Assembly: GCA_958295975.1 (NCBI GenBank) | Contig: OY282446.1 | Span: 248,001-312,000, forward strand | DNA from: Tepidiformaceae bacterium | GTDB lineage: Bacteria; Chloroflexota; Dehalococcoidia; Tepidiformales; Tepidiformaceae | Length of the DNA stretch: 64,000 nt | Direction: 5' to 3' | In this document: piece after piece, positions 1 through 64,000 of the stretch | Numbering within the stretch: the first letter of the stretch is position 1 | Layout of the letters: every line of letters starts with the position of its first letter | Made by a program: the position numbers and the translations under genes | The notes under the pieces: generated by a model | Databases searched by the model: none | What the model was told of the DNA's origin: nothing | Seen by the model: only the letters and a program-made list of their open reading frames with translations

Positions 1-2
1 AT

Positions 3-1451
3 CCGACCACCCTCGTGTGGAGCATCCGCCCGGGCATGAAGTTCCACAACGGCGATCCGGTGAACTCCGAGGCCGTGGCCTTCAGCTTCTCGCGCCTGCC
101 GGAGCTCTACACCGCGCTCGGCGCCACGCACGTCACCAACACCGGCTTCACCTTCGTGGACAACTTCGAGGCCACCGACGAGCTGACGATGCGCGAGAAC
201 TGGCTGACCCCGAACGCGGATGCCCTCATCTACCGCGCCCGCCACTACTACTCCTTCGTCAATCCCCGCATCGTCGAGCGGGAGGGGACCATCGAGGGCA
301 CGATCGAGCTGGCGGACGGCACGAGCAAGGACATCCTCGGCATCCAGCAGCTGCCGTTCGGCTCCGGCAGCGGGCCCTACACGCTCGCGCGGCGCGACTC
401 CATCGGCACGCGCATGGAGCGTTGGCCGGACTACCACAAGCACACGCCCGCGGACGACGGCTTCGTCGAGGACGGCCCCTACATCGACGCCTGGGAGATC
501 CGCATCATCCCCGACGTGGCGGCGGCCAAGTCCGCCTTCCTCGCCGGCGAACTCGACGTCTACAACGACGTCGACCCGCTGGAGCTGCCCGACTTCGAGG
601 GACAGGACCATCTGTCCATCCTCGAATCCCCCGCGGGCGGCTACGCCCTCTGCGGCATGGACGGCGGCAAGTTCCACGACAAGCGCTCGCGCCAGGCGCT
701 GCAGAAGGCCTTCGACTACGAGAGCTTCATCGCGGCCCTGCGCCCCTTCGGCGGCACCTACCAGGGCCCGGTCTCGAACCTGCTCCCGCACTTCGCGCTG
801 AGCCAGGAGGAGATCCGCTCGTACTACCGCTACGACCCCGCCGAGGCGCGGCAGCTCTGGGAAGCGGCCGACTTCGAGTACCCGGTCGAGAGCCTCAAGG
901 TCTTCCTGTCCACCGGCAGCGCCCTCCAGCAGCAGATCGCCGAGTTCGTCGCCCAGTCGCTCGGCGACTCGCTCGGCCTCCCCACGGAGGTCGAGGCGGT
1001 CGACGTCAACACCTGGGCGGCGCGCGCACTCGAGCGGGCGCAGGTCAAGGACTGGGACCTGCTGACCTACGGCATCGGCACCTCGGGCGGCACCACCGGC
1101 CTCCCGAACGACTCCGCCCTCATCAACTTCGACCCGCGCGGCTATGGCAACAGCGCCTTCAACCACAGCCTGGCCGAGGACCTGATGCCCCGCGCCGAAA
1201 TCCTCGCCGACGGCACCGAGCTCATCGGCATGCTGGAGCGGCAGGAGCAGGAGGTCGACCGCGAGGCCCGCACGCAGCTGCTCTCCGAGGTCCAGCACTG
1301 GATCCTCGACCGGCACTGGTGCAACTGGTCGCTGCCGCCCGCGACGACCTCGTTCTACGGCTTCAGCTCGCGCCTGCGCGACTTCGCCCCGAACGACTGG
1401 CTCAACTCCTACGACCGCAGGCGCGAGTCCATGTGGCTCGCGGACGCCTAG
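3..1451 (+). CDS. ABC transporter solute-binding protein, family 5 (3' part)
   Basis: This is the C-terminal part of an extracellular solute-binding protein of the oligopeptide/nickel class (SBP_bac_5), which captures peptides or similar solutes for an ABC importer. The frame is already open at the left edge of the window, so the start and signal peptide lie outside it. The visible protein begins with the family hallmark around SIRPGMKFHNGDPVNSEAV, the conserved lobe-I segment that reads LRPGVKFHDGTPF in relatives. Further on come a typical LVEAI/ALQKAFDYESFI-like hinge segment and an aromatic-rich C-terminus. It ends at TAG and is followed by a strong terminator. The ligand cannot be predicted from sequence, and no permease genes are visible downstream. 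Confidence 0.85.
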   Translation, partial: PTTLVWSIRPGMKFHNGDPVNSEAVAFSFSRLPELYTALGATHVTNTGFTFVDNFEATDELTMRENWLTPNADALIYRARHYYSFVNPRIVEREGTIEGTIELADGTSKDILGIQQLPFGSGSGPYTLARRDSIGTRMERWPDYHKHTPADDGFVEDGPYIDAWEIRIIPDVAAAKSAFLAGELDVYNDVDPLELPDFEGQDHLSILESPAGGYALCGMDGGKFHDKRSRQALQKAFDYESFIAALRPFGGTYQGPVSNLLPHFALSQEEIRSYYRYDPAEARQLWEAADFEYPVESLKVFLSTGSALQQQIAEFVAQSLGDSLGLPTEVEAVDVNTWAARALERAQVKDWDLLTYGIGTSGGTTGLPNDSALINFDPRGYGNSAFNHSLAEDLMPRAEILADGTELIGMLERQEQEVDREARTQLLSEVQHWILDRHWCNWSLPPATTSFYGFSSRLRDFAPNDWLNSYDRRRESMWLADA

Positions 1452-1496
1452 CCCAACCGCCCCGCGGGCGCCCGCCGGGCGCTCCGTCCATCCGCG

Positions 1497-1528
1497 AAGG
1501 CCCGCCCCGGAAATGGGGCGGGCCTTTT
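1497..1528. terminator. Bidirectional intrinsic terminator
   Basis: A perfect 10-bp stem (1499-1508 with 1515-1524) surrounds a 6-nt loop and is flanked by AA on the left and TTTT on the right. It can act in both directions. It ends the solute-binding gene on the plus strand, and it sits 11 bp beyond the minus-strand stop at 1539-1541. Confidence 0.8.
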
Positions 1529-1538
1529 GCCGCCACGC

Positions 1539-1637
1539 TCACCACCATTCGAGATGCTCGTGGGCGGCCCAGCCCTCAATCCCGCCACCGGTACGGACGT
1601 GGACCCAGACAGTGCTTCTGTACAGGCCCGGCCCGTA
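1539..1637 (-). pseudogene. 3' remnant of a gene cut by the IS (SH3-like C-terminus)
   Basis: To the left of the deduced IS end, the minus strand carries 32 codons and a stop, read in frame with the transposase. The residues include WVHVRTGGGIEGW followed by a short aromatic tail. This resembles the last strands of bacterial SH3-like domains, where a WVkVRt.dGreGWV pattern is common. A bidirectional terminator lies just past the stop, as expected for the true end of a gene. I infer that the element inserted into a host gene or at its 3' end. No convincing 5' portion is seen to the right of the element, so the interrupted gene is not reconstructed here. Confidence 0.35.
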
Positions 1638-2404
1638 GGGCGTGTTCACGCTACGGAGCATCTCGTAGCTGAGAGCGAGAAGGATGAAGCCGCAGTAGAG
1701 CGCATCCAGCTTGTCGTAGCGGGAGGCGATGCGACGGTAGCCCTTCAGCCGCCGGATGAGGCGCTCCACCTCGTTGCGACGGCGGTAGCGCTTGCGGTCG
1801 TACTGCCAGGGGCGTCGCCGGTGGGGCATGGGCGGCACCACGGGCACATAGCCCAGGTCCCGCGCCAGCTGGCGCGTGGCATCGCCCTCATAGGCACGGT
1901 CCATGATGAGAAACACGCCCGGCATGGGTCCCAGACGCTGGAGCAGCTTGCGGCCTTCGGGCGCGTCGCCCGCCTGGCCCGGGGAGAGGGTGGCGATCAG
2001 GGCCGTGCAGGCATCCGCGGCAGCCAGATGAAGCTTGGAGGACCAGCCGGCGCGGGAGCGTCCGATGGCCTGGGGCCCCTTTTTTTGAGCGCCCCCGTGC
2101 CGTCCGGGTGGACCTTCACGATGGTGCTGTCCAGCGACACCGCCTCCACCTTGATGCGCACGATCCGCTCCCGCTGGAGCTGCGTGAAGACGCGGTCGAG
2201 GACGCCGTTCTTCGACCAGCGGTTCATGCGCATGTAGACGGTGTGCCAGTTGCCGAAGCGTTCGGGAAGCCCGCGCCACTTACAGCCGTGCTCGGCCACG
2301 TAGAGGATGGCGTTGAGGACCTGCAGGTTGGAGAGGCGCACGGTGCCGCGCTGGACGGGGAGGACGGGGGCGATGCGTTCGTACTGGGCCTCGGTCAGTT
2401 CCAT
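1539..2404 (-). CDS. IS5-family transposase, two frames joined by -1 frameshift
   Basis: This is a DDE transposase split into two overlapping frames. The upstream frame (from ATG 2404, preceded by a GAGG motif) holds the N-terminal DUF4096-type helix-turn-helix segment (MELTEAQYERIAPVLP) and the first catalytic Asp (SLDSTIVKVHPDG). The downstream frame holds the second Asp (IMDRAYEGD) and the Y-R-E-K signature (YRRRNEVERLIRRLK). The frames join through a seven-A run on the minus strand (2080-2086), a typical -1 slippery site in IS5 subgroups. Fused length is about 290 residues. The last 32 codons lie beyond the deduced IS terminus: the target TA normally supplies a TAG or TAA stop, but here it reads TAC. 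The frame therefore runs into flanking DNA. An alternative start is GTG 2413. Confidence 0.85.
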
Positions 2405-2448
2405 GCCCCTCACCCTACCATAAACATCCCACTAGTGTGAACAGGCCC
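1638..2448 (-). mobile_element. IS5-family insertion sequence (811 bp)
   Basis: The boundaries come from imperfect terminal inverted repeats. GGGCGTGTTCACGCTA on the plus strand at 1638 matches GGGCCTGTTCACACTA on the minus strand at 2448, with two mismatches in 16. Both are flanked by TA (1636-1637 and 2449-2450), the short target duplication of this family. The size of 811 bp suits single-transposase IS5-group elements. The transposase reads right to left. The insertion lies directly upstream of the promoter of the Ig-like protein gene, so it could affect that gene's upstream regulation, but the TTGACA box at 2465 is intact. Confidence 0.75.
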
Positions 2449-2464
2449 TAGCGGCCAGCGCCCG

Positions 2465-2493
2465 TTGACAGCCGCGCGCTCCCTTCGTACAAC
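2465..2493 (+). promoter_or_regulatory. Sigma-70-type promoter of Ig-like gene copy 1
   Basis: TTGACA (2465-2470) and TACAAC (2488-2493) are separated by 17 bp. The same promoter block (TTGACA, similar spacer, TAAATT) precedes the paralogue at 55189, which supports function. The expected transcript start is near 2500, about 25 nt before the ATG at 2525. Confidence 0.75.
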
Positions 2494-2524
2494 TCCATCA
2501 GCGCCCGTCGCGCCGGAGCCTGTA

Positions 2525-5029
2525 ATGAAGCTCACCCCCCCCCCCCCACTTATGGCAAGTTACGCGCTGCGGCTCATCGCGCTCGCGCTCGTCGGCGGGA
2601 CGCTGCTGTTTGCCAACTCCGCCACGCACTCCCAGACGGCCTGCTCCTTCAGCGGCACCGCCGTCCGCGCCCAGACGTACATCGCCGGTACGGCCATCGC
2701 GTCCCCCGGCGCCAACCTCCCGATCACCTTCCCCACGGCCACGGGCTCGGGCTGCACGACGCCCATCGTCTACACCCTCACGCCCGTCGCCACCGCGGGC
2801 TCCACCGGCACGAGCGTGCCCGGCCTCACCTTCAACGGGAGCGCCACGCCGCCCACGCTCACGGGCACGCCCACCGCCCCCGCGGGCTATTCCGACACGC
2901 ACGTGCTCGCCTACACCGCCACGGACGCGAACGGCGACACCGCCACCGTCCAGTACCGCATCACCGTCGAGGCCGACAGCACGCCCACTTTTGCCCGGAC
3001 CGAGTATGCCCAAACCTTCTACGTCGACCGCTACGAAGTCTGGGGCACGCCGCAGGTGGACGGCGGCAACTATTTCGGCACCGGCGGCTCCCAGTACTCG
3101 ATCGCGGTCCCCGACGGAGAGATGGCGAACTACTGGGCCAACGGGCCCCTGCGGCACATCGCCAACGCCCACCAGATGACGGCCCTGCCCACCGCGACGG
3201 CGGCGGAGACGAGCCACGTCTTCACGTTCACGGACCGGGATGGCGACGTCGCCACCACGATGCTCAAGTTCAAGGTGGAGGACGCGCCCAGTCCGGACTT
3301 CTTCCGCGACTCCATCCGCGTGAACTGGATTCTCAACAGCATCCCCCGCAACGACAGCCCGCTGACCTTCGACGGCGCGGGCGGGACGGGCACGACCTAC
3401 GCCCTCAGCGGGACGCTGCCCGCCGGGCTCACCTTCGACGCCGCCCAGCGCCGCGTCACCGGCAGGCCGACCGAGGCCGGCACGTTCGCGCTCACGCTCA
3501 CGGCCACGGACAGCAACGGCGCGAGCGACACGCAGGCCGTCAGCATCTTCGTGTCGCCGACGACCGACCCCAGCACTGCCCCCGCGTTCGCGGGCCGGAG
3601 CGTCCTGAGCTGCACCGAGGTCAGGGTGCACTGGGGGGCGCCGCGCGGGGGCAATCCCCCGGAGGCTGGGTTCACCCTGCCGACCGTCACCGGCTATCGC
3701 ATCGAGGGGAAGCAGCGCGGCGTCGATTCCGACTGGAAGCTCATCGCCGAGACCGGGGCCGCCGCCACCAGCTATACGCACTCCGATCTCCCGCCCGGCT
3801 CGCAGTGGACCTACCGCGTCCGCGCCATCACGGCGGGCGGCGTCAACCCCTGGTCCCCGAACGTGCACGCATCGACGTCCGTGAACCCCAGCAGGCCCTA
3901 CCGCGCGCTGGAGGTGGGGATGACGATCAGCGTCTCCTACCCGACGGCCAGAGGGGGCGAGATCACGCGCTTCGAGTGGTACCGCTCGCCCGATCAGGCG
4001 CCGCTGGACTGGCAGCGCGCCCCCGGAGGCCCGGCGGGGTTCTACGACGTCACGGACGCCGACGTCGGACACCTGATCGGGGTGGCCTTCCCCGGCGAGG
4101 AGTACGTCGCCTGGGTCCACGCCGTCACCAGCCAGGTGACCGTGATCCAGTCCTTCGCCGGCGTCTACGATCCGGTCATCCCCGACGACTCCCCGTCCTT
4201 CGCCGCGAGCGGCGAGCGCATCGTGGAGCCGCCCGCATCCGTCAACATCCAGCTGCCCACGGCCACCGGCGGCAGCGGGACCATCGTCTACGCGCTCAGC
4301 CCCGACCTGCCCGCCGGGCTCGTCTTCGACGAGGACGCGCTCACCGTCACGGGCACGCCCCCGCCCGACTGGACGGGGGACTACGCCTTCACCGCGCGCG
4401 ACGACGACTGCGACATCGCCACCTACACGCTCGCCATCGGCCCCGAACCAATCATCCTCGAACCCGAACCGGAGTCGCCAGCGCCGTTCGTCCCGGCGAC
4501 GCGCTACGGCGCCGTCACCGTCACCGTGGCCGAGGAAGGGAACGCGCCGGAGGACGCGGTCTACGGCGTCCGCCTCGCCTGCGGGCCGTCCGCCTTCACG
4601 CCCGCGCTGGCCGCCGGGGAGAGCTATACCGCCTCGGTCGTGGCGGGCAGCCTCTGCGCGCTCAGCGTGACCGACCGGCAGGGCGCGTCGGAGGTGCGCG
4701 GCGAGTTCGCTGGCCGCCTCATCGGGGAGGGGAGCAGCGCCGCCACCGTCACGCTGGTCCACGAGGCCCCGGAAGAGCGGCTGGAAGCGACGCTGGTGGC
4801 GGGCCTGACCTTCGTGCGCTGGCGGGGCGAGGAGACGCCCGTGGCCGAGGCCGTGGCCGAGCTCACGCTGCGCGTCACCGCCGTGCACCAGTGGGACGTG
4901 GCCACGCAGTCATGGCGCTCCTGGTCCCCCGGCGGCGAGGCCATCCCCGGCATGAACACGCTGGCCGCGTTCGAGCCGGGCGGCATCTACTTCATCTTCG
5001 CCGAAGCGGGGACGGACGCTGCGAACTGA
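2525..5029 (+). CDS. Secreted multi-domain Ig-like/FN3 protein, copy 1 (C13 tract in frame)
   Basis: This is a probable exported surface or matrix protein of about 834 residues. I place the start at ATG 2525 because GGAG (2515-2518) lies 6 nt before it. The alternative ATG 2552, which begins the signal peptide MASYALRLIALALVGGTLLF, has only poly-C before it. Between these starts lies C13 (2535-2547), in frame. After the signal peptide come several putative-Ig (He_PIG) modules with GTYAL/LPAGLTF and VTGRPTEAGTF patterns. A fibronectin-III-like module follows (GYRIEGKQRG ... YRVRAITAGGVNPWS), then another Ig module, an EPEPESPAP linker and a conserved C-terminal domain. No catalytic motif or sortase signal is visible. 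The likely role is adhesion or cell-surface interaction (inference). The paralogue at 55284 shares the N- and C-termini but differs in the middle. Confidence 0.8.
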   Translation: MKLTPPPPLMASYALRLIALALVGGTLLFANSATHSQTACSFSGTAVRAQTYIAGTAIASPGANLPITFPTATGSGCTTPIVYTLTPVATAGSTGTSVPGLTFNGSATPPTLTGTPTAPAGYSDTHVLAYTATDANGDTATVQYRITVEADSTPTFARTEYAQTFYVDRYEVWGTPQVDGGNYFGTGGSQYSIAVPDGEMANYWANGPLRHIANAHQMTALPTATAAETSHVFTFTDRDGDVATTMLKFKVEDAPSPDFFRDSIRVNWILNSIPRNDSPLTFDGAGGTGTTYALSGTLPAGLTFDAAQRRVTGRPTEAGTFALTLTATDSNGASDTQAVSIFVSPTTDPSTAPAFAGRSVLSCTEVRVHWGAPRGGNPPEAGFTLPTVTGYRIEGKQRGVDSDWKLIAETGAAATSYTHSDLPPGSQWTYRVRAITAGGVNPWSPNVHASTSVNPSRPYRALEVGMTISVSYPTARGGEITRFEWYRSPDQAPLDWQRAPGGPAGFYDVTDADVGHLIGVAFPGEEYVAWVHAVTSQVTVIQSFAGVYDPVIPDDSPSFAASGERIVEPPASVNIQLPTATGGSGTIVYALSPDLPAGLVFDEDALTVTGTPPPDWTGDYAFTARDDDCDIATYTLAIGPEPIILEPEPESPAPFVPATRYGAVTVTVAEEGNAPEDAVYGVRLACGPSAFTPALAAGESYTASVVAGSLCALSVTDRQGASEVRGEFAGRLIGEGSSAATVTLVHEAPEERLEATLVAGLTFVRWRGEETPVAEAVAELTLRVTAVHQWDVATQSWRSWSPGGEAIPGMNTLAAFEPGGIYFIFAEAGTDAAN
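2535..2547 (+). repeat. Homopolymeric C13 tract, candidate phase-variation switch
   Basis: Thirteen consecutive C lie inside the first codons after the Shine-Dalgarno-supported ATG 2525. With 13 C the signal peptide and mature protein are in frame (ON). Gain or loss of one C would terminate or redirect translation. The paralogue has 14 C at the equivalent place. Confidence 0.7.
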
Positions 5030-5085
5030 CGGCGTGGCGTGCCCGCGCGCCTGCGCCGTAGCGGCGGGCGGGGGAGAATCGGGGC

Positions 5086-6162
5086 ATGGCGCTCGACCTC
5101 GACCCCGGGCTGGCGGCGACGGGCAACCCCGCGCTCGTGAGGGCCATCGTCGCGGAGATGGACGGCGGCGCCATCCCCTTCGAGCGCTTCATGGAGCTGG
5201 CGCTCTACCACCCCGAGCACGGCTACTACCGCAAGGCCGGGCGCGTGGGGCCGTCCGGCGACTTCCTCACCAGCCCGACCGTGCACCCGATGTTCGGCTG
5301 GGCCGTGGGGGCCTGGTGCGAGTGGGTGTGGGAGGCGCTGGGGCGGCCCGATCCCTTCGCCGTGATCGAGCCCGGCGCGGGCGAGGGGGCGCTGGCGACG
5401 GCGCTGCTGGACTGGGCGGACGGACGCGGCGGCGGCTTCGCCCGCGCCCTGCGCTACACCGCCATCGAGCCGAACGCGCGCGGCGGCGACCCGCGCGTGG
5501 AGTGGCGCGCGGACGCCCCCCCGCCGGCGGAGGCGGGCGTGGCGCTTTCGAACGAGCTGTTCGACGCGCTGCCCGTGCGGCTCTTCGAGGTGGGCGAGCG
5601 CGGCCCGGCGGAGGTGTACGTGCGCTGGGACGGCGCGGCCTTCACGGAGACGCGCGGCCCCATCGCCACCATCGACGGCGCGCCCGCCGCCGGGCGCTTC
5701 GAGGCCAGCGGTCGCGCGCCCGCGACGATGGCGGCCATGTGCGCGCTCGTGCGGCGCGGCGCCGTGCTCGCCTTCGACTACGGCCATCCGGCGGAGGATC
5801 TGTGGGCGGACTGGCGCACGCGGGGGACGCTGCTCTGCTTCCACCGGCACACGGCCCACGAGGACCCCTACCAGCACGTGGGCGAGCAGGACCTGACCGC
5901 GCACGTGAACCTGTCCGAGCTGACGGCGGCGATGGAGGACGCGGGCATGACCGCCTTCGCACCCGTCAGCCAGGCGGCCTTCCTCACGGAGACGGGGCTG
6001 GGGCGGCTGGTGGAGTCGGCGCGCGACGACGCGGCGGAGTACTTCGCGCGGCGGCGCGCCTTCCAGCGGCTCACCGACGCCGCCGGGCTGGGGCGCGTGC
6101 GCGCGCTGGCGGGAACGCGCGGGCTGGCGGGAACGCCGCCCGGTTTCGGCGGCGAGGCATGA
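5086..6162 (+). CDS. SAM-dependent methyltransferase, MidA/NDUFAF7 family
   Basis: This 358-residue protein belongs to the COG1565/MidA family. The mitochondrial members (NDUFAF7) methylate an arginine of a complex I subunit; the substrate of bacterial members is mostly unknown. Family features are the N-terminal IPFERFMELALYHPEHGYY and the GDFLTSP segment. The SAM-binding loop is VIEPGAGEGALA. Further downstream is the SNELFDALPVRLFE segment, and FDYGHPAEDLW is equivalent to the family's DYG motif. ATG 5086 follows GGGGGAGAAT and gives the usual family length. It overlaps the next gene by four bases (ATGA), so the two are probably cotranslated. Confidence 0.88.
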   Translation: MALDLDPGLAATGNPALVRAIVAEMDGGAIPFERFMELALYHPEHGYYRKAGRVGPSGDFLTSPTVHPMFGWAVGAWCEWVWEALGRPDPFAVIEPGAGEGALATALLDWADGRGGGFARALRYTAIEPNARGGDPRVEWRADAPPPAEAGVALSNELFDALPVRLFEVGERGPAEVYVRWDGAAFTETRGPIATIDGAPAAGRFEASGRAPATMAAMCALVRRGAVLAFDYGHPAEDLWADWRTRGTLLCFHRHTAHEDPYQHVGEQDLTAHVNLSELTAAMEDAGMTAFAPVSQAAFLTETGLGRLVESARDDAAEYFARRRAFQRLTDAAGLGRVRALAGTRGLAGTPPGFGGEA

Positions 6163-6674
6163 GCGGCGGGGAGCGCGCGCCCGCCACCGACGCCCCGCCC
6201 CGCGCGACGCCGATCGCGGCGGGCGAGCCGATGCCGTCCTTCCGCCTGCCCGCCGTGACGGCGTCGGGGGAGCGCATCGAGGTCACGCTCGACGGGGCGC
6301 TGGCGGAGGGCGGCGCGCTCTTCCTCTTCTACCGCGACGACGGGATGCCCCTGTGCACGCGGCAGCTGCGGGCCTTCGCGCAGGAGCGCGGGACGCTGCG
6401 CGCGGCGGGCGTGCTGCCGTTCGGGATCAACACGAACGGGCTGGGCTCGCACGAGCGCTTCCAGGAGCGCGACCGCTTCCCCTTCCCGCTGCTCAGCGAC
6501 TTTTTCGGGGAGGTGACGCGCGCCTGCGGCCTCTGGGACGAGGACGAGCGCAAGGCGCGGCGGGCGCTCGTGGCCGTGGGCCGCGACGGGACCGTGCGCC
6601 ACGCCGAGCCGCACTTCAACCCGGACAACCTCGCCGCCTTCGAGGCGCTCTTCGCGGCCCTCGGGCTGGCGTAG
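6159..6674 (+). CDS. Peroxiredoxin-like protein (AhpC/TSA, PrxQ-type)
   Basis: This is a 171-residue thioredoxin-fold protein of the AhpC/TSA group, predicted to reduce peroxides in the cytoplasm. The peroxidatic Cys sits in FYRDDGMPLCTRQL, matching the PGCTKEAC region of PrxQ/Bcp. The second Cys found five residues later in many PrxQ enzymes is replaced by Leu, so it would act as a one-Cys enzyme or use another partner. Later motifs (FPLLSDFFGEVTRACGLWDEDERKARRALVAV) are typical of the family. The start overlaps the preceding stop as ATGA. The stop codon TAG is also part of a TAGACT -10 box for the next gene. Confidence 0.82.
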   Translation: MSGGERAPATDAPPRATPIAAGEPMPSFRLPAVTASGERIEVTLDGALAEGGALFLFYRDDGMPLCTRQLRAFAQERGTLRAAGVLPFGINTNGLGSHERFQERDRFPFPLLSDFFGEVTRACGLWDEDERKARRALVAVGRDGTVRHAEPHFNPDNLAAFEALFAALGLA

Positions 6675-6677
6675 ACT
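6672..6677 (+). promoter_or_regulatory. TAGACT -10 box upstream of yceI-like gene
   Basis: TAGACT overlaps the stop codon of the peroxiredoxin gene and lies 30 nt before ATG 6708. A Shine-Dalgarno (GGAAGGGA) lies between them. No -35 is obvious. It matches the recurrent TAnnnT boxes of this window. Confidence 0.5.
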
Positions 6678-6707
6678 GGCGCGCAACCGGACCGGAAGGG
6701 ACCACGC

Positions 6708-7457
6708 ATGACGCGACGGCGACTCCTCATCGGCGGCGGCGCAGCGGCGGCGCTCATCGCCCTGCTGATCTTCCTGCTCTGGTGGTTCCTGCTGCGGGAC
6801 GACGCGCCCCCGGCGGTCACGCTCCCCGCCGCCGTCTCCTCCGTCGAGGACGGCGCGACCGCCACGGCGCGGCCCGCGTCCGCCGCGACGGCCAGCCCCA
6901 CGCCCGACGCGGTGGCGGCGGCGCTGGACGGCGTCTGGACCCTTTCCGGACAGGGCGAGAGCTTCGCGGGCTACCGCGTGGAGGAGGAGCTGGCGACCAT
7001 CGGCTACAAGGAAGCCGTGGGGCGCACGCCCGCCATCGAGGCGTCCGTGACGATCGCGGGCGGCGAGCTGGTCGCGGCCACGATCACCGCCGACCTGCGC
7101 GGCCTGAAGAGCGACGACTCCCGCCGCGACGGCGCGCTCCGGCGGCAGGCGCTGGAGACGAACGATTTTCCCACGGCCACGTTCGCGCTGGAGGGGCCGC
7201 TCGCCATCCCCGCGGGGCTGGCGGCGGGCGAATCCGTCGCCCTGAGCGCGGACGGTTCGTTCACGCTGCACGGCGTCACGCGGACCGTGGCCATCCCCAT
7301 CGAGGCGGAGCTGGCGGACGGCCTGCTGGTGGTGGTCGGCTCGCTGCCGGTCCTGTTCGCCGACTACGGCATCGCCCAGCCGCGCTCGCCCATCCTCGTT
7401 TCCGTCGAGGACAACGGCGTCATGGAGTTCCAGCTGGTGCTGGCGCGGGAGCCCTGA
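6708..7457 (+). CDS. YceI-like lipid-binding domain protein, membrane anchored
   Basis: This is a 249-residue protein. The N-terminal signal anchor (ALIALLIFLLWWFLL) is followed by a short Ala/Thr/Pro linker and then a YceI-type beta-barrel domain. YceI domains bind polyisoprenoids or other hydrophobic ligands outside the cytoplasm. Evidence is the WTLSGQGESFAGYRVEEEL opening and the DLRGLKSDDSRRDGALRRQAL segment, where relatives have 'l.SD...RD..lr...l'. The FPTATFALEG strand and the FTLHGVTRTVAIPIEAEL strand follow. Shine-Dalgarno GGAAGGGA precedes ATG 6708. The anchor suggests an extracytoplasmic location; the ligand is not known. Confidence 0.85.
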   Translation: MTRRRLLIGGGAAAALIALLIFLLWWFLLRDDAPPAVTLPAAVSSVEDGATATARPASAATASPTPDAVAAALDGVWTLSGQGESFAGYRVEEELATIGYKEAVGRTPAIEASVTIAGGELVAATITADLRGLKSDDSRRDGALRRQALETNDFPTATFALEGPLAIPAGLAAGESVALSADGSFTLHGVTRTVAIPIEAELADGLLVVVGSLPVLFADYGIAQPRSPILVSVEDNGVMEFQLVLAREP

Positions 7458-7471
7458 GGGCGGGCGGGCGC

Positions 7472-7477
7472 TAGCAT
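7472..7477 (+). promoter_or_regulatory. TAGCAT -10 box giving a leaderless iscU-like gene
   Basis: The box ends 7 nt before ATG 7485, so transcription would begin at or next to the start codon. This favours ATG 7485 over the in-frame ATG 7476, which overlaps the box. Confidence 0.5.
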
Positions 7478-7484
7478 GGGGCGC

Positions 7485-7859
7485 ATGGCCGCCTACTCCG
7501 CCGCCGTCGTCGAGCACTTCGAGCATCCGCGCAACGCGGGCGAGCTGGAATCGCCGGACGGCGAGGCGACGGTCGCCAACCCCGTCTGCGGCGACCGCAT
7601 GAGGGTCATGCTGCGCATCGCGGACGGGCGCATCGCGGAGATGCGGTGGCTCACGCGCGGCTGTCCGCCCGCCATCGCCACCAGCTCCTGGACGAGCGAG
7701 CTGGTGACGGGCTGGACGCTGGCGGAGGCGGAGGGCCTCACGCGCGAGGCCATCGCCGAGGGCGTCGGGGGGCTGCCGCAGGACAAGCTGCACTGCAGCG
7801 TGCTCGCTGCCGACGCCCTGCGGCGCGCCATCGCCGACTACCGCCGCCGCGCCCCCTGA
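7485..7859 (+). CDS. IscU/NifU-like Fe-S cluster scaffold protein
   Basis: This 124-residue protein has all three cluster-ligand cysteines of IscU scaffolds: NPVCGDRM (C35), TRGCPPAIA (C60) and KLHCSVLAADAL (C104). The Asp after the first Cys is also present. IscU-type proteins assemble [2Fe-2S] clusters with a cysteine desulfurase and pass them to apoproteins in the cytosol. No iscS or sufS gene is adjacent. The start at ATG 7485 is supported by a -10 box 7 nt upstream; ATG 7476 is a possible alternative. The GCG found after the second Cys region in many IscU proteins is GCP here, a minor deviation. Confidence 0.88.
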   Translation: MAAYSAAVVEHFEHPRNAGELESPDGEATVANPVCGDRMRVMLRIADGRIAEMRWLTRGCPPAIATSSWTSELVTGWTLAEAEGLTREAIAEGVGGLPQDKLHCSVLAADALRRAIADYRRRAP

Positions 7860-7893
7860 GCGCGCCCGCCGTGCGCCCGAGCGCGAACGGTCG

Positions 7894-7899
7894 TATGAT
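7894..7899 (+). promoter_or_regulatory. TATGAT -10 box for the small membrane protein gene
   Basis: TATGAT lies 32 nt before ATG 7932. A clear Shine-Dalgarno (AAGGGAGG, 7913-7920) is in between. Confidence 0.5.
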
Positions 7900-7931
7900 G
7901 CGGAACCCGGCGAAGGGAGGCGCCCGGTCCG

Positions 7932-8150
7932 ATGCCTGATGTCCCGCTCGCGCTCTACAGCCCGCTCGCGCTGGGCGTCATCTTCGTGCTCATCTGGGCG
8001 GCTTCGACGGTGATCCTGACGATCCCCGCCTTCGCCACGCGCGGCGGCGCGCAGCTGCTCTGGCTCGGCGTCGCGGGCTTCGTGCTGACCGCGGAGGCGG
8101 CCGTGCTCATCACGCTGGCCGTGCTCAACAGCCAGGGCAAGATCCTCTGA
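7932..8150 (+). CDS. Small two-helix membrane protein, unknown function
   Basis: A 72-residue protein with two predicted transmembrane helices: about residues 10-32 (LALGVIFVLIWAASTVIL) and 42-66 (LLWLGVAGFVLTAEAAVLITLAVL). A short polar C-terminus follows. It has its own -10 box and a good Shine-Dalgarno, so it is probably expressed. I do not recognise a family. It is followed by a convergent small regulator gene. Confidence 0.7.
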   Translation: MPDVPLALYSPLALGVIFVLIWAASTVILTIPAFATRGGAQLLWLGVAGFVLTAEAAVLITLAVLNSQGKIL

Positions 8151-8160
8151 TCGCGCGCGG

Positions 8161-8373
8161 CTAGAGCAGGCGACGGAGCGGCTTGCGCCCGGGACGCGGG
8201 TCGTAGTTGCTCTTGAACATCTCGAGCGTCTCGCGCTTGATGAGGTACTTCCCCCCGAAGAGCGTGGCCGGAATCTTCTTCTGCTTGATCAGGCGCCGCA
8301 GGCTCTGGGAGTGAATGCCCAGCTCGCGCGCGCATTCGGCCAGGTCGAGGTAATCGTCGAACGGTTCGGGCAC
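8161..8373 (-). CDS. Small excisionase-like helix-turn-helix protein
   Basis: This 70-residue protein is almost entirely a MerR/excisionase-type winged helix (HTH_17). DYLDLAECARELGIHSQSLRRLIKQKKIPA is the helix-turn-helix and GGKYLIKRETLEMF is the wing and following helix. It is a likely DNA-binding regulator or recombination directionality factor. No integrase is nearby, so regulation of a host gene is more likely than excision (inference). The start codon is GTG (MPEPFDD...). It converges with the small membrane protein gene, 10 bp apart. Confidence 0.75.
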   Translation of the reverse strand: MPEPFDDYLDLAECARELGIHSQSLRRLIKQKKIPATLFGGKYLIKRETLEMFKSNYDPRPGRKPLRRLL

Positions 8374-8501
8374 GTCGTCCGCCTTCGCCGGAGTCGGCGG
8401 GGACCGAAACGATCATCCGCGTAGGCGATAGATTGACGGTAGCAGGCTCCCCGCCGGGCGTCCAGCGCGCGCCGGAACGTGGCCGTCGCGCGGGCTTCGG
8501 C

Positions 8502-8507
8502 TATGCT
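8502..8507 (+). promoter_or_regulatory. TATGCT -10 box giving a leaderless HAD gene
   Basis: The box ends 6 nt before ATG 8514, and no Shine-Dalgarno is visible. It therefore sets the start at 8514 rather than at upstream in-frame codons. Confidence 0.5.
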
Positions 8508-8513
8508 CCGCGC

Positions 8514-9158
8514 ATGGCCTCCGTGCTGTGGCTGGATTTCGAGGGCGTCGCCGTGGAGGCGGGGCTGACCGAGGCGATCGTGGCCGAGTTCGCGGCGCGC
8601 CCGCCCGAACCCGGCGGGGACGCGCCGGAGACGGCGCTGGCGGCGGCCATCGCCGAATTCGAGGCCCCCCGCGAGGAGGTGGAGGCGCGCGTGCGCGAGC
8701 TGGCCCGCCCGCGCCCGGGCTTCGCGGAGCTCGTGGGCTGGGCGCAGTGGCGCGGCTGGCTGCCCGTCGTCGTCACGCTCGCCCCGGACGTGTGCGTGGA
8801 CGCCGTGCTCGACGAGGGGGGCTTCGACCGCGTGGCGCGCCACTGCGGGCGCACGCAGCAGGTCTACCGCTGGCGGCTCACGCACGCCAGCCCGCGCGGC
8901 GTGGAGCTGGACGAGGGCTTCCTGCTCTCCTACGCCGCCGCCTTCCGCGACGCGGGTGACTTCGTGGCGCACGTGGGCGCGGGGGCCGAGGGCGCGGAGG
9001 CCGCGCGCCTGGCCGACGCCGTCTGCGCCGATGGCCCGCTGCTGGCGGCGCTGGGCGAGGGCGGGCGCGTGCATGCCTGCGCCACGCTCGACGAGGCGCG
9101 CGCGCTGCTGGAGCGCGAGGGGGAAGCCTGGCAGGCCGCCTTCGCCGCCGGGCGCTAG
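8514..9158 (+). CDS. HAD-like phosphatase, MtnX/SerB-like (divergent)
   Basis: This 214-residue protein opens with VLWLDFEGVAVEAGLTEAI. That matches the N-terminal region of HAD phosphatases of the MtnX/phosphoserine phosphatase group, where DFDGTI carries the nucleophile Asp. Here DFEG replaces DFDG, so the second, acid-base Asp is changed to Glu. Later segments fit motif II (VVTLAPDV) and motif IV (FVAHVGAGAEGAEAARLADAV, in place of GDG..D...A..AD). The conserved GDG is not intact, so phosphatase activity is uncertain and it may be a degenerate member. Its stop overlaps the convergent GNAT gene's stop in a shared CTAG. Confidence 0.6.
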   Translation: MASVLWLDFEGVAVEAGLTEAIVAEFAARPPEPGGDAPETALAAAIAEFEAPREEVEARVRELARPRPGFAELVGWAQWRGWLPVVVTLAPDVCVDAVLDEGGFDRVARHCGRTQQVYRWRLTHASPRGVELDEGFLLSYAAAFRDAGDFVAHVGAGAEGAEAARLADAVCADGPLLAALGEGGRVHACATLDEARALLEREGEAWQAAFAAGR

Positions 9159-9907
9159 CCGTCCGGCAGGGCGCGGGCCATCACCACGAGGTCGCGCTCG
9201 ACGCCCTCGCGGTCCGTCACCCAGCCCGCGAGCACGGCCTGCTCGTGGAAGCCGAGGCGCTCGAAGACGAGGCGCGCGGTGGACTGGTCGACCGTCATCT
9301 GGGCGCTCAGCTTGCGCACGCCGAGGGCGGGGGCGACGTGGCGGATTTCGCCCGCGAGGGCCGCGCCCACGCCCGTGCCGCGGTAGTCGGAGTGCACGTT
9401 GATGCGAATCTCGCCCACGTGGCGGGTCCAGCGCGCGGGCTCCGTGTGCAGGCTGGCGTAGCCGACCACGATCCCGCCCACCTCGGCCAGCACCGTGAAC
9501 GCCTCCCCGCCGGCGATCTCCGCCAGCCAGTCCGCGACGACGGCGGGCGCGGTGATGTCCTCGCGCAGGAAGAGGAGGTCGTCCTCCGGCAGGGCGCGCG
9601 CGAAGGCCAGCACGGCCTCGCCGTCCGCCGCCGTCATGGGGCGGAAGACGATGGCCGTGCCGTCGCGCAGCAGGGCGTTCGTGGGGTAGCGGTCGGCGAG
9701 GTCGTCGCGCGTGGGAGGCATCTCCGCCTCAGTATAGCCGCGCGCGCGCTCGAAGGCGTGGCACTCCAGCCGCGGCAGGGCCGGATACTTGCGCAGCGAG
9801 GGGTCGCGCGCCGCCCGCGCGCAGCGCCAGAAGCGCGATCCCCGCGCGCCGCGCACGACGCGCGCGTGTTCGCAGAGGCCGCAGAGCCCCACGGCGGGGT
9901 CGCTCAT
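9155..9907 (-). CDS. Zn-motif domain fused to GNAT acetyltransferase
   Basis: This is a 250-residue protein. Residues 1-60 form a small four-cysteine domain (C9, C12, C29, C49; CGLCEHARVV ... KYPALPRLEC) that I know as a stand-alone 50-60-residue protein in many high-GC bacteria. Residues from about 63 form a GNAT domain (LRDGTAIVFRPMTAADGEAV; acetyl-CoA loop region VHSDYRGTGVGAALAGEI; LVFERLGFHEQAV). GNAT enzymes transfer acetyl groups to amines; the target is unknown. ATG 9907 overlaps the pheT stop as ATGA, arguing for coupling from pheT. An internal ATG at 9721 has a perfect TATACT box 9 nt upstream, so GNAT alone may also be made. Confidence 0.8.
   Translation of the reverse strand: MSDPAVGLCGLCEHARVVRGARGSRFWRCARAARDPSLRKYPALPRLECHAFERARGYTEAEMPPTRDDLADRYPTNALLRDGTAIVFRPMTAADGEAVLAFARALPEDDLLFLREDITAPAVVADWLAEIAGGEAFTVLAEVGGIVVGYASLHTEPARWTRHVGEIRINVHSDYRGTGVGAALAGEIRHVAPALGVRKLSAQMTVDQSTARLVFERLGFHEQAVLAGWVTDREGVERDLVVMARALPDG
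9731..9736 (-). promoter_or_regulatory. TATACT -10 box inside the fusion gene
   Basis: TATACT on the minus strand ends 9 nt before the internal in-frame ATG 9721. It could drive a leaderless transcript for the GNAT domain alone. Confidence 0.4.
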
Positions 9908-12318
9908 CCGCGCCGGCGCGCGCCCAGCTCCCGTTCGAGGCGGCGCAGCAGCCCCTCCTCCAGCCGCGCGGCGTCGCGCTCGCCGAGCGTGCGGTCGTCC
10001 GCGCGGAAGCGCACCGCCAGCGCCAGCGACTTCATGCCCGCGGGCACGCCAGCGCCGCGGTACTCGTCGAACACCTCGACGCTGGCGACCGCCCCGCGCG
10101 AACGGTGCGCGCGCACGAGGTCGAGCAGGGCGGACGCGGGCGTGGCCTCCGGCACGATCAGCGCCAGGTCGCGGCGCACCTCGGGGTAGCGGCCCGGCGG
10201 GGCGTAGTCGGGGCGCTCCGGCAGGGCGCGCGCCAGCGGCTCGAACCAGAGCTCGAAGAGGAACACGGGCTCGTCGATGCCGAAGGCGGCGGCCGCCTCG
10301 GGGTGCGCGCGGGCCACGACGCCGACGGCCTCGCCCGCGACGGAGATGGCGGCGGTATGGCCGGGCAGCAGCCCGTGGCCCTCCTCCGGCGTGAAGGCCG
10401 CCTCCACGCCGAGCGCGGCGAGCAGCGCCTCGACCGCGCCCTTCGCGTCGAAGAAGTCGAGCCGTTCGGGGCCGGGGCGCGCCCAGCGTCCGCCGCGGTG
10501 GCCGCCGAGCGCGGCGCAGAGCACGGGCCGCTCGTGCGGCAGGTCGGCCTCGACGGGCAGGTACTCCACGCCGATCTCGAAGAGGCGCAGGGCCGCCTCC
10601 TCGTGGCGGCGGTTGGCGGCGTAGGCGGTCAGCAGCGAGCCGCGCAGCGAGGTCCGCAGCAGGGCGTGCTGCGAGGCCACGGGGTTGGCCGCCGCCAGCG
10701 GGCGCGAGCGCTCGTCGTCGTCGGACGGGACGACGCGCGCCAGCTCCTCCGCCGAGGTCAGCGTGTAGCTCACGATCTCCTGGAAGCCGAGGCCGGCGGA
10801 CAGCTGGCGGGCGCGCTCGCGCACCTGCTCGAGCGGGCGCGGCGCCGCCTCGGGCAGCGCGCCCCGCAGCGCGGTGGCGGGCAGGCGCTCGTAGCCGTGG
10901 ACGCGGATCAGCTCCTCCACCAGGTCGTCGGCGCGCGTCACGTCGGGGCGCCAGAACGGCGGCGTCACCTCGCAGGCGTGCGCGCGCTCCTCCGTCCCGA
11001 AGCCGAGCGCCGCGAAGATGCGGCGCGTTTCCGCGCGGTCGATGGCCATGCCCAGCACCTGCTCGATGCGCGCGTCCGCGAGCGTGATGCGGGGGGCGGG
11101 CGCGGGATCGGGGAAGACGTCGGCGATGCCCGCCGCCGGACGCCCGCCCGCGACCCGTTCGAGCAGGTGGAGGGCGCGCGCCTGGGCGAAGGGGGCGAGT
11201 TCGGGGCCGATGCCCTTCTCGAAGCGCAGGGACGCCTCGCTGCGCAGCTTCAGGCGCGTGGAAGCGCGGCGGATGGCGCCGGGGTGGAAGTTCGCCACCT
11301 CGAGCAGCACGGTGGCGGTCGTCGCCGAGACCTCGCTGTTGCCGCCGCCCATGATCCCGGCCACGCCCACGGGCCCGCCGCCGTCGCAGATCACGAGCGT
11401 CTCCGGGTCGAGCTCGCGCTCCACGCCGTCGAGCGTAGTGAGCCGTTCGCCGGGGCGCGCGCGGCGGGGACGCAGCTCGCCGCCGCGCACGAGGTCGTAG
11501 TCGAAGGCGTGCAGGGGCTGGCCCGTCTCCAGCATCACGTAGTTGGTCACGTCGACGACGTTGTTGATGGGGCGCATGCCCGCGCGCAGCAGGCGCTGCT
11601 GCATCCACGGCGGCGAGGGCCCCACCTCGACGCCCTCGATGACGCTGGCGGTGAAGCGGCGGCAGAGGTCGGGCGCCTCGATGGCGACGGAGACGAATTC
11701 GCCGACGCCGCGCCCGGAGTCTCCGTGGGAGCGGTCGGGTTCGCGCAGCGGCTTGCCCGTGACGGCGGCCACCTCGCGCGCGAAGCCGAGCACGCCGAGC
11801 AGGTCGGCGCGGTTCGCCCAGGTCGAGACGTCGAACACGACGTCGCCGATGGCCTCGACGAGGGGCTCCCCCGCGCGCGCGTCCGCGGGCAGCACGAGGA
11901 TGCCGTCGTGGTCGTCGCCCAGGCCCAGCTCGCGCTCGCTCAGGACCATGCCCGCCGACTCGACGCCGCGGATGGCGCGCAGCTTCAGCCGTGCGGGGCG
12001 TCCCGTGTGGCCGTCGATGAGCGTGGCGCCCCCGGCGGCGAAGGCGACCTTCTGGCCGGGGGCCACGTTGGGCGCGCCGCAGACGACGGTGCGCGGCCCC
12101 TCGCCCGCCTCCACCGTGGCCAAGCGCAGGCGGTCGGCGTTCGGATGGGGTTCGACGGCGAGCACCTCGGCCACGCGCACGAGCGCCGGGTCCCAGTCCG
12201 CGCCGATGGTCTCCCAGCCCTCCACCTCGGCGATGGAGGCGGTCACGCGGCGCGCGAATTCGGCCGGTTCGAGGTCGACCTCGACGTAGTCGCGCAGCCA
12301 GGAACGGGGCAGTTTCAT
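9904..12318 (-). CDS. pheT: Phenylalanine-tRNA ligase beta subunit
   Basis: This is the 804-residue beta chain of the alpha2-beta2 phenylalanyl-tRNA synthetase, which charges tRNA-Phe in the cytosol. It has the usual MKLPRSWLRDYVEVDLEPAEFARR opening. The EMAP/OB-fold tRNA-binding domain follows (VAEVLAVEPHPNADRLRLATVEAG). Next are the B3/B4 editing region (DVVFDVSTWANRADLLGVLGFAREVAA ... NNVVDVTNYVMLETGQPLHAFD), the B5 domain, the catalytic-like core and the C-terminal anticodon-binding FDX-ACB domain (YPEVRRDLALIVPEATPASAL). It is downstream of pheS but separated from it by an inserted four-helix-bundle gene. Its ATG overlaps that gene's stop (ATGA). Confidence 0.97.
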   Translation of the reverse strand: MKLPRSWLRDYVEVDLEPAEFARRVTASIAEVEGWETIGADWDPALVRVAEVLAVEPHPNADRLRLATVEAGEGPRTVVCGAPNVAPGQKVAFAAGGATLIDGHTGRPARLKLRAIRGVESAGMVLSERELGLGDDHDGILVLPADARAGEPLVEAIGDVVFDVSTWANRADLLGVLGFAREVAAVTGKPLREPDRSHGDSGRGVGEFVSVAIEAPDLCRRFTASVIEGVEVGPSPPWMQQRLLRAGMRPINNVVDVTNYVMLETGQPLHAFDYDLVRGGELRPRRARPGERLTTLDGVERELDPETLVICDGGGPVGVAGIMGGGNSEVSATTATVLLEVANFHPGAIRRASTRLKLRSEASLRFEKGIGPELAPFAQARALHLLERVAGGRPAAGIADVFPDPAPAPRITLADARIEQVLGMAIDRAETRRIFAALGFGTEERAHACEVTPPFWRPDVTRADDLVEELIRVHGYERLPATALRGALPEAAPRPLEQVRERARQLSAGLGFQEIVSYTLTSAEELARVVPSDDDERSRPLAAANPVASQHALLRTSLRGSLLTAYAANRRHEEAALRLFEIGVEYLPVEADLPHERPVLCAALGGHRGGRWARPGPERLDFFDAKGAVEALLAALGVEAAFTPEEGHGLLPGHTAAISVAGEAVGVVARAHPEAAAAFGIDEPVFLFELWFEPLARALPERPDYAPPGRYPEVRRDLALIVPEATPASALLDLVRAHRSRGAVASVEVFDEYRGAGVPAGMKSLALAVRFRADDRTLGERDAARLEEGLLRRLERELGARRRG

Positions 12319-12698
12319 GGCTGTTGGCTCCCGGCCGCTGGCTGTTGGGTCCCGCCGAGGCGCTGGATGAATCGCTGGAGCATGCGCTTCACGGAAGCGA
12401 GGCGGTCAGCGAGATCCGTATACACATCCGTGGCGAGATAGCCAAGATCGCGGGCCAGGATGAAGTGGTACTCCAACTCCGTTGCCGACCCGAGCGCGAT
12501 TCGCAGATGACGGCGAAACGCGGCATCCGAAAGCGCGGAGCCCTCGGCGATGTTGGCGGGCACGGAAGCAGCCGCCCGGCGCATCTGGGACTGCAGACCG
12601 AAACGTTCCGGGTCGGGAAAGCCGCCGCTGCGGTGGTAGACGGCAAGCGTCAGTTCGTGCGCGTGGCGCCACACGCGCAGTTCCTGGAAGGGACGCAT
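12315..12698 (-). CDS. Four-helix-bundle protein (S23/IVS-type) inserted in pheST
   Basis: This 127-residue protein is of the 23S rRNA intervening-sequence / four-helix-bundle family (TIGR02436; related to Avd of diversity-generating retroelements). It shows the hallmark core FQELRVWRHAHELTLAVYHRS, then FGLQSQMRRAAASVPANIAEGSAL and LGSATELEYHFILARDLGYL. The C-terminus ends GGTQQPAAGSQQP, encoded by the flanking repeat. Members are carried by insertions in 23S rRNA genes and elsewhere, and their function is not settled. Here the gene lies exactly between pheS and pheT and is bounded by inverted repeats. ATG 12698 has an AAGGA Shine-Dalgarno. Confidence 0.88.
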   Translation of the reverse strand: MRPFQELRVWRHAHELTLAVYHRSGGFPDPERFGLQSQMRRAAASVPANIAEGSALSDAAFRRHLRIALGSATELEYHFILARDLGYLATDVYTDLADRLASVKRMLQRFIQRLGGTQQPAAGSQQP

Positions 12699-12752
12699 CA
12701 GCGCATCCTTCCAACGCCGCCCGGCGCAACTTGCCAACAGCCAACAGCCAGC
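12319..12752. repeat. Inverted repeats bounding the four-helix-bundle insertion
   Basis: Two perfect inverted-repeat pairs enclose the gene. GCTGGCTGTTGG at 12337-12348 pairs with 12741-12752 (12 bp). GGCTGTTGGC at 12319-12328 pairs with 12733-12742 (10 bp). The pheST transcript could fold the whole insert into one large stem-loop, as rRNA intervening sequences do. The left arm abuts the pheT start codon. Confidence 0.65.
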
Positions 12753-12765
12753 AACCAGCAGTCTC

Positions 12766-13821
12766 CTAAAACTGGCGCAGGAAGCGCAGGTCGTTCTGGT
12801 AGAAATGGCGGATGTCCTCGATGCCCCAGCGGAGCATGGCCACGCGCTCGATGCCCACCCCGAAGGCGAAACCCGTGTGCCGCGCGGAGTCGTAGCCCGC
12901 GTTCTCGATGATTTCGGGATGGACCATGCCCGCGCCCAGCACCTCGATCCAGCCCGTGCCGTGGCAGGTGCGGCAGGCGCTCCCGTCCGCGCGGCAGAGG
13001 AAGCAGTCGATGGCCATCTCCACGCCGGGCTCGACGAAGGGGAAGTAGCTGTGGTGGAAGATGATCTCGCGGTCCTCGCCGAAGAGGCGGCGGGCGAAGG
13101 CGTAGAGCGTCCCCTTCAGGTCGCTCATGCGCACGCCCTCGTCCACGGCCAGCCCCTCGAGCTGGGTGAGCATCCACTCGTGCGTGGCGTCCGTGGCCTC
13201 CTGGCGGTAGCACTTGCCCGGCACGATCACGCGCACGGGCGGCTCGCTCCGCTCCATGGCGCGGATCTGGTTGGGCGAGGTGTGCGTGCGCAGCAGCATC
13301 CTGCGCTCGCCCTTGATGAGCGTGTCGATCCAGATGGTGTCCCACATGTCGCGCGCGGGGTGGTCCTCGGGGATGCGCACGGCGTCGAAGTTGTAGGCGG
13401 CCCACTCCACCTCCGGCCCCTCGAACGTGCGGAAGCCCATCTCCGCGAAGACCGCCACGCAATCGTTCAGCGTCTGCGTGACGGGGTGGAGGCGGCCCGC
13501 GGGCCAGGGCCGTCCGGGCAGCGTCACGTCGGGCGCGGCCTCGCCGGAGAGGGCGGCGACGGCCCGCGTGCGGGCGTCCTCCTCGCGCGCCCCGAACTCG
13601 CGCTCCAGCAGCGCCTTGAGCTCGTTCAGCTCCTTGCCGAGGGCGGCGCGCTCCTCGCGGGGGGCGTCCCCCAGGGCGCGCAGGCGCAGGGTCAGGCGTC
13701 CGTCGCCGCGCCCCAGCCAGTGCGCGCGCCAGTCCGCCCGCGCCTCCGCGCCGTCGGCCTCCGCGAGCGCCGCCAGCGCCTGCGCGCGCAGTTCGTCGAT
13801 GCCGGCCCCGCCCGCGTCCAT
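12766..13821 (-). CDS. pheS: Phenylalanine-tRNA ligase alpha subunit
   Basis: This is the 351-residue catalytic alpha chain of phenylalanyl-tRNA synthetase. Class II motifs are clear: motif 2 around LRTHTSPNQIRAM ... VIVPGKCYRQEATDATHEWMLTQLEGL, and motif 3 GFAFGVGIERVAMLRWGIEDIR. Residues near CFLCRADGSACRTCHGTGWIEVLG form a four-cysteine insertion, probably a zinc site, seen in a subset of bacterial PheS. The N-terminal coiled-coil arm that binds tRNA is present. The start is ATG 13821 because a TACGCT box lies 8 nt upstream; longer in-frame starts exist up to 13896. It heads the operon pheS - four-helix-bundle gene - pheT - GNAT fusion. Confidence 0.96.
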   Translation of the reverse strand: MDAGGAGIDELRAQALAALAEADGAEARADWRAHWLGRGDGRLTLRLRALGDAPREERAALGKELNELKALLEREFGAREEDARTRAVAALSGEAAPDVTLPGRPWPAGRLHPVTQTLNDCVAVFAEMGFRTFEGPEVEWAAYNFDAVRIPEDHPARDMWDTIWIDTLIKGERRMLLRTHTSPNQIRAMERSEPPVRVIVPGKCYRQEATDATHEWMLTQLEGLAVDEGVRMSDLKGTLYAFARRLFGEDREIIFHHSYFPFVEPGVEMAIDCFLCRADGSACRTCHGTGWIEVLGAGMVHPEIIENAGYDSARHTGFAFGVGIERVAMLRWGIEDIRHFYQNDLRFLRQF

Positions 13822-13829
13822 CGTCGGGG

Positions 13830-13835
13830 AGCGTA
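13830..13835 (-). promoter_or_regulatory. TACGCT -10 box of pheS (leaderless)
   Basis: The minus-strand box ends 8 nt before ATG 13821, with no Shine-Dalgarno in between. No T-box leader or attenuator structure is seen upstream. Confidence 0.5.
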
Positions 13836-13922
13836 CGGCAGGGAACGGGCACGGGCGAGCCGCGCGGGAAGGTAAAGAACGGGGACACGCGCGCAAGGCC
13901 GCGGGCTGCCAGAGTGGAGCGC

Positions 13923-16115
13923 ATGACGATTCGCCGCCGCCCGCTCCGCACGTTCGCCCCGCTGGCCGTCCTCGCGACGCTGGCGCTGATCCTCGCCGCC
14001 TGCGGCGACGACGGCGGGGGGGACGCGCCCCCCGGGCTCGACCCGGTGGAGGGGGCCAGCGCCACGCCCGAAGCGGCGGCCACGCCCGCGGCCACGCCCG
14101 AGGCGACCGAGCCGCCCGCGGAAACCCCCGCGGCGGCGACGGCGACGGCGACGGCCACCGCGACGCCGAAGCCGACGCCCACGCCTCCCACCGAGTCCTA
14201 CGCGGGCACGGACCCCGCCTTCGAGTTCCCCGACGGCCTCACCTGGTTCAACGTGAGCGAGCCGCTCACCTTCGAGCAGCTGCGCGGCAAGATGGTGCTG
14301 CTCGATTTCTGGACGCAGGGCTGCATCAACTGCCAGCACATCTTCCCCGACCTGGAGCGGCTGGAGGAGGAGTTCGGCCACAGCCTGGCCGTCATCGGCG
14401 TGCACTCCGGCAAGTATTCGGAGGAGCAGGAGGACGCCGCCGTGGCCGAGGCCATCGCCCGCTACGGGCTGAAGCACGCGGTGGTGAACGACCCCGAGTT
14501 CGTGGTGTGGCGGCAGTGGGGCGCGCGCGCCTGGCCCACGGTGGTGCTCATCGATCCGCGCGGCAACATCGTCGGCGGGCGCGCGGGCGAGGGCGTCTAC
14601 CCCGCCTTCCAGCCGGTCATGGCAAGCCTGTACGCCGAATTCTGGCACCTCGACCTGCTCGACGAGACGCCGCTGCCGCTGGCGCTCGACAGCCGCACGG
14701 TCTCCACCTTCCTCTCCTTCCCCAGCGAGGTGCTGGCGGACGAGGCGGGCGACCGCCTCTTCATCGCCGACGCGGGCCACCACCGCATCGTCGTCACCGA
14801 CCTCGACGGGCGCGTGCTGCGATCCTTCGGCACGGGCGAGCCGGGGCTGACGGACGGCGGCCCCGCCGAGGCCCGCTTCCGCGACCCGCAGGGCCTCGAG
14901 CTTTCGCCCGACGGCGGCACGCTGTGGGTGGCCGACACGCGCAACCACGCCCTCCGCGCCATCGACCTCGCCTCCGGCCAGACGACGACCATCGCGGGCA
15001 CGGGCGAGCAGGTGCGCTCGCTGGTCGCGGGGTCGCACGCGGCGGACACCGGGCTCAACTCCCCCTGGGACATCCACCACCGCGATGGCGTCCTCTACAT
15101 CGCCATGGCCGGTTCGCACCAGCTCTGGGCGCTCGACCTGGAGCTAAGCCTGCTCAGCGTCTTCGCGGGCACGCGGCGGGAAAACATCGACGACGGCGAC
15201 CGGCTCAGCGAGGCCACGCTGGCGCAGCCCAGCGGCATCACCGGCGACGACACGCATCTCTACTGGGTGGACGCCGAGTCGAGCTCGCTGCGGCGCGTGC
15301 CCTTCGCGGGCACGGGCGACGTGGAGACGCTCATCGGCACGGGCCTGTTCGACTGGGGCGACGCGGACGGCCCCGCCGATTCGGCCCAGATCCAGCACGC
15401 GCAGGGGCTGGCGCTGGGCGACGGCGTCATCTGGCTGGCCGACACCTACAACCACAAGGTGCGCGCCTACAGCCTCGCGGGCGACGCCGTGAGCACGGTG
15501 GCGGGCACGGGCGAGCGCGGCTGGCTGGACGCGACCGGCGCGGACGCCGCCTTCGTCGAGCCGAACGCGCTCAGCCTGGCGCGGGGGCGGCTCTACCTGG
15601 CCGACACGGGCAACCACGTGATCCGCCTGATCGACCCGGACGGCGGGGAGGTCTCCACGCTGCCGCTCACGAACCTGGCGGCGGCCAGCCCGCCCCTGCC
15701 CGACGACGGCGTGCTGCGCGTGACGCTGCCGACGCAGACCGTGGCCTCCGGCGTGGGCACGCTGCGGATCATCGTGCGCACGCCGGACGAGTTCCACCTG
15801 AACAGCGTCGCCACCTCGCGGCTCGAACTGGCCGCCAGCAACGCGCGCGTGGCCGAGCTCAGCGAGACGCTGCTCACGTGGCAGACGGACGACCCCGTGA
15901 TCGACATCCCCGTGCCCGTGGAGCTGCACGAGGGCGAGGCCACGATCACGGGCGAGGGCGTGGTCTACTACTGCCGCGAGGGCGAGGCCGCGCTCTGCCA
16001 GATCCAGCAGCTGGAGCTGATCGCGCCCCTGCGCGTGCGCGCGGACGCGAGCGCCGGGGAAATCGTGATCGAGTACGCGCTGCCCGCCACGGAGCCCACC
16101 TACGGCGGTTCTTGA
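13923..16115 (+). CDS. Thioredoxin-NHL-repeat lipoprotein (NHLRC2-like)
   Basis: This is a 730-residue exported lipoprotein. The signal peptide ends in a lipobox LILAAC (Cys27) and is followed by a PEAT-rich linker. Residues of about 105-245 are a TlpA/thioredoxin-like domain with active site WTQGCINCQ (C134, C137). The next 350 residues are an NHL beta-propeller with repeats such as RLFIADAGHHRIVVTDLDG, LWVADTRNHALRAID and IWLADTYNHKVRAYSLAG. A C-terminal beta domain includes two further cysteines. The Trx-NHL-beta order is that of the NHLRC2 family. It probably performs extracytoplasmic thiol redox or a scaffold role (inference). The upstream in-frame GTG 13914 is less likely than ATG 13923. 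Confidence 0.88.
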   Translation: MTIRRRPLRTFAPLAVLATLALILAACGDDGGGDAPPGLDPVEGASATPEAAATPAATPEATEPPAETPAAATATATATATPKPTPTPPTESYAGTDPAFEFPDGLTWFNVSEPLTFEQLRGKMVLLDFWTQGCINCQHIFPDLERLEEEFGHSLAVIGVHSGKYSEEQEDAAVAEAIARYGLKHAVVNDPEFVVWRQWGARAWPTVVLIDPRGNIVGGRAGEGVYPAFQPVMASLYAEFWHLDLLDETPLPLALDSRTVSTFLSFPSEVLADEAGDRLFIADAGHHRIVVTDLDGRVLRSFGTGEPGLTDGGPAEARFRDPQGLELSPDGGTLWVADTRNHALRAIDLASGQTTTIAGTGEQVRSLVAGSHAADTGLNSPWDIHHRDGVLYIAMAGSHQLWALDLELSLLSVFAGTRRENIDDGDRLSEATLAQPSGITGDDTHLYWVDAESSSLRRVPFAGTGDVETLIGTGLFDWGDADGPADSAQIQHAQGLALGDGVIWLADTYNHKVRAYSLAGDAVSTVAGTGERGWLDATGADAAFVEPNALSLARGRLYLADTGNHVIRLIDPDGGEVSTLPLTNLAAASPPLPDDGVLRVTLPTQTVASGVGTLRIIVRTPDEFHLNSVATSRLELAASNARVAELSETLLTWQTDDPVIDIPVPVELHEGEATITGEGVVYYCREGEAALCQIQQLELIAPLRVRADASAGEIVIEYALPATEPTYGGS

Positions 16116-16140
16116 CAGCGGCGGCGGCGCGCCGAATCAT
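16112..16140 (+). promoter_or_regulatory. Possible promoter of the Lrp ligand-binding-domain gene
   Basis: TTGACA (16112-16117) overlaps the previous stop codon. AATCAT follows after 17 bp. The -35 is perfect and the -10 is weak. Confidence 0.4.
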
Positions 16141-16170
16141 AGCCCCCGACCAGAACAACGGAGGTGCGCC

Positions 16171-16419
16171 ATGGTGCGAGGCTATGTCCTGATCGAGACC
16201 GACGTGGGCAGCGCGAAGGCCGTGGGCGTCGCCGCCGCCGAACTGACCTATCCGGGCGCGAGCGTGCTCGCCGTCGATACGGTGACGGGCCCCTACGACG
16301 TGATCGTGCAGCTGGAGGCGGCGGACCTCGACGCCCTGGGCACGGCCATCACCGACGCCATCCAGACGATCACGGGCGTGCAGCGCACGACCACCTGCCT
16401 GGCGGTGCGCCTCGGCTAG
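16171..16419 (+). CDS. Stand-alone Lrp/AsnC ligand-binding (RAM) domain protein
   Basis: This 82-residue protein consists only of the alpha-beta RAM/AsnC ligand-binding domain (GYVLIETDVGSAKAVGVAAAEL ... VTGPYDVIVQLEAADLDALGTAI ... GVQRTTTCLAVRL). The DNA-binding helix-turn-helix of full Lrp regulators is missing. Such stand-alone domains oligomerise and bind amino acids or other small effectors; their targets are usually unknown. A good Shine-Dalgarno (ACGGAGG) precedes ATG 16171. It lies 21 bp before moeA, so the two may be cotranscribed. Confidence 0.85.
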   Translation: MVRGYVLIETDVGSAKAVGVAAAELTYPGASVLAVDTVTGPYDVIVQLEAADLDALGTAITDAIQTITGVQRTTTCLAVRLG

Positions 16420-16440
16420 GGCCGTCGCCATTCCCGCGCC

Positions 16441-17727
16441 GTGACCATCCCGACCTCGGCGATGATCAGCGTGGAGGAGGCGCGCGCGCGCATCCTCGCC
16501 TTCGTCGAGCGGCTGCCGCCGGAGCGCGTTCCCCCGCTGGAGGCGCTGGGCCAGGCGCTGGCCGAGGACGTGATCGCGGGCTTCGACATCCCGCCGCTCG
16601 ACAACACGGCCATGGACGGCTACGCCGTGCGCGCGGCGGACACGGTGGACGCGAGCGAGGCCGCCCCGCGCACGCTCGCCGTCGTCGCCGACCTGGCCGC
16701 GGGCTACGTGCGGGAGACGGCGCTGGGCGCGGGCGAGGCCGTGCGCATTATGACGGGCGCGCCCGTGCCCCCCGGCGCGGACGCCATCGTGCCCTTCGAG
16801 GAGACGGACGAGCCCCTGCGCGAGCCCGGCCAGTCGCCCGCGCGCGGCGGCACGGTGGCCGTCTTCAAGGCCGCCGCGCCCGCCGCCAACATCCGCCGCC
16901 GCGGCGAGGACATCCTCGCCGGACAGGCGGCGCTGGAGGCGGGCCGCGTGGTGCGCGCCTCCGAAATTGGCGTGCTCTCCAGCCTCGGACGCACGGAGGC
17001 CGTCGTGTACCGCCGCCCCGAGGTGGCCATCCTCTCCACCGGCGACGAGATCGTGACGCCCGGCGGGGAGCGCCGCCCCGGCCAGATCTACGACGCCAAC
17101 GCGCACGGCGTGGCCGCGCTCGTGCGCGCCTTCGGAGGGCGGCCCCGCCTGCTGGGCATCGCCCGCGACACGGTGGACGACCTGACCGCGAGGATTCGCG
17201 CGGGGCTCGACGCGGACATGATCGTGACCAGCGCGGGCGTCTCGCGCGGCGATTTCGACGTGGTCAAGGACGTGCTCGCGCGCGAGGGGGCCATCGATTT
17301 CTGGACGGTGCGCATGAAGCCGGGCAAGCCGCTCGCCTTCGGCGCGTTCGAGGCCCCCGACGGGCGGCGCGTGCCCCACCTCGGCCTGCCCGGCAATCCC
17401 GTCAGCTCCATGGTCGCCTTCGAGCTCTTCGGGCGGCCCGCCATCTTCAAAATGCTGGGCAGGGAGGGCTGGGAGCGCCCCGTCGTGCGGGCCGTCACGC
17501 GCGACCGCATCGTGAACACGGACGGGCGCCGCTTCTTCGCCCGCTGCATCGTCACGACGGGCGACGACGGGCGGCTGTACGCGGACCTGACGGGCCCGCA
17601 GGGGAGCGGCATCCTGACCAGCATGAGCGCCGCCAACGGCCTCACCATCATCCCCGAGGACCTGCCCCACGCCGACCCGGGCGACGAGATCGACGTGATG
17701 ATGATCGATTGGGAACGCCCGGCGTAG
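16441..17727 (+). CDS. moeA: Molybdopterin molybdenumtransferase MoeA
   Basis: This 428-residue enzyme inserts molybdate into adenylylated molybdopterin in molybdenum cofactor synthesis. It shows the MoeA N-terminal ISVEEARARILAFV, the PPLDNTAMDGYAVRAADT motif, IMTGAPVPPGADAIVPFEET, and the mogA-like central domain. That domain contains ILSTGDEIV, GQIYDANAHGVAALV, VTSAGVSRGDFDVVKDVL and MKPGKPLAFG, followed by GLPGNPVSSMVAFELF. The C-terminal MoeA domain IV follows. The start is GTG 16441; ATG 16462 is an alternative that begins exactly at MISVEEARARIL. Neither has a clear Shine-Dalgarno. A MoaB/Mog partner lies at 19231 on the other strand. Confidence 0.93.
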   Translation: MTIPTSAMISVEEARARILAFVERLPPERVPPLEALGQALAEDVIAGFDIPPLDNTAMDGYAVRAADTVDASEAAPRTLAVVADLAAGYVRETALGAGEAVRIMTGAPVPPGADAIVPFEETDEPLREPGQSPARGGTVAVFKAAAPAANIRRRGEDILAGQAALEAGRVVRASEIGVLSSLGRTEAVVYRRPEVAILSTGDEIVTPGGERRPGQIYDANAHGVAALVRAFGGRPRLLGIARDTVDDLTARIRAGLDADMIVTSAGVSRGDFDVVKDVLAREGAIDFWTVRMKPGKPLAFGAFEAPDGRRVPHLGLPGNPVSSMVAFELFGRPAIFKMLGREGWERPVVRAVTRDRIVNTDGRRFFARCIVTTGDDGRLYADLTGPQGSGILTSMSAANGLTIIPEDLPHADPGDEIDVMMIDWERPA

Positions 17728-17741
17728 GGATGGGAGCGGCG

Positions 17742-18545
17742 ATGGACGGTGGCGGCATGAGCGCCGGAGCCGACCGCCCCTGGTGGGAGACGCTCTTCGA
17801 GCGCGACTGGTACGACCTCTTCGCCAAGGGCGGACCCAGCTATCCCGACGAGGACGGCGCCTACGCCGCCAGGGACGACGCCGAGGCCGCGTTCATCGAG
17901 CGCGCGCTCGACCTCCCGCAGGCGGGCGACATCCTCGATCTGTGCTGCGGGTTTGGCCGCCACAGCGTGCGGCTGGCGCAACGCGGGCATCGCGTCACGG
18001 GGGTCGACCTCTCCGCCTACAACCTCGCGATCGCGGCGGAGAACGCCGCCGAACTGGGCGTCGCGGTCGACTGGCGCGAGGCCGACATGCGCGATACCGG
18101 CCTCCCGGGCACGAGCATGGACGCGGTCATCAACATCTTCAGCGCCTTCGGCTACTTCGACGACGCGGGGAATCAACGGGTGCTGGACGAAGTGGCGCGG
18201 GTGCTGCGGCCGGGCGGGCGCTTCCTGATCGACCTCATCAACCGCGACTCCCTGATGCGCCGCTTCGAACCGCACTCGTGGGCGCAACGCCACGACGGCA
18301 GCATCCTGCTTCAGCGGCGCGAATTCGACGCCGCAACGGGCTCGAACGGCATGCACTGGGAGGTCATCGGCGCGAACGGCGAGCGCACCGTCCGAAGCTT
18401 CGCCGTGCGGGTCTACACCCTGCAGGAGCTGGCGCTGCGCATGGCCCAGGCGGGGCTGGAGGTCGAGGACGCATGGGGCGGACTCGACGGGACGGAGCTG
18501 ACCATGGACAGCCACAGGCTGGTGGCGCTGGCCCGCGCGGGCTAG
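17742..18545 (+). CDS. Class I SAM-dependent methyltransferase
   Basis: This is a 267-residue methyltransferase of unknown substrate. Motif I is [29 protein letters not shown]. Further features are the acidic-residue strand end (GVD), the [13 protein letters not shown] motif IV and [21 protein letters not shown]. The preceding [20 protein letters not shown] segment resembles a Chloroflexota/Actinobacteria group of small-molecule methyltransferases. ATG 17742 has GGGAG five bases upstream; ATG 17730 and 17757 are in-frame alternatives. It follows moeA closely and converges on trmD, sharing CTAG at the stop codons. Confidence 0.85.
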
Positions 18546-19234
18546 CCGCGGGCGTCGTCCGCCAGCAGGTCGGGGCGGCGCTCGCGCGTGCGGCGCAGGC
18601 GCTGCTCCCGCTTCCAGCGCTCGATCTCGGCGTGGTGGCCGCCGCGCAGCACCTCGGGCACGGTCCAGCCGCGATACTCCGCCGGGCGCGTGTACTGGGG
18701 GTGTTCGAGGAGGCCGTCCGCGAACGATTCCTCGCGCGGGGAGGCGGCGTCGCCGAGCGCGCCGGGCAGGTGCCGCGCGACCGCCTCGATGAGCACCATG
18801 GCGGGCAGCTCGCCGCCCGTGAGCACGTAGTCGCCGATGGAGACCTCGCGGTCGGCGCAGTGCTCGACGAAGCGCTCGTCGATGCCCTCGTAGCGGCCCG
18901 CCACGAGCACCAGCCGGGGATGGCCCGCCAGCTCGCGCACGAGCGCGTCGCGCAGCAACTCGCCCTGCGGCGAGAGGCAGACGACGTGGCCGGGGGGCTC
19001 CGCCTCCGCGCGCACGGCCCGCAGGGCGGCGTCGAGCACGTCCACCTTCATGACCATGCCGTGCCCGCCACCGAAGGGCTGGTCGTCGACCGTGCGGTGG
19101 CGGTCGGCGGCGTGGTCGCGGATGTCGTGCAGGCGCAGGTCGAGCAGCCCTTCCGCGCGCGCGCGTCCGATGACGGAGACGTCGAGCGGCCCGCGGAAGG
19201 CCTCCGGGAAGAGCGTGAGGACGTCGACCCTCAT
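18542..19234 (-). CDS. trmD: tRNA (guanine37-N1)-methyltransferase
   Basis: This 230-residue SPOUT-class enzyme methylates G37 next to the anticodon and so prevents +1 frameshifting. Diagnostic segments are [25 protein letters not shown], the [16 protein letters not shown] loop and the deep trefoil knot [47 protein letters not shown] and [30 protein letters not shown] follow. The start ATG 19234 overlaps the stop of the MoaB-like gene (ATGA). It is not in the usual rpsP-rimM-trmD-rplS setting. Confidence 0.97.
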
Positions 19235-19716
19235 CCGTCGTGCTCGACGGGACCGGCCAGCAGCTCGGCGACGTGGGGCAGGAGGGGCAGGAGCACGGTC
19301 AGACCGTCGGCCACGCCCGCGGGCGCGCCCGGCAGGTTCACGATGAGCGTGCGCCCGCGCGTGACCGCGACGCCGCGCGAGAGGGCGGCGCGGGGCGTGT
19401 GCCGCAGCCCCTCCAGCGCGATGGCGAGGGGGATGGCGGGCGCGTCGCGTTCGGCCACGTCGCGCGTGGCCTCGGGCGTGAGGTCGCGCGGCGTGAGGCC
19501 GGTGCCGCCGGTGGTCAGGATCACGTCGGCGATGGCGGCGTCGCACCAGGCGGCCAGGCGGGCGGCGATGGCGGCGCGGTCGTCGGGCAGGGCGGCGCGC
19601 GCCGTCACCTCGTGGCCATCCGCGCGGCAGCGCGCCTCCACCAGGTCGCCGCCCGCGTCCGCGCGCGCGCCCGCGGCCACGCCGTCGGAAGCGGTGAGGA
19701 TGGCGATGCGCGCCAT
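19231..19716 (-). CDS. MoaB/Mog family molybdenum cofactor protein
   Basis: This 161-residue protein has the MoCF-binding fold. Key segments are [23 protein letters not shown], the signature [19 protein letters not shown], and the C-terminal [26 protein letters not shown]. Mog adenylylates molybdopterin before MoeA inserts molybdate. MoaB proteins are similar but often inactive in this step in E. coli, so I leave the exact name open. It is leaderless by position of its -10 box and is translationally coupled to trmD. Confidence 0.88.
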
Positions 19717-19722
19717 GGGGCC

Positions 19723-19728
19723 AGTCTA
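19723..19728 (-). promoter_or_regulatory. TAGACT -10 box of the MoaB/Mog-trmD operon
   Basis: The minus-strand box ends 6 nt before ATG 19716, so the mRNA would be leaderless. It is oriented away from the dcw promoter. Confidence 0.5.
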
Positions 19729-19790
19729 GCGCCCCCGCGCGGGGCGAACGGCGGTCCCGCACGATTTTCAAAAATCCCCGGGAAATTGTG

Positions 19791-19818
19791 TTGACAGTTT
19801 TCGGTTCGCGCCTATACT
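19791..19818 (+). promoter_or_regulatory. Main promoter of the dcw operon
   Basis: TTGACA (19791-19796) and TATACT (19813-19818) are separated by 16 bp, the best promoter match in the window. An AT-rich stretch lies upstream (ACGATTTTCAAAAATC). The predicted start is near 19825, giving an 80-nt leader before mraZ. Confidence 0.8.
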
Positions 19819-19823
19819 CCGCG

Positions 19824-19848
19824 TGGTGAGATATGGGGAGAGATGGGA
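19824..19848 (+). promoter_or_regulatory. MraZ operator: three TGGnn boxes with 10-bp period
   Basis: TGGTG (19824), TGGGG (19834) and TGGGA (19844) are direct repeats separated by exactly 5 bp. This is the TGGGN-N5 arrangement known for MraZ autoregulation in other bacteria. They cover the transcription start, consistent with repression by the mraZ product just downstream. The segment also forms a hairpin (GGGGAGA 19835-19841 with TCTCCCC 19851-19857). Confidence 0.75.
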
Positions 19849-19906
19849 AATCTCCCCAGAAATCTCACAAGAACGGGGGACACCGCCCCATTTGGCGGGA
19901 CTGAAC

Positions 19907-20365
19907 ATGGCCTTCCGCGGGAACTTCGAGTACCAGCTGGACGACCGCAATCGGGTGGCGCTGCCCCCGAAGTTCCGCGAGGCGTTCGCCAACGGCGCGG
20001 TGCTCGTGCCCGGGCTCGACGGCTGCATCGAGGTCTACACGCCCGAGGGCTTCGAGGCCGAGGCCAACGTGGTGGAGCGCGTGCCCGCCTATTCCGCCGA
20101 GGGGCGGCAGCTGCGGCGCGCCTTCTTCGCCTCCTCCTTCGACGTGCCGCGCGACGCGCAGGGCCGCCTGCTCGTGCCCGCCAAACTCCTCGCCCACGCC
20201 CGCATCGAGCGCGACGTGGTCGTGCTGGGCAACGACCAGCGCCTCGAGATCTGGGACCGCGCGCTGTGGGACCAGCAGGAGGCCGGGCTGCCCGTCGCCC
20301 GCGCGGAAGCGCTCCAGCGGCTCGCCGAGCGGCCGCCCGCGGGCGGCGGGGACGGTCTGGCGTGA
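19907..20365 (+). CDS. mraZ: Transcriptional regulator MraZ
   Basis: This 152-residue protein is made of two AbrB-like swapped-hairpin halves, each with the DXXXR motif. FRGNFEYQLDDRNRVALPPKFREAF is the first and FASSFDVPRDAQGRLLVPAKLLAHA is the second. MraZ binds TGGGN repeats in its own promoter and controls the division/wall cluster. ATG 19907 is chosen because the protein then begins MAFRGNFEY, as in the family. A longer in-frame GTG at 19823 would start upstream of the transcript start. It is the first gene of the operon and overlaps rsmH by GTGA. Confidence 0.96.
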   Translation: MAFRGNFEYQLDDRNRVALPPKFREAFANGAVLVPGLDGCIEVYTPEGFEAEANVVERVPAYSAEGRQLRRAFFASSFDVPRDAQGRLLVPAKLLAHARIERDVVVLGNDQRLEIWDRALWDQQEAGLPVARAEALQRLAERPPAGGGDGLA

Positions 20366-21336
20366 CGCTCATGACGGCCCCCCGCGCGGTCCACGTGCCC
20401 GTCCTCCCCGAGGAGACGCTGCGCCTGCTCGACGTGCGCGCGGGCGGCGTCTACGTGGACTGCACGACGGGGACGGGCGGGCATGCCGCCGCCATCGCCG
20501 GGGCCATGGGCCCCGATGGCCGCCTGCTCTGCATCGACCGCGACCGCGAGGCGCTGGAGTTCGCGCGCGCGAGGCTGGCGCCGTTCGGGGAGCGGATCAG
20601 CTTCGCGCACGGGAACTTCCGCGATCTCGACGCCATCGCCGCCGGCGAGGGCTTCGCCGGCGCGGACGGCGTGCTGCTGGACCTGGGCGTGTCCTCGCTC
20701 CAGCTGGATACGCCCGAACGGGGCTTCGGCTTCGGCCACGAAGGCCCCCTCGACATGCGGATGGACCAGCCGTCGGACGGCTTGACGGCCGGGGACATCC
20801 TCAACACCTGGGACGAGCCCGCGCTGGCCGCCCTCTTCCGCGAATCGGGAGAGGCGCGGGGCGCGCGCCGCATCGCGCGAGCGGTGGCGGCGGCGCGCCC
20901 GTTGCGCTCGACCCGCGATCTTGCCAAAGCCGTCGAGCAGGCCGCGGGGGGCGCGAGAGACCGAACCAAAAAACACCCCGCCACCAAGGTCTTTCTCGCG
21001 CTCCGGATTCGTGTGAATGGCGAACTCGACTCGCTCCACACGGCCTTGCCGCTCGCCCGCGGCCTGCTCGGCTTTGGGCCTTCCCGCGAAGGCGGGAGGC
21101 TCGCGGTCATCTCCTTCCACTCGCTGGAGGACCGCATCGTGAAACGTTTCCTCGCGCGTGAATCGCGCGACTGCCTCTGCCCGCCGGAACTGCCGCAGTG
21201 CCGCTGCGACCACCGCGCCACGCTGACGCGGCTGACGAAGCGGGGCGTGCGCCCGGCGGAGCGCGAGATCGAGCGCAACCCGCGCGCCCGCAGCGCCGTG
21301 CTGCGCGCCGCCCAACGCATGGAGGCGCCGGCGTGA
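20362..21336 (+). CDS. rsmH: 16S rRNA (cytosine1402-N4)-methyltransferase
   Basis: This 324-residue enzyme (formerly MraW) methylates N4 of C1402 of 16S rRNA in the P-site. It has HVPVLPEETLRLL, the SAM loop YVDCTTGTGGHAAAIA, GVLLDLGVSSLQLDTPERGFGF, GPLDMRMD and VISFHSLEDRIVKRFL. The C-terminal cysteine-rich stretch CLCPPELPQCRCDHRAT and SAVLRAAQRM are typical. GTG 20362 overlaps the mraZ stop as GTGA; ATG 20371 is an alternative. Confidence 0.97.
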   Translation: MTLMTAPRAVHVPVLPEETLRLLDVRAGGVYVDCTTGTGGHAAAIAGAMGPDGRLLCIDRDREALEFARARLAPFGERISFAHGNFRDLDAIAAGEGFAGADGVLLDLGVSSLQLDTPERGFGFGHEGPLDMRMDQPSDGLTAGDILNTWDEPALAALFRESGEARGARRIARAVAAARPLRSTRDLAKAVEQAAGGARDRTKKHPATKVFLALRIRVNGELDSLHTALPLARGLLGFGPSREGGRLAVISFHSLEDRIVKRFLARESRDCLCPPELPQCRCDHRATLTRLTKRGVRPAEREIERNPRARSAVLRAAQRMEAPA

Positions 21337-21773
21337 CCGCCGCCGAAGGCAGCGCGCCGCAGGCCCGTTCCGGCCTCCTCGCCCTGCCCCGGCTGGGCGC
21401 GCGCGGCTGGATGATCGCGGGCGCGGCGCTCGTCGCGGCGAGCGCCATGCTCCCCGTGTTCCTGAACAGCGTGATGACCAGCCGGGGCCTCGATCTGCAG
21501 GACCTGCACGCGGAGCGGGACGCCCTGCGCGCGGAGATGCGGGAGCTGGAGGCGGACGTCGCGCGGCTCACGTCCATCGAGCGCGTCGGGCGCCGCGCCC
21601 GCGAAATCGGGCTGCTGCCGGGCGCGCGTCCCATCTACGTCACCATCGAGGAGGCCGGTCCGGCCCCCCCGAACGTCCCCGCGGAGTATCTCCCCGAACC
21701 CCCGGAGCCGCGCTCCGGGTCGGCTCCGCGGGCGGCGCGTCACGGCACGGAGGCGATGCCGCCGCCGAACTGA
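21333..21773 (+). CDS. ftsL: FtsL-like cell division protein
   Basis: A 146-residue bitopic membrane protein at the ftsL position of the cluster. One transmembrane helix (about residues 26-46, WMIAGAALVAASAMLPVFL) is followed by a coiled coil (LQDLHAERDALRAEMRELEADVARLTS) and an ERVGRRAREIGLLPG segment. The latter matches FtsL/DivIC-type proteins that bridge FtsQ and FtsI/FtsW. The C-terminus is Pro-rich. Sequence similarity in this family is low, so the name rests on topology and location. GTG 21333 overlaps the rsmH stop (GTGA) and follows GGAGG. Confidence 0.82.
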   Translation: MTAAEGSAPQARSGLLALPRLGARGWMIAGAALVAASAMLPVFLNSVMTSRGLDLQDLHAERDALRAEMRELEADVARLTSIERVGRRAREIGLLPGARPIYVTIEEAGPAPPNVPAEYLPEPPEPRSGSAPRAARHGTEAMPPPN

Positions 21774-21815
21774 TTTCACACCGGCCACGGGAGAACGACC
21801 GGCAAGAGGGGGCAG

Positions 21816-23546
21816 ATGGCGCACCAGCAGGCGACGCGCACGCTTCGGGTGTGGCTGCCGGCGACCGCCTTCGCGGCGTTCGCCCTCCTCATCCTGGGCC
21901 GCCTCGTGCAGGTCCAGATCGTCGAGCACGACCGCTACGCCGCGGAGGCGCGCAGCTCCCTCCTCGCCAGCGACACCGTCTTCGCCCGCCGCGGCTCCAT
22001 CCTCGACCGCAACGGCTTCCTGCTCGCCATGAGCGCCGACACGTGGGACCTCTACGTGTCCACGCGCGTGTGGCGCGACGATGAGACCGCCATCGAGGGC
22101 TCCGAGGCGATCGCCGCCGCCACCGGGCTCGACGCCGCGGAGCTGCGCGAGCTGGTGCGCGCGAGCGAGCTGGTGGACGTGCTCATCGCCCACGACGTGC
22201 CCTACGCCACGGGGCGCGCCCTGCTGGACGGGCGCCCGCCGGGGCTGGTGGCCCTGCCCAACACCGAGCGCGTCTACCCGGCGGACGACCTGGCCGCCTC
22301 CGTGATCGGCATCATCGGGCGGGAGAACACCGGCCTGTCGGGCATCGAGTGGTGGTACGACGAGGAACTGCAGGGCGTCCCCGGGCGCGTCATCTTCGAG
22401 CGCGACACGAGCGGCTCGCCCATTCCCTACGGCGAGACCTTCACCATCGAGCCGGTGCGCGGGCGGGACATCGTCCTCACCATCGACCGGCGGCTGCAGG
22501 CGACGGCGGAGCGCGCCCTGACGGAGGCCATCGCCGCGCACGGGGCGGAGGGCGGCGCCATCGTCATGCTGGACCCGCGCAACGGCGAGGTGCTGGCGCT
22601 GGCGACGCAGCCCTCCATCGCCTTCAGCACGCTCGACCTCTCCGATCACGAACAGGTCAGGCTGCTTCGCAACCGCGCCGTCACCGACCTCTACGAGCCC
22701 GGCTCCGTGATGAAGGTGATCACGACGGCGGCGGCCATCGACGCGGGGCTCGTCTCGCCCGCGACGGAGTACGTCGATACGGGCGTGGTCTCCTTCTACG
22801 GCATCCCCATCCGCAACTGGAACGAGGGGGTCCACGGCGCGCAGACGATGACGGGCGTGCTCCAGCACAGCATCAACACGGGGGCCGTGTTCATGGTGGA
22901 GAAGCTGGGCGCGACGCGCTTCCAGCAGTACCTCGACGGCTTCGGCTTCGGCCAGCCCACGGGCATCGACCTCAACGGGGAGGCGAGGGGCGTCTTCCGC
23001 CGCCCCTCCGACGCGGGCTGGTCGCCGCTGGACCTGGCCACGCAGTCGTTCGGGCAGTCGATCAGCGTCACGCCCATCCAGATGGCGAGCGCCCTGGGGG
23101 CAGCCGTCAACGGCGGCAAGCTGATGCAGCCGCGGCTCGTGCGCGCGCTGGTCTCGCCCGAAGGCGGGCGCACGGACCTGCCCGCGCGCGTGACGGGGCG
23201 GCCCGTTTCGCCCGAAACGAGCGCCACCATCCGGCACATGCTCGGCGCCGTGATCGACCCCGGCTGGTATCACCCCGGCAAGCCGGGCCTGTACACGGCG
23301 GGGGGCAAGTCGGGCACCGCCAACGTGCCCCTGCCGGACGGCGGCTACGACGACACGCAGATCGTCTCCTTCGCGGGCTTCGCCCCCCTGGACGAGCCGC
23401 GCATCCTCATCCTCGTGAAGCTCGACCGCAACGCCGACCTGCTCACGGGCACGGCGGCGGCGGGCCCGGTCTTCGCCGACCTCGTCGACGCGGCGCTCGC
23501 CTACCTGAAGACGCCCCCCGACGCGGAACGGGTGGAAGCGCGATGA
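21816..23546 (+). CDS. ftsI: Peptidoglycan D,D-transpeptidase FtsI (penicillin-binding protein)
   Basis: This 576-residue class B penicillin-binding protein cross-links septal peptidoglycan. An N-terminal membrane anchor (residues 12-32) is followed by the dimerisation domain with RRGSILDRNGFLLA. The transpeptidase domain carries the catalytic triad motifs SVMK (Ser297, Lys300), SIN (Ser352) and KSG (Lys498). The YEPGSVMKVIT context is typical of FtsI/PBP2. No PASTA domains are visible at the C-terminus. It has its own Shine-Dalgarno region after a 42-bp gap, and its stop overlaps murF (ATGA). murE, which normally follows ftsI, is absent. Confidence 0.96.
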   Translation: MAHQQATRTLRVWLPATAFAAFALLILGRLVQVQIVEHDRYAAEARSSLLASDTVFARRGSILDRNGFLLAMSADTWDLYVSTRVWRDDETAIEGSEAIAAATGLDAAELRELVRASELVDVLIAHDVPYATGRALLDGRPPGLVALPNTERVYPADDLAASVIGIIGRENTGLSGIEWWYDEELQGVPGRVIFERDTSGSPIPYGETFTIEPVRGRDIVLTIDRRLQATAERALTEAIAAHGAEGGAIVMLDPRNGEVLALATQPSIAFSTLDLSDHEQVRLLRNRAVTDLYEPGSVMKVITTAAAIDAGLVSPATEYVDTGVVSFYGIPIRNWNEGVHGAQTMTGVLQHSINTGAVFMVEKLGATRFQQYLDGFGFGQPTGIDLNGEARGVFRRPSDAGWSPLDLATQSFGQSISVTPIQMASALGAAVNGGKLMQPRLVRALVSPEGGRTDLPARVTGRPVSPETSATIRHMLGAVIDPGWYHPGKPGLYTAGGKSGTANVPLPDGGYDDTQIVSFAGFAPLDEPRILILVKLDRNADLLTGTAAAGPVFADLVDAALAYLKTPPDAERVEAR

Positions 23547-24919
23547 CGGGCATGACGGCGGCCTTCCTGGCGCGCAGCCTGCGCGACCGCGGCCACCGCG
23601 TGCTGGCGGGCGAGTCCGCCGCGCCGGTCACGGGCGGGGCCGCCGATTCGCGCCTCGTGCGCGCGGGCGACCTCTTCGCCGCCTTCCGCGGGGAGCGGCT
23701 CGACGGCAACGACTTCGTGGAGGAGGCGCTGGCGCGGGGGGCCGCCGCCGCCGTCTGCGAGCGCGCGCCCGCGGGCGAATGGCCCGACCGCACGATCGCC
23801 GTCGTGGACGACACGCGCGCGGCCCTCGCCGCCCTCGCGCGCGACTGGCGGCGGGCCTGCGGCGCGACCGTGGCCGGCATCACGGGCACGGTGGGCAAGA
23901 CCACGACGAAGGAGCTCACGGCGGCGGCGCTGGCCGCCCGCTTCCGCACGCACCGCAGCCCCGGCAACCTCAACTCGCACGAGGGGCTGCCCCTCGCGCT
24001 CATGAGCCTGCGCCCCGAGCACGAGGTCTCCGTGCTGGAGATGGCCATGGACCGCGAGGGCGAGATCGCCGGGCTGTGCGCCATCGCCGAGCCGTCCGTG
24101 GGGGCCGTCCTCAACATCGGGGCCACGCACCTGGAGAAGCTGGGCGACATGGAGGCCATCGCGCGCGAGAAGCTCTCGCTGGCGCGCTCCCTCCCGCGCG
24201 ACGGCGTGGCCGTCCTCAACCTCGACGACGAGCGCATCGCCGCCGCCGCGGGCGATCTGGCCTGCGAGGTGATCGGCTTCGGCGCGGGCGCGGAGGCGCG
24301 CCTGCGACGCGGCGAGACGCGCGACCTCGGCCTCGAGGGCACGGAGTTCGCCGTGGCCTGCGACGGCGCGCGGGCGTGCGTGCGGCTGCGGCTGCCGGGC
24401 GCGCACCTGGTTCCGGCGGCGCTGGCCGCGATCGGCGTGCAGCTGGCGCTCGGCGCGAGCCTCGCGGAGGCGGCGGCGGCGGTGAGCGCGGCCCGCGTGG
24501 AGGGACGCCTGCGCGTGCGCCGCGCGGCCAGCGGCGCGCTCATCCTCGACGACACCTACAACGCCAGCCCCGCCTCCGTGGCGGGCGCGCTGGCGCTGCT
24601 GCGCGGGCTGGGCGGACGGCGCGTGGCCCTGCTCGGCGAGATGGCCGAGCTGGGCGAACTGGCCGAGCGCGAGCACCGCCGCATCGGACGCCTCGCCGCC
24701 GGCTGCTGCGACGCGCTGGCGGCGGCGGGACCGCTCACGCGCCCGCTCGTGGAGGAGGCGCGCGCGGGCGGGCTGCGCGAGTGCCGCTGGTTCGAGCGCG
24801 GGGAGGAAGCCGCGGCCTTCGCCGCCGGCCTCCTGCGGGAGGGCGACCACGCGCTCGTGAAGGCGTCGCGCGGCCAGGCCTTCGAGCGGCTCATCCCCCT
24901 GCTGGAGGCGGCGGCATGA
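23543..24919 (+). CDS. murF: UDP-MurNAc-tripeptide-D-Ala-D-Ala ligase MurF
   Basis: This 458-residue Mur ligase adds the D-Ala-D-Ala dipeptide to the UDP-MurNAc tripeptide in the cytosol. The ATP loop is GITGTVGKTTTKELTAAAL. MurF-specific features are SPGNLNSHEGLPLALMSL, VLEMAMDREGEIAGLCAIAEP, NIGATHLEKLGDMEAIAREK and DDTYNASPASVAGAL. The absence of MurE hallmarks makes an identity as MurE unlikely. ATG 23543 overlaps the ftsI stop (ATGA) and its own stop overlaps mraY in the same way. Confidence 0.95.
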   Translation: MTGMTAAFLARSLRDRGHRVLAGESAAPVTGGAADSRLVRAGDLFAAFRGERLDGNDFVEEALARGAAAAVCERAPAGEWPDRTIAVVDDTRAALAALARDWRRACGATVAGITGTVGKTTTKELTAAALAARFRTHRSPGNLNSHEGLPLALMSLRPEHEVSVLEMAMDREGEIAGLCAIAEPSVGAVLNIGATHLEKLGDMEAIAREKLSLARSLPRDGVAVLNLDDERIAAAAGDLACEVIGFGAGAEARLRRGETRDLGLEGTEFAVACDGARACVRLRLPGAHLVPAALAAIGVQLALGASLAEAAAAVSAARVEGRLRVRRAASGALILDDTYNASPASVAGALALLRGLGGRRVALLGEMAELGELAEREHRRIGRLAAGCCDALAAAGPLTRPLVEEARAGGLRECRWFERGEEAAAFAAGLLREGDHALVKASRGQAFERLIPLLEAAA

Positions 24920-25890
24920 TCCGCGCCCTGCTCTCCGGCGGCGCGGCCTTCGTGCTCACGGTCGGGTTCGGCTGGCCGATGGTGGCCTACCTGCGCGCGC
25001 AGCGCACGGGCAAGGCCATCAGCGAGGATCAGCCCTCGTCGCACCTTGCGAAGGCGGGCACGCCCACCTTCGGCGGCCTCGTCATCTGGGTGCCCACGCT
25101 GATCGTGACCGCCGTGGCCGTGGACTGGCTGGAGCACCGCTCGATCCTGCTGCCGCTGGGCGTGATCGCGGCCACCGGGGCCATCGGCTTCATCGACGAC
25201 CTGGGCACGCTGCAGGAGCGCGTGGGGCTGCGCGGCGGGCTCAGCTGGCGGCTGAAGGTGGCGCTCCTCACGGTGCTCGCCGCCGTGGCCGCCTGGATTC
25301 TCTACGCGCAGCTCGACGTGGAGTCCGTGAACGTGCCCTGGCTGGGGCACTATCCCCTCGGCCCGGCCTACATGGCCATCGCCGTCGTCACCATCGTGGC
25401 CACCACGAGCGCGGTGGCGGTGACGGACGGGCTGGACACGCTGGCGGGGGGCACCACGCTCTTCGCCTTCGTGGCCTACGGCGTGATCGCCTTCGTGCAG
25501 GGGCAGGATTTCGTGGCCACCTTCGCCTTCATCATCGCGGGCGCGAACCTCGGCTTCCTCTGGTACAACGCCCACCCCGCGCGCGTCTTCATGGGCGACA
25601 CGGGCGCGCTCGCGCTGGGCGCCAGCCTCGCCGTGGTGGCGCTCATGACGGGCCACTGGCTGCTGCTGCCGCTGATCGGGCTGGCGTTCGTGGCCGAGGC
25701 CCTCAGCAACGTCATCCAGATCGCCTATTTCCGCCTGAGCGGGGGCGCGCGCGTCTTCCGCCGCGCCCCCCTGCACCACCACTTCGAGGAGCTGGGCTGG
25801 AGCGAGACCACGGTCGTCACCCGCTTCTGGATGGTCGGCATCGCGGCGGCCATGATCGGCGTCGCCCTCGCCCTGGCGGTCCCGGCGTGA
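24916..25890 (+). CDS. mraY: Phospho-MurNAc-pentapeptide transferase MraY
   Basis: This 324-residue, roughly ten-helix membrane enzyme makes lipid I by transferring phospho-MurNAc-pentapeptide to undecaprenyl phosphate. It contains SSHLAKAGTPTFGG (shorter than the usual HXXKXGTPTMGG), the DD pair in AIGFIDDLGTL, and VTDGLDTLAGG. It also has NLGFLWYNAHPARVFMGDTGALALG and the histidine loop RAPLHHHFEELGWSE. All are catalytic or metal-binding signatures of the family. It overlaps both neighbours by ATGA/GTGA. Confidence 0.97.
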   Translation: MIRALLSGGAAFVLTVGFGWPMVAYLRAQRTGKAISEDQPSSHLAKAGTPTFGGLVIWVPTLIVTAVAVDWLEHRSILLPLGVIAATGAIGFIDDLGTLQERVGLRGGLSWRLKVALLTVLAAVAAWILYAQLDVESVNVPWLGHYPLGPAYMAIAVVTIVATTSAVAVTDGLDTLAGGTTLFAFVAYGVIAFVQGQDFVATFAFIIAGANLGFLWYNAHPARVFMGDTGALALGASLAVVALMTGHWLLLPLIGLAFVAEALSNVIQIAYFRLSGGARVFRRAPLHHHFEELGWSETTVVTRFWMVGIAAAMIGVALALAVPA

Positions 25891-27296
25891 GGACGGCGAT
25901 GGCGGCGGAACGGCCGGCGGCGCTTCCGGAGATCGCGGGCGCGCGCGCGCTCGTCTACTCGCTCGGCATCGAGGGGCGCGACCTCGCGCGCTGGCTGCTG
26001 GCGCGCGGCGCCGCCGTGACCATGGCCGACAGCCGCGACGAGGCCCGCCTGGAGGCGGCGGGCGCGAAGGCCCCGGCGGGCGTCGAGCGCGTCGTCACGG
26101 GCGCGCTGCCCGCCCCCGACGGCTTCGACCTGCTGGCGGTCTCGCAGTCGGTGCTGCACACGCACGCCGGGCTGGCGCGGGCGCGCGAACTCGGCATCCC
26201 CGTGCTCTCGCAGCTGGCGCTGGCGCTGCGCCTCTGCCGCGGCCCCGTGACCGGCGTCACCGGGTCGAACGGCAAGTCGACGACGACGGCGATGGTGGGG
26301 GCCATGGCCGCCGCCGCCGCCGTCGATCACCTCGTCGGGGGCAACCTCGGCGGGGCGCTGCTCGACCGCATCGAAGCGGCCGGGCCGGAGACGCACGTCA
26401 TCCTCGAAATCAGCCACACGCAGCTGCAGTACACGGACCGCTCGCCCGCCATCGCCGCCATCACGAACGTCACGCCGAACCACCTCGACCAGTTCAGCTG
26501 GCCGGATTATGTGGACCTGAAGCGCGGCATCCTGCGCTTCCAGGACGCGGACGGCCTCGCCATCCTCAACGCCGACAACGAGACCAGTCGCGGGCTGCGC
26601 GCGGACGTGCGCGGGCGGCTGGCCGAGGTCTCGCTGGCAGGGCCGCCCGCGGGCTCGGGCGACGGCGCCTGGCTTGAGGACGGCGCCATCGTCGCGCGCC
26701 GCGACGGCGACGCCGTGGCCGTGGCCGCCGCGCGCGACCTGTCCGTGCGCGGGCGGCACAACCTCGCCAACGCCGTGCTCGCCGTGGCCGTGGCGCGGGG
26801 CATGGACCTGCCCACCGCGGCCATCGCGCGCGGCCTGCGCGATTTCCGCGGCCTGCCCCACCGCCTGCGCACGGTCGGGCGGGCGCGCGGCGCGATCTGG
26901 ATCGACGACAGCATCGCCACCTCGCCGGAACGCGCGGCGGCGGCGCTGGAGGCCGTGGACGAGCCCGTCGTGCTGCTGCTGGGCGGGCGCGAGAAGAACC
27001 TGCCCCGCGAGCGGCTGCGCGCCGCCGTGGCCGGACGCTGCCGCGCGGTCGTCTGCTTCGGCGAGGCGGCGGCGGACTTCGCGCAGGCGATGGCGGGCGC
27101 GGCGGAGACGGTCGCGCGCGTGGAGACGCTGGAGGAGGCGGTGGACGCCGCCGCCTCGCTGGCGCGCGCGGGCGACGCCGTGCTGCTTTCGCCCGCGGGT
27201 ACCAGCTTCGACGCCTACCCGCGCTTCGAGGCGCGGGGCGAGGCCTTCGCCGCCGCCGTGGCCGCGCTCGCGGACTTCGAGGAGGCGTCGCCATAG
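25887..27296 (+). CDS. murD: UDP-MurNAc-L-alanine:D-glutamate ligase MurD
   Basis: This 469-residue Mur ligase adds D-Glu to UDP-MurNAc-L-Ala. An N-terminal Rossmann-like domain (LVYSLGIEGRDLARWLLARGA) is followed by the ATP loop VTGVTGSNGKSTTTAMVGAM and GGNLGGALLDRI. ILEISHTQLQYTDRSPAIAAITNVTPNHLDQF and IDDSIATSPERAAAAL come next. The SSFQL motif common in MurD appears here as SHTQL. GTG 25887 overlaps the mraY stop (GTGA). Confidence 0.94.
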   Translation: MRTAMAAERPAALPEIAGARALVYSLGIEGRDLARWLLARGAAVTMADSRDEARLEAAGAKAPAGVERVVTGALPAPDGFDLLAVSQSVLHTHAGLARARELGIPVLSQLALALRLCRGPVTGVTGSNGKSTTTAMVGAMAAAAAVDHLVGGNLGGALLDRIEAAGPETHVILEISHTQLQYTDRSPAIAAITNVTPNHLDQFSWPDYVDLKRGILRFQDADGLAILNADNETSRGLRADVRGRLAEVSLAGPPAGSGDGAWLEDGAIVARRDGDAVAVAAARDLSVRGRHNLANAVLAVAVARGMDLPTAAIARGLRDFRGLPHRLRTVGRARGAIWIDDSIATSPERAAAALEAVDEPVVLLLGGREKNLPRERLRAAVAGRCRAVVCFGEAAADFAQAMAGAAETVARVETLEEAVDAAASLARAGDAVLLSPAGTSFDAYPRFEARGEAFAAAVAALADFEEASP

Positions 27297-27298
27297 CC

Positions 27299-28474
27299 AT
27301 GTCGCGCACCCGCCGCTGGGCCGCCGAGGGCCCCGATTACACGCTGCTGGCGCTGGTGGCCGCGCTCACCGTCACGGGCCTCGTGTTCGTCTACAGCGCG
27401 AGCTTCGTGATCGGCCTCGCGCAGTTCGGCGATTCGCACCGCTTCATCGTGCGGCAGGGGGCGTGGGCGCTGCTGGGGGCGGCGCTGCTGCTGACCATGC
27501 TGCGCTTCGACTACCACCGGCTGCGGCGGCTGGCGGCCCCGCTCATGGGCGTGACGCTGCTGCTCCTGCTGGCCGTGCTCGCGCTGGGGAACGAGGCGGG
27601 CGGCGCGCAGCGCTGGGTGAGCGCCGGGCCGCTCAGCTTCCAGCCCGCCGAGTTCGCCAAGCTCAGCGTCATCGTCTACCTGGCGGCTTGGCTCAGCTCG
27701 CGCGGGGAGAGCCTGCGCAGCTTCGAGCACGGGCTCGCGCCCTTCATCGTCATCATCAGCGCCATCGGCCTGCTGCTCATGCTGCAGCCCGATTTCGGCA
27801 CGACCGCCATCATCCTCGCCATCACGCTCACCATGTTCTGGGTGGCGGGCGCGACGCTCGTGCAGATGGGGGCGCTGCTGGTCTCGGGCACGGTGGTGGT
27901 GATCTCGCTGGCCCTCATCGAGGGCTACCGCATGGAGCGGCTGGCGGCCTTCTTCAACGCCGAGGCGGACCCCCTCGGGCACGGCTTCCAGACGCTGCAG
28001 TCGCTCATCGCGCTGGGCAACGGCGGGGTCACGGGGCTGGGGCTGGGCGCGAGCCGCGGCAAGTTCTTCTACGTGCCCGAAAGCCACACGGACGGCATCT
28101 TCGCCATCATCGGCGAGGAGCTGGGCATCGTCGCCACGGGGGCGGTGCTGCTGCTGTTCGTGACGCTCATGCTGCGCGGCTACCAGGTGGCGCGGCGCGC
28201 GCCCGATCAGTTCGGCTTCCTGCTGGCCACCGGCATCACCACCTGGCTGACGGTGCAGGCGCTGGTGAACATCGGCGGCATCACGCGCGTGATCCCGCTC
28301 ACGGGCGTGCCCCTGCCCTTCCTCAGCTATGGCGGCAGCGCCCTCGCCGCCGTGATGCTGGCGGCGGGCGTGCTGGCGGGCATCTCCCGCCACGCGAAGG
28401 TGCGCGAGTCCAGGCGCGAGGCGGCCCGCGAGGAACGGCAAGGCGCGCGCGTCGCCGGGGAGGCGCGGCGATGA
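27299..28474 (+). CDS. ftsW: Lipid II polymerase FtsW (SEDS family)
   Basis: This 391-residue SEDS glycosyltransferase polymerises lipid II at the septum together with FtsI. About ten transmembrane helices are predicted. Family motifs include GGAQRWVSAGPLSFQPAEFAKL and LLMLQPDFGTTAI. The extracellular loop GHGFQTLQSLIALGNGG with GLGASRGKFFYVPESHTDGIFAIIGEELG and the terminal TGVPLPFLSYGGSAL are also present. The C-terminus is a basic cytoplasmic tail. It begins 2 nt after murD and overlaps murG (ATGA). Confidence 0.96.
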   Translation: MSRTRRWAAEGPDYTLLALVAALTVTGLVFVYSASFVIGLAQFGDSHRFIVRQGAWALLGAALLLTMLRFDYHRLRRLAAPLMGVTLLLLLAVLALGNEAGGAQRWVSAGPLSFQPAEFAKLSVIVYLAAWLSSRGESLRSFEHGLAPFIVIISAIGLLLMLQPDFGTTAIILAITLTMFWVAGATLVQMGALLVSGTVVVISLALIEGYRMERLAAFFNAEADPLGHGFQTLQSLIALGNGGVTGLGLGASRGKFFYVPESHTDGIFAIIGEELGIVATGAVLLLFVTLMLRGYQVARRAPDQFGFLLATGITTWLTVQALVNIGGITRVIPLTGVPLPFLSYGGSALAAVMLAAGVLAGISRHAKVRESRREAAREERQGARVAGEARR

Positions 28475-29553
28475 GGGTCGCGCTGGCGGCGGGCGGAACG
28501 GCGGGCCACGTCTACCCCGCGCTGGCCACGCTGGCGGCGCTGCAGGCCGCGAACGGGCCCGTGGAGGCGTGCTTCCTCGGGCCCGACGATCGCGGCGAGC
28601 GCGCCCTCGTGCGCGGCCACGGCATCCCCTTCGAGGCCGTGCCCGCCGCGGCCCTGCGCGACCGCTCCACCCTGGCGCTGGCCCGCGGCCTCGCGCGCAC
28701 GGCCATCGGCGTGGTTCCGGCCCTGCGCGCGCTGCGGCGTTTCCGCCCCGACGTCGTGCTCAGCACGGGGGGCTACGGCAGCTTCCCGCCGAGCGTGGCC
28801 GCGCGCCTGCTGCGTCTGCCGCTGGTGGTGTTCGCGCCCGACGTCGAGCCCGGCGTGGCGGTGCGCGCGGAGGCCCGCCTGGCCACGCGCGTCGCCGCCG
28901 CCACGGAGGCGGCGCTGGCGGCGCTGCCCGGGGGCGGCGTCGTGAGCGGCTACCCCGTGCGCGCGGATTTCGCCGTGGGCCGCGCCGAGGCCCGCGCGGC
29001 GCTGGGCTGGGACGCGGACGAGCCCGTGCTGCTGGTGGCGGGCGCGACGCAGGGCGCGCAAGCGATCAACGAGGCCCTCTGGCGCGCCCTCCCGCGGCTC
29101 TGCGAGGCCGCGCGCGTCGCCCACCTCACGGGCAAGGCCGCGATCACGGAGGCCATGGCCGCGCGCGCCGCCCTGCCCGAGCGGCTGCGCCAGCGCTACC
29201 GGCCCGACGCCTTCCGCGCCGACCTGCCCGCCATGATGGCCGCCGCCGACCTGGCCGTCATGCGCGCGGGCGCGAGCGTCCTCGGCGAACTGCCCGCGGC
29301 GGGGCTGCCCGCGCTGCTCGTGCCGGGCGCGTTCGCGGGCGGCCACCAGCGCGGGAACGCGCGCTGGCTGGCCGGACGCGGGGCCGCCGCCATCGTCGAG
29401 GAAGCGGAACTGGAGACGATCGAGGCGCGCATCCTCGAGCTGCTGAACGACGGCGCGGCGCGCGCGGCCATGGCCGCGGCGGCGCGCGCGGCGGGCGACG
29501 CCGGCGGGGCCGCGCGGCTGGCCGCCATCCTGCGCGAGGCGGCGGCGCGATGA
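28471..29553 (+). CDS. murG: UDP-GlcNAc:lipid I N-acetylglucosaminyltransferase MurG
   Basis: This 360-residue GT-B enzyme adds GlcNAc to lipid I to form lipid II at the inner face of the membrane. It has the N-terminal ALAAGGTAGHVYPALATLAAL loop, PDVVLSTGGYGSFPPSVAA, AGATQGAQAIN (GGSQGA in most species) and FRADLPAMMAAADLAVMRAGA. The donor-site loop AFAGGHQRGNARWLA is also present. HEQN before the PG motif is replaced by FAPDVEPG, a deviation at the acceptor side. It overlaps both neighbours by ATGA. Confidence 0.95.
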   Translation: MRVALAAGGTAGHVYPALATLAALQAANGPVEACFLGPDDRGERALVRGHGIPFEAVPAAALRDRSTLALARGLARTAIGVVPALRALRRFRPDVVLSTGGYGSFPPSVAARLLRLPLVVFAPDVEPGVAVRAEARLATRVAAATEAALAALPGGGVVSGYPVRADFAVGRAEARAALGWDADEPVLLVAGATQGAQAINEALWRALPRLCEAARVAHLTGKAAITEAMAARAALPERLRQRYRPDAFRADLPAMMAAADLAVMRAGASVLGELPAAGLPALLVPGAFAGGHQRGNARWLAGRGAAAIVEEAELETIEARILELLNDGAARAAMAAAARAAGDAGGAARLAAILREAAAR

Positions 29554-30920
29554 ACGGCCTGCGCGGACCCGTGCACCTCGTGGGCGTGGGCGGCATGCAC
29601 ATGTCGGCCATCGCGCAGCTGCTGCACGAGCGCGGCGAGCGCGTGAGCGGCAGCGACCTCGAACCCTCGGCCTTCACCGAGCGCCTGCGGGCGCTGGGCG
29701 TGACCGTGTTCCCGGCGCACGACGCCGCCAACCTCGGCGAGGCGCGCTGCGTGGTGGCCACGGCGGCGGCGCGCGCGGACAACCCCGAGCTCGTGGAGGC
29801 CCGCCGCCGCGGCCTGCCCGTGCTGGGCCGCCCCGAGGCGGTGGCCGCGCTCATGGCCGGCAGGCGCGTCGTGGCCGTGGCCGGCTCGCACGGCAAGACG
29901 ACGACCACCAGCCTCATCGCCTTCATCCTCCACGAGGCCGGACGCGCGCCCATGTATCTGATCGGCGGGGAAAGCCGCGACCTCGGCGGCAACGCCTCCT
30001 GGGGCGGCGCCGGCGGCCCCTGCGTGGTCGAGGCCGACGAGTACCAGCGCGCCTTCCACGCCTACGACCCCGACGTGGCCGTGATCACGAACGTCGACGC
30101 CGACCACCTCGACCTGTACGGCACGCGCGAGGCGTACGAGGAGGCCTTCGCCGTGTTCGCGCGCCGCACGCGGGCGGGCGGGCGCCTGCTCGTCTGCGCC
30201 GACGATCCCGGCGCGGCGCGCGTGGCCGCGGCAGTCGGGCGGTCCGCGCCGGTGGAGACGTACGGCCTCGCCGAGGGCAGCGACTGGCAGGCCGCCGACG
30301 TGGCGCTGGGCGAGGACGGCGCGGCCTTCACGGTGAAGCGCGCGGGCGAGCCCCTCGGCGGGCTGGCCATCGCCACGCCGGGGCGGCACGCCGTGCGGAA
30401 CGCCCTCGCGGCGGCGGCGGTGTGCCTCGGCGAGGGCGCGTCCTTCGGGACCGTGCGCGACGCCGCGGCGCGCTTCCGCGGCGCGAAGCGGCGCTTCGAA
30501 TGCGTGGGCGAGGCGGGCGGCGTGCTCGTCATCGACGACTACGCGCACCATCCGGGCGAGGTGCGCGCGCCCATCGAGACGGCGCTGGCGCGCTTCCCCG
30601 GTCGGCGCCTGATCGCCATCCACCAGCCCCACACCTACAGCCGCATCGCCTACCTCTGGGAGGACTGGCTGACCTGCTGGGAGGGGCTCGACGCGCTCAT
30701 CGTGCAGGAGACCTACGCCGCCCGCGAAAGGCCGGAGGAAGGGCGCTCGGCGCGCGACCTGGCCGGAGCCATCGTCCGCCCGCGCGCCGTCTACGCCCCC
30801 GACGCGGCGGCGGCGGCGGAACGGGCGGCGGCGCTGGCGCGGCCCGGCGACGTGGCGCTCACGCTCGGCGCGGGCGACGTGCACAAGACGGGCCCGCTGC
30901 TGCTGGAGCGACTGCGATGA
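29550..30920 (+). CDS. murC: UDP-MurNAc:L-alanine ligase MurC
   Basis: This 456-residue Mur ligase adds the first L-Ala to UDP-MurNAc. It begins with the MurC nucleotide loop VHLVGVGGMHMSAIAQLL, followed by the ATP loop VAVAGSHGKTTTTSLIAFIL. It also has CVVEADEYQRAFHAYDPDVAVITNVDADHLD, RRFECVGEAGGVLVIDDYAHHP and IAIHQPHTYSRI. The later YAARERPEEGRSARDL segment is typical. It is coupled to murG and murB by ATGA overlaps. Confidence 0.96.
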   Translation: MNGLRGPVHLVGVGGMHMSAIAQLLHERGERVSGSDLEPSAFTERLRALGVTVFPAHDAANLGEARCVVATAAARADNPELVEARRRGLPVLGRPEAVAALMAGRRVVAVAGSHGKTTTTSLIAFILHEAGRAPMYLIGGESRDLGGNASWGGAGGPCVVEADEYQRAFHAYDPDVAVITNVDADHLDLYGTREAYEEAFAVFARRTRAGGRLLVCADDPGAARVAAAVGRSAPVETYGLAEGSDWQAADVALGEDGAAFTVKRAGEPLGGLAIATPGRHAVRNALAAAAVCLGEGASFGTVRDAAARFRGAKRRFECVGEAGGVLVIDDYAHHPGEVRAPIETALARFPGRRLIAIHQPHTYSRIAYLWEDWLTCWEGLDALIVQETYAARERPEEGRSARDLAGAIVRPRAVYAPDAAAAAERAAALARPGDVALTLGAGDVHKTGPLLLERLR

Positions 30921-31831
30921 CGGCGCGCGGGCGGCTGGCGGCGGCGCTGGCGGAGGCGGGCGAGGTGCGCGCGGACGAGCCCATGGCGCGCCACACCACC
31001 TTCGGCGTGGGCGGCCCCGCCGACCTCTACGTGACGGTGCGCGGGGCGGAGGCGCTGGCGCGGGCGGCGCGGCTGGCCGCCGGGGCCGGGGCGGGCCCCT
31101 TCATCCTCGGCAGCGGCAGCAACGTCGTCGTGGCCGACGGCGGCATCCGCGGCTGCGTCATCGACAACCGCGCCCGCGCCGAGCGCGCCGACGGCCTCCG
31201 CTACCGCGTGGAGAGCGGCGCCAGCTTCGCGGGCTTCGCGCGGCGCATGTGCCGCGCGGGCGCGGCCGGGCTCGCCTGGGCGGTCGGCATCCCCGGCACG
31301 CTGGGCGGCGCCGTCGTCTACAACGCGGGGGCCTACGGCGGCTGCCTCGCCGACGTGCTCACGCGCGTGCGCCTGCTCGACCCCGCGGGCGGCGGCGAGG
31401 CGGGCTGGCGCGACGCCGCCGAACTCAGCCTCGCCTATCGCGGCAGCGCCTTCACGCGCGGCGCGCTCGCGGGCCTCGTCGCGCTGGAGGCGGAGCTGGC
31501 GCTGGAGGCGGGCGACGCCGCCGCCCTGCTGGCCGAGGCGGGCGGCTACGACCGCCGCCGTCTGGCCGCGCAGCCGCGCGGGCGCAACGCGGGCTCCCTG
31601 TTCAAGAACCCCCCCGATGCGCCCGCCTGGAAGCTGATCGAGTCCGTGGGCCTGCGCGGGGAGCGCCGCGGCGACGCCGCCATCAGCGAGCGGCACGCCA
31701 ACTTCTTCGTGAACCTCGGGCAGGCGCGCGCGGACGACGTGCGCGGGCTGGCGGAAGAGGCCGAGCGCCGCGTGTTCGAGCGCCACGGCGTGCGCCTCGA
31801 GCGCGAGGTCGGCTTCGTGGGGGCGTGGTGA
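30917..31831 (+). CDS. murB: UDP-N-acetylenolpyruvoylglucosamine reductase MurB
   Basis: This 304-residue FAD enzyme reduces UDP-GlcNAc-enolpyruvate to UDP-MurNAc with NADPH. It has HTTFGVGGPADLYV, the FAD loop ILGSGSNVVVADGGIRG, AVGIPGTLGGAVVYNAGAYGG and YRGSAFTRG. GRNAGSLFKNP carries the catalytic Ser, and ISERHANFFVNLGQA carries the active-site Glu region. The lengths and loops fit the shorter type II enzymes. It overlaps murC by ATGA and ddl by TGATG. Confidence 0.96.
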   Translation: MTARGRLAAALAEAGEVRADEPMARHTTFGVGGPADLYVTVRGAEALARAARLAAGAGAGPFILGSGSNVVVADGGIRGCVIDNRARAERADGLRYRVESGASFAGFARRMCRAGAAGLAWAVGIPGTLGGAVVYNAGAYGGCLADVLTRVRLLDPAGGGEAGWRDAAELSLAYRGSAFTRGALAGLVALEAELALEAGDAAALLAEAGGYDRRRLAAQPRGRNAGSLFKNPPDAPAWKLIESVGLRGERRGDAAISERHANFFVNLGQARADDVRGLAEEAERRVFERHGVRLEREVGFVGAW

Positions 31832-32883
31832 TGGCGAGGCGGCGGGTGGCGGTCGTGTTCGGCGGGCGCTCGGGCGAGCACGAGGTGAGCGTGCGCAGCG
31901 CCCGCGGCGTCATCGCCGCGCTCGACCGCGAGCGCTGGGCGCCGCTTCCGCTGGGCGTGACGCGCGCGGGCGCGTGGCTGACGGCGGCGGAAACGCGCGC
32001 GGCCCTCGCCGGCGACGCCGCCGCGCTCACGGAGGGCGGCGCGCCGCTGGCGACGGGCGCGGCGCTGGCCGAGCTGGCCGCCTGCGACGCCGTCTTCCCC
32101 CTCATCCACGGGCGCTACGGCGAGGACGGCTCCCTGCAGGGCCTGCTCGACCTGCTCGACCTGCCCTACGCGGGCGCGGGCGTGGCCGCCAGCGCCGTGG
32201 GCATGGACAAGGCGCTGCAGAAGGCGCTGTTCACCGAGGCTGGAATCCCCGTCGCGCGTTATGTCGTGCTTCACGGCCACGAGATCGCGCGCGACGGCGA
32301 GCGGGCGCGGCGCTTCGTCGAGGACGAAATCGGCTACCCCTGCTTCGTCAAGCCCGCCAACGGCGGCTCCAGCATCGGCATCACGCGCGCGGCCTCGCGC
32401 GAGGACCTGGGCGGGGCCTTCGCCGCCGCCCTGCGCCACGACGCCAGGATTCTGGCGGAACGGGCCCTCGGCGGGCGCGAGATCGAGTGCGCCGTGCTGG
32501 GGAACGAGACGCCCGAGGCCGCCGCCGTGGTCGGCGAGATCGCGCCCGACCGCGCCTTCTACGACTACGAGAGCAAGTACGCGGCCGATTCGCGCACGGC
32601 CCTGCACGTGCCCGCGCGGATCGACGGGGCCGCCGCCGCGCGCGTGCGCGCCTGCGCCGAGCGCATGTACCGCGCCCTCGGCTGCGAGGGTTACGCGCGC
32701 GTCGACTTCTTCGTGGACGCGGACGGCGCCGTGACGGGCAGCGAGGTGAACACCATCCCCGGCTTCACCAGCATCAGCATGTTCCCGAAGCTGTGGGAGG
32801 CGAGCGGCCTGGCCTACCCCGACCTGCTCACGCGCATCCTCGACCTCGCGCTCGCGCGGCGCGAACGGGAGGCGGCGCGATGA
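31831..32883 (+). CDS. ddl: D-alanine-D-alanine ligase
   Basis: This 350-residue ATP-grasp enzyme makes the D-Ala-D-Ala dipeptide used by MurF. Motifs are VVFGGRSGEHEVSVRSA, FPLIHGRYGEDGSLQGLLDLLDLPYAG, YPCFVKPANGGSSIGI, FYDYESKYA and VDFFVDADGAVTGSEVNTIPGFTSISMFPKLWEASG. The Tyr/Lys positions suit D-Ala rather than D-lactate specificity, though I cannot prove this. It overlaps murB by one base and ftsQ by ATGA. Confidence 0.97.
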   Translation: MARRRVAVVFGGRSGEHEVSVRSARGVIAALDRERWAPLPLGVTRAGAWLTAAETRAALAGDAAALTEGGAPLATGAALAELAACDAVFPLIHGRYGEDGSLQGLLDLLDLPYAGAGVAASAVGMDKALQKALFTEAGIPVARYVVLHGHEIARDGERARRFVEDEIGYPCFVKPANGGSSIGITRAASREDLGGAFAAALRHDARILAERALGGREIECAVLGNETPEAAAVVGEIAPDRAFYDYESKYAADSRTALHVPARIDGAAAARVRACAERMYRALGCEGYARVDFFVDADGAVTGSEVNTIPGFTSISMFPKLWEASGLAYPDLLTRILDLALARREREAAR

Positions 32884-33662
32884 GCCGGCGGCGCGAGGAG
32901 ATGGTGGGCGCGGTCGGCGGCGAGGGCCGTCCCCGGCGGGAGCGCGCGACGCCGCCCCGGCCCGGGGCCGCGCGCCGCCGCTGGCTGTCGCTCATCGCCG
33001 GGGCCGCCATCTTCGCGCTCGTGGTGGGGGGCGGCGTCTGGGCCTGGCAGTCGCTGCTGCGCGTGCGGCACGTCGAGGTGGCGGGGGCGACCGCGGAGGA
33101 GCCCGTGCGCGCGCTGCTCGACCTGCACGGCGAAAGCATGTTCACGGCCAACCTGGACGCCCCCGAAGCGGCCATCGCGGCGCTGCCGCGGTTCGCCTCC
33201 GCGCGCATCGAGCGGCACTGGCCCGACACCCTGCGCGTCACCGTCACGGAGCGCCGCCCGTGGGGCTCGTGGGAGCAGGCGGGGCAGCGCTACACCATCG
33301 ACCGCGAGGGCGTGGTGCTGGGGCACGCGCCCGCGCCCGCGGACTCGGTGACGATCGTGAGCAACGAGTCCTACGCCCTGCGCGCGGGCGACCGCGTCGA
33401 CCCGCAGGCGGTGGACGTGGCCGCCGGCATCGGGGAGCGGCTGCCGCGGGCGCTGGGCACGCGCGCCGTGGAGGTGACCTACGCGCCCGCGGAGGGCGTG
33501 CGCGTGCGCACCGCCGACGGCCAGACCGCGCTGCTCGGGGGATCGAGCGGCATCGACTACAAGCTCGCCGTCTGGGCCCGGCTCAGCCGGGAAGCGGCGG
33601 CGAGGGAGATCGCCTACTCCGTCATCGACCTGCGATTCGGGGACCGTCCGGTCCTGCGATGA
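32880..33662 (+). CDS. ftsQ: Cell division protein FtsQ/DivIB
   Basis: A 260-residue bitopic membrane protein. A basic N-terminal cytoplasmic region is followed by one transmembrane helix (WLSLIAGAAIFALVVGGGVWAW). The POTRA domain then begins RVRHVEVAGATAEEPVRALLDLHGESMFTANLDAPEAAIAALPRFASARIERHWPDTLRVTVTER, and an FtsQ beta domain follows. FtsQ connects FtsL/FtsB to the rest of the divisome. It overlaps ddl and ftsA by ATGA. Confidence 0.92.
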   Translation: MSRRREEMVGAVGGEGRPRRERATPPRPGAARRRWLSLIAGAAIFALVVGGGVWAWQSLLRVRHVEVAGATAEEPVRALLDLHGESMFTANLDAPEAAIAALPRFASARIERHWPDTLRVTVTERRPWGSWEQAGQRYTIDREGVVLGHAPAPADSVTIVSNESYALRAGDRVDPQAVDVAAGIGERLPRALGTRAVEVTYAPAEGVRVRTADGQTALLGGSSGIDYKLAVWARLSREAAAREIAYSVIDLRFGDRPVLR

Positions 33663-34945
33663 GCGCCACGAAGCGAGGGAACGCCATGAAGCGCAGCAAC
33701 GCCATCGCCGCCATCGACATCGGCTCCACCAAGGTGACGGCGCTCGTCGCCGACGTGAACGAGTACGGGGAGACACGCGTGCTGGGCGTGGGCGTGGCCC
33801 CGGCCTCGGGGCTGTCGCGCGGCGTGATCGACAACATCCAGTCGGCGCGCAGCGCCGTGGCCATGGCCGTGGAGAAGGCGGAGCAGTCCTGCGGCATGCG
33901 CATCCTCAGCGCGGTGGCGGGCATCAGCGGGGGGCACCTCAGCTCCCAGAACAACCGCGGCATCGTGGCCATCCCCGACCGCACGCGGCCCATCACCGTG
34001 GAGGACCGCGAGCGCGCCGTGGAGGTGGCGGGGCAGATCAGCATTCCCACCAACCGCCAGATCATCCACATCATCCCGCGCGGCTACTGGATCGAGGGCA
34101 GCGATGCCGCCTCCGACCCGGTGGGCATGTACGGGGCGCGGCTCGACGCCGAGGCGCACATCGTCACGGGCGCCGTCTCCGCCGTGCAGAACCTCACCAA
34201 GTGCGTCGAGGGCGCGGGCGTGCAGCTCGACGAGATCGTGCTCGGCTCGCTGGCCTCGGCGCTGGGGGCGCTGGCCGGGGAGGAGCGCGAGCAGGGCGTG
34301 GCCGCCGTGGACATCGGCGGGAGCGACACGGCCATCTGCGTCTACGAGGACGGGGCCGTGGCGCACACGGCCACGCTGCCGCTGGGCGGCGCCCACCTCA
34401 CGCAGGACCTGGCGCGGCTGCTGCGCTGCCCGTGGGAGAGCGCCGAGCGCCTCAAGTGCGAACACGGCTCCGCCCTCGCCGGGGCCGAACCCGCCGGGGC
34501 GGCGGAGGAGGTGGAGGTGCGCGCCTTCGGCACGAACGCGGAGAAGCGCGTGGCCGTCTCGCACGTGGCCGACATCCTGCAGGCGCGCACGGAGGAGATC
34601 CTGGAGATGGTGGCCATCGAGCTGAAGCGCGCGGGCTACCTCGACCGGCTGGCGGCGGGGCTGGTGCTCACGGGCGGCGCCAGCCAGCTGCGCGGCATCG
34701 CCGATCTGGCCGAGCTGCGGCTGGGGCTGCCCGCGCGCACGGGCGCGCCGCGCGGCTGCGCCGGGCTGACCGAGATCGTGGCCACGCCCGCCTACGCCAC
34801 GGCCGTGGGGCTGGCCCGCCACGCCCTGCGCGAGAGCGCCCCCTTCCACCAGCCCGCCACCGCCCGCCAGCGGGAGGGCGAGGCGGCCTTTCCCAAAATC
34901 CTCAACCGTCTGGCCGCCTTCGGGCGGGCCTTCATTCCCCAGTAA
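33659..34945 (+). CDS. ftsA: Cell division protein FtsA
   Basis: This 428-residue actin-like ATPase tethers FtsZ to the membrane. It has the phosphate-1 loop IAAIDIGSTKVTALVADV and the SHS2 domain with GVIDNIQSARSAVAMAVEKAEQ and SAVAGISGGHLSSQNNRG. VAAVDIGGSDTAICVYEDG and LVLTGGASQLRGIADLAE follow. The C-terminal amphipathic helix FPKILNRLAAFGRAFIPQ is the expected membrane-targeting sequence. ATG 33659 overlaps ftsQ (ATGA); ATG 33686 with a nearby GAGGGA is a second candidate start. Confidence 0.95.
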   Translation: MSATKRGNAMKRSNAIAAIDIGSTKVTALVADVNEYGETRVLGVGVAPASGLSRGVIDNIQSARSAVAMAVEKAEQSCGMRILSAVAGISGGHLSSQNNRGIVAIPDRTRPITVEDRERAVEVAGQISIPTNRQIIHIIPRGYWIEGSDAASDPVGMYGARLDAEAHIVTGAVSAVQNLTKCVEGAGVQLDEIVLGSLASALGALAGEEREQGVAAVDIGGSDTAICVYEDGAVAHTATLPLGGAHLTQDLARLLRCPWESAERLKCEHGSALAGAEPAGAAEEVEVRAFGTNAEKRVAVSHVADILQARTEEILEMVAIELKRAGYLDRLAAGLVLTGGASQLRGIADLAELRLGLPARTGAPRGCAGLTEIVATPAYATAVGLARHALRESAPFHQPATARQREGEAAFPKILNRLAAFGRAFIPQ

Positions 34946-34982
34946 CGAACGCAGCACCACGCAAAGGAGGCGCGCCAACCGC

Positions 34983-35051
34983 TTGAACGACGAACGCATC
35001 CAGACAACGCCAGTCACATCGCATCGCAAACGCAACGGAGGAAAGCAGTGA
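34983..35051 (+). CDS. Putative 22-codon leader ORF coupled to ftsZ
   Basis: The ftsA-ftsZ gap holds AGGAGG (34965-34970). It is followed 12 nt later by a TTG that opens 22 codons. The stop codon of this frame is TGA at 35049-35051, overlapping the ftsZ GTG start as GTGA. This is the same coupling seen between the other genes of the operon. The peptide is basic and polar, with no recognised motif. The TTG start and the long spacing make it uncertain; it may instead be an untranslated leader. Confidence 0.3.
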   Translation: MNDERIQTTPVTSHRKRNGGKQ

Positions 35052-36172
35052 GTCACATCGACAGGGAACTTCTGCCCGACATCAAGGTCATCGGCGTGGG
35101 CGGGGGCGGGGGCAACGCCGTCAACCGCATGGTGCGCGCCAGGATTCCCGGCGTGGCCTTCGTGGCCGTGAACACGGACGCGCAGGCGCTCAGCACCTCG
35201 GAGGCGGAGCTGAGCCTTCGCATCGGGGACAAGCTGACGAAGGGCCTGGGCGTGGGCGGCGACCCCACGCGCGGCGAACGCGCCGCCGAGGAGAGCCGCG
35301 CCGAGCTGGCGGAGGCGCTGCATGGCGCCGAAATGGTGTTCGTGGCCGCGGGCATGGGCGGCGGCACGGGCACGGGCGCGGCCCCGGTGGTGGCCGAGGT
35401 GGCGCGCGAGGTCGGCGCCCTCACCATCGGCACCGTCACCACGCCCTTCGCCTGGGAGGGGGCGGCCCGCGCGCGCGCCGCGCAGGCCGGCATCGAGCGC
35501 ATGCGGGACAAGGTGGACACGCTCATCTCCATCCCCAACGCGCGCCTGCTGGAGAGCTGCCCCGAGGACCACACCGTGGAGCAGGCCTTCGAGACCGCCG
35601 ACGACGTGCTGCGCCAGGCGATCCAGGCGATCTCGAACATCATCAGCCAGAACGGGTCCATCAACCTCGATTTCAACGACGTGCGCACGGTGATGAGCCA
35701 GGCCGGGCCCGCCCTGCTCGCCATCGGTTCGGGCACGGGCGACAACCGCGCCGCCGAGGCCGCGCAGACGGCCACCTCCAGCCCGCTCCTCGATCAGACG
35801 ATCAACGGGGCCACGAACGTGCTCTTCAACGTGACCCACGACGGCACGCTGAAGCTGCGCGAGCTGGACATCGCCGCCCGCGTCATCGCGGAGGTGGTGG
35901 ACAGCACCGCCAACATCATCTTCGGCACCGTGGTCGACCCCGCCGTGGGCGAGACGGTGCACATGACCGTGATCGCCACGGGCTTCACGCCCGCGCAGCC
36001 CATGGTGGGCCTGTCGAAGCCGGGCCGGGGCCGCTCCGTCAGCCTCGAACTGCCCGGCATTTCCCACGAAGAGGACGCCGAACTGCCGGCGTTTCTCCGG
36101 CGCAACATCCGCTCCATGGGCGAATACGGCGCCAACGGCGATCGGGGAACGACGCTGACCGAAAGGAGGTAG
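35048..36172 (+). CDS. ftsZ: Cell division protein FtsZ
   Basis: This 374-residue tubulin homologue forms the Z-ring. It shows IKVIGVGGGGGNAVNRMV, VNTDAQAL, the tubulin signature GMGGGTGTGAAPVVAEVA, TTPFAWEG and the T7 catalytic loop INLDFNDVRTVM. GTVVDPAVGETVHMTVIATGF is near the end of the GTPase core. After a short linker the tail ELPAFLRRNIRSMGEYG is the conserved partner-binding segment. GTG 35048 has a good Shine-Dalgarno (ACGGAGGAAAG). It is the last gene of the cluster and is followed by a hairpin. Confidence 0.98.
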   Translation: MSHIDRELLPDIKVIGVGGGGGNAVNRMVRARIPGVAFVAVNTDAQALSTSEAELSLRIGDKLTKGLGVGGDPTRGERAAEESRAELAEALHGAEMVFVAAGMGGGTGTGAAPVVAEVAREVGALTIGTVTTPFAWEGAARARAAQAGIERMRDKVDTLISIPNARLLESCPEDHTVEQAFETADDVLRQAIQAISNIISQNGSINLDFNDVRTVMSQAGPALLAIGSGTGDNRAAEAAQTATSSPLLDQTINGATNVLFNVTHDGTLKLRELDIAARVIAEVVDSTANIIFGTVVDPAVGETVHMTVIATGFTPAQPMVGLSKPGRGRSVSLELPGISHEEDAELPAFLRRNIRSMGEYGANGDRGTTLTERR

Positions 36173-36230
36173 CCGCCAGACCGCGCGCACGGTCGGTCCC
36201 TTCGCGGGGACCGCTCCCCGACCGGACCAG

Positions 36231-36264
36231 CGGGCCCGGCGCTTTGGAGAGAGCGCCGGGCCCG
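36231..36264 (+). terminator. Strong hairpin at the end of the dcw operon
   Basis: A perfect 13-bp GC-rich stem (36231-36243 with 36252-36264) has an 8-nt loop, TTGGAGAG. There is no T run, so it may act as a Rho-assisted terminator or a 3'-end stabiliser. A second inverted element (GGTCCC/GGGACC region, 36195-36222) lies just upstream. Confidence 0.6.
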
Positions 36265-36294
36265 CGCCTCGTCCGCACGGGGCGCGCGGAGCGC

Positions 36295-36720
36295 TCAGGT
36301 TAGCCAGCCGTCCTCGGGCAGCGGCTCGCGGGGCACGTCCTCGTCCGCGTTGACCATGTGGCGGGCGAGGGGCTCCATGCGTGCCCAGAGGGCGTCGAGG
36401 TCCGCCGCCGCCAGCGCGCGCCCCTCCAGCGCCGCGCGCATGTGCGCCAGCCAGCGGTCGGCGTGGGCCTCGGTGATGACGAAGGGGAAATGGCGGCGGC
36501 GCAGGCGCGGATGGCCGCGGCGCTCGGAGTAGCGCGGCTCGCCGCCCAGCCACTGTTCGAGGAAGAGGGCCAGCTTCTCGCGGCCCGGGCGCAGGTCGGC
36601 GGGGTAGAGGGCGCGCAGGAAGGCGTCGGCGGCGACGGCCGCGTAGAAGTCGGCGGCCAGCGCCTCCACGCCCGCGCGCCCGCCGAGGCGCGCGAACGGC
36701 GTGTCCGCCCCGCCGCTCAC
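36295..36720 (-). CDS. Truncated haemoglobin, group II-like
   Basis: This 141-residue globin of the 2/2 fold is close to the group II (TrHbO) type. Evidence is FARLGGRAGVEALAADFYAAVAADAFLRALYP, LALFLEQWLGGEPRYSERRGHPRLRRRHFPFVI and the helix RWLAHMRAAL. The proximal His lies in RRRHFPFVI. Such proteins bind O2 or NO and are linked to oxygen handling or nitrosative stress. GTG 36720 overlaps the stop of the ABC permease (GTGA), so it belongs to the same operon. Confidence 0.9.
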   Translation of the reverse strand: MSGGADTPFARLGGRAGVEALAADFYAAVAADAFLRALYPADLRPGREKLALFLEQWLGGEPRYSERRGHPRLRRRHFPFVITEAHADRWLAHMRAALEGRALAAADLDALWARMEPLARHMVNADEDVPREPLPEDGWLT

Positions 36721-37478
36721 GAGGTGCGCCAGCGCAGCGCGAGGAAGGTGAGCGTGAAGGAGACCGCCCCGAAGCCCAGCGTGGCGAGCCCGCCCCAGAG
36801 CAGGTCGAGCCCGTCCCAGCCGTCGATGATGAGCGAGCGCTGCGCCTCCAGGATGTAGGTGATGGGGTTGGCGGTGGCCAGCGCCTCCAGCCAGCCCGCG
36901 TACACCTCCTTCGGCGCGAAGGCGGTGGAGAGGAAGATGAGGGGGAAGAAGAAGAGGCCGCCCGCCGCCGCGGCCTGGGGGCTGCCCGTGCGCAGGGCGA
37001 TGGCGGCGTTGATGCCCGAGTAGCCCATGCCGAAGCCGAACGACCCCAGCAGCAGCACGGCCACGCCCCCCGGCCCCGCGTCGAAGCCCGATCCGAAGGC
37101 GATGCCCACGACCACGATCAGCGCGGTGATGGCGAGCGTGCGCACGCCGTCGGCGGCGATGCGCCCCAGCACGATGGCCGAGCGCGGCGCGGGCGTGAGC
37201 AGCAGCTTGTCGAAGTAGCCGCGCTGGATGTCGGTGATGGTGCCCAGCCCGGCGCTCACGGAGATGTTGGCCGCCGCCGACAGGATCGCCACGGGGACCT
37301 GGAAGCCCATGAAGTTGTCCACCCCGAAGGAGTCCCCCGCGATGGGCCCGATGGCGCCCACCAGCACGGCCAGGAAGAAGAGGGGGATGATGATGTTGCC
37401 CGCCTCCTGCGCGGGCTGGCGCACGGCCTCGCGCAGGGAGCGCCGGGTGAGGTGCCAGACCGTGGCCGCCGTGCGCAT
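36717..37478 (-). CDS. ABC-2 type exporter permease
   Basis: A 253-residue membrane protein with about six helices and the ABC-2 permease pattern. It begins with RTAATVWHLTRRSLREAVRQPAQE and contains the DIQRGYFDKLLLTPAPRSAIVLGRIAADGVR cytoplasmic loop typical of DrrB-like permeases. FFPLIFLSTAFAPKEVYAGWLEALATANPITYILEAQR follows near the C-terminus. With the adjacent ATPase it forms an exporter of unknown, probably hydrophobic, substrates. Its ATG shares one base with the ATPase stop (TGATG). Confidence 0.9.
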   Translation of the reverse strand: MRTAATVWHLTRRSLREAVRQPAQEAGNIIIPLFFLAVLVGAIGPIAGDSFGVDNFMGFQVPVAILSAAANISVSAGLGTITDIQRGYFDKLLLTPAPRSAIVLGRIAADGVRTLAITALIVVVGIAFGSGFDAGPGGVAVLLLGSFGFGMGYSGINAAIALRTGSPQAAAAGGLFFFPLIFLSTAFAPKEVYAGWLEALATANPITYILEAQRSLIIDGWDGLDLLWGGLATLGFGAVSFTLTFLALRWRTS

Positions 37479-38452
37479 CAGGCCGCGCCTCCGTCCGCGG
37501 GCATCTCGCCCGCCCGCAGGTGGCGGCCCGTGGCCTGCAGGAACACGTCGTCGAGGCTGGGCTGCGCGATGGACACGTCCCCCACCTCGACGCCGGCCTC
37601 GTCGAGCGCCAGCACGATGCGGGCCACCGCGCGCGCGCCGTTGGGCACGTAGACGACGGCGGCGCCGTCCGCCCGCTGCACGCGCTCGACGGCGGGCACG
37701 GCGGCGGCGGCCTCGGCGGCGCGGTCGAGCGCCTCCGCGGGGCCGCCCACGCGCACGGTCACCACGTCCGTGCCGATGGTGGCCTTCAGGTCAGCGGGCG
37801 AGCCGCGCGCGATGACGCGGCCCTCGTCGATGATGGCGAGGTCGTGCGCGAGGCGGTCCGCCTCCTCGAGGTACTGCGTGGTGAGGAAGACGGTGATGCC
37901 GTCCTCCGCGCAGAGCTGGTTCACGTAGCGCCAAACGGCCTCGCGGCTGGCCGGGTCGAGGCCGGTCGTGGGTTCGTCGAGGAAGAGCACGCTGGGCCAG
38001 TGGATGAGGGCGGCGGCCAGGTCGAGGCGGCGCTTCATGCCCCCCGAATAGCCGCCCACGGCGCGGTCGGCGGCCCCCGCCAGGTCCACGATCTCCAGCA
38101 GGTCGCGCACGCGGCGGCGCACCTGTGCGCCGGGCATGCCGAAGAGGCGTCCCTGCAGGGTGAGCAACTCGCGGCCCGTCTGCAGGTCGTCGAGGCCCGC
38201 CTCCTGCAGGGCCACGCCGATGCGCCGCCGCACGGCCCGCGCCTCGGCCACGATGTCCAGCCCCTCCACGCGCGCGCTGCCGGCGGTGGGCTTCAGCAGC
38301 GTGGTCAACATGCGGATGGTGGTGGTCTTGCCGGAGCCGTTGGCGCCGAGGAAGCCGAAGATGGCGCCGCGCGCGATCTCGATGTCGATGCCGTTCACGG
38401 CCCGCACCTCGCCGAAATGCTTCGTCAGCCCCTCGGCCACGATCGCGCTCAT
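37478..38452 (-). CDS. ABC exporter ATP-binding protein, DrrA-like
   Basis: A 324-residue ATPase. Walker A is GFLGANGSGKTTT. The Q-loop region is GVALQEAGLDDLQTGRELL, the signature is VGGYSGGMKRRLDLAAAL, Walker B is VLFLDEPTTGLD, and the switch region is TVFLTTQYLEEADRL. The C-terminal extension ending AQPSLDDVFLQATGRH is typical of the DrrA/daunorubicin-resistance group. A TACGCT box 7 nt before ATG 38452 gives a second, leaderless promoter inside the upstream gene. The start also overlaps the GDPD gene stop (ATGA). Confidence 0.93.
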   Translation of the reverse strand: MSAIVAEGLTKHFGEVRAVNGIDIEIARGAIFGFLGANGSGKTTTIRMLTTLLKPTAGSARVEGLDIVAEARAVRRRIGVALQEAGLDDLQTGRELLTLQGRLFGMPGAQVRRRVRDLLEIVDLAGAADRAVGGYSGGMKRRLDLAAALIHWPSVLFLDEPTTGLDPASREAVWRYVNQLCAEDGITVFLTTQYLEEADRLAHDLAIIDEGRVIARGSPADLKATIGTDVVTVRVGGPAEALDRAAEAAAAVPAVERVQRADGAAVVYVPNGARAVARIVLALDEAGVEVGDVSIAQPSLDDVFLQATGRHLRAGEMPADGGAA

Positions 38453-39159
38453 GGATGCGAGCGTAGGGGACCTCGGCGAGCGCGCAAGGCAGGGAGAGCG
38501 GTTCCGGCCACGACGGCGGCGAGCAGGTCGAGGTTGTCGCTGTTCACGCCCGCCGCGCCCGCCGCCAGCGCCTGCGCCAGCGCGGCGCGCGTGTTGACGG
38601 GCCAGACGCAGGCGTCCACGCCGCGCGCGGCCAGTTCGCGCATGGCTTCGGGTTGCGCGAGCGTGGCGTGGAGGGAGAGCGCGCGGAAGCGTCCGCCGAG
38701 TTCGGGCATGAGCGCCGCCAGCTCCCCGGGCCAGGCCGCCGAGGGCAGCAGGCGCACGTGCGCCATGCCCTCGAAGGGCGCGAGCAGCGGCCACGCGCGC
38801 GCCGTCACGGCGTAGGGCGCGCCCGGCAGGCGGCGCTCAAAGGCGGCGGCCACCGCCTTCGACAGGGCCGGCGATTCCGTCTTCAGGTCCACCATCAGGG
38901 GCAGGTCGCGCGCGGCGGCCTCGAGCACGGCCTCGAGCTCGAGGCGCGGCCACGCGGGCGCGATGCGCCAGCCCTCGCGCAGCAGGGGCAGCGGGCCGAG
39001 CGCGCGCGCGTGGCGCACCTCCAGCCGCCCGCGATGCAGCCACAGGTCGAGCTCGGCCAGGTCCGCGCCGATGGCCTTCGCGCGGGCGAGGCGGGGGAGG
39101 CAGTTGCCCGCGCGGTGGGCGATGGCGAGGGGGCGGCCCCGCGGGCGCGCATCGCTCAC
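38449..39159 (-). CDS. Glycerophosphodiester phosphodiesterase-like protein
   Basis: This 236-residue TIM-barrel protein is of the GDPD family, which hydrolyses glycerophosphodiesters to glycerol-3-phosphate and an alcohol. It opens with LAIAHRAGNCLPRLARAKAIGADLAELDLWLHRGRLEVRHA. The catalytic His and the ExD metal ligands (here AELDLWLH) are in the expected places. DLPLMVDLKTE and the C-terminal VWPVNTRAALAQALAAGAAGVNSDN also match. The first Glu that many GDPDs have after HRG..PEN is altered (HRAGNCLP), so activity is likely but not certain. GTG 39159 overlaps the thioesterase stop. Confidence 0.8.
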   Translation of the reverse strand: MSDARPRGRPLAIAHRAGNCLPRLARAKAIGADLAELDLWLHRGRLEVRHARALGPLPLLREGWRIAPAWPRLELEAVLEAAARDLPLMVDLKTESPALSKAVAAAFERRLPGAPYAVTARAWPLLAPFEGMAHVRLLPSAAWPGELAALMPELGGRFRALSLHATLAQPEAMRELAARGVDACVWPVNTRAALAQALAAGAAGVNSDNLDLLAAVVAGTALPALRARRGPLRSHP

Positions 39160-39560
39160 GGGGGCGGCGCGCCGCGCAGCAGCAGGGCCTGCACGTCCGG
39201 CGGCAGGGGCACGCCGCGCCCGCTCACGGTATCGAGCCAGGCCCAGACGTGCACGAAGGTGGCGACGGGCGTGCCGCGGGCGGTGGAGCGCACGGCGAAC
39301 TCCTGCTCGAAGGAGCGCTCGCCGGCGCGCACCGTGGCCACCTCGACGGTCGCGCCCTCGCGCCAGCCGAGGGGGGCGTGGTAGACGGCGCGCGTCTCGC
39401 GCTGCACAGCCACCACGTGGTCGGGCTTGGCCACGCCGCAGTGCGCCTCGAAGCGGGCGTAGGCCATCTCCGTGAGCGCCAGCAGCACGCCCGCGTGCAC
39501 GAAGCCGGTGTCCGCGTACGTATCGGAGTGGCGCGTCTCGAAGGCGGTGGTGAAGGCCAC
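39156..39560 (-). CDS. Acyl-CoA thioesterase, 4HBT hot-dog family
   Basis: This 134-residue hot-dog-fold protein resembles YbgC/4HBT thioesterases. It contains FETRHSDTYADTGFVHAGVLLALTEMAYARFEAHCG, where the Asp in the DT/DA region is the usual catalytic residue. VYHAPLGWREGATVEVATVRAGERSFEQEFAVRS follows. It probably hydrolyses acyl-CoAs; the substrate is unknown. The start is GTG 39560. It heads a minus-strand operon with the GDPD, the ABC exporter and the globin. Confidence 0.82.
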   Translation of the reverse strand: MAFTTAFETRHSDTYADTGFVHAGVLLALTEMAYARFEAHCGVAKPDHVVAVQRETRAVYHAPLGWREGATVEVATVRAGERSFEQEFAVRSTARGTPVATFVHVWAWLDTVSGRGVPLPPDVQALLLRGAPPP

Positions 39561-39639
39561 GCGCCCATCGTGGCCGCGCCGCGCGCGGGGGGCAAGCGGC
39601 GCGGGGGGGAAGACGAACGAGAGTATCGATCATGCTTTC

Positions 39640-40041
39640 TCAGGCATCGGGGCGAGGCCTGGGCCGCCGAATAGCCGACTCGACAATCATGTCCGCATCC
39701 AGTTGCGGGCTACGGGCTCGGCGCTCTTTGTGATACCGGCGCAGGGCGTTCTCCTTAGCATCGGCCATCCTCTCATCAAGAAGCGCGCCCTCGGCATTGC
39801 CCGCCATGCGCGACTTGGCCGCGCGCATCCGGATATACAGAACGTCAGCTCCGTCCCAATCACCGAACGACGCACATTCATACGCCTGATGGCTCATCTC
39901 ATCGTAGTCGGCCTGGTCCGGGTTTTCGGCAGCCCAGCGAGCCAAGCGCTCATAGTCAAAGCACTCAGAACAGAATCGTGCGCGCCGACGAATCAATTCC
40001 CGCAGGCCAAGACGGATATCACAGATCGAACACCGCAACAT
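39640..40041 (-). CDS. Zinc-ribbon hypothetical protein downstream of the methyltransferase
   Basis: A 133-residue protein with an N-terminal four-cysteine zinc-ribbon-like motif (CSICDIRLGL ... ARFCSECF). A helical, charged remainder follows (YDEMSHQAYECASFGDWDGADVLYIRMRAAKSRMAGNAEGAL). I do not recognise a family. ATG 40041 lies 2 nt after the stop of the methyltransferase-HNH gene, so it is almost certainly cotranslated with it and may work with it. Confidence 0.65.
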   Translation of the reverse strand: MLRCSICDIRLGLRELIRRRARFCSECFDYERLARWAAENPDQADYDEMSHQAYECASFGDWDGADVLYIRMRAAKSRMAGNAEGALLDERMADAKENALRRYHKERRARSPQLDADMIVESAIRRPRPRPDA

Positions 40042-40043
40042 GA

Positions 40044-41681
40044 TCACGCCAACTCCCCTCGCCTGGCTTGTCGCCGCATCATCATGTTGACCGCCCACTT
40101 GCGGGCGCGCTCAAGATGGACGAGCTGGTCCTGCTTCACCCACAGCAGTCCTTCTGCTTCACGGTCGTCCCGCAACTGCACCATCCTCAGCTTGTTCGAC
40201 TTCCGTCCGTTGCACTTGCTGCAGACGAGGCCGAGGTTGTACAGGTCGTCGGCCCCGCCTTCATCACCGTCGGCGGGATTGCGCGCGAACAGGTGATCGA
40301 TCTCCAGCTCGTCCGGATCCTCGGCGCCGTTCGGCAGCACGGGGCGCTTGCCACAGCCCCAGCAGACGCACCCGAATTCCGCCAGCAGGAGGTTCTTGCA
40401 CTCCTGCTTCGGGATGCTGCCGTTCCACACCGTGGCGCGACGCACGCCGCCCGTGGCCACTTCGAGCTCCGGCAGCAGCTGCTCGCGCGGCGTCATCTCG
40501 GCGGGGCCGACCACCCGCGACGGCTTGATCTCCAGATCATCGGCCCAGCCCGTCTGATGCTCGCCGTAAGCGGCGGGCGTGGCCTCGGTCATACCGTCCA
40601 TCGCATAGCCGTTCTTGTAGAAGCGGCGCTTGATCATGGTCCACGAGCGATAGGCATGGTCACAGGCGATCCAGCGGCGGTTCAGCCGCTCGGCAGCGAC
40701 GGCTGTGGTGGCGCATCCGGCAAAGACGTCGAGCACGACGTCGCCCGGGTTCGAGGATGCTGCGATGATGCGCTCGTACAGGGCGAGCGGTTTCTGCGTC
40801 GAGTAACCGGTCAGCTCATTCCGCCAGCCAGAGATATTGCTGATGTGCCCATCATTCCACCAATCGGTCGGAATTTTCCCTTTCTGATGACGCCCCTCGG
40901 ATGCGGTCCCCCTGTTTGCACCGTGCACGCCGCGGGCAGGGGTGAAATCAGCAACATACGGTAGTCGAACAGCATCTCCGTCGAAACGATGTTTTGGAGA
41001 CTTGGCGAAGAAGAGAATGGTATCGTATTTCCTCGGATACCAATTCTTCGCCGCACTTGGTCCAGTGTAACACCACGCGATTTGATTGCGGAAGTTCTCG
41101 CTGCCGAAGATCGTGTCCAGCAGCAAGCGCAGATGCGAGTTAGCCTTCCAGTCGCAATGGACGTAGATGCTGCCCGTGTCCTTCAGCACGCGGTGGCACT
41201 CGACCAGCCGCACGGCCATGAAGCAGATGTACGCCGCCATGCCCTGCCCCGCCGCCGCCATCGTGACGTCGATCACGCGGTACAGCCGCACCGCCAGCGA
41301 CGGGTCCGGCATCTTGTCACCGCTATCGACAGCGGCATCGTACGCACGCGCTTCGGCCCGCAGCTCGCGCATGAAACGCGCGTGGCTGGCGTTCTTCTCG
41401 ATGTCGCGCTCCCAGTTCCACAGGTCGTCGACCTTCGTGCCCGTCTCCAGCTCGGGGAAATCGGCCTCGGTCTTGTCCGGGTAGTGCTCCAGGAACAGCC
41501 CGATCTCCTCACCCTTCTCGCGGGCGGTGATCGGCGGCCTGGCCTCGCTGCGGAACGTCTCCATCTTCCCGAAGGGCGGGTCGATGGCGATCAGGTCGAT
41601 GCAGGCATCGTCCATCGACAGCAAGAACCGCAGGTTGTCCATGAGCGCCAGCGTGCGGTTCGGGAAGTTGGGTTCAGGCAC
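40044..41681 (-). CDS. DNA methyltransferase fused to HNH nuclease
   Basis: This 545-residue protein joins two activities. The N-terminal part is an N4/N6 amino-methyltransferase of the beta type, with motif IV IAIDPPF at about residue 34 and motif I LDVFAGCATTAVAAERLNRRWIACD near residue 310. The region in between is the probable target-recognition region. The C-terminal 120 residues form an HNH module: CWGCGKRP, then DELEIDHLFARNP, DDLYNLGLVCSKCNGRKSNK, with two CxxC pairs, the D-H pair and the final N. GTG 41681 follows GGAGG by 8 nt; TTG 41687 is too close to it. A TAGGAT box lies at 41720-41725. It could be a single-chain restriction-modification enzyme (inference). Confidence 0.85.
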   Translation of the reverse strand: MPEPNFPNRTLALMDNLRFLLSMDDACIDLIAIDPPFGKMETFRSEARPPITAREKGEEIGLFLEHYPDKTEADFPELETGTKVDDLWNWERDIEKNASHARFMRELRAEARAYDAAVDSGDKMPDPSLAVRLYRVIDVTMAAAGQGMAAYICFMAVRLVECHRVLKDTGSIYVHCDWKANSHLRLLLDTIFGSENFRNQIAWCYTGPSAAKNWYPRKYDTILFFAKSPKHRFDGDAVRLPYVADFTPARGVHGANRGTASEGRHQKGKIPTDWWNDGHISNISGWRNELTGYSTQKPLALYERIIAASSNPGDVVLDVFAGCATTAVAAERLNRRWIACDHAYRSWTMIKRRFYKNGYAMDGMTEATPAAYGEHQTGWADDLEIKPSRVVGPAEMTPREQLLPELEVATGGVRRATVWNGSIPKQECKNLLLAEFGCVCWGCGKRPVLPNGAEDPDELEIDHLFARNPADGDEGGADDLYNLGLVCSKCNGRKSNKLRMVQLRDDREAEGLLWVKQDQLVHLERARKWAVNMMMRRQARRGELA

Positions 41682-41719
41682 GGCCAAGCCTCCTCATGCG
41701 CCGCGGAGCGCCGACGGCC

Positions 41720-41725
41720 ATCCTA
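41720..41725 (-). promoter_or_regulatory. TAGGAT -10 box of the methyltransferase-HNH operon
   Basis: The box lies about 38 nt before GTG 41681, with GGAGG in between. Confidence 0.4.
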
Positions 41726-41758
41726 GCACGGGCGCGCTACTGCGGGGGGGAGCCGCGC

Positions 41759-42226
41759 CTACCCGAAGAGGACGGCGTCGATGCCCCAGGTGCCGCCCGC
41801 GCCCGTGACGAAGAGGACGACGGCGATGAGCAGCATCATCAGGTTCTGCCCCTGCTCGCCCTGGTCACGCAGGCCCGCGAGCAGCAGGTAGTTGAGGTTG
41901 AGGAAGGCGGCCAGCGCCAGCCCCGCGAACGCGAGGAAGCCGAAGGCGATGCTCACGCCCGCCGCGAATTCGCCCAGCACCACCAGCCAGGAGGTGACGA
42001 CCCAGGCGCGTTCGCTTCGCAGGGAGGTGGCGCGCAGGAGGCGGGCGTAGGCGGGCAGGGGATGATCCGCGGCGAGGCCCTCGACCCAGCCGCGCGCGTC
42101 GCCGCGCAGGAAGCCGCGCAGGTCCTTGTGGCGCACGCTTTCCAGCCACCAGAGGCCCAGCCCCACGCGCAGCAGCGCGAGCCACTCCTCCTTCGTCAGC
42201 CAGCCGAAGACGTCCAGCGGTTCCAC
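41759..42226 (-). CDS. DoxX family membrane protein
   Basis: A 155-residue protein with four predicted transmembrane helices and DoxX/TQO small-subunit features. It contains EEWLALLRVGLGLWWLESVRHKD near the N-terminus. WVVTSWLVVLGEFAAGVSIAFGFLAFAGLALAAFLNLNYLL and QGQNLMMLLIAVVLFVTGAGGTWGIDAVL follow. DoxX proteins are linked to thiosulfate:quinone reduction or redox stress, but most are uncharacterised. GTG 42226 has a TAGCGT box 8 nt upstream, so it looks leaderless. It is divergent from orn. Confidence 0.85.
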   Translation of the reverse strand: MEPLDVFGWLTKEEWLALLRVGLGLWWLESVRHKDLRGFLRGDARGWVEGLAADHPLPAYARLLRATSLRSERAWVVTSWLVVLGEFAAGVSIAFGFLAFAGLALAAFLNLNYLLLAGLRDQGEQGQNLMMLLIAVVLFVTGAGGTWGIDAVLFG

Positions 42227-42234
42227 GGCGGCCC

Positions 42235-42268
42235 ACGCTACGCCCGTGCGCGCCGTTCGCGCTACCAT
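42235..42268. promoter_or_regulatory. Divergent -10 boxes for doxX-like gene and orn
   Basis: TAGCGT on the minus strand (42240-42235) lies 8 nt before GTG 42226. TACCAT on the plus strand (42263-42268) lies 6 nt before ATG 42275. Both genes appear leaderless and share about 50 bp of intergenic DNA. Confidence 0.5.
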
Positions 42269-42274
42269 CCGGCC

Positions 42275-42835
42275 ATGCCGGGGGAAACGCGCGCGCCGCT
42301 GGTCTGGATCGACATGGAGATGACGGGGCTCGACGCGGAGCGCCACCGCATCCTCGAGGTGGCGGCGGTCGTCACCGACGCCGGGCTGCGCGAGCTGGAC
42401 GATGGCCTCGACCTCGTCGTGCGCCAGCCGGAGGAGGCGCTGGCGGAGATGGACGAGTGGTGCGTGCGGCAACACGGGGCGTCGGGGCTGACGGCGGCGG
42501 TGCGCGCCTCGCGCACGGGCCCCGAGGAGGCGCAGGCGCTCCTGCTCGCCTACCTGCGGCGGCACACGGCGGAGGGGCGGTCGCCCCTGTGCGGGAACTC
42601 CGTGGGCCACGACCGCCGCTTCCTCGAGCGCTGGATGCCCGCCGTCAACGCCCACCTGCACTACCGCGTGATCGACGTGTCCAGCGTGAAGGAGCTGGCG
42701 CTGCGCTGGTATCCGGGGCTGGAGCGCTTCCCCAAGGGCGAGGCCCACCGCGCGCGCGACGACATCCGCGAGTCGATCGCGGAGCTGCGCCACTACCGCG
42801 CGCGCATCTTCCGCGAGCGCGTGGCGGAGGGCTGA
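42275..42835 (+). CDS. orn: Oligoribonuclease
   Basis: This 186-residue DEDDh 3'-5' exonuclease degrades di- to pentaribonucleotides. It has VWIDMEMTGLDAERHRILEVAAVVTD (first DE pair), CGNSVGHDRRFLERWMPAVNAHLHYRVIDVSSVKEL and AHRARDDIRESIAELRHYR (the His/Asp pair). The spacing and length are those of Orn. ATG 42275 is fixed by a TACCAT box 6 nt upstream and by the family N-terminus. Confidence 0.96.
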   Translation: MPGETRAPLVWIDMEMTGLDAERHRILEVAAVVTDAGLRELDDGLDLVVRQPEEALAEMDEWCVRQHGASGLTAAVRASRTGPEEAQALLLAYLRRHTAEGRSPLCGNSVGHDRRFLERWMPAVNAHLHYRVIDVSSVKELALRWYPGLERFPKGEAHRARDDIRESIAELRHYRARIFRERVAEG

Positions 42836-42850
42836 GCGGGCGGCGCGTGC

Positions 42851-42856
42851 TAGACT
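42851..42856 (+). promoter_or_regulatory. TAGACT -10 box for the amidohydrolase gene
   Basis: The box lies 25 nt before ATG 42882. No clear Shine-Dalgarno is visible. Confidence 0.4.
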
Positions 42857-42881
42857 GTGCCGCACGCGCCGGCGGTTCACG

Positions 42882-43763
42882 ATGAAGATCTTCGACGTTC
42901 ACATCCACTTCCCGCGCAACTGGGAGCAGCCCGACGAGGACCCCGCGCCCCTGATCGAGCGGCTCGCCGAGGTGGCGTCCGCGGCGGGCGTGACGAAGGG
43001 CTGCGTGCTCACGGGCGGGCGCTTCGGCCCGGGCCACGAGCGCGGCGTGGAGATTCTGCGCCAGTACCCCGACCTGTTCGTGCCCGTGGCCGTCATCGAG
43101 CCCGAGGAGACGGGGCGCGAGGAGGTGGAGGAGCTGCACGCCATGGGCTACCGCGGGCTGAAGCTGATCGGCGTGGCGCGCCCCTACGACGAGCCCGACT
43201 ACCTGCCCGCCTACGCGGCGGCGGAGCGGCTGGGGATGCCGGTGCTCTTCCACATGGGCGTCATCGGCGGCGGCATCGACTACGCGGTGACGCACCCGCG
43301 GCGCGATCCGCGGGCGGCGGCCATGCTGCGGCGCATGACGGCCATGCGCGACCGCTGGCCGCTGCGCGACGTGACCGCCACGCGCATGTCACCCCTGCAT
43401 CTGGACACCATCGCGCAGCGCTTCCCCGACCTGCGCGTGATCGGCGCGCACCTGGGCAACCAGGGCAACTACGAGTACGCCACCTCCGTGGCCCGCTGGC
43501 GCCCGAACGTGCTGTTCGACATGAGCGGCGGCGAGACGATCGAGCGGCACGCCGAGGAGCTCGGCCTGATCGGGCGCGAGATCGGCATCGAGAAGCTGGT
43601 CTTCGGCTCCGACTGCGGCATGGACGACATCCGCGAGCACATCGACCGCTTCGAGGCCATCTACGACCGCCTCGGCCTCTCCGAAGCGGAGCGCGAGCGG
43701 CTCTGGTGGCGGAACGCCGCCGAACTCTACGGGTTCGAGGAACCCGCGCTCGCGGAGGAGTAG
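42882..43763 (+). CDS. Amidohydrolase-2 family metal-dependent hydrolase
   Basis: This is a 293-residue TIM-barrel protein of the amidohydrolase-2/ACMSD group. Metal ligands are visible in MKIFDVHIHFP (HxH), PVLFHMGVI (His), RVIGAHLGNQG (His) and VFGSDCGMD (Asp). KGCVLTGGRFGP and GYRGLKLIGVARPYDEPDYLPAYAAAERLGMP are typical. These enzymes decarboxylate or hydrolyse ring-derived or lactone substrates; the specific substrate is unknown. Confidence 0.87.
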   Translation: MKIFDVHIHFPRNWEQPDEDPAPLIERLAEVASAAGVTKGCVLTGGRFGPGHERGVEILRQYPDLFVPVAVIEPEETGREEVEELHAMGYRGLKLIGVARPYDEPDYLPAYAAAERLGMPVLFHMGVIGGGIDYAVTHPRRDPRAAAMLRRMTAMRDRWPLRDVTATRMSPLHLDTIAQRFPDLRVIGAHLGNQGNYEYATSVARWRPNVLFDMSGGETIERHAEELGLIGREIGIEKLVFGSDCGMDDIREHIDRFEAIYDRLGLSEAERERLWWRNAAELYGFEEPALAEE

Positions 43764-43803
43764 GACGCTGACGGCGGAGGCCCGCGCGGAACGCCCCCGC
43801 CCC

Positions 43804-44562
43804 GTGACGGGCGCGGCCATGCGCGCCGTGCTGCTCGGCCTGCTGGCCATGGCGGGGCTGACCGCCTTCCTCGCCATCCGCCCCGAACAGCCCTGGATCC
43901 TGGCCCTCACGGCGCTGGTCGCGGGGGCGGGCGCGGAGGCGGCGGTGCGCTCCCACCCGCGCTGGGAGGGCGGCGTCGCCGCGGCCCTCAGCTACGCCCT
44001 GCTGCCCGCGCTGGCGGCGGCGGGCGCGGGCCTCTTCATCGACGCCGCCATCGACGGCTACGCGCGCGTCGTCGCGGGGCTGGCCGCGGGCGCCGCCACG
44101 GGCCTCATCCTCTACGGCGAATACCGCGCCGTGGACGCCGGGGCGCCCTTCTTCGGCGCGGCGCGGCTGGCCCTCGCCGCCGCCGCCTACCTGACGGCGC
44201 TGGCGCTCTTCACGGTGACCTTCGCGAGCGGCCTCGACCTGCCCGCGACGGCGGCGGCCACGGGGGCCATCGGCTTCGCCCTCGCCTTCGACCTGCTGCG
44301 CGAAAGCCGCGGGCGGGGCGCATCCTCGCTGCTGGCGGCCATCGCCGTCGGCGTCTCCCTCGCCGAGCTGCGCCTCGCCCTCTACTTCTTCCCGCTGGAC
44401 GACCTGCTCACGGGGGCGCTGCTGATCATCGGCTTCTACGTGGCCACCGGCGTCGTCCACCACCTGCTCGACGAGGACCTCGACCGCGCCACGCTGGCCG
44501 AATACGCCGTGGTGGCCTCGGTCAGCGCCGCCGTGGTCGTCGTCGCGCGCCTCTACGTCTAG
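43804..44562 (+). CDS. Polytopic membrane protein of unknown function
   Basis: A 252-residue protein with about seven hydrophobic segments (for example AVLLGLLAMAGLTAFLAI, ALSYALLPALAAAGAGLFI and LTGALLIIGFYVATGVVHHLLDE). A conserved-looking HHLLDEDLDR segment lies near the C-terminus. No transporter or enzyme motif is recognised. The start could be GTG 43804 or ATG 43819. It ends with TAG directly before the exonuclease III ATG, suggesting a shared transcript. Confidence 0.7.
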   Translation: MTGAAMRAVLLGLLAMAGLTAFLAIRPEQPWILALTALVAGAGAEAAVRSHPRWEGGVAAALSYALLPALAAAGAGLFIDAAIDGYARVVAGLAAGAATGLILYGEYRAVDAGAPFFGAARLALAAAAYLTALALFTVTFASGLDLPATAAATGAIGFALAFDLLRESRGRGASSLLAAIAVGVSLAELRLALYFFPLDDLLTGALLIIGFYVATGVVHHLLDEDLDRATLAEYAVVASVSAAVVVVARLYV

Positions 44563-45336
44563 ATGGCGGCGCTGCGCATCTGCTCGTGGAACGTGAACGG
44601 CCTGCGCGCCACCCTGCGCGCGGGCGCCTTCCAGGCGTGGCTGGCCGAAAGCGCGCCCGACGTCGCCGGGCTGCAGGAGGTGAAGGCGCGCCCCGAACAG
44701 GTCGCCGAGCGGCCCTGGCTGGAGGCGGGCCATGAGGCCGTCTGGCACGCGGGCGAGGAGGCGGGCTACAGCGGCGCCCTGCTGCTCTCCAAACGCGCCC
44801 CCGCCACCGTCCGCTTCGGGCTGGACCGCCCCGAATACGCGCGCGAGGGCCGCGTCATCGAGGCCGACTACGGCGACTTCACGCTGCTCGCCTCCTACTT
44901 CCCCAACGCCGGACGCAAGCTGCAACGGCTCGAGTTCAAGCTGGGCTACTACGAGGCCTTCCTCGCCCGCATCCTCGCCCTGCGCGCGGAGGGCCGCCCC
45001 GTCGTCTTCATGGGCGACCTCAACGTGGCCCACCGCGCCATCGACGTGGCCCGCCCCAACGAGAAGGAGACGGGCTTCCTGCCGGTCGAGCGCGAGTGGC
45101 TGGACCGCGTCGTCGCCAGCGGCTTCGTGGACACCTTCCGCGCGCTCCATCCCGACGAGGAGGGGGCCTACAGCTACTGGGACGCCTGGCGGCGGCGGCG
45201 CGAGCGCAACGTGGGCTGGCGCATCGACTACGTGTTCGTGAGCGAGGACCTTTTGCCCGCCGTGCGGAGCGCCTTCATCGAGCGCGAGGTGCCGGGCTCG
45301 GACCACTGCCCGGTGGGCATCGAGCTGGCGCTGTAG
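44563..45336 (+). CDS. xthA: Exodeoxyribonuclease III
   Basis: This 257-residue AP endonuclease/3'-5' exonuclease acts in base-excision repair. It shows LRICSWNVNGLRATLRAG (catalytic Asn), DVAGLQEVKA (metal Glu), TLLASYFPNA, VFMGDLNVAHRAIDVARP (Asp/Asn) and GWRIDYVFVSEDL. SDHCPVGIEL at the end carries the catalytic Asp-His. ATG 44563 immediately follows the stop of the membrane protein gene. Confidence 0.96.
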   Translation: MAALRICSWNVNGLRATLRAGAFQAWLAESAPDVAGLQEVKARPEQVAERPWLEAGHEAVWHAGEEAGYSGALLLSKRAPATVRFGLDRPEYAREGRVIEADYGDFTLLASYFPNAGRKLQRLEFKLGYYEAFLARILALRAEGRPVVFMGDLNVAHRAIDVARPNEKETGFLPVEREWLDRVVASGFVDTFRALHPDEEGAYSYWDAWRRRRERNVGWRIDYVFVSEDLLPAVRSAFIEREVPGSDHCPVGIELAL

Positions 45337-45341
45337 GGTTG

Positions 45342-47743
45342 CTACTCGATCTCGATGAAGCCGATGATGCTGGCCCAGAGCCCCTCGCCGACGACCTCGC
45401 CATCGAGCAGGACGCGGCAGGGTTGCGTACGGTCGTCGGGGCACTCGACGCGGGCGCGTGGCCCCGGATGGAAGCGGGCAAGGTACTCCTCGCTGTCCAT
45501 GACCTCGATTTCCCCCGTGGGAACGTGGAGCACTGATATTTCCGCGCTCCCCGCCTCGCTGCGAAGCTCAACAAAGTCGAAGCGGTTACGATGGTCGCTC
45601 GACCACGCAAACTGAACAGAAGATGCCCATGTCCAATTATGTTCAGAAGGATGAACGGCCTCCTCAATCGTCCAGAGTGCGCTTCCAGTCGAAATTTCAA
45701 CAATGGACAGGCCATTATATAAATAACGGAAATCAGGAGAATTTGCGCGACCACTCCTCACATAAAGTTCAGTGAAGTTTCCAGTAAGGTCAATCTTTCC
45801 TACCAGATCATAGCATCCTCCTTCTCCTCCAGCTTCAACCAAGAGAGCATTTGCCAATGTCCACTGATCAATATAGAGTGTCTTATGTCCAGAAAAAGAC
45901 TATCGATTGGAATTTGCGCTTTATCAATGCGAATGATTTCTTTTCCAGAAAGAATATCAAACACTACTGTAGGGCGATCAGGTGCCCAGAATCCTGCCCA
46001 GTCCACGGCAACAAAAGTGCCATCATGTGAGATCTGAACATCAAACCAGTTACCAACGTCACCAAGAATGGTTTTTCGGTGGTTTTGAATTACATTCACA
46101 TAGTCGATAGTTCTGTCCCATTCCCAAGTAATGAATCCATCTCGCACTACTTCGATTTCTCCAAATGCATGAAAGGGATGATAGAGTTGAACAGCGAGAT
46201 CGTACTTCCATGTCTTCTTTGTCCCTTCATCGTACATTCTCAGATTCTTGCGTTCGTACAAGCGATTAGAACCGTATTCGTCGACAGTATGTCCAGTTTC
46301 TCCTTGCGTGGACCAGACAAGTATCGGCCCGACCAAGCTGTCACGGGCAGGCAGGGCGGGAACATCCGGCTGCCGCCAGCGCTTGACAGGCGTAATCCCG
46401 CGCAGGGCGATGGGAGCATCCTCCACAACGCCAATCGCGCGGATGTCCACGCCATGCCATGAGAATTCCTCGCCGTAGAGCAGAAGGCAGGGAGGGGGTT
46501 CCGGTCGGGATTCAGACCACCATCCCCAGTCGCACTCCGAGCGTAGACCCTCACGCTGGATGGAATGCCATTCGGCGCGTGAGAGCGCGCGATGCTCGCC
46601 CGTGGAAACATCGAGAATCCTCGGTTCCAGTATCCCGTAGAATTCCTCGTCCCACCAGACGTTTGTTCCGTATTCCCAGTCCGGGAGTATGAGCTGGTAT
46701 TGGTTGCGATATGTCCCCGATCCGGAAGTGACCTCGAAATACAGGTAGCGGTCGGGGGGCGAGCGCCATCCAGTCCCGTACCATCCAGTGCCCCCCGTGC
46801 CCATCGTTCCCACCTCATACGGGGCGAGCGATGGATGGTTCTCCGGCGCCACGGTCGCCAGCACCGCCTCACTCCGAACATCGACCACCTCGAAGCCTTC
46901 CCCCGCGAACCCCCGGGAGTTCGGCGGTTCTGTGAAGCGCACGGCACGGCGAAGGTCTGGCGAAGGCAGCCAGGTTTCCGGCAGCTCGCGCTGCGTGCCG
47001 TCGAGCGATACGAGCACCGTCTGCACCGTCTCGCCCAGCTGCTCGGCGGTGACGGTCAGCGAATCCCCGTCCGCGTGCCAGTTCCCCAGGCGCAGGGTGG
47101 TGGGGACGCGCAACAGCTCCTCGCCGGTGGCGACGTCCAGCACGAGCAGGGTTTCTCCGTAGCGGAGCGCCACTTTCGCGCCGTCGGGGGAGGCCTTCAG
47201 CTCCACCGCCCCGTCGTAATCGGCTTCGAAGAGCACCGCCTCGGTGTAGCCGTTGAGGCCCACGCGCCGGAGCTGCCCCTCGGTCCAGACGATGAGGCGC
47301 GTGCCCGCCAGCTCGACGGAGCGACGCCGCGGAGCGTCCACCGCGTCCTGATAGTCGAAGGCGGCCCAGTACGTGTCCGCGCCGAGGTCGTAGACGTACA
47401 CGCGCCGCGTCTCCATCGGCTGCCCGCCGTCCTCCGCCCACGTGATTGCGCCGATCCGGTCCGAGAACACGATGAGCGGACCCGTCACGGCCACGGCCGG
47501 CCCGGTCGGCGTCGGGAAGGGCGTGGGCGTGGGCTCCGGCGTGGGCGTCGGCGCTGCCGTGGGCGTGGGCCTGGGCGCAGGAGTTGGCGTCCGGGCCGGC
47601 GTGGACGGGGGCGGAGCGGTGGGCGTCGGCGTGCCCGCAGGCGTGGGCGTCGCGGTCGGGAGGGGCGCGGGGAGTTCGCCGCCGCCACACGCCAGCGCCA
47701 GCGCCAGCATTGCCACCAGCGCCAGCGCCCAGCGGAGTCCCAT
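45342..47743 (-). pseudogene. Beta-propeller-like lipoprotein with a frameshift
   Basis: An exported lipoprotein gene read in two frames. From ATG 47743 it encodes the signal peptide and lipobox LALALAC. A linker of about 60 residues rich in TPTP and APTP follows, then a beta-rich region with repeats like VALRYGETLLVLDVATGEELL (propeller-like). That frame stops at 45800. The sensible continuation (SGHKTLYIDQWTLANALLVEAGGEGGCYDL ... GEVVGEGLWASIIGFIEIE, to 45342) is in another frame. The second frame is closed just upstream of an A5 run at 45893-45897 (T5 in the coding strand). One inserted base there would restore a product of about 800 residues. It may be a real pseudogene, a switchable site or an assembly error. 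The 3' half is clearly more AT-rich than its neighbours. Confidence 0.7.
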
Positions 47744-47807
47744 GCCCGCAGTCTACGCCCGCAGCGCGAGCGCAACGGCGGGATCGTGTACGCTTGGGGC
47801 GCCGGAT

Positions 47808-47884
47808 CGGGACGTGGCGCAGCCTGGTAGCGCACTTGACTGGGGGTCAAGAGGTCGCTGGTTCAAATCCAGTCGTCCCGACCA
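47808..47884 (+). tRNA. tRNA-Pro (anticodon GGG)
   Basis: A complete cloverleaf of 77 nt including an encoded CCA. The acceptor stem CGGGACG pairs with CGTCCCG. The D arm GCGC/GCGC encloses AGCCTGGTA. The anticodon stem CTTGA/TCAAG has loop CTGGGGG, anticodon GGG. The T arm has loop TTCAAAT. Discriminator A precedes CCA. A TACGCT box (47789-47794) sits 13 nt upstream. Confidence 0.95.
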
Positions 47885-47893
47885 GCCTCCCCC

Positions 47894-48763
47894 CTACAGC
47901 CCCAGCGATTCCGCCGTGCGCTCGATGAAGGCCACCGCCTCGTCGAGCGCCGCCGCCTCGTCGTCCGCGGGCTGCATGAGGCCGCGCGGCATGGGCACGA
48001 GGCGGTGCACGCCCGCCTCCGCGAAGCGCTCGACGGCCTCGCGGTCGAGGCGTCCGCGCGGCGTGATCGTGATCTCCAGCGGGCCGAGCGCGTCCGGACG
48101 CGCGACCTCGCCCGCGGCCCGTTCGAGGGCGCGCACGGCCTCCGCCGCGCCTTCGGCGTCGAGCATGAAGCCGTACCAGCCGTCGCCCTGGCGCACGGCG
48201 CGCCGGAAGGCCGCGGGCGAGCCGCCGCCGATGACGATGGGCGGATGCGGGCGCTGCAGCGGCTGCGGGCGCGACTGGATGCCCGCGAAGGAGGTGAAGC
48301 GCCCGGCGAAGGCGGGGGCGTCCTGCGTCCACAGCGCGCGGATGGCCTCAATGTGCTCGGACGTGCGCGCGCCGCGCTCCGCGTAGGGCACGCCGATGGC
48401 CTCGAATTCGCCGGGCACGTAGCCCACGCCCACGCCGAGGATGAGCCGCCCGCCGGAGAGCACGTCGATGCCCGCCAGCTCCTTGGCCAGCACCACGGGG
48501 TTGCGCTGCGGCAGCAGGATGATGCCGCTGGCCAGGCGGATGCGCTCCGTCGCGCCCGCCAGGAAGGCCAGCGCCGCCACCGTGTCCACGATGCGCGTGC
48601 GCGGGTCCAGCGGCGAGGGCGGGGCCTGCGGGTCGATGGCGACCACGTGCTCGCCCGTCCACAGCGACTCGAAGCCGGCCCCCTCGGCGGCGCGCGCCAC
48701 GCGCAGGATGGCCTCGCGCCGCGACAGCAGCCCCGCGTTGATGCCGTAGAACCCGATCTTCAT
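47894..48763 (-). CDS. LLM class F420-dependent oxidoreductase
   Basis: This 289-residue luciferase-like TIM-barrel protein probably uses F420 (TIGR03619-like). Evidence is MKIGFYGINAGL, ARAAEGAGFESLWTGEHVV, ATERIRLASGIILLPQRNPVVLAKELAGIDVLSGGRLILGVGVGY, ERGARTSEHIEAIRALWT and PPIVIGGGSPAAFRRAVRQGDGWYGF. The substrate is unknown. ATG 48763 follows GGGGAGG, with a TATCAT box at 48798-48793. It is divergent from the nitroreductase gene. Confidence 0.9.
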   Translation of the reverse strand: MKIGFYGINAGLLSRREAILRVARAAEGAGFESLWTGEHVVAIDPQAPPSPLDPRTRIVDTVAALAFLAGATERIRLASGIILLPQRNPVVLAKELAGIDVLSGGRLILGVGVGYVPGEFEAIGVPYAERGARTSEHIEAIRALWTQDAPAFAGRFTSFAGIQSRPQPLQRPHPPIVIGGGSPAAFRRAVRQGDGWYGFMLDAEGAAEAVRALERAAGEVARPDALGPLEITITPRGRLDREAVERFAEAGVHRLVPMPRGLMQPADDEAAALDEAVAFIERTAESLGL

Positions 48764-48792
48764 GGCCAGCCTCCCCGTGCGGATGCCGCGCG

Positions 48793-48816
48793 ATGATACG
48801 CGCGGGCGGGTAGACT
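48793..48816. promoter_or_regulatory. Divergent -10 boxes for LLM oxidoreductase and nitroreductase
   Basis: TATCAT on the minus strand (48798-48793) serves the LLM gene. TAGACT on the plus strand (48811-48816) serves the nitroreductase gene, whose AGGAGG lies at 48838-48843. Confidence 0.5.
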
Positions 48817-48848
48817 CGCGGGCGCGGCGCACGCCGCAGGAGGCCCCC

Positions 48849-49532
48849 ATGCCCGAGATCGACGTGCTCGACGCCATCCACTCCACGCGCGCCCAGCGCT
48901 ACCTCAAGCCCGACCCCATCCCCGAGGAGACGCTGTGGGAGCTGCTCGACGCGGCCGTGCGCGGCCCCACCGGCGGCAACAACCAGGGCTGGGGCTGGAT
49001 CGTCATCCGCGACCCCGCCATCAAGCGCGAGATCGCGCACGTCTACGAGGACCGCCTCAAGCGCGCCTACGGCTACGAGCGCGTGAGCGACGAGGCGCTG
49101 GGCGCGGCCCGCATCACGCGCGGCGGCGTGCTGGAGGGCGACACCGGCATCGACGCGCGCAACCGCCGCGGCGTCATCCACCTCGCCGAGCATTTCGCGG
49201 AGGCGCCCGTCATCGTCGCGCCCGTGCTCACGGAGGCGGGGCTGGCGGAGGACACGCGGCACGCGGGCGCGGGCCTCGGCGCGTCCATCTACGGCGCGGT
49301 GCAGAACCTGATGCTGGCCGCGCGCGCCCACGGCCTCGGCTCCGTCTTCACCTGGAGGCTGGAGGAGGGGTCGGGCTTCAACGAGCTGCTGGGCCTGCCC
49401 GAGGCGGCGCGCGTCATGTGCCTCATCCCGCTGGGCGAGCTGGCGCGGGGCTCGTTCACGCAGCCGCGCCGCCGCCCGCTGGCGGAGGTGGTGCACTGGG
49501 ACCGCTGGGGCGAACGGCGCGAGCGGGGGTAG
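48849..49532 (+). CDS. Nitroreductase family protein
   Basis: This 227-residue FMN-dependent oxidoreductase starts with the family pattern DVLDAIHSTRAQRYLKPDPIPEETLWELLDAAVRGPTGGNNQGWGWIVI (Arg and Asn FMN contacts). Also present are GASIYGAVQNLMLAARAHGLGSVFTW and VMCLIPLGEL. Members reduce nitro compounds, quinones or enones with NAD(P)H; the substrate is not predictable. AGGAGG lies 5 nt before ATG 48849. Confidence 0.92.
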   Translation: MPEIDVLDAIHSTRAQRYLKPDPIPEETLWELLDAAVRGPTGGNNQGWGWIVIRDPAIKREIAHVYEDRLKRAYGYERVSDEALGAARITRGGVLEGDTGIDARNRRGVIHLAEHFAEAPVIVAPVLTEAGLAEDTRHAGAGLGASIYGAVQNLMLAARAHGLGSVFTWRLEEGSGFNELLGLPEAARVMCLIPLGELARGSFTQPRRRPLAEVVHWDRWGERRERG

Positions 49533-49570
49533 GCAGGGAAGAGGTACGCTTGACGCGCGGAGGAGCGCCA

Positions 49571-49870
49571 ATGACGACTGCGGAAACCGAACCCGATCTG
49601 GCCGCCGAGGCGCACGTCCTGCCCGACGTCCTCGCCGCGCAGGCGGACTGTCCGCGCCACCGCAGGCCGTGTCCGGGTTGCCAGCCGGAGACGGCGCGCG
49701 CGCGGCGGTTCGCGGCCAGCGGCGGGAGCGTGTGCGCCTGCGAGGACGATCCCTGCGCCTGCGGGCTGACCGCCTTCCTCGTGGCCGAGGGGGCGTCGGC
49801 CTTCGCCGCCATCGCGCTCATGCTCGCCGCCCGCAAGGTGTTCGTCGCCGCCGCGCCCGTCCGCCCGTGA
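49571..49870 (+). CDS. Small cysteine-rich protein with C-terminal membrane helix
   Basis: A 99-residue protein whose middle holds several cysteines: ADCPRHRRPCPGCQPE and VCACEDDPCACG. A hydrophobic helix follows (FAAIALMLAARKVFVAA). It may be a metal-binding membrane-attached protein; I do not recognise a family. A TACGCT box (49545-49550) and GGAGG lie upstream of ATG 49571. It overlaps the next gene by GTGA. Confidence 0.6.
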   Translation: MTTAETEPDLAAEAHVLPDVLAAQADCPRHRRPCPGCQPETARARRFAASGGSVCACEDDPCACGLTAFLVAEGASAFAAIALMLAARKVFVAAAPVRP

Positions 49871-50238
49871 GCGCTCCCGATGGCTGCCCCCGCTGCCGGG
49901 GCGCGGACCTCGACTACCGCCACGGCATGACGGACGCCGTTATCAGCGACTATTGCGCGGCCCTGTGCCTCGATTGCCTGCGCGCGATGATCGGCGATCA
50001 CGAGCGGGAGGCGGAGCGGCTCGCGACGGTGAGCGCTCCGCTGGTGGGCAGCTTCAACGCCACGCTCGGCGCGGTGGGCGTGCGGGCGACCGACGCCGAT
50101 GCTTTCGAGCGCGAGCGGACGGCCATTCTCGCGGAGTCCGCCCTGCGCGTCCGCGACGCCCTCGCCGACCTTCCCACGCCGCACCGGCGCATCGCCGACC
50201 TAGCGGGCGCGGAACTGCGGCGGCGCGGGCAGGGGTAG
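49867..50238 (+). CDS. Zinc-ribbon hypothetical protein
   Basis: A 123-residue protein with an N-terminal CPRC ... CAALCLDC cysteine pattern and a helical C-terminal half (REAERLATVSAPLVGSFNATLGAVG). The function is unknown. GTG 49867 overlaps the stop of the preceding cysteine-rich gene, so the two probably act together. Confidence 0.6.
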   Translation: MSAPDGCPRCRGADLDYRHGMTDAVISDYCAALCLDCLRAMIGDHEREAERLATVSAPLVGSFNATLGAVGVRATDADAFERERTAILAESALRVRDALADLPTPHRRIADLAGAELRRRGQG

Positions 50239-50264
50239 CAGGAGCCTGCCTGGCACCCCGCCCG

Positions 50265-50696
50265 CTAAATCCTCGGAACCTGATCCGGAGGGTCGGGAGC
50301 GCTAGGAGGTCGGGGCGGCGGCTGGAGAGCGGACGGACCGGCGCGTTCGTAATCATCCTGGAGAGAAGCGACCACATCGGCCAAGAGCCGTCGCGGCTCG
50401 ATCCCATTGGCATGATTGGCCTTCATCGCGGACCAGAGGAGCTGTGCGACGATAATCTGGCTCACCGCCGGGTTAGCGGGGGAGTCGCCAATCGCCCCCT
50501 CATCTTTCCAACCGGCGTCACGCATCATCTGAATCGCGCCCTCAGCGTCTTGCTCATGAGTAAGCACGCCCCTGATGAATTCCTGCGCGCGACGAATACG
50601 ATCACGGGCATGCTCACCACCCACCAGATGCCCGTGATACTGCTGGAAATGCTTCTCGGAGGTATAGAAGCACTCCGGGCAAACCCATTTCTCCAT
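50265..50696 (-). CDS. Small C2H2-like zinc-finger protein
   Basis: A 143-residue protein starting MEKWVCPECFYTSEKHFQQYHG, with Cys-Cys and His-His pairs spaced like a zinc finger. A helical region (AQEFIRGVLTHEQDAEGAIQMMRDAGW ... QIIVAQLLWSAMKANHANGI) and a proline-rich tail follow. No family is recognised. The Shine-Dalgarno AAAGGAGA precedes ATG 50696. The composition is less GC-rich than neighbouring housekeeping genes, suggesting acquisition. It may be transcribed with the upstream secreted protein gene (50726-52144). Confidence 0.6.
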   Translation of the reverse strand: MEKWVCPECFYTSEKHFQQYHGHLVGGEHARDRIRRAQEFIRGVLTHEQDAEGAIQMMRDAGWKDEGAIGDSPANPAVSQIIVAQLLWSAMKANHANGIEPRRLLADVVASLQDDYERAGPSALQPPPRPPSAPDPPDQVPRI

Positions 50697-50725
50697 CTCA
50701 GTCTCCTTTCCCAAGAATCTCAGCG

Positions 50726-52144
50726 TCAATCTTCCACCGGCGCGAGATCGACAGTCCATGCGCCATCGGCTGTGATCTGGAGTTCGCACAGCGCGGCGCT
50801 TCGGACGAAGAATCTCCCGGGACCGGCATCAGTTTCCCAGCGCCAGGTCGTCCAGGTTCTCCAAGTCTCACGGGAAATGGTGCGGTAGCCCGTAGCCGGT
50901 TCCTTTTCGGCAATGCACCGTATCTCGATGTTCCGGACAGGATTCCTTGTGTCGTGTGTCACCTCCTGCTTATAGGTGACATATGGCTCCAACCGAAAGA
51001 CCCCGGTCATGTAGTCACCGACTCCCGATGTCGGCAGGGCGTCGTACCACAGCGGCGGGTCGCCCTGCTGGCGCAGGTAGCGCTGAAGCGGATCGTCCGG
51101 CAGGGCCAGCGCCCGGTCGCGTGCCGCTTCCCACGCACGGTACGTGGCGGGATCGTAGCACCACCAAGTTCGTCGATCACCTGCTGAAGGACGTTCCTCA
51201 CAGCGCACCAGCGAGCCATCGAGCGTCACGGAGACAAGTGTGTAGTCTGCTGCTTCCAGACCATAACCATATCTTATTGTATCAGAGAGGCTTAGCCGTG
51301 CCGTTCCATGACGATTGATTGGGCCATTTTCGCTGAACTTGCAGATGAATCTTCCATACTTCGAGCGAGTGTTGCAGATGACTGGATAGCTGCGCGAATT
51401 GTAGGCAAGTGAGAAAGAGATGCTGTTGATTCTCGCAGTGTCCTCGATCAGGAAAAGCCAGACCTCGTCGAGGTCATAAGATCCTCCGCCCAAGTGCATC
51501 CCCAACTCGTGATCCGGCAGGGGTGGGGGCTGGGGGGCGCGCGGCGCGGGCATGGCCGCCAGCTCCGCCAGCGTGTAGGTGTCGGCCGGGCGTGGGTCGA
51601 CCCACGGCGTCGGCGTCGGGGTGGGCGTGGGCGTGGCGGTCGGCGCGGGCGGGAGCGGCACCGGCACCTCGACCGTGATGTCGCCGTAGCGGAAGCGCCC
51701 GCTGCCGCTGTGGCCGTCGTCGAGCGGCAGCGGGATGGTGCCGAGCGTGGCCCAGCTGCCGCCCTCGGGCCGTGCGCTGATGTAGATGCTGAGCGCGTCG
51801 CGCACGTCCTGCCACACGCGCACCTCGACGTCCTTCTCGCCGCTCCCGACGGGCACGGCCACGGTGATGTCGCCATAGCGGAAGCGCCCGCTGCCGCTGT
51901 GGCCGTCGTCGAGGGGCAGGGGGATGGTGCCGAGCGTGGCCCAGCTGCCGTCCTCGGGGCGCGCGCTGATGTAGATGCTGAGCGCGTCGCGCACGTCCTG
52001 CCAGACGCGCACCTCGACGTTGGCGGTGGTTTCGGTGACCGGTTCGGGCGTGGGATCGGGCGGCGCTTCCTGGGCGATGACTCCCGCGCCGACGGCGGCG
52101 GCAGCGAGCACGGCGAGGAGAGTTCCGGCGATCCAGCCCTTCAT
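50726..52144 (-). CDS. Secreted protein with a 63-residue tandem duplication
   Basis: A 472-residue exported protein. The signal peptide is WIAGTLLAVLAAAAVGAGVIAQE. Two nearly identical units follow that include VRVWQDVRDALSIYISARP and the GRFRYGDITV strand. Next come a TPTPTPTP linker and a C-terminal domain with at least six cysteines (for example CNTRSKYGRFIC, RCEERPSAGDRRTWWC). The unit resembles a beta-sandwich module I have seen in Chloroflexota secreted proteins. The role is unknown, possibly surface binding. ATG 52144 has GAGG upstream. A good promoter lies at 52336-52308. Confidence 0.75.
   Translation of the reverse strand: MKGWIAGTLLAVLAAAAVGAGVIAQEAPPDPTPEPVTETTANVEVRVWQDVRDALSIYISARPEDGSWATLGTIPLPLDDGHSGSGRFRYGDITVAVPVGSGEKDVEVRVWQDVRDALSIYISARPEGGSWATLGTIPLPLDDGHSGSGRFRYGDITVEVPVPLPPAPTATPTPTPTPTPWVDPRPADTYTLAELAAMPAPRAPQPPPLPDHELGMHLGGGSYDLDEVWLFLIEDTARINSISFSLAYNSRSYPVICNTRSKYGRFICKFSENGPINRHGTARLSLSDTIRYGYGLEAADYTLVSVTLDGSLVRCEERPSAGDRRTWWCYDPATYRAWEAARDRALALPDDPLQRYLRQQGDPPLWYDALPTSGVGDYMTGVFRLEPYVTYKQEVTHDTRNPVRNIEIRCIAEKEPATGYRTISRETWRTWTTWRWETDAGPGRFFVRSAALCELQITADGAWTVDLAPVED
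51672..52021 (-). repeat. Tandem 161-bp near-identical units, 189-bp period
   Basis: Units at 51672-51832 and 51861-52021 differ at only a few bases. They encode the duplicated 63-residue module. A repeat this similar can expand or contract by recombination. Confidence 0.8.
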
Positions 52145-52200
52145 GGCGACCTCTTCCGAGGGCCGCACGGGGAAGCCCCCCGCAGCCCACAGGTGGCGAT

Positions 52201-52302
52201 CGCTTCCAAACGGCCGTCAGAGAGTGTGCCGGGCGGGGGGCGTGAAGCCACCCGCAGGGCACAGGCTTGGGGCCCACTCTCAAAGTGAGCCGTTTGGAAG
52301 CG
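52201..52302 (-). ncRNA. Structured leader candidate with a 14-bp perfect inverted repeat
   Basis: The arms 52201-52214 and 52289-52302 are perfectly complementary over 14 bp. A second pair (AGAGTG 52222 with CACTCT 52275) nests inside. The element lies in the presumed 5' leader of the secreted protein gene at 50726. A motif of about 22 nt inside it (near 52244) recurs imperfectly just outside (near 52172). I do not recognise a riboswitch class. Confidence 0.4.
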
Positions 52303-52307
52303 CGGCC

Positions 52308-52336
52308 ACGCTAGCGGGTCCGCGCGGGGCGGTCAA
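52308..52336 (-). promoter_or_regulatory. Promoter of the tandem-repeat secreted protein gene
   Basis: On the minus strand TTGACC (52336-52331) and TAGCGT (52313-52308) are separated by 17 bp. The -35 lies inside a 27-bp sequence that recurs at 55058. Confidence 0.6.
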
Positions 52337-52353
52337 GCGGATGCGCTATGCGG

Positions 52354-53118
52354 CTATTCGCGCAGGCGCGCGACGATGGCGGGCAGCGTCTCGCCCACGC
52401 CGTCGCGCAGGATGGCGGCGGCGTGCGGGTCGTACGGCGTCTCCTGCGCGTTGAGGATGACGAGGCGCGCGCCCGCCCGCAGCGCGATCTCCGGCAGCGC
52501 CGCCACCGGATGGACCGTGAGCGAGGTGCCGATGGCGAGGAAGAGGTCGCAGGCCGCCGCCGCCAGCTGCGCGCGCTCGATGACGGCGGGCACGAGCGGC
52601 TGGCCGAAGGAGATGGTGGCCGTCTTGAGGATGCCGCCGCAGCGCTCGCAGCGGGGATCCTCGTCGCCGCCGCGCACGCGCGCCAGCACGGCCTCGATGG
52701 GGCCGCCGCGTCCGCAGCGGAGGCAGGCGTAGTCGCGCACGGCGCCGTGCACCTCGACGACGCGCTCCGGCGAGGAGCCCGCCGCCTGATGGAGGCCGTC
52801 GATGTTCTGCGTGACGAGCGTGTCCAGCCTGCCCAGCCGCTCCAGCTCGGCGAGGGCGTGGTGCGCGGCGTTGGGCTCGGCGGCGCGCATGGGGCTGTCG
52901 ATGCGGTTGGCCCAGGCGCGCACGCGGGCCTCGCGGCTGGCCACGTAGTGCTGGATGGTGGCGGCGCGCTCGGCCCCGGGGTTCTTCGTCCAGACGCCGT
53001 CGGGGCCGCGGAAGTCGGGGATGCCGGAGTCGGTGGAGACGCCCGCGCCGGTGAGGACGGCGACGCGCGCGGCTTCGCGCAGCCAGGCGGCGACGGTTTC
53101 GACGTCGGGGTCGCGCAT
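52354..53118 (-). CDS. cobB: NAD-dependent protein deacylase (sirtuin)
   Basis: This 254-residue sirtuin removes acyl groups from lysine using NAD. It shows VLTGAGVSTDSGIPDFRGPDG (NAD loop), TQNIDGLHQAAGS, catalytic His in VEVHGAV, and two zinc-binding pairs (CLRCG ... CERCGG). ISFGQPLV, AIGTSLTVHPVAALP and ILNAQET follow. A TAGGCT box ends 6 nt before ATG 53118, so it is leaderless. It is divergent from ctaA. Confidence 0.95.
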   Translation of the reverse strand: MRDPDVETVAAWLREAARVAVLTGAGVSTDSGIPDFRGPDGVWTKNPGAERAATIQHYVASREARVRAWANRIDSPMRAAEPNAAHHALAELERLGRLDTLVTQNIDGLHQAAGSSPERVVEVHGAVRDYACLRCGRGGPIEAVLARVRGGDEDPRCERCGGILKTATISFGQPLVPAVIERAQLAAAACDLFLAIGTSLTVHPVAALPEIALRAGARLVILNAQETPYDPHAAAILRDGVGETLPAIVARLRE

Positions 53119-53211
53119 GGGCGCAGCCTACCGGACGCGGGGGCGCGTCTGGCGCCGTTCGGGCGCTGGCCGTACGCTGGAGGCGCGCCCACGCGGCGAC
53201 GCTCCCATGCC

Positions 53212-54147
53212 ATGAAAGCCGCCCGCACCGTCGCCCTCGTCACCTGCGCCGCCACGCTCGTCCTGATCGGGGTGGGCGTGTACGTGCGCGCCACGGGGTC
53301 GGGGCTGGGCTGCCCCGACTGGCCGACCTGCCACGGGGGCGTGGTCCCGCCGGGCGAGCGGCAGGCGGTGATCGAGTTCACGCATCGCGCCGTGGCCGCG
53401 CTCGTGGGGGCGCTCGCCATCGCCACGGCGGCGCTGGCCTGGCGATCCTTCCGGCACGCGCCCGCGCCCCTGTGGGCGGCGCTCGCGGCGGTCCCCCTCG
53501 TGGGCGTCCAGGGCGGGCTGGGGGCGCTCACGGTGGCGCGCGAGCTGCCGCCGGAGATCGTGGCCACGCACCTGCTGCTGGCCGTGGTCATCCTGAGCGT
53601 GATGGCCGCCGCCGCGCTCGGCATGGACGCCGAACTGCGCGGCGGCATGGCCCCCGCCGGGCGCGCGGCGGCGCTGCGCGTGGCGCGACGGGCGGGGCTG
53701 GCGCTGGCCTTCTTCGCGGTGGTGGTGTGGGTGGGCGGCTGGCTGGGCGAAAGCGGCGCGGCCACCGCCTGCGAGGGCTGGCCCGCCTGCAACGGCGGCA
53801 TCCTGCCCGGCGCGGACGACCAGCAGATCGCGCACATGGCGCACCGCTACCTCGCCGCCGCGCTGGCCGTGCCGCTGGCGGCGGCAGCGCTGGCCATGTG
53901 GCGCGAGCGCGCACGGCTGCCCTGGGCCGCGCCCGCCGCCAGCGCCGTGGTCGCGCTCTACGCGGCGCAGGTGGCGGCGGGGGCGCTCAACGTGTGGTAC
54001 GCCTTCCCCGACGGGCTGACGGTGACGCACACCATGCTGGCCGCGAGCCTGTGGCTGACGCTGTCGGCGGCGGCCCTGCCGGGCTTCCTCGCGCTGGCGG
54101 GCGAACGCCGCGGGGCGCGTCCCGCGCGCGCGGAGGCCCCCGCGTGA
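53212..54147 (+). CDS. ctaA: Haem A synthase (COX15/CtaA)
   Basis: This 311-residue, eight-helix membrane protein oxidises haem O to haem A for aa3-type oxidases. It contains the repeated half-structures GVYVRATGSGLGCPDWPTCHGG and CEGWPACNGGILPG, each with a Cys pair. Haem-ligand histidines lie in IEFTHRAVAAL, VATHLLLAV, HMAHRYLAAAL and VTHTMLAAS. A TACGCT box lies at 53173-53178. It overlaps ctaB by GTGA. Confidence 0.95.
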   Translation: MKAARTVALVTCAATLVLIGVGVYVRATGSGLGCPDWPTCHGGVVPPGERQAVIEFTHRAVAALVGALAIATAALAWRSFRHAPAPLWAALAAVPLVGVQGGLGALTVARELPPEIVATHLLLAVVILSVMAAAALGMDAELRGGMAPAGRAAALRVARRAGLALAFFAVVVWVGGWLGESGAATACEGWPACNGGILPGADDQQIAHMAHRYLAAALAVPLAAAALAMWRERARLPWAAPAASAVVALYAAQVAAGALNVWYAFPDGLTVTHTMLAASLWLTLSAAALPGFLALAGERRGARPARAEAPA

Positions 54148-55037
54148 CCGCCCTCGCCGGGGCCCCTCGGCTCTCCGCCATCGTGCGCGATTACGTGGCC
54201 ATCACGAAGCCGCGCATCATCCTGATGCTGCTGATCACGACCGTGCCCGCCATGGCGGTGGCGGCGGGGGGATGGCCCTCGACGGCGCTCGTGATCGCGA
54301 CGCTGGTCGGCGGGGCGGCCTCCGCGGCGGGGGCCAACGCCGTCAACTGCTGGTACGACCGCGACATCGACGCGCTCATGCGGCGCACGCGCACGCGCCC
54401 GCTGCCGCGCGGGGCGATCGCGCCGCGCCACGCCCTGCTCTTCGGCGCGGCCCTGGGCGCGGGGGCCTTCGCCCTCCTCTGGGCGGCGGTCAACCCCCTC
54501 GCCGCGGGGCTGACGGCGGGGGCCTTCCTCTTCTACGTGTTCGTCTACACCATCTGGCTGAAGCGGCGCTCCGTCCAGAACATCGTCATCGGGGGAGCGG
54601 CGGGCGCCGTCCCGCCGCTGGTGGGCTGGGCGGCGGTCACGGGCGGCATCGCCTGGCCCCCGCTGATCATGTTCGCCATCATCTTCTTCTGGACGCCGCC
54701 GCATTTCTATGCGCTCTCCCTGCGCCTCGCCGACGACTACCGCGAGGCGGGCGTGCCCATGCTGCCCGTGGCGGCGGGCGAGGCCGAGACGCGCCGCCAG
54801 ATCCTGGCCTACACCCTCGTGCTGGCGGCGGTCAGCCTGCTGCTGCCGCTGACGGGCGCGGTGGGCTGGCTCTACGCGGCGGCGGCGGGCGCGGGCGGCC
54901 TCGGCTTCGCGGCCCTCGCCTTCCGCCTCTGGCGATGGCCCGACGCCATCTCCCCCATGCGCCTCTACCTCTTCTCGCTGGTCTACCTGGCGGCGCTCTT
55001 CCTCGCCATGGCCCTCGACATGGCCATCCTCGGCTAA
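54144..55037 (+). CDS. ctaB: Protohaem IX farnesyltransferase (COX10/CtaB)
   Basis: This 297-residue UbiA-family membrane enzyme makes haem O. Key motifs are VAITKPRIILMLLITTVPAM and the first Asp-rich motif NCWYDRDIDALMRRTRTRPLP. The second region is FFWTPPHFYALSLRLADDYREAGVPMLP. GTG 54144 overlaps the ctaA stop. The pathway partners ctaG and sco lie 3.6 kb further on, beyond the Ig-like gene. Confidence 0.96.
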   Translation: MTALAGAPRLSAIVRDYVAITKPRIILMLLITTVPAMAVAAGGWPSTALVIATLVGGAASAAGANAVNCWYDRDIDALMRRTRTRPLPRGAIAPRHALLFGAALGAGAFALLWAAVNPLAAGLTAGAFLFYVFVYTIWLKRRSVQNIVIGGAAGAVPPLVGWAAVTGGIAWPPLIMFAIIFFWTPPHFYALSLRLADDYREAGVPMLPVAAGEAETRRQILAYTLVLAAVSLLLPLTGAVGWLYAAAAGAGGLGFAALAFRLWRWPDAISPMRLYLFSLVYLAALFLAMALDMAILG

Positions 55038-55102
55038 GCGGCGGGCATCCGGCATCCGCGCATCCGCTTGACCGCCCCGCGCGGGCGCGGCTGATCGGGC
55101 AT
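55034..55102 (-). CDS. Putative leaderless 22-codon ORF
   Basis: On the minus strand TATACT (55114-55109) ends 6 nt before an ATG that opens 22 codons ending in TAG, overlapping the ctaB stop region. The geometry equals that of the window's leaderless genes. The peptide is strongly basic, and the frame includes part of the 27-bp repeat. No homologue is known to me. The box may instead produce a short antisense RNA. Confidence 0.3.
   Translation of the reverse strand: MPDQPRPRGAVKRMRGCRMPAA
55058..55084. repeat. 27-bp dispersed repeat (second copy at 52320-52346, inverted)
   Basis: The 27 bases are identical to the minus strand of 52346-52320. At that place they contain the -35 element of the tandem-repeat secreted protein gene. 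Here they lie between ctaB and the second Ig-like gene. Confidence 0.7.
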
Positions 55103-55188
55103 GGGGGCAGTATACCAGCGCCGCTCCGCGCGTGGCGCGCTGGCACGGCTTCTTCGGGACCGCCCGCTCCCGTCCCGCGCCAGCGCCG

Positions 55189-55218
55189 TTGACAACTCGC
55201 GGGCTCCTTCCGTAAATT
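55189..55218 (+). promoter_or_regulatory. Promoter of Ig-like gene copy 2
   Basis: TTGACA (55189-55194) and TAAATT (55213-55218) are separated by 18 bp. The surrounding sequence is closely related to that of copy 1 at 2465-2493. Confidence 0.75.
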
Positions 55219-55259
55219 CCGGCCAGCGCCGTCGCGCCCGGAGTCCCCAGTGAAGCACG

Positions 55260-55273
55260 CCCCCCCCCCCCCC
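55260..55273 (+). repeat. Homopolymeric C14 tract, candidate OFF state
   Basis: Fourteen C follow GTG 55250, which has GGAG (55240-55243) 6 nt upstream, exactly as in copy 1. With 14 C the GTG frame is +1 relative to the signal peptide and protein. With 13 C it would be in frame. Confidence 0.7.
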
Positions 55274-55283
55274 GCCGCCGCTT

Positions 55284-57788
55284 ATGGCACGTTATGCGCT
55301 GCGGCTCATCGCGCTCGCGCTCGTCGGCGGGACGCTGCTGCTCGCCAGCTCCGCCACGCATGGCCAGTCGAGCTGCTCCTTCCCCGGCCTTACCATCCGT
55401 GCCGGTACGCTCATCGCCGGCTCGACCTACGCCATCGACCTCCCCCTGGCCTCGGGCTGCTCGGGGACCGTCACCTACACGCTCCCGCCCGACCCCACCC
55501 GCGGCGCGGGCACGGTCCCTCCCGGCCTCACCTTCGACGGGAGCGTGTCCCCGCCCACGCTCACGGGCATGCCCACCGCCCCCACGGGCCACTCCGACCT
55601 GCACGTGCTCATCTACACCGCCAGGGACGCGAACGCCGCGAGGGACACCATCGAGTACCGCTTCACCGTCGAGGCCGACAGCACGCCGGCGTTCGCGGAA
55701 ACCTCGTATTCCAAAACCTTCTACGTGGACCGCTACGAGCTGTGGGAGACGCCGCTGGCCACGGGCGGCAACTACCGCCGGAGCGGCTACTCGCTCCTGG
55801 ACACTGCCACGCCGCCAGCGACAGCAGTCCTGCCAACCGGCCTGCGTTACTATCAGAACGTCGACCAGATAGTCGCCATGTTCCCCGCCGCGGGGAACAA
55901 TGGCATGCCCCAGATATCGTCGTTCGCGACGTCGGCGGCGGCGAACTACACCCTCAAATTCACGGACACCGACGGCGACGAGGCCACCACGACGCTCACG
56001 ATCGCGGTGGCGGACGCAACCAGTCCGGAATTTACGCAGGACTCCGTCAGGATTCTCTGGATACTCAACGCGAAGCCCCGAAACGAATTCTCCTCATTCA
56101 GGCCCGTCATCCTGCACGGCGCGGGCGGCCCGGGCACGACCTACGCGCTCAGCGGCACGCTGCCGGCCGGGCTCTCCTGGACCGCGGCCACGCGCCGCAT
56201 CGACGGCCCCCCCACCGAGGCCGGCACGTTCCCGCTCACGCTCACGGCCACGGACAGCAACGGCGCCAGCGATACGCAGGCCGTCACCATCATCGTGTCG
56301 CCGACGACCGCCCCCCAGAGCCCGACGCGGAGCGTGACTGACTGCACGACGATCGAGCTCGCCTGGGAACCGCCGAACGGGGGCAACCCGCCGCCCTTTG
56401 GCTGGACGGCCCCGACGATCACCGGTTGGCGCATTGAGGGCAAGCAGCGCGGCGTCGACAGCGGCTGGCGTCTCATCGAGGAGGTTTCGTCGTACCTCCC
56501 GCTCGGCTATACCCACTCCGACCTCCCGCCCGGCTCGCAGTGGTCCTACCGCGTCCGGGCGCTCACGGCGGGCGGCGTGAACCCGTGGTCCATCACGGCC
56601 CACGCTTCCACGAAATGGAACAGCGCCAGGCCCTTCCACACGGTGGAGGTGGGCACGGTCATTGGGGCTTTCTCCTATTCGCCAGCCGGAGGCGACATCG
56701 CGCGCTACCAGTGGTACCGCTCGCCCGATCAGGCGTCGCTGGACTGGACTCCCATCGCGGGCGCGACCGAGGGCTTCTACGAGGTCACCGACGCCGACAT
56801 CGGGCAGCTCTTCGCGCTCGGCTGGAAGGCCGACACTTTCTACAACTCGGGGCCCGCCGTGCGGTGGGAGGTGGAGGGGGAGCCGTATCGACTGACGGGC
56901 GCTAACTGGTTCAGTCGGGTCCTCCCCGACAACTCCCCGTCCTTCGACACGAGCGGCGAACGCATCGTGGACCCGGGCAGTCCCGTCAACATCCAGCTGC
57001 CCACGCCCACGGGCGGCACCGGCGTCGTCGTCCACACGCTCACCCCCGACCTGCCCGACGGGCTCGTCTTCGACGACACCGCCTTCACCATCACGGGCAC
57101 GCCTCCGCCCGACTGGACGGGCGACTACGCCTTCACCGCCTACGACGAGGATTGCGACGTGGCCACCTACGCGCTCGCCATCGGCCCCGAGCCGATCATC
57201 CTGGAGCCGGAGCCGCCGCCCGCGCCGTTCGTCCCGGTGACGCGCTACGGCGCCGTCACCGTCAGCGTGGCCGCGGAGGGGGACGCGCCGGAGGACGCGG
57301 TCTACGGCGTCCGCCTCGCCTGCGGGCCGTCCACGTTCACGCCCGCGCTGGCCGCCGGGGAGAGCTACACCGCCTCGGTCGTGGCGGGCAGCCTCTGCGA
57401 GCTGACGATGACCGACCGGCAGGGGGCGTCGCGGGTGCAGGGCGAGTTCAGCGGTCGCCTCATCGGGGAGGGAAGCAGCGCGGCCACCGTCACCGCCGTC
57501 TTCCCCATGGACGGAGAACTGGCGGATCAGCCGGACGAGCGGCTGGAATCGACGCTGGTGGCGGGCCTGACCTTCGTGCGCTGGCGGGGCGAGGAGCGGC
57601 CCGTGGCGGAGGCCGTGGCCGCGCTCACGCTGCGCGTCACCGCCGTGCACCAGTGGGACGCGGCCACGCAGTCGTGGCGCTCCTGGTTCCCCGGCGGCGA
57701 GGACACCGGCGTAAACACGCTGGATACGCTGGAGCCGGGCGGCATCTACTTCATCTTCGCCCAAACGGGGACGGACGCCGCGAACTGA
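55284..57788 (+). CDS. Secreted multi-domain Ig-like/FN3 protein, copy 2 (start out of frame)
   Basis: An 834-residue paralogue of the protein at 2525. Signal peptide MARYALRLIALALVGGTLLL is nearly identical. Putative-Ig modules, one FN3-like module (GWRIEGKQRGVDSGW ... YRVRALTAGGVNPWS), another Ig module, an EPEPPPAP linker and the conserved C-terminal domain follow. That domain has APEDAVYGVRLACGPS and an end GGIYFIFAQTGTDAAN. The central modules differ much more than the ends. ATG 55284 has no Shine-Dalgarno. The Shine-Dalgarno-supported GTG 55250 is shifted by the C14 tract, so full-length translation may be off in this sequence. The position between ctaB and ctaG suggests insertion into an oxidase-assembly block. 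Confidence 0.8.
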   Translation: MARYALRLIALALVGGTLLLASSATHGQSSCSFPGLTIRAGTLIAGSTYAIDLPLASGCSGTVTYTLPPDPTRGAGTVPPGLTFDGSVSPPTLTGMPTAPTGHSDLHVLIYTARDANAARDTIEYRFTVEADSTPAFAETSYSKTFYVDRYELWETPLATGGNYRRSGYSLLDTATPPATAVLPTGLRYYQNVDQIVAMFPAAGNNGMPQISSFATSAAANYTLKFTDTDGDEATTTLTIAVADATSPEFTQDSVRILWILNAKPRNEFSSFRPVILHGAGGPGTTYALSGTLPAGLSWTAATRRIDGPPTEAGTFPLTLTATDSNGASDTQAVTIIVSPTTAPQSPTRSVTDCTTIELAWEPPNGGNPPPFGWTAPTITGWRIEGKQRGVDSGWRLIEEVSSYLPLGYTHSDLPPGSQWSYRVRALTAGGVNPWSITAHASTKWNSARPFHTVEVGTVIGAFSYSPAGGDIARYQWYRSPDQASLDWTPIAGATEGFYEVTDADIGQLFALGWKADTFYNSGPAVRWEVEGEPYRLTGANWFSRVLPDNSPSFDTSGERIVDPGSPVNIQLPTPTGGTGVVVHTLTPDLPDGLVFDDTAFTITGTPPPDWTGDYAFTAYDEDCDVATYALAIGPEPIILEPEPPPAPFVPVTRYGAVTVSVAAEGDAPEDAVYGVRLACGPSTFTPALAAGESYTASVVAGSLCELTMTDRQGASRVQGEFSGRLIGEGSSAATVTAVFPMDGELADQPDERLESTLVAGLTFVRWRGEERPVAEAVAALTLRVTAVHQWDAATQSWRSWFPGGEDTGVNTLDTLEPGGIYFIFAQTGTDAAN

Positions 57789-57794
57789 CGGCCC

Positions 57795-58556
57795 TCAGCG
57801 CGGCTGCAGGCGGAGGGCGCCGTCGAGCCGGATCGTCTCGCCGTTGATCATGGGGTTCTCGATGATGGCGCAGGCCAGCTGGGCGTACTCCTCGGGCTTG
57901 CCCAGACGCGCGGGGAAGGGCGTCACGTTGCCCAGCGCCTCGCGCGCCTCCTCGGGCAGGCCCAGCAGCATGGGCGTGAGGAAGAGGCCCGGGGCGATGG
58001 TGTTGTTGCGCACGCCGTGCCGCGCCAGGTCGCGCGCGACGGGCAGCGTCATGCCCACCACGCCGCCCTTCGAGGCCGAGTAGGCGGCCTGCCCGATCTG
58101 CCCCTCGAAGGCGGCCACGGAGGCGGTGTTCACGATCGCGCCGCGCTCGCCGTCCTCGGTGGGCTCGTTCCGCACCATCTCCGCCGCCGCCACGCGGATG
58201 GCGTTGAAGGTGCCGATGAGGTTGATGCCCACGGTGCGCGTGAAGACGTCGAGGCTGGCGGGGCCATCGCGCCCCACCGTGCGTTCGGCGGTGGCGATGC
58301 CCGCGCAGTTGATGAGCAGGTGCACGCCGCCGTGCGCCGCCGCCGCGTCCGCCACCGCGCGCGTGACCTGTTCGCCGCTGGTCACGTCGGCCTCGACGAA
58401 GACGCCGCCGAGGCTGGCGGCCACCTCGCCGCCCTGCGAGCGCCCGAGGTCGAGGATGGCGACCCGTGCGCCGCGCGCGGTCAGCTCGCGGGCGGTGGCC
58501 TCGCCCAGCCCGGAGCCCCCGCCGGTCACGATCGCGCTCAGTCCGTTGATGTTCAT
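57795..58556 (-). CDS. Short-chain dehydrogenase/reductase
   Basis: This 253-residue SDR has the nucleotide loop AIVTGGGSGLGEATAREL, NCAGIATAERT, and catalytic residues in NTASVAAFEGQIGQAAYSASKGG (Ser-Tyr-Lys). The MNINGLSAIVTGG start and FTRTVGINLIGTFNAIRVAAAEM resemble type-2 3-hydroxyacyl-CoA dehydrogenases. The likely role is NAD-dependent oxidation of a 3-hydroxyacyl-CoA or similar alcohol. It converges on the Ig-like gene with 6 bp between them. Confidence 0.92.
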   Translation of the reverse strand: MNINGLSAIVTGGGSGLGEATARELTARGARVAILDLGRSQGGEVAASLGGVFVEADVTSGEQVTRAVADAAAAHGGVHLLINCAGIATAERTVGRDGPASLDVFTRTVGINLIGTFNAIRVAAAEMVRNEPTEDGERGAIVNTASVAAFEGQIGQAAYSASKGGVVGMTLPVARDLARHGVRNNTIAPGLFLTPMLLGLPEEAREALGNVTPFPARLGKPEEYAQLACAIIENPMINGETIRLDGALRLQPR

Positions 58557-58652
58557 GCAGTCCCCCGCCCGCCGCCGGTTCGCGGATGATTGGTCCCGTG
58601 CGTTCTACCACGTTGCCCGCGGGGCGGCGATTGGCGGCAAGGGGCGAGCGGG

Positions 58653-58658
58653 TAAGCT
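58653..58658 (+). promoter_or_regulatory. TAAGCT -10 box of the ctaG operon (leaderless)
   Basis: The box ends 8 nt before ATG 58667 with no Shine-Dalgarno. It decides this start over longer in-frame options beginning at 58586. Confidence 0.45.
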
Positions 58659-58666
58659 GGTGGCGC

Positions 58667-59710
58667 ATGAACGGGATCGCGGGCGCGGTGGCGCGCATGT
58701 CGGGGCGCACGGCGCTGCTGGCGGCCAGCGGCGTGCTGCTGGCGAGCGTCGCCGCCACGCTCGCCCTGCGCGGGGGCGGAGGCGGCGGCGCGGGCTGGGT
58801 GTGGGTGTGCTCGTGGGCGGCGGCGCCCCCGCCGGAGTGGCCGCGCGCGCTCTTCACCTTCGCCGTCGAGCCCGTGCCCCTCGCGCTGATCGCGCTGGCC
58901 GCCGTCTGGTATCTGCGCGTGCGCTGGCGGGCGGGGGCGGCGGCGGGACGGTCGCCGGTGTCGCGCCGCCGCGCCGCCGCCTGCCTGGGCGGGCTGGCGC
59001 TCACGGCCTTCACCGTGTTCGGCCCCGTGGCGGCCTACGACGGCACCTTCCTGACGCTGCACATGGCGCAGCACTTCATCCTCATCACGATCGCGCCGCC
59101 GCTCATCCTGGCGGGCGCGCCCGCCACGCTGTGGCTGATCGCGGCGGGCCGCGAACGCCGCCGCGCCGTGCGTCCGCTGCTGCACGCGCGCGCCTTCCGC
59201 GCCTTCGCGCATCCGCTCACGGGCGTGGCGCTCTTCGCCGCCGTGCCCCTGCTCTGGTACGTCACGCCCGCCTTCGAGGAGAGCCTGGACAACGCCTTCG
59301 TGCATTTCGCGGGCTATGCGCTCTTCCTCTTCGCGGGGCTGCACTACTGGTGGCCGGTGGTGGGGGGCAACCCCACGCGCTGGCATCTGGCCTACCCCGT
59401 GCGCATGGTCTACCTGCTCGCGCTCGTGCCCATCCACGCCTTCCTCGGGCTGCTCTTCCACGAACCGGACAACGTCATCTACGCGCCGCTGGCGGCCATC
59501 CCCCGCGGCTGGGGGCCGGACGCGCTGCTCGACCAGCAGATCGCGGGCGCGGTCATGTTCATCGGCGGCGAGGCGCTGGGCCTGATCGCGCTGCTGATCG
59601 TGGCCTGGCAGTGGGCCTCGCACGAGGAGCGGCTGGGCCGCCGCCTCGACGCCGCCGCGGGCGCGGGCAACGAATGGCGCGCGGTCGCGCCGCCGGAGGG
59701 CCGGGCGTGA
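58667..59710 (+). CDS. ctaG: Cytochrome c oxidase assembly protein, CtaG (caa3) family
   Basis: A 347-residue membrane protein with about eight helices. It contains FGPVAAYDGTFLTLHMAQHFILITIAPPLILAGAPATLWL, YVTPAFEESLDNAFVHFAGYALFLFAGLHYWWPVVGG and LVPIHAFLGLLFHEPDNVIY. The conserved His residues are thought to bind copper for delivery to the oxidase. It forms an operon with sco and a PCuAC chaperone through GTGA overlaps. Confidence 0.92.
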   Translation: MNGIAGAVARMSGRTALLAASGVLLASVAATLALRGGGGGGAGWVWVCSWAAAPPPEWPRALFTFAVEPVPLALIALAAVWYLRVRWRAGAAAGRSPVSRRRAAACLGGLALTAFTVFGPVAAYDGTFLTLHMAQHFILITIAPPLILAGAPATLWLIAAGRERRRAVRPLLHARAFRAFAHPLTGVALFAAVPLLWYVTPAFEESLDNAFVHFAGYALFLFAGLHYWWPVVGGNPTRWHLAYPVRMVYLLALVPIHAFLGLLFHEPDNVIYAPLAAIPRGWGPDALLDQQIAGAVMFIGGEALGLIALLIVAWQWASHEERLGRRLDAAAGAGNEWRAVAPPEGRA

Positions 59711-60375
59711 GCGCGCGGCTGGCGGCGCCCGCCCTCCTGCTGGCGTTCGCGCTGGCGGCCTGCGGCGGCGGCGCTTCGGAGGACGGCGGCGACGGCCCCG
59801 CCTTCGAGGTGGAGGGCGCGGGCGAGGTCGTCTACCGCGGCGCGCGCGTCACGCCGCCCCTGCCCAAGCCCGCCTTCACGCTCACCGACACGGAGGGCCG
59901 GCCCTTCGACATCCTCGCCGAGACGGAGGGCGCGCTCACGCTCGTCTACCTGGGCTACACGCACTGCCCCGACATCTGCCCCGCGCACATGCTCGACGTG
60001 GCCAAAACGCTGGAGGCGATGGACCCCGCGCTGGCGGAGGGCATCCGCGTCCTGTTCATCACGACCGACCCCGACCGCGACGGCCCCGCCGAGGTGCGGC
60101 GCTGGCTCGACCTGTGGGACGGACGCTTCGTCGGCCTCATCCCCGACGGGGAGACGCTCGACGCGCTGCTGCGCTCGCTGGGCATGGCCCCGATCGTGAA
60201 GACGGACCTCGGCGACGGGCGCTACAGCGTGAACCACGCCTCCTACCTCATCGCCTACACGCCCGACGGCCTCGGCCACATCGTCTACCCCTGGCTCACG
60301 GGCGGCGGCCTGCGCGAGATCATGGCGCACGACTTCCCCCTGCTGGCGGCGGAAGGCTGGCAAGAGCCTTCGTGA
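59707..60375 (+). CDS. SCO1/SenC copper-delivery lipoprotein
   Basis: A 222-residue lipoprotein with lipobox LALAAC (Cys19) and a thioredoxin-like SCO domain. The copper site is TLVYLGYTHCPDICPAHM (C87, C91) plus His in SVNHASYLIAYTPDG. FITTDPDRDGPAEVRRWLD is also typical. SCO proteins load or reduce the CuA centre of cytochrome c oxidase outside the cytoplasm. GTG 59707 overlaps ctaG. Confidence 0.95.
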   Translation: MSARLAAPALLLAFALAACGGGASEDGGDGPAFEVEGAGEVVYRGARVTPPLPKPAFTLTDTEGRPFDILAETEGALTLVYLGYTHCPDICPAHMLDVAKTLEAMDPALAEGIRVLFITTDPDRDGPAEVRRWLDLWDGRFVGLIPDGETLDALLRSLGMAPIVKTDLGDGRYSVNHASYLIAYTPDGLGHIVYPWLTGGGLREIMAHDFPLLAAEGWQEPS

Positions 60376-60845
60376 TCCGCACTCCGGCGCGCCTCGCGCT
60401 CGCGGCGCTCTCCCTCTGCCTCTGCGCCATCGTCGCCTGCGGCGGGGGCGAGGGCGATCCCGCCGCCGTCGTCGTCGAGAACGCGCGCGCGCAGTTCACC
60501 ACGACCGACGTGGGCGCCGTCTACTTCGACGTCCGCGTCACGGGCGCGGGCGACACGCTCGTCGCCGCGTCCGCGGCCATCGCCGAGGACGTGCAGCTGC
60601 ACGAGATCGCGACCGACGGCGGGAACGCGACGATGCGCCGGATCGAGGGCGGCCTTCCCGTCGAGCCGGGCGTCGGCGTTTCCCTGCGGCCGGGCGGCGC
60701 CCACGTCATGCTGCTCGGCGTCGGGGAAATCCCCGCGCCGGGCGAGACGTTCGGGCTGACGCTCGAGTTCGAGCGCGCGGGCCGCGTGACCGTCACCGTG
60801 GACGTGGTGGCGTTCGGCGAGGACGGCGACCACTCGCGCGAGTAG
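60372..60845 (+). CDS. PCu(A)C-type copper chaperone lipoprotein
   Basis: A 157-residue lipoprotein with lipobox CAIVAC and a DUF461/PCuAC cupredoxin-like domain. Candidate copper ligands are the His of VQLHEIATDGG, Met of NATMRRIEGG, and His/Met of GGAHVMLLG, matching the family's H-M ... M ... H-x-M pattern except that the first Met after His is replaced. It delivers Cu(I) to the oxidase CuA site together with SCO. GTG 60372 overlaps the sco stop. Confidence 0.87.
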   Translation: MIRTPARLALAALSLCLCAIVACGGGEGDPAAVVVENARAQFTTTDVGAVYFDVRVTGAGDTLVAASAAIAEDVQLHEIATDGGNATMRRIEGGLPVEPGVGVSLRPGGAHVMLLGVGEIPAPGETFGLTLEFERAGRVTVTVDVVAFGEDGDHSRE

Positions 60846-60857
60846 CGGGGCGCTCGC

Positions 60858-60863
60858 TACACT
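60858..60863 (+). promoter_or_regulatory. TACACT -10 box for the bacterioferritin gene
   Basis: The box lies 48 nt before GTG 60912. AGGAGG (60901-60906) provides the ribosome site and decides the GTG start over GTG 60876. Confidence 0.45.
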
Positions 60864-60911
60864 CGCGGGCAGCATGTGGGCTCCGCGTCGCGGGGCCGCG
60901 AGGAGGACGGC

Positions 60912-61445
60912 GTGAAGCGACCGTTCGAACGGGACATCGAGGCCATTCGCCAGCGCGCGCGGGAGCGGATGCTGGACGGCGCCGTCACCGCCGCCAACCG
61001 CGCCGACGTGGGGCGCGTGATCGAGGTGCTGAACGAGGTGCTGGCCACCGAGATCGTGTGCGTCCTGCGCTACAAGAGCCACTACTACCTGGCCTCCGGC
61101 ATCAACTCCGAGAACGCCGCGCGCGAGTTCCTGCAGCACGCCGCTGAGGAGCAGGATCACGCCGATCAGGTGGCGCGGCGCATCACCCAGCTGGGCGGCA
61201 CGCCCAACCTCGATCCGGAGGGGCTGGCCACGCGCTCCCACTCGCAGTACGCGGGCAACGCCAGCCTGCACGAGATGATCGAGGAGGACCTGGTGGCCGA
61301 ACGCATCGCCATCGAGAGCTACTCCGAAATCATCCGCTGGCTCGGCGACGACGACCCCACCACGCGGCAGATGATGGTGGACATCCTGCGCATGGAGGAG
61401 GAGCACGCCGACGACCTCGCCAACCTGCTCCAGCGCATCGACTGA
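60912..61445 (+). CDS. bfr: Bacterioferritin/ferritin-like protein
   Basis: This 177-residue four-helix diiron protein probably stores or oxidises iron. Ligand residues occur in VLNEVLATEIVCVLRYKSHYY (Glu), FLQHAAEEQDHADQVARRI (E..H), EEDLVAERIAIESYSEII (Glu) and ILRMEEEHADDLANLL (E..H). The helices match the Bfr/ferritin-like group. The GTG 60912 start has AGGAGG at ideal distance. It could also be a Dps-like ferritin; the length favours bacterioferritin. Confidence 0.9.
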   Translation: MKRPFERDIEAIRQRARERMLDGAVTAANRADVGRVIEVLNEVLATEIVCVLRYKSHYYLASGINSENAAREFLQHAAEEQDHADQVARRITQLGGTPNLDPEGLATRSHSQYAGNASLHEMIEEDLVAERIAIESYSEIIRWLGDDDPTTRQMMVDILRMEEEHADDLANLLQRID

Positions 61446-61454
61446 GCGCGCGCG

Positions 61455-61460
61455 TAGACT
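61455..61460 (+). promoter_or_regulatory. TAGACT -10 box for the second LLM oxidoreductase
   Basis: The box lies 28 nt before ATG 61489, with ACGGGAG between them. Confidence 0.45.
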
Positions 61461-61488
61461 GCGGCCATCGAGCAACGGGAGCGGGCCC

Positions 61489-62343
61489 ATGCGCACCGGC
61501 GTCATCTTCCCCCAGACCGAGATCGGGTCGGACCCGTCCGTCATCCGCGACTTCGCGCAGACGGCGGAGGGGCTCGGCTACTCGCACATCCTCGCCTACG
61601 ACCACGTGCTGGGCGCGATGCCCGAGCGCGAGCCGAGGCTGTGGGGCCCCTACACGCACGAGTCCGCCTTCCACGAGCCCTTCGCGCTGTTCGGCTACCT
61701 CGCCGCCGTCACCGAGCGCGTGGAGCTGGTCACGGGCGTCATCATCCTGCCCCAGCGCCAGACCGCGCTCGTGGCCAAGCAGGCCGCCGAGGTCGACATC
61801 CTCTCCGGCGGGCGGCTGCGGCTCGGCGTCGGCACCGGCTGGAACTACGTGGAGTACGACGCGCTGAACGAGCGCTTCTCCAACCGCGGCAAGCGGCAGG
61901 AGGAGCAGGTCGAGGTGCTGCGGAGGCTCTGGGCCGAGCCCGTCGTCGACTTCGCGGGCGAATGGCACCGCATCGACCGCGCGGGGCTGAACCCGTTGCC
62001 CGGCAGGCGCATCCCCATCTGGTTCGGGGGCTTCAGCGCGCCCGCCTTCGAGCGCGCCGCGCGCATCGGCGACGGCTTCATCTTCGGCGGGAGCTCGACC
62101 GACGCGCTCGCCGCCCTCAAGACGATTCGCGGCCATCTCGCGCGCGCGGGGCGCGACCCCGCCGCGTTCGGCGTCGAGGCCATGGTCAACTACGCCGACG
62201 GCCCGGAGCAGTGGACGGCGGAGGTCGAACGCTGGCGCGGGGCGGGAGCGGACTACGTTTCCATGCGCACCATGAACGCGGGCCTCGACGGTCCGCGCGC
62301 CCACATCGAGGCGATCGAGCGCTACTGGCGCGAGGTCTCCTGA
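61489..62343 (+). CDS. LLM class F420-dependent oxidoreductase
   Basis: This 284-residue luciferase-like protein is of the TIGR03619 type. Evidence is MRTGVIFPQTEIGSDPSVIRDFAQTAEGLGYSHILAYDHVLG, VTERVELVTGVIILPQRQTALVAKQAAEVDILSGGRLRLGVGTGWN, RGKRQEEQVEVLRRLWAEPVV, and RRIPIWFGGFSAPAFERAARIGDGFIF. It probably uses F420 or FMN; the substrate is unknown. An amidohydrolase follows, so both may belong to one catabolic route (inference). Confidence 0.9.
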   Translation: MRTGVIFPQTEIGSDPSVIRDFAQTAEGLGYSHILAYDHVLGAMPEREPRLWGPYTHESAFHEPFALFGYLAAVTERVELVTGVIILPQRQTALVAKQAAEVDILSGGRLRLGVGTGWNYVEYDALNERFSNRGKRQEEQVEVLRRLWAEPVVDFAGEWHRIDRAGLNPLPGRRIPIWFGGFSAPAFERAARIGDGFIFGGSSTDALAALKTIRGHLARAGRDPAAFGVEAMVNYADGPEQWTAEVERWRGAGADYVSMRTMNAGLDGPRAHIEAIERYWREVS

Positions 62344-62351
62344 GCGTCGCG

Positions 62352-62357
62352 TACGAT
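62352..62357 (+). promoter_or_regulatory. TACGAT -10 box for the second amidohydrolase
   Basis: The box lies 36 nt before ATG 62394. GGGAGG lies near 62382. Confidence 0.4.
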
Positions 62358-62393
62358 GGCGGCGGACGGAGCGCCGCCCGCGGGAGGAACGCC

Positions 62394-63335
62394 ATGAACG
62401 GCATGATCGACGTACACCACCACGCGCCCGCCGCCGAAATCGCGGCGGCGGCGGCCAGCTTCGGGCTGACCGTCGGCGGCGGCTGGACCCCCGAGCGCGC
62501 GCTTGCGGACATGGACGCCAGCGGCATCGCCGCCGCCGTGCTCACGCCCATCGTCTTCGTCGCCGACGTGGCCGACCCCGCGGCGGCGGTCCCCCTGCAC
62601 CGCGCGACGAACGACTACCTCGCGGGCGTCGCGCGGCGCTGGCCCCGCCGCTTCGGCGCCTTCGCCACGCTGCCCATCGTGGACCCCGCCGCCGCCCGCG
62701 CCGAGCTCGACCGCGCGTTCGACGAGCTGGGCATGGACGGCGTGCTCCTGCCCAGCGGCGTCGGCCCCGACCTCATCGGCGCGGAGCGCTTCGCCCCCGT
62801 GCTGGCGGCGCTCGACCGGCGCGGCGCGACCATCCACCTCCACCCCACGGCCTCGCCCGTCGGCATTCCCGGGCTGCCCGCCTCCGTGGTCGATTTCCCC
62901 GTGGAGACGACGCGCGCGCTCGGCAGCCTGCTGGCCTCCGGCGCGTTCGAGCGCCACGGCAACCTGACCTGGATCGTGGCGCACGCGGGCGGCTGCTTCC
63001 CCTACATCGCCGGGCGCGTGGCCCGCTCCGACGGCGCGGAGCCGCTGCGCTCGAACGCGCCCGCGGGCGTCGCCGCCTACCTGGCGCGCCTCTACTACGA
63101 CGTGGCCGTCTGCTGCCACCCCACGGCGCTGCCCAGCCTGCTGACCGTGACGGACGCGGACCACCTCATCTTCGGCACGGACTACCCGGCCTTTTCGCGC
63201 GCGGACGTGGACGGCGCCATCGCCTGGCTGCGGGACGAATCCGGCTTCGACGCGGCCCAACTGGCGGCCATCGGCGCGGCCAACGCGCGCCCCTTCTTCC
63301 CCCGCCTCGCCGCCGACATGGACGCGGCGGGATAG
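62394..63335 (+). CDS. Amidohydrolase-2 family protein (ACMSD-like)
   Basis: This 313-residue TIM-barrel metal enzyme has HxH in MIDVHHHAPAAEIAAA, a second His in RGATIHLHPTASP, a third His in TWIVAHAGGCFPYIAGRV, and the active-site Asp in HLIFGTDYPAFSR. This set matches ACMSD/uracil-5-carboxylate-type decarboxylases. The substrate is not predictable. ATG 62394 follows GGGAGG; ATG 62403 is an alternative. Confidence 0.88.
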   Translation: MNGMIDVHHHAPAAEIAAAAASFGLTVGGGWTPERALADMDASGIAAAVLTPIVFVADVADPAAAVPLHRATNDYLAGVARRWPRRFGAFATLPIVDPAAARAELDRAFDELGMDGVLLPSGVGPDLIGAERFAPVLAALDRRGATIHLHPTASPVGIPGLPASVVDFPVETTRALGSLLASGAFERHGNLTWIVAHAGGCFPYIAGRVARSDGAEPLRSNAPAGVAAYLARLYYDVAVCCHPTALPSLLTVTDADHLIFGTDYPAFSRADVDGAIAWLRDESGFDAAQLAAIGAANARPFFPRLAADMDAAG

Positions 63336-63374
63336 CCGGATTCCGCGCCGCGTGCGCGCCCGCGGGGGAGGCGC

Positions 63375-63380
63375 TACGAT
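63375..63380 (+). promoter_or_regulatory. TACGAT -10 box of the fumarase gene (leaderless)
   Basis: The box ends 6 nt before GTG 63387, with no Shine-Dalgarno. It supports GTG 63387 as start rather than the in-frame codons further upstream. Confidence 0.45.
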
Positions 63381-63386
63381 GAAGCC

Positions 63387-64000
63387 GTGCGGGAGATCGC
63401 GGCGTCCGCCATCACCGAGACCGTGGCCAGGCTGGCCGTCGAGGCCGCCCACTTCCTGCCCGGGGACGTGGAGGGCGCCATCCGCGAGGCGCGCGGGACG
63501 GAACGCTCCCCCCTCGGCGTGCAGATCATCGACGAAATCCTCGAAAACGCGGAGATCGCGCGCGAGCGCATGCTGCCCCTCTGCCAGGACACGGGCACGG
63601 CGGTCGTCCACGTCGAGCTGGGCCAGGACGCGCACGTGACCGGCGGCTACCTGATCGACGCCATCAACGCGGGCATCGAGCGGGGCTACGGCGAGGGCTA
63701 CCTGCGCAACTCGATCGTGGACCACCCCTTCGGCGCGCGCACGAACACGGGCACGAACGCGCCCGGCGTCATCCACACCGAGATCGTGCCCGGCGACGCC
63801 ATCCACATCGGCTTCATGCCCAAGGGCGGCGGCTGCGAGAACATGTCCCGCTACCGCAACTTCCTGCCCGGCGCGGGCCGTGGGGCCGTCGTCGACTTCG
63901 TCTGCGAGACGGTGGACGTCTCCGGCGGCAACCCCTGCCCGCCGCTCGTCATCGGCGTGGGCGTGGGCGGCACCGCGGAGAAGGCCATGACCATCGCCAA
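63387..64000 (+). CDS. Class I fumarate hydratase, alpha (N-terminal) part, incomplete
   Basis: The first 204 residues of a class I, [4Fe-4S]-dependent fumarase or tartrate dehydratase alpha chain are seen; the window ends inside the gene. Features are VEAAHFLPGDVEGAIREA, ERMLPLCQDTGTAVVHVELGQ (first cluster Cys in PLCQDTG), RTNTGTNAPGVIHTEIVPGD, FMPKGGGCENMSRYRNFLPG (second cluster Cys) and VCETVDVSGGNPCPPLVIGVGVGGTAEKAM. It interconverts fumarate and malate in the TCA cycle. Whether a separate beta gene follows cannot be seen. Confidence 0.93.
   Translation, partial: MREIAASAITETVARLAVEAAHFLPGDVEGAIREARGTERSPLGVQIIDEILENAEIARERMLPLCQDTGTAVVHVELGQDAHVTGGYLIDAINAGIERGYGEGYLRNSIVDHPFGARTNTGTNAPGVIHTEIVPGDAIHIGFMPKGGGCENMSRYRNFLPGAGRGAVVDFVCETVDVSGGNPCPPLVIGVGVGGTAEKAMTIA

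Follow-up and report, generated by a model that had tools for sequence, protein, structure and literature searches.

The P1 gene and its leader

Near the beginning of the 64,000-nucleotide stretch of DNA analysed here (the window) lies a gene for a predicted secreted or surface protein, P1, with Pfam matches to He_PIG (E 2.8e-15) and fn3 (E 9.8e-8), and further along lies a paralogue, P2; both carry a long run of cytosines shortly after their probable start codons (Table 1). The reading frame of P1 closes with a stop codon at 5027-5029, and the protein begins MKLTPPPPLMASYALRLIALALVGG... when read from ATG 2525. An AlphaFold2 model of P1 as a single protein was uninformative, with a pLDDT of 37.

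Table 1. Features of the P1 and P2 genes (window coordinates)
Feature	Position	Strand	Basis
P1 predicted promoter, sigma-70-type, TTGACA-N17-TACAAC	2465..2493	+	Equivalent element at -59 to -61 in 4/4 paralogues
P1 Shine–Dalgarno (SD) sequence, GGAG	2515..2518	+	Sequence; SD statistics; 16S 3′ end
P1 probable start codon, ATG	2525..2527	+	Sequence; promoter; tract-less P4 must start at the equivalent GTG
P1 protein, predicted secreted/surface, He_PIG + fn3, 834 aa; leader MKLTPPPPL, then signal peptide MASYALRLIALALVGG	2525..5029	+	Translation; Pfam
P1 C13 tract, beginning 10 nt after the start, in frame (ON) at 13	2535..2547	+	Run-length scan; frame table
P1 second ATG, in frame after the tract and lacking an SD; the less likely start	2552..2554	+	SD statistics; AGG in P4
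P2 predicted promoter, TTGACA-N18-TAAATT	55189..55218	+	Promoter comparison
P2 SD GGAG, 6 nt, GTG start (window 55250)	55240..55252	+	Leader reading; pattern search
P2 C14 tract, out of frame in the assembly (13 or 16 would be ON)	55260..55273	+	Run-length scan; frame table
P2 reading frame past the tract: 834 aa with 66% identity to P1	55284..57788	+	Translation; alignment

The initial annotation had placed GGAG exactly 6 nt before ATG 2525, and the intervening spacer, CCTGTA, can be read directly in the sequence. The start is followed by AAG CTC A, the 13 C, ACTT and then a second ATG, 27 nt downstream of the first and in the same frame, confirming that the run continues in frame into the signal peptide. 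That this post-tract ATG has no ribosome-binding sequence was likewise borne out: no SD motif lies 4-10 nt before it, whereas ATG 2525 has one. In the window, an SD precedes 24 of the 35 starts of coding open reading frames, compared with 7% of internal in-frame start codons, and the 3′ end of the 16S rRNA reads GGATCACCTCCTT, with a CCTCC tail.

Four genes – P1 and its paralogues P2, P3 and P4 – have in common a promoter-like element (TTGACR-17/18-TAMAMY) 59-61 nt before the start, followed by GGAG. With this conserved element about 60 nt before the start and the P1 tract 10 nt after it, the tract appears to be coding sequence rather than part of the promoter; promoter-spacer phase variation, of the type described for opc, was rejected for P1-P3 on the same grounds.

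An IS4/5-type element (DUF4096 + DDE_Tnp_1; 811 bp, window 1638-2448), flanked by TA, ends 16 bp before the P1 promoter. The genome holds three 100% identical copies of it, and the overlap between its two transposase frames falls close to an A7 run (minus strand), which suggests programmed frameshifting.

Paralogues, frames and the choice of start codon

The genome, a single contig of 2,401,284 bases with 73% GC, contains the paralogues P2 to P5. The same arrangement of promoter, SD, start and tract is found in P1, P2 and P3, with 13, 14 and 17 C, respectively, and differing frame states, while P4 has no tract. P3 (genome position 2087651) is, as assembled, off after 11 aa and would be ON at 15 or 18; beyond the tract its frame is intact over 843 codons, with 63% identity to P1. 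P4 (genome about 1921124) has GTG AAG CTC GCC CCA TCC CCG CTT AGG GCA AGT TAT, that is VKLAPSPLRASY, and reads VKLAPSPLRASYALWLVALALLG from the equivalent start, with AGG in place of the in-frame post-tract ATG that P1-P3 have kept; as it has no later ATG, its start must be the upstream codon. Because P4 has a one-base frameshift further downstream, its evidence on the start is strong, albeit not perfect. P5 (locus L057; genome 332116-333777, minus strand) lacks the N-terminal third and stands directly after an enoyl-CoA-hydratase-like gene, as a truncated copy.

It is conceivable, though unlikely, that translation starts at ATG 2552 and that the C tract is a 5′ untranslated or spacer element tuning transcription or translation. 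Such a start would leave a normal signal peptide, an in-frame ATG follows the tract in all of P1, P2 and P3, and in some genus relatives (locus L139) the tract does precede the coding frame and is separated from it by a stop. However, neither ATG 2552 nor its P2 equivalent at 55284 is preceded by an SD, the upstream start has a good one at -6, the corresponding P4 codon is AGG, and the promoter, with its fixed spacing, lies upstream of the tract. Together, the SD, the conserved promoter and P4 with its missing downstream ATG point to ATG 2525 as the true start of P1. The post-tract ATG of P1-P3 could give weak, frame-independent expression.

The tract thus lies between the probable start and the body of the protein, so that a change of ±1 shifts the frame: with 12 C, P1 would end after 217 aa, and with 14 an unrelated wrong-frame open reading frame follows. 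The initial annotation had called the frame open at 13 C, and ATG 2525 does open 834 aa; the ON state itself is provisional, being valid only if 13 is the true length, as a one-base assembly error would flip it. In textbook contingency loci, the wrong frame ends quickly. The wrong frames of P1 and P2 are long (217, >500 and 363 codons, hence all beyond 200), and such slow stops are usual for a genome of 73% GC; early stops are found in other wrong frames, at 11 aa in P3, 13-16 aa in the sugar transferase gene described below and 10-20 aa in a gene from another family (genome G238).

Long tracts in the genome and among relatives

There are 14 C or G runs of at least 10 in the genome – six of exactly 10, none of 11-12 and eight of 13-18. 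Extrapolation from the run lengths in the window, where no C or G run apart from the two long tracts is longer than 7, predicts about 2.8 runs of at least 10 and about 0.03 of at least 13, so that the eight observed represent an approximately 250-fold excess and the C13 of P1 lies far beyond chance. The initial annotation had proposed a search for GGAG-N6-start-AAG followed by poly-C; it returned three matches in the genome, none with a reversed control pattern and none in 37 other genomes of the order. Loss of mismatch repair was rejected as the cause of the long tracts because MutS and MutL are both present, and for the same reason slippage need not be extreme.

Six of the eight long tracts fall in classic targets of phase variation: the three He_PIG/fn3 genes, one PF02397 sugar transferase gene and two genes for PMT-type glycosyltransferases, glycosyltransferase genes being usual companions of phase-variation switches. 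In the sugar transferase gene (Bac_transf, E 7e-55), a C15 tract (L032; genome 87800-87814) follows ATG CCG A, 7 nt past the ATG; the gene is off at 15 and would be ON at 14, and an upstream family-2 glycosyltransferase gene has its stop codon overlapping this ATG (TGATG). The PMT-type tracts, G18 at genome 785691 (L036 1192-1209) and G17 at 1323981 (L038 5982-5998), both on the coding strand, lie about 160 nt after the start codons. About ten PMT paralogues are present in this genome and none, at the search threshold used, elsewhere in the family; the tract-less ones that can be read across the site have LDYVGGGGERAFDQ (GGGG-ER) or similar, which independently supports the ON frame assigned to the tract-bearing pair. 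The two remaining tracts, at genome 1960935 and 2360491, are both C13 (L041 1436-1448 and L043 1492-1504), in genes without Pfam matches; the frame of the L041 gene is shifted with 13 C and would be open with 12 or 15.

Outside this genome, no close homologue of the whole P1 protein was found in the family, and a search across 84,980 species genomes returned weak matches only; one such match, from an uncultured Dehalococcoidia MAG in which the locus can be aligned to one from the same genus, weakly suggests that the bacterium studied here is Dehalococcoidia-like. Long C runs are more widespread, occurring at gene starts in relatives at lengths of C12-C21. Runs of at least 12 C occur commonly across most of the genus and number 0-1 in the complete sister-genus genomes G022, G023 and G027. 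C15-C16 runs are found in genus relatives at the 5′ ends of secreted-protein genes; three of the proteins have fn3 domains, and another matches PPC weakly. At three loci (L136, L139 and L140; genomes G032 and G034), a common motif, GAATWYWTGTTC, stands between the C15-C16 tract and the secreted-protein gene, with a possibly transcriptional role.

Among 393 genomes of the class, an SD-start-C11 pattern was matched in four. In G238, SD-ATG-AAT-TTC-A-C12 precedes a signal peptide and fn3 protein, and n-1 and n+1 would yield 20 and 10 aa; in G310 (L174), SD-ATG-CTT-CTA-C21 precedes a gene, off at 21 and ON at 20, whose product has predicted membrane spans and does not match Pfam. The G354 match, where the tract stands before an unrelated short frame, was taken as chance. 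As G238 and G310 belong to other families, the layout of SD, start and C run is likely, on the strength of these sequences, to have arisen more than once.

Might the tracts represent neutral repeat growth in decaying copies, or assembly length miscalls, with no role in switching? We consider this improbable. P4 and P5 are indeed broken or truncated, assemblies of short-read relatives break at C runs (many contigs end there), and the majority of the tract genes are out of frame, with a bias towards +1: of the seven whose frames were checked in this genome, five would become ON if a single base were dropped, a pattern that systematic overcalling of homopolymer length could produce and that makes all ON/OFF calls provisional. 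Nevertheless, P1-P3 have otherwise unbroken frames of over 820 codons beyond the tract, most of the tracts fall in genes for surface proteins or sugar transfer, the complete sister-genus genomes are almost free of such runs, and the same design recurs in other families.

A putative surface switch and its known counterparts

In our preferred reading, to which we assign a probability of roughly 0.78, the P1 tract is a translational simple-sequence contingency locus and part of a repertoire. Transcription would start from the fixed promoter about 60 nt upstream, and ribosomes would load at GGAG and initiate at ATG 2525. Slipped-strand mispairing during replication would add or remove C just past the start, presumably reversibly, and the signal peptide and He_PIG/fn3 protein would stay in frame only at n=13 (or 10, 16 and so on). 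P1 would thus be randomly shown or hidden by each cell – probably at its surface – while P2 and P3 would flip independently through their own tracts, so that tract lengths should vary within the population. The initial annotation had proposed a phase-variable switch from the placement of the tract, and its proposal gains support from the SD, the promoter, P4, the paralogues at 13, 14 and 17 C and the glycosyltransferase tracts. Slippage by a stuttering polymerase during transcription, non-heritable and leaving each cell with a mixture of in-frame and out-of-frame messages, is very improbable: runs of 13-17 bases could allow it and it would explain why out-of-frame genes persist as intact reading frames, but C runs are less prone to stutter than A or T runs, and the differing lengths and frames among paralogues suggest change at the DNA level.

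To the contingency-locus reading we would add, at about even odds, that a genome-wide repertoire of poly-C/G tracts switches fn3/Ig-type surface proteins together with glycosyltransferases that may decorate them, with tract-bearing genes beside tract-less paralogues, and that the SD-start-Cn layout arose independently in at least three families of the class; steps of three, which change the number of prolines after the start (4, 5 or 6), could further grade expression.

Most known contingency loci come from host-adapted pathogens and commensals. Judging from sequence, these bacteria probably vary at random what they display on the cell surface, much like certain pathogens, presumably with some benefit to the cell, and a multi-locus set in an uncultured lineage implies a surface under variable selection – by host, phage or grazer. 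Tract lengths offer a directly countable signal in long-read metagenomes. There is also a warning for annotation, as gene callers are likely to miss the switch, either by taking the post-tract ATG as the start or by breaking such genes up as pseudogenes.

Although this kind of locus is well known, it appears to be undescribed in this lineage: as the initial annotation had claimed, searches of the literature on phase variation in Chloroflexi, Chloroflexota, Dehalococcoidia and sponge symbionts found no such loci. In a survey that included Dehalococcoidetes, poly(C) runs of 7-8 were over-represented in only 11 of 99 genomes (PMC2831843). Listeria inlA, where frameshifting in a 5′ poly(A) tract truncates a surface protein (PMC2831843), resembles P1 in having a homopolymer near the 5′ end of a surface-protein gene, but is a single gene with an A tract, compared with the multi-gene C13-C18 repertoire described here. 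In mga of Group A Streptococcus, slippage in a polycytidine tract likewise changes the reading frame, albeit of a regulator gene and with an indirect effect on a surface protein (PMC10330708), unlike the tract of P1. Poly-C also controls a surface protein in Neisseria opc, which is cited in PMC5084427 as a case of promoter phase variation, whereas here the promoter spacing is fixed and the tract would be translated. The translational contingency loci of Neisseria (hmbR/hpuA) and of Campylobacter surface-glycan genes, with their intragenic poly-G or poly-C (PMC3786947, PMC8355987, PMC5084427), share with P1 a long G/C homopolymer in frame, a frame switch by a single base and surface-protein and glycan-enzyme targets; P1, as a putative switch, differs from them in having its tract only 10 nt past the start, before the signal peptide, in an uncultured bacterium of 73% GC that has MutS and MutL.

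What the first reader, a model, noticed from the sequence alone, without database searches (positions are those of the whole stretch)
40044..41681. Single-chain DNA methyltransferase with an HNH nuclease domain
A beta-type amino-methyltransferase (DPPF, then FAG) continues in one frame into a full HNH module with two CxxC pairs. No separate restriction gene is nearby. One polypeptide may therefore modify and cut, or cut according to methylation state. The fusion order and the linked zinc-ribbon gene do not match the restriction-modification layouts I know well.
Basis: partly seen in the sequence, partly recalled or inferred. Interest (0 to 1): 0.6.

Follow-up and report, generated by a model that had tools for sequence, protein, structure and literature searches.

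The report
Methyltransferase fused to HNH nuclease
This gene encodes one protein with a DNA-marking half and a DNA-cutting half, and it belongs to a widespread, seemingly undescribed family whose members swap mainly their DNA-recognition part, so it is probably a one-gene bacterial defence system.

Summary
Observation confirmed. Window 40044-41681 (-) is one intact ORF: a beta-class N6/N4 MTase (PF01555, 141 bits), then an HNH module (PF01844, 28 bits; cut-off 21.4). It is not an accident. The 2.4 Mb genome carries six such fusions, and I aligned 49 from 22 genomes and 3 viral contigs. MTase DPPF is kept in 49/49, HNH Asp/His/Asn in 46/47/49 of 49. The HNH part is under purifying selection. 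The target-recognition domain (TRD) is exchanged: one tandem pair is 88-100% identical on both sides of a ~0.5-kb cassette at 39-58%. One HNH type thus works with many TRDs, the logic of single-chain Type IIC/IIG restriction-modification. The sister clade has the same MTase frame with a C-terminal Mrr PD-(D/E)XK nuclease. The window copy sits in a ~2.16-kb insertion absent from all 8 congeners. Most likely it is a bifunctional RM enzyme of unusual layout (beta-MTase first, HNH last), not found in the papers searched. No activity was tested. The linked Zn-ribbon gene is not conserved.

The parts
40044..41681 (-). MTase-HNH fusion gene (545 aa from the GTG at 41681)
   Evidence: ORF, Pfam PF01555 + PF01844, alignment A1
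40656..41597 (-). beta-class amino-MTase domain (Pfam stretch 31-344 of the 547-aa ORF); DPPF at residues 34-37 and F-A-G-C-A at 320-324 of the 545-aa protein
40806..41066 (-). variable target-recognition region, about residues 206-292; the part exchanged between relatives
40167..40373 (-). HNH module, about residues 437-505 (Cys440/443, Asp462-His463, Asn482, Cys487/490, Asn491, Lys494)
39640..40041 (-). 133-aa two-CxxC (zinc-ribbon-like) gene starting 2 bp after the fusion's stop; not conserved elsewhere
39601..41764 (.). insertion of about 2.16 kb holding only these two genes; the flanks are adjacent in the 8 other genomes of the genus

Best explanation
A single-polypeptide restriction-modification enzyme. 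The beta-class MTase methylates adenine (inferred from DPPF and the nearest structures) in a site read by its internal TRD. The C-terminal HNH domain, with no evident specificity of its own, cuts DNA when that same site is unmethylated. Protection and attack therefore change together when the TRD is swapped, as in Type IIG/IIC enzymes. Shown here: the fusion, conservation of both active sites, purifying selection on the HNH, TRD exchange on a constant MTase+HNH frame, and an Mrr-type nuclease in the same slot in the sister clade. Inferred: methylation, cleavage, coupling of the two, and an anti-phage/anti-plasmid role.
For: Domains. 49 fusions: DPPF 49/49, C440 49, C443 47, D462 46, H463 47, N482 49, C487 49, C490 47, N491 49, K494 48. 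HNH dN/dS over 11 chosen pairs: 0.01-0.10 in 7, dS saturated with dN 0.04 and 0.09 in 2, 0.36 in 1, and no nonsynonymous change at dS 0.11 in the tandem pair. TRD swaps: tandem pair on one contig with sharp borders; mean identity over all pairs N 0.56, C 0.60, HNH 0.42, TRD 0.20. The C-terminal slot holds PF04471 Mrr_cat in the sister clade, one HNH/Mrr change on the tree. Six dispersed copies in one genome with GC 0.59-0.64 against loci of 0.69-0.73. Absent from congeners at two loci, and no match at a third. Nearest solved MTases are m6A enzymes.
Against: No activity, motif or methylome data. In 2 of 49 the HNH His aligns as Arg, and in 3 of 49 the Asp differs. Models do not resolve the HNH fold well (block pLDDT 35-79; 40-55), because few fused rows could be used. 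Some viral contigs carry HNH fusions (3 of 115 family members classed there), which also fits a phage-serving role. Close relatives without any nuclease exist.
Confidence: 0.72

Rival explanations
1. The HNH cuts methylated rather than unmethylated sites (a modification-dependent nuclease joined to a MTase), or nicks after methylation as part of repair or signalling.
For: The HNH half resembles McrA among solved structures (6ghc), and HNH is common in modification-dependent enzymes (passages of PMC12707154).
Against: No reader domain (SRA, EVE, wH) was found. A self-methylating enzyme that cuts its own product would be lethal unless the mark were confined to foreign DNA.
Confidence: 0.1
2. A mobile, homing-like gene: the HNH breaks DNA at unoccupied or unmethylated loci to help the gene spread, and the MTase protects the host.
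For: Six lone copies between housekeeping genes, precise absence in congeners, low GC, and occurrence on viral contigs.
Against: The six insertion flanks share no obvious sequence or terminal repeat (by eye); the TRD exchange fits defence specificity; the insertions carry different neighbour genes.
Confidence: 0.1
3. The enzyme is a MTase only, and the HNH module is a structural or DNA-binding leftover.
For: Nuclease-free relatives exist (three orthologues beside the same genes); two members have Arg in place of His.
Against: Active-site residues and low dN/dS are kept in nearly all.
Confidence: 0.06

Closest known systems
Type IIC/IIG restriction-modification enzymes (MmeI, Eco57I, BpuSI, BtgZI)
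   Same: R and M in one chain; one recognition module serving both; specificity diversifies by change of the recognition module (passages of PMC4081073)
   Different: Those described there are N-terminal PD-D/EXK + gamma-class MTase, or for BtgZI alpha-class MTase + C-terminal PD-D/EXK; here a beta-class MTase with internal TRD + C-terminal HNH
Unnamed beta-MTase + Mrr_cat fusions (plasmids, phages such as Mycobacterium phage Amgine gp37, two in this genome)
   Same: Same MTase scaffold; sister clade on the tree
   Different: PD-(D/E)XK Mrr-type nuclease instead of HNH
Beta-class MTases RsrI, MboIIA, CcrM and Type III Mod subunits (EcoP15I, Mbo45V)
   Same: MTase fold and motif order
   Different: The matches cover the MTase part only; no adjacent Res gene here
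HNH domains of McrA, AceCas9, IscB and group II intron maturase
   Same: Same HNH type by profile (NCBIfam IscB 24 bits, cut-off 175)
   Different: Those are joined to other recognition parts (recalled); no RNA-guide module here

Membership tests
Type IIC (R and M in one protein) | MTase and endonuclease domains in one chain | tested here: met
   Pfam both halves; 49 fusions. Domains only, not activities
Type IIC | Both activities demonstrated | not testable with these tools
   needs purified enzyme
Type IIG | gamma-class MTase with nuclease harnessed to the same specificity module (as in PMC4081073) | tested here: not met
   MTase is beta-class: DPPF first, FxG last, nearest RsrI/MboIIA/M.BceJIV
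Type IIG | One recognition module shared by R and M | tested here: inconclusive
   TRD exchange on a constant MTase+HNH frame implies it; not measured
Type IIG | AdoMet-stimulated cleavage | not testable with these tools
   biochemical
Type III RM | Separate Res helicase-nuclease gene beside Mod | tested here: not met
   none among 10 flanking ORFs
Orphan CcrM-type MTase | No cognate nuclease | tested here: not met
   HNH fused and conserved
RNA-guided HNH nucleases (IscB/Cas9) | RuvC and RNA-binding parts | tested here: not met
   only HNH matches, residues 426-507, 24 bits against cut-off 175

The most novel reading that the evidence does not exclude
A new architectural class of one-gene restriction-modification in which a beta-class MTase frame is a common chassis: its TRD is exchanged as a cassette, and its nuclease slot holds either HNH or Mrr-type PD-(D/E)XK. 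Whole specificities spread as lone genes to many genomic sites and onto phages.
Probability: 0.45. Interest if true: 0.65.

Novelty: new variant of a known kind. Interest (0 to 1): 0.52.

Why it matters
If bifunctional, it adds the beta MTase class and the HNH fold to single-chain RM, and gives a set of natural TRD swaps (same HNH, different TRD) from which recognition rules could be derived. It would also mean that many genes annotated only as 'DNA methyltransferase' in genomes, plasmids and phages are complete restriction systems.

Tried and rejected
Zinc-ribbon gene as a conserved partner: rejected (one E=0.008 match beyond the own genome in 294 genomes; none in phages). Plasmid and phage matches covering most of an HNH-fusion query were first read as further HNH fusions; of the six I translated, five proved to be Mrr-type and one (Providencia) has neither domain evident. 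The genome-contig scan gave 3 Bacteroidota loci without HNH. Structure models support the MTase fold but not the HNH fold independently. Terminal repeats or target duplications of the insertion: none evident by eye. Literature: no paper naming a MTase-HNH fusion in 10 searches of the held library; REBASE, subscription journals and preprints were not searchable, so it may be listed there. Papers: I saw search listings, and 'find' passages only of PMC4081073, PMC12707154, PMC6299218, PMC10853773 and PMC6329791.

Full report
What is there. The ORF at 40044-41687 (-) is intact. It has a beta-class amino-MTase domain and a C-terminal HNH module, both above Pfam's curated cut-offs. PHROGs shows both halves and PADLOC the MTase half. 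Foldseek on the model (mean pLDDT 71) ranks RsrI, M.BceJIV and MboIIA first. The HNH part is poorly resolved in both models, so its assignment rests on sequence: Pfam, and a family profile that finds AceCas9, McrA and other HNH chains in the PDB. No PDB sequence listed covers both halves.

A family, not an accident. In the own genome 17 places match PF01555 and 9 match PF01844. Six ORFs hold both: the window copy and those near 1730k, 1803k, 1987k, 2022k and 2215k. In a class survey, 101 of 294 genomes match the fusion profile at E<=1e-30, and in the listed rows I count at least 25 genomes with a match reaching the HNH end (position 470 or more of 494); the listing is cut, and only the best candidates of each genome were scored, so this is a lower bound. 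In a phylum survey at E<=1e-100, 53 of 400 match and 13 reach the HNH end, nine of these in other classes. From fetched loci I collected 50 fusion ORFs, dropped one truncated duplicate, and aligned 49 (46 from 22 genomes, 3 from viral contigs). Two of the three viral contigs carry phage-like genes near the fusion (L113, L125, judged by eye); L108 is less clear.

Both active sites are kept. DPPF 49/49, motif I Phe 48/49 and Gly 49/49; HNH Cys440 49, Cys443 47, Asp462 46, His463 47, Asn482 49, Cys487 49, Cys490 47, Asn491 49, Lys494 48. Against this: His is replaced by Arg in two related members (L196, L241), and Asp by Asn, Glu or Gly in three. Nei-Gojobori estimates for 11 chosen close pairs give HNH dN/dS of 0.01-0.10 in seven; in two dS is saturated with dN 0.04 and 0.09; the weakest case is the own-genome pair 1730k/1987k at 0.284/0.78; the tandem pair has no nonsynonymous HNH change at dS 0.11.

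The recognition part is a cassette. Mean pairwise identity is 0.56 (N), 0.60 (C), 0.42 (HNH) but 0.20 in the TRD; the linker before the HNH is also variable (0.21). In close pairs the contrast is sharp: L251/L089 N 1.00, HNH 0.95, TRD 0.10; L084/L089 HNH 0.97, TRD 0.11. The tandem pair L095 runs at 88-100% nucleotide identity over the first 360 nt, 39-58% from about 420 to 960, then 93-100% to the end. The own-genome pair 1730k/1987k shows the same at the front, with a more divergent rear. Some pairs also share the TRD (L242/L202 0.88; L192/L189 0.84), as expected of orthologues. One HNH type with many TRDs means the HNH need not read the sequence itself; the simplest reading is a shared TRD for marking and cutting, as described for MmeI-family Type IIG enzymes (passage of PMC4081073).

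The nuclease slot is exchangeable. The nearest relatives have the same MTase frame with a C-terminal Mrr_cat domain: two in the own genome, plasmid genes of Rhizobium, Bradyrhizobium, Microbacterium and Ca. Megaera, and Mycobacterium phage Amgine gp37 (Mrr assigned there by my own profile). Of 218 family ORFs classed by profile, 126 are Mrr, 50 HNH, 31 without and 11 other; viral ones are 99 Mrr, 3 HNH, 8 without, 5 other. A quick tree of MTase parts without the TRD (153 rows; 40 of 99 viral Mrr rows kept) needs one change between HNH and Mrr; the HNH side has SH-aLRT 94 and the main Mrr side 91, both short of the star at 95. Counting all four labels, HNH needs 3 changes and Mrr 8. Three nuclease-free relatives inside the HNH side (L056, L098, L099) lie beside the same kinds of gene in three genomes, as a domesticated orphan MTase would.

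Setting. The window's insertion (about 39601-41764) is missing in all 8 other genomes of the genus: flank matches lie 2-90 bp apart (junctions aligned for 7). The 2022k copy is likewise missing in all 8 (flanks 7-125 bp apart). At the 2215k copy the flanks are about 100 bp apart in 4 of 8 and 256-2,090 bp apart in 4 of 8, without a fusion match there. The other three copies were not tested. Fusion genes have lower GC than their loci: all six in the own genome (window copy 0.634 against 0.729), and 16 of 17 long enough loci elsewhere. So they look acquired one or two genes at a time. The neighbours in the insertions differ: a two-CxxC protein in the window; a 249-aa protein with a sub-threshold HEPN match (E 0.031) and a CxxC pair at 2215k.

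Mechanism, with marks. Shown: architecture, conservation, selection, TRD exchange, nuclease exchange in the sister clade, absence from congeners. Inferred: m6A methylation, cutting by HNH at or near the unmethylated site, probably by two molecules together as presumed for other enzymes with one nuclease site per chain, and defence against foreign DNA. Two rivals remain open: cutting of methylated sites, and homing-like spread.

Known or not. Type IIC enzymes are described as mostly N-terminal PD-D/EXK with a gamma-class MTase, with BtgZI (alpha MTase, C-terminal PD-D/EXK) as the exception. A beta-class MTase with a C-terminal HNH appeared in none of the ten searches of the held library, but REBASE was not available and may list such genes. 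I therefore call it a new variant of a known kind.

Noticed in passing
own genome, 17 places: 17 matches to N6_N4_Mtase in a 2.4 Mb genome: six HNH fusions, two Mrr fusions and others.
   Followed up: partly
L034:7275-8591 and L036:7378-9048: Two beta-MTase + Mrr_cat fusions in the same genome; the same architecture is common on viral contigs and appears on plasmids annotated only as DNA methyltransferase.
   Followed up: partly
L042:9252-9998: 249-aa protein directly after the 2215k fusion, weak HEPN match plus a CxxC pair; no relative in the fetched loci.
   Followed up: partly
L056, L098, L099: HNH-less relatives in three genomes beside acyl-CoA dehydrogenase- and amidohydrolase-like genes.
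   Followed up: partly
L196 and L241: HNH catalytic His aligned as Arg in two related members whose TRDs are only 49% identical.
   Followed up: no
L238:2191-4257 and 4327-6204: Two HNH fusions side by side on opposite strands in a one-contig genome that holds at least five.
   Followed up: no
own genome near 2215k: The place between the copper-ATPase-like gene and the ispG-like gene has flanks 256-2,090 bp apart in four congeners, like an insertion hot spot.
   Followed up: no
L035:9250-10225: About 1 kb of 50% GC DNA after the 2022k fusion without a clear gene, perhaps a decayed neighbour.
   Followed up: no

Follow-up and report, generated by a model that had tools for sequence, protein, structure and literature searches.

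Long C/G homopolymers as candidate phase-variation switches in Ig-like surface-protein and sugar-transferase genes of a Tepidiformaceae bacterium

Two Ig-like genes with a cytosine run behind the start codon

The genome of the Tepidiformaceae bacterium analysed here is a single contig of 2,401,284 bases (2.40 Mb). The window, a stretch of 64,000 nucleotides covering positions 248,001 to 312,000 of this contig (OY282446.1), contains two paralogous genes for Ig-like secreted proteins, referred to as copy 1 and copy 2, which both carry a long run of C shortly after a start codon. The features of copy 2 are as follows, in window positions.

55189..55218, + strand: sigma-70-like promoter, TTGACA (55189-55194), 18 nt, TAAATT (consensus scan; conservation of the -35 box)
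55240..55243, + strand: ribosome-binding site GGAG, 6 nt (TCCCCA) ahead of GTG (direct reading)
55250..55259, + strand: upstream GTG start with its leader codons (GTG AAG CAC G), the RTGAAGC sequence being common to four copies
55260..55273, + strand: homopolymer C14, the proposed slippage switch; 10, 13 or 16 C would be in frame, and 14 C is thus an apparent OFF length
55284..57788, + strand: Ig-like (He_PIG)/fn3 secreted protein of 834 aa, frame intact, +1 relative to GTG 55250
55250..56341, + strand: out-of-frame product of GTG 55250, 363 codons, rich in Arg, His and Pro and not protein-like

The corresponding features of copy 1 lie near the other end of the window.

2465..2493, + strand: promoter-like TTGACA, 17 nt, TACAAC (direct reading; conserved -35 block)
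2515..2534, + strand: GGAG, 6 nt, start ATG 2525 and leader codons (direct reading and conservation among paralogues)
2535..2547, + strand: homopolymer C13, in frame (ON)
2525..5029, + strand: Ig-like/fn3 secreted protein, open from the upstream ATG across the tract (ON)

The C run of copy 2 sits at codon 4 counted from GTG 55250 and is joined to ATG 55284 by the linker GCCGCCGCTT. GTG and ATG lie 34 nt apart (34 mod 3 = 1), which places the GTG frame at +1 and means that a run of 13 C would restore the reading frame. The first-pass annotation had described GGAG, the 6-nt spacing, GTG 55250, the 14 C and ATG 55284, and each of these coordinates and counts holds, as does its statement that the leader is out of frame by +1 and would be joined to the protein by 13 C. 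Read from ATG 55284, the protein begins with a signal peptide (recognised by eye) and contains He_PIG Ig-like domains along with a weak fn3 match, and a model of codon usage derived from the window assigned the segment 55296-57783 to this frame. The consensus scan yielded one match for the copy 2 promoter against 0.0 in shuffled sequences.

In copy 1 the distance between ATG 2525 and ATG 2552 is 27 nt, which is in frame, and the linker that follows the run is ACTT. The two loci therefore present an in-frame C13 and an out-of-frame C14 within one sequence, as the annotation had proposed. Its description of the two genes as having the same promoter and the same start is correct for the TTGACA hexamer and for the position of the start, but the -10 hexamers differ (TACAAC in copy 1, TAAATT in copy 2), as do the start codons (ATG and GTG, respectively). 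The copy 1 promoter scored below the threshold of the consensus scanner. The shared in-frame length of the two tracts, which had also been counted as evidence, is a coincidence that arises from a 6-nt difference between the linkers (ACTT and GCCGCCGCTT).

At their C-terminal ends both proteins have a domain of some 75-100 aa (..HQWDxATQSWRSW..PGGIYFIFA; window 57500-57788 and 4740-5029) that recurs in many large open frames of up to about 4,000 aa in the same genome and its family. The domain may serve in sorting or anchoring and be specific to this lineage.

The Ig paralogues and the choice of start codon

Copies 1 and 2 belong to a family of five, located at 250 (copy 1), 303 (copy 2), 2,087 (copy 3), 1,921 (copy 4) and 332 kb (copy 5) of the genome, the last of which is a fragment truncated at its 5' end. 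GGAG is conserved in all four 5'-complete paralogues together with RTGAAGC and the TTGAC block, and homology among the copies starts at about the -35 box, indicating that the duplicated unit consists of the promoter plus the gene. RTGAAGC is followed at codon 4 by C13 in copy 1 (ON), by C14 in copy 2 (OFF) and by C17 in copy 3 (OFF; ON lengths 15/18). Copy 4 reads GTGAAGCTCG CCCCATCCCC GCTT AGG, in which CCCCATCCCC replaces the pure C run; the upstream GTG is in frame at this broken run, and AGG is found where copies 1-3 have the downstream ATG. Only the upstream start of the pair is usable in copy 4, and for this reason the upstream start (GTG in copy 2) is very probably the real start in all copies, with the run located inside the coding sequence. 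The combination GGAG..RTGAAGC was also considered as a widespread cassette and rejected, since it matches exactly in three of the Ig copies and at just two sites elsewhere.

Alternatively, ATG 55284 could be the true start, with the C run situated in a 5' untranslated region where it would have little or a graded effect on expression. A Sec signal peptide of normal form does start at this ATG, and copies 1-3 all keep the downstream ATG. The OFF frame of copy 3 meets a TAA just beyond the downstream ATG (TTATGGTAAG; L015 4635-4690), so that a low level of re-initiation is conceivable in the OFF state of this copy. However, ATG 55284 is preceded by C/G and CTT only and has no ribosome-binding site ahead of it, conservation of GGAG and RTGAAGC attaches to the upstream start, and the reading of copy 4 in frame from its GTG, with AGG for the second start, makes a start at ATG 55284 quite improbable.

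About one residue in three differs between the Ig copies. Among copies 1-3 the NG86 estimates are about 0.26 for dN and 0.22-0.34 for dS, and the resulting dN/dS near 1 suggests either diversification or relaxed constraint, which leaves purifying selection on these genes not established. Identity along the copies forms a mosaic that suggests gene conversion may have taken place among them. No full-length orthologue of the Ig protein was found in 40 relatives or in a collection of named genomes. No internal stop interrupts copies 1-3, and the OFF copies 2 and 3 remain open for about 830 codons; when neutral decay was simulated at the observed divergence, only about 0.3-2% of the simulations contained zero stops. 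Insertions and deletions between the copies are mostly multiples of three (12/14, 11/13 and 12/14).

These observations bear on the idea of pseudogene decay in copy 2 and the other OFF genes, with neutral expansion of their homopolymers. Features that would fit decay are present in the family and beyond it: copy 5 is truncated, copy 4 lacks 1 nt further along (ATGCCACC versus ATGCCCACC; at about 1,921,400), a deletion that splits the gene into two frames, and one gene for a PMT-type transferase, at 784.5 kb, has a second frameshift. A dN/dS near 1 also fits this idea. The frameshifts in copy 4 and in the 784.5 kb gene reflect either real decay or the fact that indel errors do occur in the assembly. 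On the other side, the long stop-free frames of copies 2 and 3, the preference for indels in multiples of three and the retention of promoter, GGAG and start are not what decay would be expected to leave behind, nor would it readily account for runs of 13-18 that lie far above chance expectation and cluster in envelope genes, and neutral decay is accordingly improbable. A reversible switch predicts genes that are OFF and yet keep a clean frame beyond the run.

Long C/G runs across the genome and in relatives

In the window, 513 C/G runs have a length of 4, 146 a length of 5, 35 a length of 6 and seven a length of 7, which is the longest apart from the tracts of 13 and 14 in copies 1 and 2. Genome-wide there are 18 runs of at least 9, in agreement with the roughly 17 predicted by geometric decay. 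Four of them have a length of 9 and six a length of 10, lengths of 11-12 do not occur, and eight fall in the range 13-18 (13, 13, 13, 14, 15, 17, 17 and 18). For runs of at least 13, extrapolation of the same decay predicts about 0.05 against the eight counted. The gap at 11-12 suggests two populations, namely ordinary runs and long runs. Shared position of the tracts in copies 1 and 2 had been put forward as an argument against chance; chance is indeed opposed by the excess of long runs, but the argument is weaker than it was put because the two genes are paralogues and the common position is partly due to descent and not to independent recurrence.

The genes that carry long runs mostly act at the cell surface or in sugar transfer: they encode He_PIG/fn3 secreted proteins, PMT_2 and Bac_transf proteins, while two further runs lie in genes without known function. 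PMT_2-type membrane glycosyltransferases form a family of about 12 paralogues which are partly clustered (369-384, 606, 778-786 and 924-928 kb, and 1,324 kb). Two members contain pure runs, G18 at 785.7 kb (785,691; L012 3692-3709) and G17 at 1,324 kb (1,323,981; L013 5982-5998), both located after the first transmembrane segment (..GNAALDYV-Gly-rich-..). At the same site the other paralogues that were read have mixed Gly codons, for example GGGGGCGGCGGCGAG or GGGGAGGGGGGGGAT, and are in frame. In the G18 and G17 copies the N-terminal part and the remainder are in different frames (OFF), the in-frame lengths being 17/20 and 16/19, respectively. The PMT_2 family provides independent support, being an unrelated family that shows the same pattern at a fixed site of its own. 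PMT_2 paralogues also share a repeated domain of some 113 aa at the C-terminus, which is present in other genes too, and a search of 39 other genomes returned a weak match in one.

A run of C15 at 87.8 kb occupies codon 3 of a Bac_transf/EPS (exopolysaccharide) sugar transferase. The ATG of this gene overlaps the stop codon of a glycosyltransferase-like gene that precedes it, and relative to this ATG lengths of 14/17 would be in frame, which makes 15 OFF. Of the two genes without known function, the one at 1,960.9 kb encodes a protein of about 185 aa, of a family that is not recognised, and is split by C13 (L014 3936-3948), and the one at 2,360.5 kb has its 13-nt run near the C-terminus (L016 3492-3504). 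Neither has Pfam or NCBIfam matches, the first has no homologue found in relatives, and the ON or OFF state of both runs is uncertain. MutS is encoded in the genome, which leaves loss of mismatch repair, as regards MutS, unsupported as a cause of the runs; any slippage would be due to the length of the run and not to loss of MutS.

All run lengths given here are those of assembled sequence from one genome per species, and homopolymers are error-prone, their counts being what is least reliable in assemblies. It is conceivable that copy 2 truly has 13 C and is ON, in which case its run would be long without being variable. One of the seven loci whose frame can be defined is ON and the other six are OFF, a share not far off the third that random lengths would leave ON. 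Five of the six OFF loci exceed an in-frame length by a single base; the chance of this is about 0.11, and it gives a weak hint of a systematic miscount. What a miscount does not explain is the existence of eight runs of 13-18, their presence in envelope genes and their location at fixed codons of two unrelated families, and other near-complete relatives are without such runs. Moreover, a run of 14 C that was counted wrongly would remain prone to slippage. A miscount is therefore rather unlikely, though far from negligible, as the full explanation. The claim that the majority of cells carry 14 C at copy 2 is on balance probable, with confidence lowered by the errors to which assemblies are prone in counting homopolymers.

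Both RNA polymerase and ribosomes tend to slip on long homopolymers. It could be argued on these grounds that transcriptional or ribosomal slippage on the 14-C template yields some in-frame protein, which would also keep the downstream frames intact. This is quite improbable, since the three copies have different run lengths, which hardly points to a fixed programmed site, and since the motifs named as characteristic of transcriptional slippage are runs of A or T (PMC3711429), whereas the run here is of C.

The nearest named relatives, as identified with a penicillin-binding protein of the window, are metagenome-assembled genomes of Dehalococcoidia/Chloroflexi, and isolate names such as IRC1_bin_31 and APA_bin_86 indicate that their source is apparently sponges. 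In one genome of the same genus (G004) the C/G runs longer than 10 are C15, C16 and a messy cluster that ends in C22 beside an N gap. They are located as follows.

L177 14837-14851: poly-C run
L177 663-844: poly-C run
L178 7107-7122, reverse complement: poly-C run

These runs lie 31-48 nt ahead of the start codons of three paralogous giant secreted proteins, and fn3 domains were detected in both of the two that were scanned. The runs are followed by GAATTTATGTT, GAATATTTGTT or GTTATGTT, with a -10-like element after the run. Some further giant-protein paralogues in this genome and in G001 have no run. One of the G004 proteins downstream of poly-C also has an arylsulfotransferase domain. In a single-contig genome of the same family (G020), C14 lies in a proline-rich linker and the frame changes phase past the run (L179, reverse complement 4842-4855). 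Poly-C in three other genomes of the genus (G002, G003 and G005; up to 443 matches) was discarded as evidence because those runs that were read were mostly low-complexity poly-C/G at contig ends, sometimes beside N gaps. The near-complete relatives G021, G036 and G037 have no such long runs, from which it follows that long-contig assembly is not a general source of them.

The proposed switch and known systems of phase variation

The anatomy of copy 2, as it reads, is that of translational phase variation: an upstream start with what appears to be its own ribosome-binding site, a homopolymer in the early codons and an intact gene beyond. It is proposed, with a probability of about 0.75, that the C run acts as a switch by slipped-strand mispairing, that is, as a contingency locus. 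Ribosomes would bind at GGAG and begin at GTG 55250. With 10, 13 or 16 C the leader would be continuous with the signal peptide and the Ig/fn3 surface protein of 830 aa (ON), and with 14 C, as assembled, translation would continue in a frame without meaning (OFF). A single C gained or lost during replication would flip the gene reversibly between the two states. The sequences themselves show the runs and their excess, where the runs lie, how they set the frame and how the paralogues compare; slippage in cells, its reversibility, the change in expression and the role of the product at the surface are what we infer from this arrangement. The reading of copy 2 as an OFF state, first made from the window, gains support from C17 in copy 3, from copy 4, from the PMT_2 family and from poly-C in the same genus.

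Like runs in two more Ig paralogues, in two PMT_2 genes and in the exopolysaccharide sugar transferase could mean that the make-up of surface proteins and glycans is drawn combinatorially. A broader proposal, plausible yet held tentatively and at slightly less than even odds, is that poly-C/G contingency loci extend over a genus of uncultured and apparently sponge-associated Chloroflexota, intragenic in one species and promoter-proximal in another, and switch Ig/fn3 proteins, PMT-type glycosylation and exopolysaccharide in combination, in a manner resembling antigenic variation. If real, the surface of a presumed sponge symbiont would be diversified in the manner of Neisseria, perhaps against phages, sponge-cell grazing or host recognition.

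Slipped-strand phase variation is a known mechanism, and a full-text search of the open-licence literature returned no earlier report of phase variation in Chloroflexota/Chloroflexi, SAR202 or sponge symbionts. A survey of 99 genomes described an overrepresentation of poly-A and poly-T tracts at the 5' ends of genes as a general regulatory mechanism, with inlA as an example (PMC2831843). The present runs resemble these tracts in their location at the 5' end of the gene and in the frameshift switching that they would allow, but they consist of C/G, in DNA of 73% GC.

The promoter of Neisseria opc is described, in a source that cites Sarkari 1994, as phase variable through poly-C (PMC3447861). 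The G004 poly-C (C15/C16/C22), which lies just ahead of a surface-protein gene, looks like this promoter-proximal type, its promoter geometry being putative, whereas in the window genes the run comes after the start codon and the switch would be translational. Closer to the latter are Neisseria lgtA and lgtC, in which intragenic poly-G tracts 8-13 long bring about phase variation of glycosyltransferases (PMC3447861). Common to both systems are a G homopolymer within the coding region, a frame that is shifted by a change of one base, and genes for envelope glycans. They differ in phylum and gene families, in run length (13-18 here and 8-13 in Neisseria) and in that phase variation is described in Neisseria, whereas the Chloroflexota runs are known from assembled sequence.
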